The position numbers and the translations under genes were made by a program. Source: Chloroflexota bacterium (GTDB taxonomy: Bacteria; Chloroflexota; Anaerolineae; UBA3071). Taken from it: a stretch of 5,621 nucleotides of DNA. Positions 1-5,621 of the stretch are shown here, piece by piece. How positions within the stretch are numbered: the first letter of the stretch is position 1; each line of letters starts with the position of its first letter. The notes below the pieces were generated by a model, which worked only from the letters and a program-made list of their open reading frames with translations, ran no database searches and was not told the DNA's origin. The stretch lies in NCBI GenBank assembly GCA_014383605.1, contig JACNHM010000288.1:1-5621 (forward strand), written 5' to 3'.

Positions 1-103
1 TTTTACGTCCTCGCAGGACTGCACACTAGTGGCAGATTCTGTCCCTCTGCAGATTCGGGCAGTCTTCCCTAACCGTGTTGACGCCAGTTTCGACCACTTT
101 TCA

Positions 104-170
104 ACCGCGGAGACCGCCGAGCACGCCGAGAAAATCAAAGAATCTCTGCGTGCTCCGCGTGCTCTGCGGT
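104..170. repeat. Imperfect inverted repeat of 9-base units
   Basis: The left arm (104-131) and right arm (143-170) are complementary at 23 of 28 positions, around an 11-base A-rich loop. Each arm is itself a degenerate tandem repeat with a 9-base period: the left reads CGCGGAGAC, CGCCGAGCA, CGCCGAGAA (106-132) and the right reads ATCTCTGCG, TGCTCCGCG, TGCTCTGCG (142-168). I recognise this GCGGAG-type element as a dispersed intergenic repeat seen in several phyla. It lies just upstream of fdhD and could form a long hairpin in a transcript, but no T-tract follows, so I do not call it a terminator. Confidence 0.8.
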
Positions 171-217
171 GAAGAAAGAGCATCAACACAAAAGAGGTAG
201 ACCACCCAAATTCGCGA

Positions 218-222
218 AAGGA
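218..222 (+). promoter_or_regulatory. Ribosome binding site deciding the fdhD TTG start
   Basis: AAGGA lies 10 bases before a TTG codon at 233. No ATG or GTG occurs in this frame between the upstream stop (170-172) and codon 44 of the gene. This site is therefore the main support for translation starting at TTG. Confidence 0.55.
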
Positions 223-232
223 AAACACTGGC

Positions 233-1015
233 TTGATCGAAGGCGCCGTCTCAGTACCCTGCACCCAGATCAAAGGCCAGCGCCGAGAGAGCGTCGAGCG
301 GACGGTCATCGAGGAGACGCCGCTCACCCTTTACGTCAACGGCCACGAGCTGGCCAAGCTGATGTGCACCCCCATCGCTGTGGACGACCTGGTGGTTGGC
401 TTCCTGATGGGGGAAGGGATCATCGCTCGGCCCGCGGAGGTGGTGCTGCTCCGCGTCTGCCTGGACGAGGGGCTGGTCAACGTGCGTTTGGCCAACCCTG
501 AAGTGGCGTTACCCCAGCATCGCATCCTGACCTCTGGCTGCAGCGGTGGCGTGACCTTCGACGACCTGTCGGAAACGCACGAGCCGCTGGCCTCCTCGCT
601 GCGCCTCGCGCCAGCCCGCCTCGTCGGGCTGATGGACCTGATGCAGCGCTCGGGGCCGCTGCACGGGCACGTCTGGGGGCTGCACACCTCGGCGCTCAGC
701 GACGGGGAGACGCTGCTGGCGGTGGCGCAGGATGTGGGGCGGCACAACACCGTGGACAAGGTCTGGGGCGAGTGTCTGCGCCGCGGCATGGCCACGGAGG
801 GCAAGCTGCTGCTTTGCACGGGGCGCATCAGCTCGGAGATGCTGAACAAGGCGGCCAAGATGCGGGTGGAACTGGTGGCCAGCCGCACGTCGCCCACCAG
901 CCTGTCGGTGCCGCTGGCGGAAGCCTGGGGCATCACGCTGATCGGCTACGTGCGCGGGCAGCGCATGGACGTGTACACGCATCCGGAACGGTTGCTGTTG
1001 CCCCAGGAGGAGTGA
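233..1015 (+). CDS. fdhD: FdhD, formate dehydrogenase sulfurtransferase
   Basis: FdhD accepts a persulfide from a cysteine desulfurase and passes the sulfur to the molybdenum or tungsten bis-MGD cofactor, which activates formate dehydrogenase in the cytoplasm. The 260-residue protein has the usual family length and its landmarks: GFLMGEGII (56-64), SGCSGG (101-106), QDVGRHNTVDK (166-176), GRISSEM (197-203) and the C-terminal VYTHPERL (247-254). The start is TTG with AAGGA 10 bases upstream; the next in-frame ATG is codon 44, inside the conserved domain. An oddity is the active-site loop: the E. coli protein has a CxxC pair, while here only Cys103 is present and the second position is glycine. 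No formate dehydrogenase gene is in the window. ogt follows 9 bases after the stop, so the two are probably co-transcribed. Identification is firm; the single-Cys chemistry is inference. Confidence 0.95.
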   Translation: MIEGAVSVPCTQIKGQRRESVERTVIEETPLTLYVNGHELAKLMCTPIAVDDLVVGFLMGEGIIARPAEVVLLRVCLDEGLVNVRLANPEVALPQHRILTSGCSGGVTFDDLSETHEPLASSLRLAPARLVGLMDLMQRSGPLHGHVWGLHTSALSDGETLLAVAQDVGRHNTVDKVWGECLRRGMATEGKLLLCTGRISSEMLNKAAKMRVELVASRTSPTSLSVPLAEAWGITLIGYVRGQRMDVYTHPERLLLPQEE

Positions 1016-1024
1016 GTACCGGCG

Positions 1025-1540
1025 ATGATCGTTACGGCGTGTGAGACCGCCTTGGGCTGGGTGGGCATCGCCGCTTCGGCGGCGGGCCTGGTGGAGTTGA
1101 CGCTGCCTGAGCCGACGGAAGCGGCAGCGCTGCAGCGGTTGCGGGAACGTCATGGCCACGGCGAACCGGACGATGGCCGGCTGGCTGGGCTCAAGGCCCG
1201 GCTGCAGGCCACCTGCCGCGGCGAAGCGGTCAACTTTGACGACCTGCCACTGGATGCGCACCAGGGCACGGACTTCCGGCGGCGCGTGTGGGCGGCCACG
1301 CGGGCCATTCCCCGCGGCCAGACTCGCACCTACGGCGAGTTGGCGCGGGAGGTCGGCTCGCCGGGCGCGGCGCGGGCCGTGGGGCAGGCCATGGCCCGCA
1401 ACCCCTGGCCCATCGTCGTGCCCTGCCACCGCGTCGTGGGCAGCGATGGCCGGCTCACCGGCTTCGGCGGCGGGCTGGAGATGAAGCGCCATTTGCTGGA
1501 GCTCGAAGGGTGCAGATTGGACGAGATAGACGGTCAGTGA
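1025..1540 (+). CDS. ogt: Methylated-DNA--protein-cysteine methyltransferase
   Basis: A suicide DNA repair enzyme that moves the alkyl group from O6-alkylguanine (or O4-alkylthymine) to its own cysteine. The C-terminal DNA-binding and active-site domain is complete: TDFRRRVW (82-89), IPRGQTRTYGELA (95-107), AARAVGQAMARNP (115-127) and the active site PCHRV (133-137) with acceptor Cys134. By comparison with human MGMT, Tyr103, Arg117 (the finger residue), His135 and Glu161 are all present. The N-terminal half (about 1-78) is the short, weakly conserved ribonuclease-like domain. 171 residues is normal for Ogt. ATG 1025 is in the same frame as fdhD, 9 bases beyond its stop, and is the only sensible start; AGGAGG (1005-1010) inside the fdhD end may be its rather distant ribosome site. 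The stop codon lies within the first unit of a heptad repeat. The gene could be named ogt or mgt; the family is certain. Confidence 0.95.
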   Translation: MIVTACETALGWVGIAASAAGLVELTLPEPTEAAALQRLRERHGHGEPDDGRLAGLKARLQATCRGEAVNFDDLPLDAHQGTDFRRRVWAATRAIPRGQTRTYGELAREVGSPGAARAVGQAMARNPWPIVVPCHRVVGSDGRLTGFGGGLEMKRHLLELEGCRLDEIDGQ

Positions 1541-1594
1541 TCAGGATTCTGGTCACCGCCTGATGACTGATCACTGATACCTGAGACCTGATTC
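1535..1594. repeat. Degenerate 7-base tandem repeat, intergenic
   Basis: This fills nearly the whole gap between ogt and the next gene. Units are CAGTGAT, CAGGATT, CTGGTCA (1535-1555), then 4 bases, then five units beginning CTGA: CTGATGA, CTGATCA, CTGATAC, CTGAGAC, CTGATTC (1560-1594). Positions 1534-1544 are perfectly complementary to 1567-1577 (11 pairs, 22-base loop), so a hairpin is possible. The first unit includes the ogt stop codon. No T-tract follows, so a terminator is not supported. Confidence 0.8.
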
Positions 1595-1605
1595 CAGAGG
1601 ACTTC

Positions 1606-2718
1606 ATGCAGATCGGAGTTGACGCCCGACTGACCTACTACACGACCGCCGGCATCGGGCAGTACACCATCAACCTGCTGCGGGCGTTGGCGGACATAGA
1701 CCAGGACGACGATTTCATCGTCTTCCAGAGCCGGAAGGCTGTTGCGCCGTTGCTGGAAGGGAATCAGTTTCGCTGCCTGGGGCTGTGGACGCCCAGCCAC
1801 CACCGCGTCGAGCCCTACCTGCTGAGCCTGGAATTGCTACAATACTCGCTCGACCTGCTGCACAGCCCCGATTTCATCCCCCCCTTCTGGGGCGGCTTCA
1901 AGTCCATCATCACCATCCACGACCTGGCCTTCCTCGTGTATCCGCACTTTCTGACCCGGGAGAGCGCCCGCTACTACGGGCGTATTGACCAGGCCGTGCG
2001 CCGCACCGATCACATCATCGCCGTCTCCGAGAGCACACGGCAGGACATCATCAATTTGCTGGGCGTGCCGGACGATAAGATCACCGTCATCCACGAGGCT
2101 GCCGATCCCCTCTACCGCCCGCTGGATCGCGCCGAGGCGGCGCGCTTTGTCCGTGATCGCTTCGGATTGCCCGAACGGTTCATACTTTTCGTCAGCACCA
2201 TCGAGCCGCGCAAGAACGTGCAGGGGCTGCTGCGCGCCTACCGCCAATTCCTGGAAGATTACAAGCTGGACGTGGGTCTGGCACTGGCCGGCGCCCGCGG
2301 TTGGCTGTTCGAGGAGGTGTTCCAGCTCGTGGAGCAGCTGGGCTTGCGACAATCCTGCCATTTCCTGGGCAAGGTCACCAACGAGGAGTTGCTGTACCTC
2401 TACAACGCGGCTCGTTGCCTGGCGCACCCGGCGTTTTACGAAGGGTTCGGGCTGACGCCGCTGGAGGCCATGGCCTGCGGCACGCCGGTGGTGGTATCCA
2501 ACGTCTCCAGTCTGCCGGAGGTGGTGGGCGACGCCGCCCTGCTGGTGGATCCCGAGGACGAGGAGGAACTGATCGTGGCGCTGTGGCGGCTGGTGACCGA
2601 CGACGATCTGTGGGCCGAGCTGCGGGAGAAGGGGTTGCAGCGGGCCCGCGCCTTCTCCTGGGAAAAGGCAGCCCGTCGCACGCTGGAGGTCTATCGGCGG
2701 GTGGTGGGGAATCAGTAG
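1606..2718 (+). CDS. Family 4 glycosyltransferase (GT-B fold)
   Basis: A retaining glycosyltransferase that moves a sugar from a nucleotide donor to a glycan acceptor, probably at the cytoplasmic side of the membrane. The N-terminal acceptor domain shows a glycine-rich loop, TAGIGQYTINLL (14-25), and TIHDLAF (103-109). The C-terminal donor domain begins at FVSTIEPRKN (195-204) and carries the EX7E signature as Glu279 and Glu287 in EGFGLTPLEAM (279-289), followed by CGTPVVVSN (291-299). 370 residues is the usual length, with no membrane segment or signal peptide visible. ATG 1606 is preceded by AGAGGA (1596-1601) at 4 bases. It resembles mannosyltransferases of polysaccharide and O-antigen clusters, but the donor and acceptor cannot be read from the sequence. 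It lies 34 bases before another glycosyltransferase, which supports a role in a shared surface glycan. The stop codon is part of a tandem repeat. Confidence 0.93.
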   Translation: MQIGVDARLTYYTTAGIGQYTINLLRALADIDQDDDFIVFQSRKAVAPLLEGNQFRCLGLWTPSHHRVEPYLLSLELLQYSLDLLHSPDFIPPFWGGFKSIITIHDLAFLVYPHFLTRESARYYGRIDQAVRRTDHIIAVSESTRQDIINLLGVPDDKITVIHEAADPLYRPLDRAEAARFVRDRFGLPERFILFVSTIEPRKNVQGLLRAYRQFLEDYKLDVGLALAGARGWLFEEVFQLVEQLGLRQSCHFLGKVTNEELLYLYNAARCLAHPAFYEGFGLTPLEAMACGTPVVVSNVSSLPEVVGDAALLVDPEDEEELIVALWRLVTDDDLWAELREKGLQRARAFSWEKAARRTLEVYRRVVGNQ

Positions 2719-2739
2719 ATTGGTAGATTGGTAGATTGG
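2716..2739. repeat. 8-base tandem repeat, three perfect copies
   Basis: TAGATTGG occurs three times without change (2716-2723, 2724-2731, 2732-2739). The first TAG is the stop codon of the preceding glycosyltransferase. The repeat takes up most of the 34-base gap before the next start codon. Confidence 0.92.
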
Positions 2740-2752
2740 GAACGAGAAAACG

Positions 2753-4006
2753 ATGACAGACCGCAAGCGTATCCTCGTCCTGACCCCGCAATTGCCTTAC
2801 CCGCCGCAGCAGGGCACGGCCATCCGCAACTACAACCTCATCGCCCACCTGGCGGCTCGTCACCGGCTGCACCTGCTCTCATTCCGGCAAGAGGGGGACG
2901 AACTGGCTTCCGACTCGCCGCTCTTCCGGCACTGCCAGCGCATCGAGACCGTGCCCGCGCCGCGGCGCACGCTGGGGCAGCGGCTGCTGACTACCATTTC
3001 CTCGCCCTTGCCCGACATGGCCCTGCGGCTGGCCTCCCGCGCCTTCCAGCAGCGGCTGGCGGCCCTCATCGCCGAGGAGACCTACGACGTGGTGCAGATC
3101 GAGGGCATCGAGATGGCCCCCTACGGGCTGTGGCTGCGCGCCTGGCCGCGCTTTGCCGCCCTCACGCCCCGCCCGCGGCTCGTTTTCGACGACCACAACG
3201 CCGAATACCTCCTGCAGCGGCGCGTCTTCGAGACCGACGCCAGGCGACCGCGCCGCTGGGCGGGCGCGCTCTACTCCCTCATCCAATGGCAGAAGCTGAG
3301 CCACTACGAGACCCACGTCTGCCAGCAGGCCGACGGCGTGGCCGCGGTGTCGGAAGCGGACGCCGTGGCGCTGCAGCGGCTGGTGCCAGGGCTCCATCCC
3401 GCTATCGTCCCCAATGGCGTGGATCTTCAATTCTACAATGACCAAATCCCAATGACCAAACCCCAAGATGTGGTCATTGGCCATTGGCCATTGGTGTTTA
3501 CAGGCAAGATGGATTTTCGTCCCAACGTGGATGCCGTGCTGTGGTTCGCCGACGAGGTGCTGCCCGGCATCCGCTCGGCGCGGCCTGAGGCGCACTTCGT
3601 CGTCGTGGGCCAGAAACCTCACGCCCGCCTCGACCCGCTGCGCCAGCGGGAGGACGTGACCCTCACCGGTTGGGTGGAGGATGTGCGCCCCTACATCGCC
3701 AGCGCGGCGGTGTACGTGGCCCCCTTGCGCATGGGCGGCGGCACGCGGCTGAAGCTGCTGGAGGCTATGGCCATGGGCAAACCCATCGTTTCCACGTCGC
3801 TGGGCTGCGAAGGGTTCGATGTGACCGATGGACAGGAGCTGCGGGTGGCTGATGCGCCGGAAGCCTTCGCCGCCGCGGTGCTGGAATTGCTGGCCGACGA
3901 AACGCAGCGGGCCAGACTGGGCCGCACTGCCCGCCGCTTCGTCGAAGCGCACTACGGCTGGGAGGCGATTGTGCCAAGGATGGAAGAGCTTTACGTCGTG
4001 GATTAA
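2753..4006 (+). CDS. Family 4 glycosyltransferase, exopolysaccharide type
   Basis: A second GT-B glycosyltransferase, different in subtype from its upstream neighbour. The N-terminal domain opens with RILVLTPQLPYPPQQGTAIR (6-25), the nucleotide-sugar transferase style of the exopolysaccharide (exosortase-associated, Stp1-like) group, and contains DDHNAEY (146-152). VPNGVD (219-224) ends the first domain. The donor domain runs from LVFTGKMDFRPNVDAV (247-262) through GWVEDVRPYI (307-316) to APLRMGGGTRLKLLEAMA (323-340), where Glu337 is the conserved donor-binding glutamate. 417 residues is near normal. Residues 229-247, between the two domains, are encoded by a heptad repeat and look like an inserted linker. 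ATG 2753 is the first start after the repeat; the site before it is poor (CGAGAAAA), so translation may depend on the upstream gene. It probably extends an exopolysaccharide or surface glycan; the sugar is unknown. Confidence 0.92.
   Translation: MTDRKRILVLTPQLPYPPQQGTAIRNYNLIAHLAARHRLHLLSFRQEGDELASDSPLFRHCQRIETVPAPRRTLGQRLLTTISSPLPDMALRLASRAFQQRLAALIAEETYDVVQIEGIEMAPYGLWLRAWPRFAALTPRPRLVFDDHNAEYLLQRRVFETDARRPRRWAGALYSLIQWQKLSHYETHVCQQADGVAAVSEADAVALQRLVPGLHPAIVPNGVDLQFYNDQIPMTKPQDVVIGHWPLVFTGKMDFRPNVDAVLWFADEVLPGIRSARPEAHFVVVGQKPHARLDPLRQREDVTLTGWVEDVRPYIASAAVYVAPLRMGGGTRLKLLEAMAMGKPIVSTSLGCEGFDVTDGQELRVADAPEAFAAAVLELLADETQRARLGRTARRFVEAHYGWEAIVPRMEELYVVD
3436..3494. repeat. 7-base repeat with hairpin arms inside a CDS
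   Basis: The stretch is in one continuous 7-base register: CAATGAC, CAAATCC, CAATGAC, CAAACCC (3436-3463), a 7-base spacer (3464-3470), then TGGTCAT, TGGCCAT, TGGCCAT and TGG (3471-3494). The two halves are complementary: 3449-3458 pairs perfectly with 3471-3480 across a 12-base loop. It encodes residues 229-247 of the glycosyltransferase, just between NGVD and VFTGKMDF, and keeps the frame open. Confidence 0.85.
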
Positions 4007-4018
4007 AGAAGGGCCGAG

Positions 4019-5278
4019 ATGGATGAGAGGGAAAGGAGGGAAATAGGGGAAATGAAGGGAACTCCGCCCCGGACGAGCCGTCAGCGGTTGCGCCTGGCAT
4101 TTCTCCGTGCGGTCGGCGTGGCCTTGCGTTCTCTGGCTTCTGGTTCCCCATCCCGCATCCCCCGTCCCCCGTCCCTCCTCCTCATCCGCCCTGACCATCT
4201 GGGCGACCTGCTCTTCCTGACCCCGGCGTTGCGCTGGCTGCGGGAGCGTCTGCCGGAGGCGCACATCACGCTGCTGGTCGGTCCCTGGGGACGGGAGATC
4301 ATGCAACGCAATCCGCACGTGGATGAGGTCATCACCTGTTCTTTCCCCGGCTTCACGCGGCAGCCGAAGCGCTCGCTGCTGGCTCCCTATCGCTTGCTGT
4401 TGCAGGAGGCACGCAAGCTGCGGCGGCAGCGCTTCGACCTGTCGCTGGTCATGCGCTTCGACCACTGGTGGGGAGCGTTGCTGGCCGCCGCGGCGGGCAT
4501 CCCCTATCGCCTCGGCTACGCTGTCCCCGAGGTACGGCCGTTTCTCACGCAAGCGGTGCCATACGTTGCCGGGCGGCATGAGGTAGAGCAGAATTTACGT
4601 TTCACGTTTTACGTTTCACGGATCACGTCGCAGGTCGCAGGTCTCAGGTCGCAGGTCTCAGCAGTTGAGCCGATCAGTTGGACGACGCACCCGCTGGAGT
4701 TTGCGCCGGCGCGGGAGGAGGAAGCCTGGGTTGAGGAGTGGCTGCTGGCACACGGCGCGGTGCCCGACCGTCCCCTGGTGGCCATCCATCCCGGCGCGGG
4801 GGCGACGGTGAAGCTGTGGGAGGACGAGAAGTGGGCTGCCGTGGCCGACGCGCTGGCCGAGCGGCGCGAGGCGCAGATCCTGCTCACCGGCTCCGCCGAC
4901 GAGCTGGACCTGGTCTGGGCCGTGGCCGCCCGCACGCGTGTGGACCCGCTCATGGCTGCGGGGGAGACGACGCTGGGGCAACTGGCGGCGCTCTACCGCC
5001 GCTGCCGGCTGGTGATCGGTCCGGATTGCGGGCCGCTGCACCTGGCCGTGGCCGTGGGCACGCCCTCGGTGCACCTCTACGGGCCGGTGGACGCCGGAGC
5101 CTTCGGCCCCTGGGGCAACCCGTTTCGCCACCGCGTGCTCCTCAGCGATTGGCCCTGTGTGCCCTGCAACCGGCTGGACTTCGCCGCCGAGGAACTGCCT
5201 GCTCACCCCTGCGTGCGCGACATCGGCGTCCAACAGGTGCTGGCCGAAGCCGAATCACTGCTGGCCGGCGCGTGGTAG
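4019..5278 (+). CDS. Family 9 (heptosyltransferase-like) glycosyltransferase
   Basis: An inverting GT-B glycosyltransferase of the ADP-heptose:LPS heptosyltransferase (WaaC/WaaF) family. The acceptor domain starts at LLLIRPDHLGDLLFLTPALR (53-72); Asp63 matches the proposed catalytic aspartate of WaaC. The donor domain has VAIHPGAGATVKLW (254-267), LLTGSADE (288-295) and GPDCGPLHLAVAVGTPSVHLYGPVD (334-358), then CVPC (380-383) and Cys398. At 419 residues it is longer than the usual 340-360. The excess lies in the first 52 residues and in residues 192-215 between the domains, and both regions contain heptad repeats. The start is uncertain: ATG 4019 follows a weak AGAAGGG, while ATG 4052 has AGGAGG (4034-4039) 12 bases upstream and gives 408 residues. 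It probably finishes the glycan made with the two preceding enzymes. The sugar need not be heptose. Confidence 0.92.
   Translation: MDERERREIGEMKGTPPRTSRQRLRLAFLRAVGVALRSLASGSPSRIPRPPSLLLIRPDHLGDLLFLTPALRWLRERLPEAHITLLVGPWGREIMQRNPHVDEVITCSFPGFTRQPKRSLLAPYRLLLQEARKLRRQRFDLSLVMRFDHWWGALLAAAAGIPYRLGYAVPEVRPFLTQAVPYVAGRHEVEQNLRFTFYVSRITSQVAGLRSQVSAVEPISWTTHPLEFAPAREEEAWVEEWLLAHGAVPDRPLVAIHPGAGATVKLWEDEKWAAVADALAERREAQILLTGSADELDLVWAVAARTRVDPLMAAGETTLGQLAALYRRCRLVIGPDCGPLHLAVAVGTPSVHLYGPVDAGAFGPWGNPFRHRVLLSDWPCVPCNRLDFAAEELPAHPCVRDIGVQQVLAEAESLLAGAW
4029..4055. repeat. Purine-rich 9-base tandem repeat at a gene start
   Basis: Three degenerate units follow one another: GGGAAAGGA, GGGAAATAG and GGGAAATGA (4029-4055). 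The repeat supplies both a ribosome-site-like AGGAGG (4034-4039) and the alternative start ATG (4052-4054) of the family 9 glycosyltransferase. Confidence 0.7.
4144..4178. repeat. C-rich 7-base tandem repeat inside a CDS
   Basis: Five consecutive heptads: TTCCCCA, TCCCGCA, TCCCCCG, TCCCCCG, TCCCTCC. They encode a Ser/Pro/Arg-rich peptide (residues 43-53) immediately before the first beta strand (LLLIRPDHLGD) of the family 9 glycosyltransferase. The period equals that of the repeats at 1535, 3436 and 4594, but the sequence differs. Confidence 0.75.
4594..4661. repeat. Two adjacent 7-base tandem arrays inside a CDS
   Basis: Block one (4594-4621) has four heptads: TTTACGT, TTCACGT, TTTACGT, TTCACGG. 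After 5 bases, block two (4627-4661) has five: GTCGCAG, GTCGCAG, GTCTCAG, GTCGCAG, GTCTCAG. Together they encode residues 192-215 of the family 9 glycosyltransferase, including SQVAGLR followed by SQVS, which is the 7-residue peptide period expected from a 7-base DNA repeat. The position is between the acceptor and donor domains. Confidence 0.9.
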
Positions 5279-5310
5279 AGCGCGATGGCACAGCAGTAAC
5301 GGATTTGGGC

Positions 5311-5336
5311 AGCGGAAGAGCGAAGAAAGCGAAAAA
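5311..5336. repeat. Purine-rich degenerate repeat, intergenic
   Basis: AGCGGAAG, AGCGAAGAA and AGCGAAAAA follow directly; the last two differ at one base. It lies 32 bases after the family 9 glycosyltransferase stop. Apart from this repeat and the promoter at 5439-5467, I see nothing clear between 5279 and 5532; a 7-pair complementarity (5352-5358 with 5381-5387) has a 22-base loop and no T-tract. Confidence 0.55.
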
Positions 5337-5438
5337 GGTAGATAAACTCCGACCTCTCCGCTTTTCTGCTGGCCGAGCCCGAGAGGTGATGAGAGTGAGC
5401 AAATGCAAGCTACTGCTGAGCGCTCGCTGAGTGGCGGC

Positions 5439-5467
5439 TTGGCTCTCCGGGAAAACTGAGGTACAAT
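5439..5467 (+). promoter_or_regulatory. Sigma-70-type promoter for the last gene
   Basis: TTGGCT (5439-5444, four of six matches to TTGACA) and TACAAT (5462-5467, five of six matches to TATAAT) are separated by exactly 17 bases. Transcription would begin near 5474 and leave a leader of about 60 bases before the ATG at 5533. This suggests the last gene is a separate unit from the glycosyltransferase genes. Confidence 0.6.
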
Positions 5468-5532
5468 GCTCTTGGCACCGGGGAGGCCTGAGGGAATGCT
5501 ATGTCCATCAAGAGGAGGAGAAGTGAGGGGGC

Positions 5533-5621
5533 ATGACACAAGTAGAAGTATTGGAAGAACTCAAGAAGTTTACGATCCCAGAGCGCCTAACATTTGTCGA
5601 GGCCGCCTTGCGCCTCATTCG
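5533..5621 (+). CDS. N-terminal fragment of small hypothetical, antitoxin-like protein
   Basis: Only 29 codons are inside the window, and the gene runs off the right edge. The start ATG 5533 is preceded by AGGAGG (5513-5518, 14 bases away) and by GAGGGG (5525-5530), 2 bases from the ATG. The visible peptide begins MTQVEVLEELKKF and continues with a TIPERLTFVEAALRLIR-type amphipathic helix. This pattern (a short helix, a few polar residues, then an 'ERL..VEAALRLI' helix) is familiar from small proteins beside toxin-antitoxin or transposon-related genes in Chloroflexota and cyanobacteria. Neither a DNA-binding domain nor a toxin partner can be seen here, so the antitoxin role is a guess. It has its own promoter at 5439-5467 and lower G+C than the genes upstream. 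Confidence 0.75.
   Translation, partial: MTQVEVLEELKKFTIPERLTFVEAALRLI

Follow-up and report, generated by a model that had tools for sequence, protein, structure and literature searches.

The short tandem arrays of the window, by which we mean the whole 5,621-nucleotide stretch of Chloroflexota DNA analysed here, are probably dispersed, ORF-less kin of mobile elements that carry an S23 (PF05635) gene, in an arrangement like that of REP sequences and RAYT but with an unrelated protein. S23 is a small four-helix-bundle protein known from the intervening sequences of 23S rRNA, and we know of no activity for it. The window itself contains no S23 gene, while the PF05635 matches of two relatives, 9 in one (G001) and 12 in the other (G002), suggest that its own genome does. 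An excess of heptamers in bacteria is already known. No literature connecting S23 or PF05635 with dispersed heptamer arrays was recognised in open-licence papers, a paper on the Coxiella intervening sequence (IVS) apart.

The initial annotation of the window had described four repeats of differing sequence, all holding to a strict 7-base register. Both TRF and a period scan call a period of 7 or 14 in all four regions, and the scan (score threshold 12) finds four period-7 arrays and one of period 14, where simulated windows hold a mean of 0.005 period-7 arrays each (200 first-order Markov simulations). The extent and structure of the repeats nevertheless had to be amended. The region at 1535-1594, taken for a tandem repeat, is an inverted pair, GGTCAGTGATCAG ... 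CTGATCACTGATACC: its left part, inside which the MGMT gene has its stop codon (1538-1540), is for the most part an inverted counterpart of the right part, and the latter runs on as a period-7 array over about 1559-1592 (segment 1530-1584, fold z -3.84, equalled by 1/200 shuffles). What had been read as one repeat at 3436-3494 is likewise an inverted pair, with period 14 at 3436-3466 and period 7 at 3471-3494 (segment 3430-3500, fold z -2.80, equalled by 4/200 shuffles), and its C-rich arm leads, which is the rarer polarity. The remaining two regions are a CCCCGTC array of 4.3 copies at 4146-4175 and two adjoining period-7 arrays at 4594-4661, TTYACGT followed by GTCKCAG.

The strict register did not hold across the window, as a perfect period-8 array (GTAGATTG, 3.1 copies, 100% matches in TRF and also found by the period scan) occupies 2715-2739, and the intergenic hairpin at 105-172, upstream of fdhD, has a right arm of period 9 (CTCTGCGTG, 2.8 copies; TRF array at 144-168). 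This hairpin was absent from the initial annotation; the RNA fold of segment 104-174 reaches -42.4 kcal/mol (z -8.96), which 0/200 shuffles equal. Another intergenic hairpin, at 5309-5372, has a left arm weakly of period 8 (TRF, 5311-5337; segment 5300-5378, fold z -3.38, equalled by 1/200 shuffles). That arrays occur both in genes and in gaps was correctly noted. On the forward strand, a GT4-type glycosyltransferase gene at 1606-2718 (Pfam PF00534, PF13439) has an array at each end, the period-8 array sitting at its stop codon; a second glycosyltransferase gene at 2753-4006 (PF13692, PF13439) contains the 3436-3494 pair in a linker that varies between lineages among homologs; and a GT9-type gene of the heptosyltransferase family at 4019-5278 (PF01075 and homologs) carries two array regions in frame, one near its start (4146-4175) and one at 4594-4661.

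The excess of 7-base periods that the annotation had foreseen was sought in relatives, and is plain there. In 80 homologous loci (1,131,275 bp), 35 arrays have period 7 and 12 have period 8, no other period between 4 and 24 exceeding 5; simulated sequence held no period-7 array, and seven genomes yielded 195 arrays at period 7, 60 at 8, 37 at 14 and at most 17 elsewhere. The units are indeed unalike within the window, whereas in relatives such units make recurring families that are specific to each genome. The 131 arrays of one relative, G006 (both hairpin arms included), occupy 48 of 1172 possible circular classes, against 121 for random units, and the same class recurs at different stretches in 2.4% of within-genome pairs as opposed to 0.56% between genomes, most pairs coming from G006. 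Classes common to at least two genomes number 10, not above the random 17.0; the random model has more distinct classes, and hence only the contrast within and between genomes was used. Two ideas about the units were dropped. A heptamer of core plus spacer found little favour, the variable positions being just marginally clustered (arc 3.52 against 3.63, p 0.02), and fold-back copying of one arm failed a mirror-order test, in which the two arms had units in common but not the order of their variants (mean 16.86 against 17.00 permuted, 51 pairs).

S23 genes commonly stand between inverted arrays. With an inverted match scoring at least 12 between the two 150-bp flanks as the threshold, 26/34 S23 genes in a first set and 13/17 from 17 further genomes had such a match, compared with 6/219 small genes and 8/300 genes of all sizes; the S23 loci were mostly the best match per genome and the control genes came from seven array-bearing genomes. 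In the nearly complete S23 sets of G006 and a second relative, G003, exact inverted matches of at least 9 were present at 14/19 and 4/8 loci, respectively. Plasmids of cyanobacteria, Azospirillum and Gemmatirosa offer the same picture: among the 16 S23 loci fetched, of 23 records found, 11 lie between inverted arrays and 13 have arrays, and the annotated neighbours are protein genes in 14, the other two being without annotation. The S23 element of G006 at L101 similarly follows a protein gene, and one element of that genome has no counterpart in its sister's syntenic gap. Across 2082 pairs of 75 S23 genes, which are not independent, arm 10-mers are common to 62% of pairs with at least 65% identity (n 40), 13% at 55-65% and 2-6% below 55%. 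For pairs of the highest identity the wrong-orientation control is itself high (38%), which may reflect the many S23 loci that carry a complete hairpin on a single side, and three cross-phylum pairs with at least 65% identity have no arm 10-mer in common.

Most dispersed arrays of G006 carry units that also occur in the arms of its own S23 genes. Of 221 arrays outside S23 loci, 61.1% have an 11-mer in common with the flanks of 19 of its 23 S23 loci, against a mean of 23.0% and a maximum of 30.3% when sets of 19 foreign S23 loci were drawn 40 times. For G003, the other of the two genomes that this comparison covers, the effect is not clear: the figure is 10.6%, against a foreign mean of 6.3% and maximum of 21.3%, from 47 arrays and 8 S23 loci of which some are truncated. 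In G006, most arrays of period 6, 7 or 8 match S23 genes with arms of the same period. An S23 gene with period-6 arms matches 5/9 period-6 arrays, and 36/50 period-8 arrays match some S23 flank of the genome, mostly those of three S23 genes with period-8 arms (14, 16 and 2 arrays). There are exceptions: L321, an S23 locus without clear arms, matches arrays of period 8, 15 and 16, which counts against simple period matching, and CGTGATG, the commonest unmatched unit, has no match in the 19 loci examined. The initial annotation had argued from unrelated units with a common period to one generating process rather than copies of an element, a reading that the genome-specific families, and the matches to own PF05635 arms in G006, do not support. 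Slippage set by a polymerase footprint would not by itself predict them.

Across 65 genomes, array density rises with S23 copy number (Spearman 0.67, p 1.5e-9). The S23 effect remains after correction for the tree (t 5.9 at lambda 0, 4.8 at lambda 0.95) and survives genome size and RVT_1 as covariates, genome size also contributing to the regression (p 0.02-0.04). In the sampled loci, the 17 genomes that lack S23 have 0 arrays in 271,562 bp, against 84 in 773,240 bp for the other 48. Since 22 of these 48, including G055 with 11 S23 genes and G042 with 7, have no array in the sampled locus, and G011, with two S23 genes, has none in 60 kb, S23 is at most necessary for arrays.

A full element would comprise an arm of 6-10-bp units, mostly 7, the S23 gene and the inverted arm, and the arrays of the window would be ORF-less, dispersed members of such short-period hairpin families. 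The S23 protein may recognise the repeat cognate to it, as either DNA or RNA, and together with enzymes of the host promote the spread of stem copies, chiefly to positions a few bases past stop codons and in permissive protein linkers; slippage would afterwards alter the number of units. S23 would act as RAYT does with its REPs, although it has no relation to RAYT and is not among the known transposases. In 33 ORF-less hairpins, the median start is 4 nt past a stop codon and the median end 18 nt ahead of the next start codon. The G-rich arm leads in 30 of the 33, and 41/47 S23 genes have the same polarity of flank composition. We dropped the notion that this order follows the direction of transcription; since an inverted pair is identical on the two strands, the count describes arm polarity only.

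It is also conceivable, if rather unlikely, that the arrays arise by ordinary slippage or template switching and that S23 inserts into, or survives best in, the loops of hairpins already present. S23 flanks and ORF-less hairpins are alike in polarity and spacing, as this would lead one to expect, the arms use the same units as the genome around them, and 23S intervening sequences replace rRNA loops, according to PMC4990558. However, 13 of 24 S23 pairs with at least 62% identity lack detected homology over ~1.3 kb on each side, and 8 of these 13 pairs with unrelated neighbours nonetheless have arms in common, compared with 3.0% of 602 pairs below 45% identity (the pairs are not independent). 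The absence of arrays from the sampled loci of S23-less genomes would further require S23 to land almost exclusively in places that have arrays. A purely mutational origin with nothing mobile, in which a polymerase that holds 7 nt of DNA favours slippage of 7-bp units (Mrazek 2007, as cited in PMC4679880 and PMC4692102), appears improbable. Period 7 does dominate here, heptanucleotides are reported to be the most abundant long-unit repeat category in most genomes, and neighbouring units differ by more transitions than transversions (632 to 352). Against mutation alone stand unit vocabularies that are specific to genomes, the inverted match within 80 bp of 86/183 arrays of period 7 or 14, period-6 and period-8 families in G006 that match S23 arms of equal period, and the dependence of array density on S23 copy number.

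Where sister species have hairpins in equivalent gaps, these are unrelated. Comparing 27 gaps of at least 40 bp in both species, with four left out in which a gap exceeded 260 bp, both had a hairpin in 7/23, against 5.1 expected from single-species counts of 13 and 9, which is no sign that hairpin positions are conserved. Only 4/79 non-genic paired arrays lie in convergent gaps, which make up 123/1084 of gaps, and this lack of preference for convergent gene ends led us to reject intrinsic terminators. We regard it as very improbable that the arrays are intercistronic hairpins that selection maintains for their part in processing or terminating mRNA, with sequences that turn over and S23 as a passenger: their placement between stop and start codons and the unrelated hairpins of sister gaps would suit such a role, but the near-chance sharing of gaps, the convergent-gap count and the location of 71/129 unpaired arrays inside genes do not.

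Heptamer arrays are a decades-old puzzle, for whose cause little has been offered beyond the polymerase-footprint guess. S23 sits in arrays, tracks the genomes that bear them and matches their units in one genome, which makes the question experimentally addressable and offers a role for a common, uncharacterised protein family; protein linkers coded by repeats in these bacteria may be insertions rather than function. The S23 association hints that a kind of selfish DNA has so far gone unrecognised. More tentatively, and with somewhat less than even confidence, S23 proteins, as small assemblies that bind nucleic acid, might drive widespread unrecognised selfish elements that have no transposase of their own, recognising and propagating cognate 6-10-bp repeat arrays, of which cyanobacterial heptamers, Xanthomonas GGGAATC, Beggiatoa TAACTGA and rRNA intervening sequences would all be products, the 7-bp period being the footprint of the protein and not of the polymerase.

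The heptanucleotide repeats of cyanobacteria are known as STRRs, including those of Calothrix, and heptamers occur in the tRNA-Leu intron of Nostoc. The window and its relatives show the degenerate, dispersed tandem 7-bp units of several types that mark the heptanucleotide SSR/STRR class, and the relatives also its excess at 7 over neighbouring periods. As in cyanobacteria, the arrays lie in gaps and genes; here, by contrast, the host belongs to the Chloroflexota, unit families are many and a gene is linked. Inverted pairs, common here, are few in Nostoc with its GGGGA(C/T)T repeats, according to Rehm 2015 (PMC4692102). The annotation had rightly distinguished the host from heterocyst-forming cyanobacteria, but its contrast with their repeats is doubtful, given that like arrays also enclose S23 genes on plasmids of Nostoc, Calothrix and other cyanobacteria. 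The GGGAATC heptamers of Xanthomonas are also mostly intergenic, with 70 and 75 inverted pairs in two genomes (PMC4692102), but form one unit family; X. campestris has an S23 homolog, XCC0516 (PDB 2gsc), and the Xanthomonas homolog is reported to be an assembly of five four-helix bundles. TAACTGA repeats of Beggiatoaceae, scattered across phyla, are likewise mostly intergenic heptamer arrays, but with one unit and one inverted case in MacGregor 2015 (PMC4679880), from whose text the terms S23 and four-helix are absent.

In Coxiella, PMC4990558 describes the IVS as an S23 ORF inside terminal inverted repeats, terms it a selfish element, and reports tandem GACAGAT heptamers immediately ahead of the ORF, their number being two or three depending on the strain. 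PF05635 ORFs in the relatives and on plasmids also lie between terminal inverted repeats, but the 14 annotated plasmid loci and the L101 element of G006 adjoin protein genes instead of being inserted in 23S rRNA, and the arms are tandem arrays with many ORF-less kin. A RAYT gene is flanked by its own REP repeats. REP, BIME and REPIN sequences are likewise short palindromic elements dispersed in gaps, and they have a cognate gene; with S23 in that part, flanks that match the dispersed elements are clear in G006 and not clear in G003. The arms here are tandem arrays of a variable unit. The cognate Y1 transposase (PF01797) had 0 matches in G029, G009 and G018, all of which have heptamer matches or arrays; its absence from G029, which has 421 overlapping heptamer-pattern matches, led us to reject a RAYT/Y1 transposase as the driver. 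S23 has the fold of the Avd protein of diversity-generating retroelements, and the two are reported as homologous (PMC10053308), the Avd matches of S23 in our searches being weak and below the cutoff. Unlike those retroelements, the arrays need no reverse transcriptase, which was rejected as a necessary driver because the array-bearing genomes G005 and G015 have 0 RVT_1 matches at E 1e-10. RVT_1 alone correlates weakly with arrays (rho 0.30; PGLS p 0.055, or 0.15 at lambda 0.95).

The window encodes FdhD, an O6-methylguanine methyltransferase, two GT4-type glycosyltransferases and one GT9-type glycosyltransferase, and comparison of the second glycosyltransferase placed Anaerolineae A05DMB-I-32 closest among 80 homologous loci (84% identity). 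TRF and an independent scan agreed on tandem arrays of period 7 at 1559–1592, 3471–3494, 4146–4175 and 4594–4661, period 14 at 3436–3466, period 8 at 2715–2739 and period 9 at 144–168. The period-7 arrays are genuine, as first-order Markov simulation at the same threshold yielded 0.005 per window against the four observed. The strict 7-base register proposed in the initial annotation held, as period 7 or 14, at the repeats it described, but not for the window as a whole, given the arrays of period 8 and 9. Hairpin folds were found at 104–174 (z −8.96), 1530–1584 (z −3.84), 3430–3500 (z −2.80) and 5300–5378 (z −3.38). Hairpins of the ACCGCAGAGG...CCTCTGCGGT type occur at 105–172 of the window and in gaps of the relative G016 (L208 near 12200; gap 101), and other gaps hold period-10 hairpins of the CACAGATGGACACAG type; both look like the same class as the arrays, with longer units.

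The excess at period 7 that had been anticipated in relatives was present: the 80 homologous loci (1,131,275 bp) contained 35 period-7 arrays against 12 of period 8 and at most five for each remaining period in the range 4–24, and none appeared in Markov-1 sequence. Seven array-bearing genomes (1,688,300 bp sampled) held 195 arrays of period 7, 60 of period 8, 37 of period 14, 17 of period 16, 12 of period 12, ten of period 9 and nine of period 6, with five or fewer of others and none in order-5 Markov controls. Array-poor genomes also exist (a single array in 120 kb of G010; none in 60 kb of G011). Units are genome-specific: array pairs on different stretches had the identical circular class in 181/7508 cases (2.4%) within genomes and 77/13,665 (0.56%) between them (permutation p 0.003), and the 131 arrays of one genome, G006 (Anaerolineales H5_CFX5), occupy 48 of 1172 classes where 121 were expected at random. 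Only 4.7% of units in the stretches of the seven genomes combine at least two G with at least two C, versus ∼40% of random 7-mers, a scarcity for which low self-complementarity seems to account in part only.

Many arrays have an inverted partner nearby. An inverted match lay within 80 bp of 86 of the 183 period-7/14 arrays, six others had a direct match alone, and random 80-bp flanks gave no match. Likewise, 24 of 47 neighbouring pairs at most 60 bp apart were inverted (at least 6/7 unit positions) and one direct, compared with 2.6% of random pairs. One of the 24, a G run followed by a C run at a contig start (L061:7–73), is probably an assembly artefact. Gene calls from a simple purpose-made caller, which recovered all five window genes, placed 79 of 103 paired arrays in intergenic regions, 21 in genes and three at an edge. 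Arrays do lie in genes as well as gaps, as initially noted, since 71 of 129 unpaired arrays in the sampled stretches of the seven genomes were genic. Hairpins in same-strand gaps begin at a median of 4 nt past the stop codon, and in 30/33 the first arm is the G-rich one. The coding strand is the C-rich strand in 54 of the 71 genic unpaired arrays, plausibly because the G-rich strand would tend to hold stop codons. Two single reading frames of G006 (L114:16950–18420 and L181:924–5555), which apparently encode membrane proteins, are each interrupted by several arrays, and CGTGAGG/CGTGATG-like units are frequent among these.

Among the 120 matches listed of 5813 homologs of the second glycosyltransferase, the segment following PNGVD differs by lineage. 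At the protein level, with DNA examined for the window and locus L004 only, many have linker peptides such as CAATGAC-like heptamers would encode (FYNDQFPMTNDQ...), which are absent from others, including relatives 84–86% identical to the window. GT9 homologs vary similarly around both array-bearing places of the window's GT9. This suggests that the linkers may be insertion points.

G006 and G016, which are sister species, are syntenic (median protein identity 87.7% over 81 reciprocal pairs). Some common gaps hold the same kind of hairpin with unrelated sequences, another an identical unit with a different loop, and further ones (e.g., gaps 129 and 135) homologous hairpins. One gap is ∼480 bp longer in G006 and contains a 122-residue ORF with CTGACTA heptamer arrays on either side. 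The product is a four helix bundle protein (PF05635/TIGR02436, hereafter S23) that matched PDB 2gsc (XCC0516) at E 1.6e-17; the title of a reference cited in PMC3936711 attributes to the XCC0516 homolog family an assembly built from five four-helix bundles.

In the relatives, S23 genes are associated with arrays. Their 150-bp flanks shared an inverted match of at least 12 in 26/34 loci, mostly each genome's best match, against 6/219 small genes and 8/300 genes of all sizes; an array of period 6–11 lay on at least one side in 29/34, 47/219 and 89/300, respectively. Further genomes, again represented mostly by their best match, gave 13/17 with inverted flank matches and 15/17 with arrays; for one of these loci the downstream flank was missing. 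In nearly complete S23 sets, exact inverted matches of at least 9 were found at 14/19 loci (of 23 matches) in G006 and 4/8 in another genome, G003. From the S23 stop codon to the 3′ array the median distance is 4.5 nt (26 genes); from the end of the 5′ array to the S23 start it is 20 nt (35 genes). At L101:13163–13739, L268 and L273, a whole hairpin, with arrays in both orientations, lies on one or both sides of S23.

Array density (periods 7, 8, 14 and 16 in one 6–21 kb locus per genome) correlated with PF05635 copies per Mb across 65 genomes, those behind the 80 loci that were searched for PF05635 (Spearman 0.67, p 1.5e-9); values for genome size and the reverse transcriptase domain RVT_1 were 0.29 and 0.30. 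The PF05635 effect persisted in phylogenetic regression on a one-gene tree (t 5.9 or 4.8), also with genome size and RVT_1 added (t 5.3 or 4.75; size p 0.02–0.04). The 48 genomes with PF05635 held 84 arrays in 773,240 bp, with at least one array in 26; the 17 without had none in 271,562 bp of sampled loci, although zero counts may be missed copies because the assemblies are mostly draft metagenomes of unknown completeness.

The chief rival explanation for this association is that arrays arise by slippage or template switching and S23 merely inserts or survives in their hairpin loops. A heptamer excess in many bacteria and a polymerase-footprint idea have been reported (PMC4679880, PMC4692102). 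Similar S23 genes share units: over 2082 non-independent pairs from 75 genes, arm 10-mers were common to 62% of the 40 pairs with at least 65% identity (wrong-orientation control 38%), 13% at 55–65%, 6% at 45–55%, then 5% and 2% (control 2–13% across all bins under 65%). A measure based on scores, applied to 47 genes, put sharing at 93% for identities of 70% or more (15 pairs) and at 2–4% under 50%. Of 24 pairs at least 62% identical, likewise not independent, 13 had no detectable homology in adjoining reading frames, and eight of these kept common arms, versus 3.0% of 602 control pairs below 45% identity; the S23 gene can therefore move together with its arms. Three cross-phylum pairs of at least 65% identity had no arm 10-mer in common.

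Dispersed arrays follow the arms of their own S23 genes in one of the two genomes compared, G006, where 61.1% of 221 arrays outside S23 loci share an 11-mer with the flanks of its 19 S23 loci, against a mean of 23.0% (maximum 30.3%) for foreign sets of 19. The G003 value, 10.6%, fell within the foreign range (mean 6.3%, maximum 21.3%). With period 6 included, 101/155 intergenic and 45/94 genic G006 arrays matched. Periods mostly agreed as well: an S23 with period-6 arms matches 5/9 period-6 arrays, and 36/50 period-8 arrays match some S23 flank of G006, mostly those of the three S23 with period-8 arms; an exception is L321, an S23 locus without clear arms. The common unit CGTGATG had no match among the 19 loci.

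The best single account is that the arrays are a family of S23 elements plus kin lacking the ORF, like RAYT/REP in arrangement, with a protein unrelated to RAYT. We infer that S23 causes the arrays to spread, as we do the manner of that spread; the window's own arrays, which shared 10-mers only sporadically with sequences flanking S23 in other genomes (0–3 of 75 genes per array), presumably arose through S23 too. Inverted GGGAATC pairs in Xanthomonas (PMC4692102), TAACTGA arrays with a guessed-at mobile repeat-binding protein (PMC4679880) and, in the Coxiella 23S rRNA intervening sequence, GACAGAT heptamers that precede the S23 ORF (PMC4990558) were already known. That PF05635 genes are linked to dispersed arrays is apparently new, within searches of open-licence papers.

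A tblastn search found S23 in 23 of 72,556 plasmid records, 21 of them cyanobacterial. Of 16 loci retrieved, 13 had arrays and 11 inverted arms; the 16 include Azospirillum, with arms but no array reaching the threshold, and Gemmatirosa, with period 8. On three cyanobacterial plasmids (L294, L296, L304), S23 is bracketed by cas6 and cas4 or by cas10/cmr2 and cmr3; a 2013 paper had already remarked on S23 in cas loci. An S23 element of Nostoc edaphicum (L293) separates a pair of ribonucleotide reductase genes and is antisense to them.
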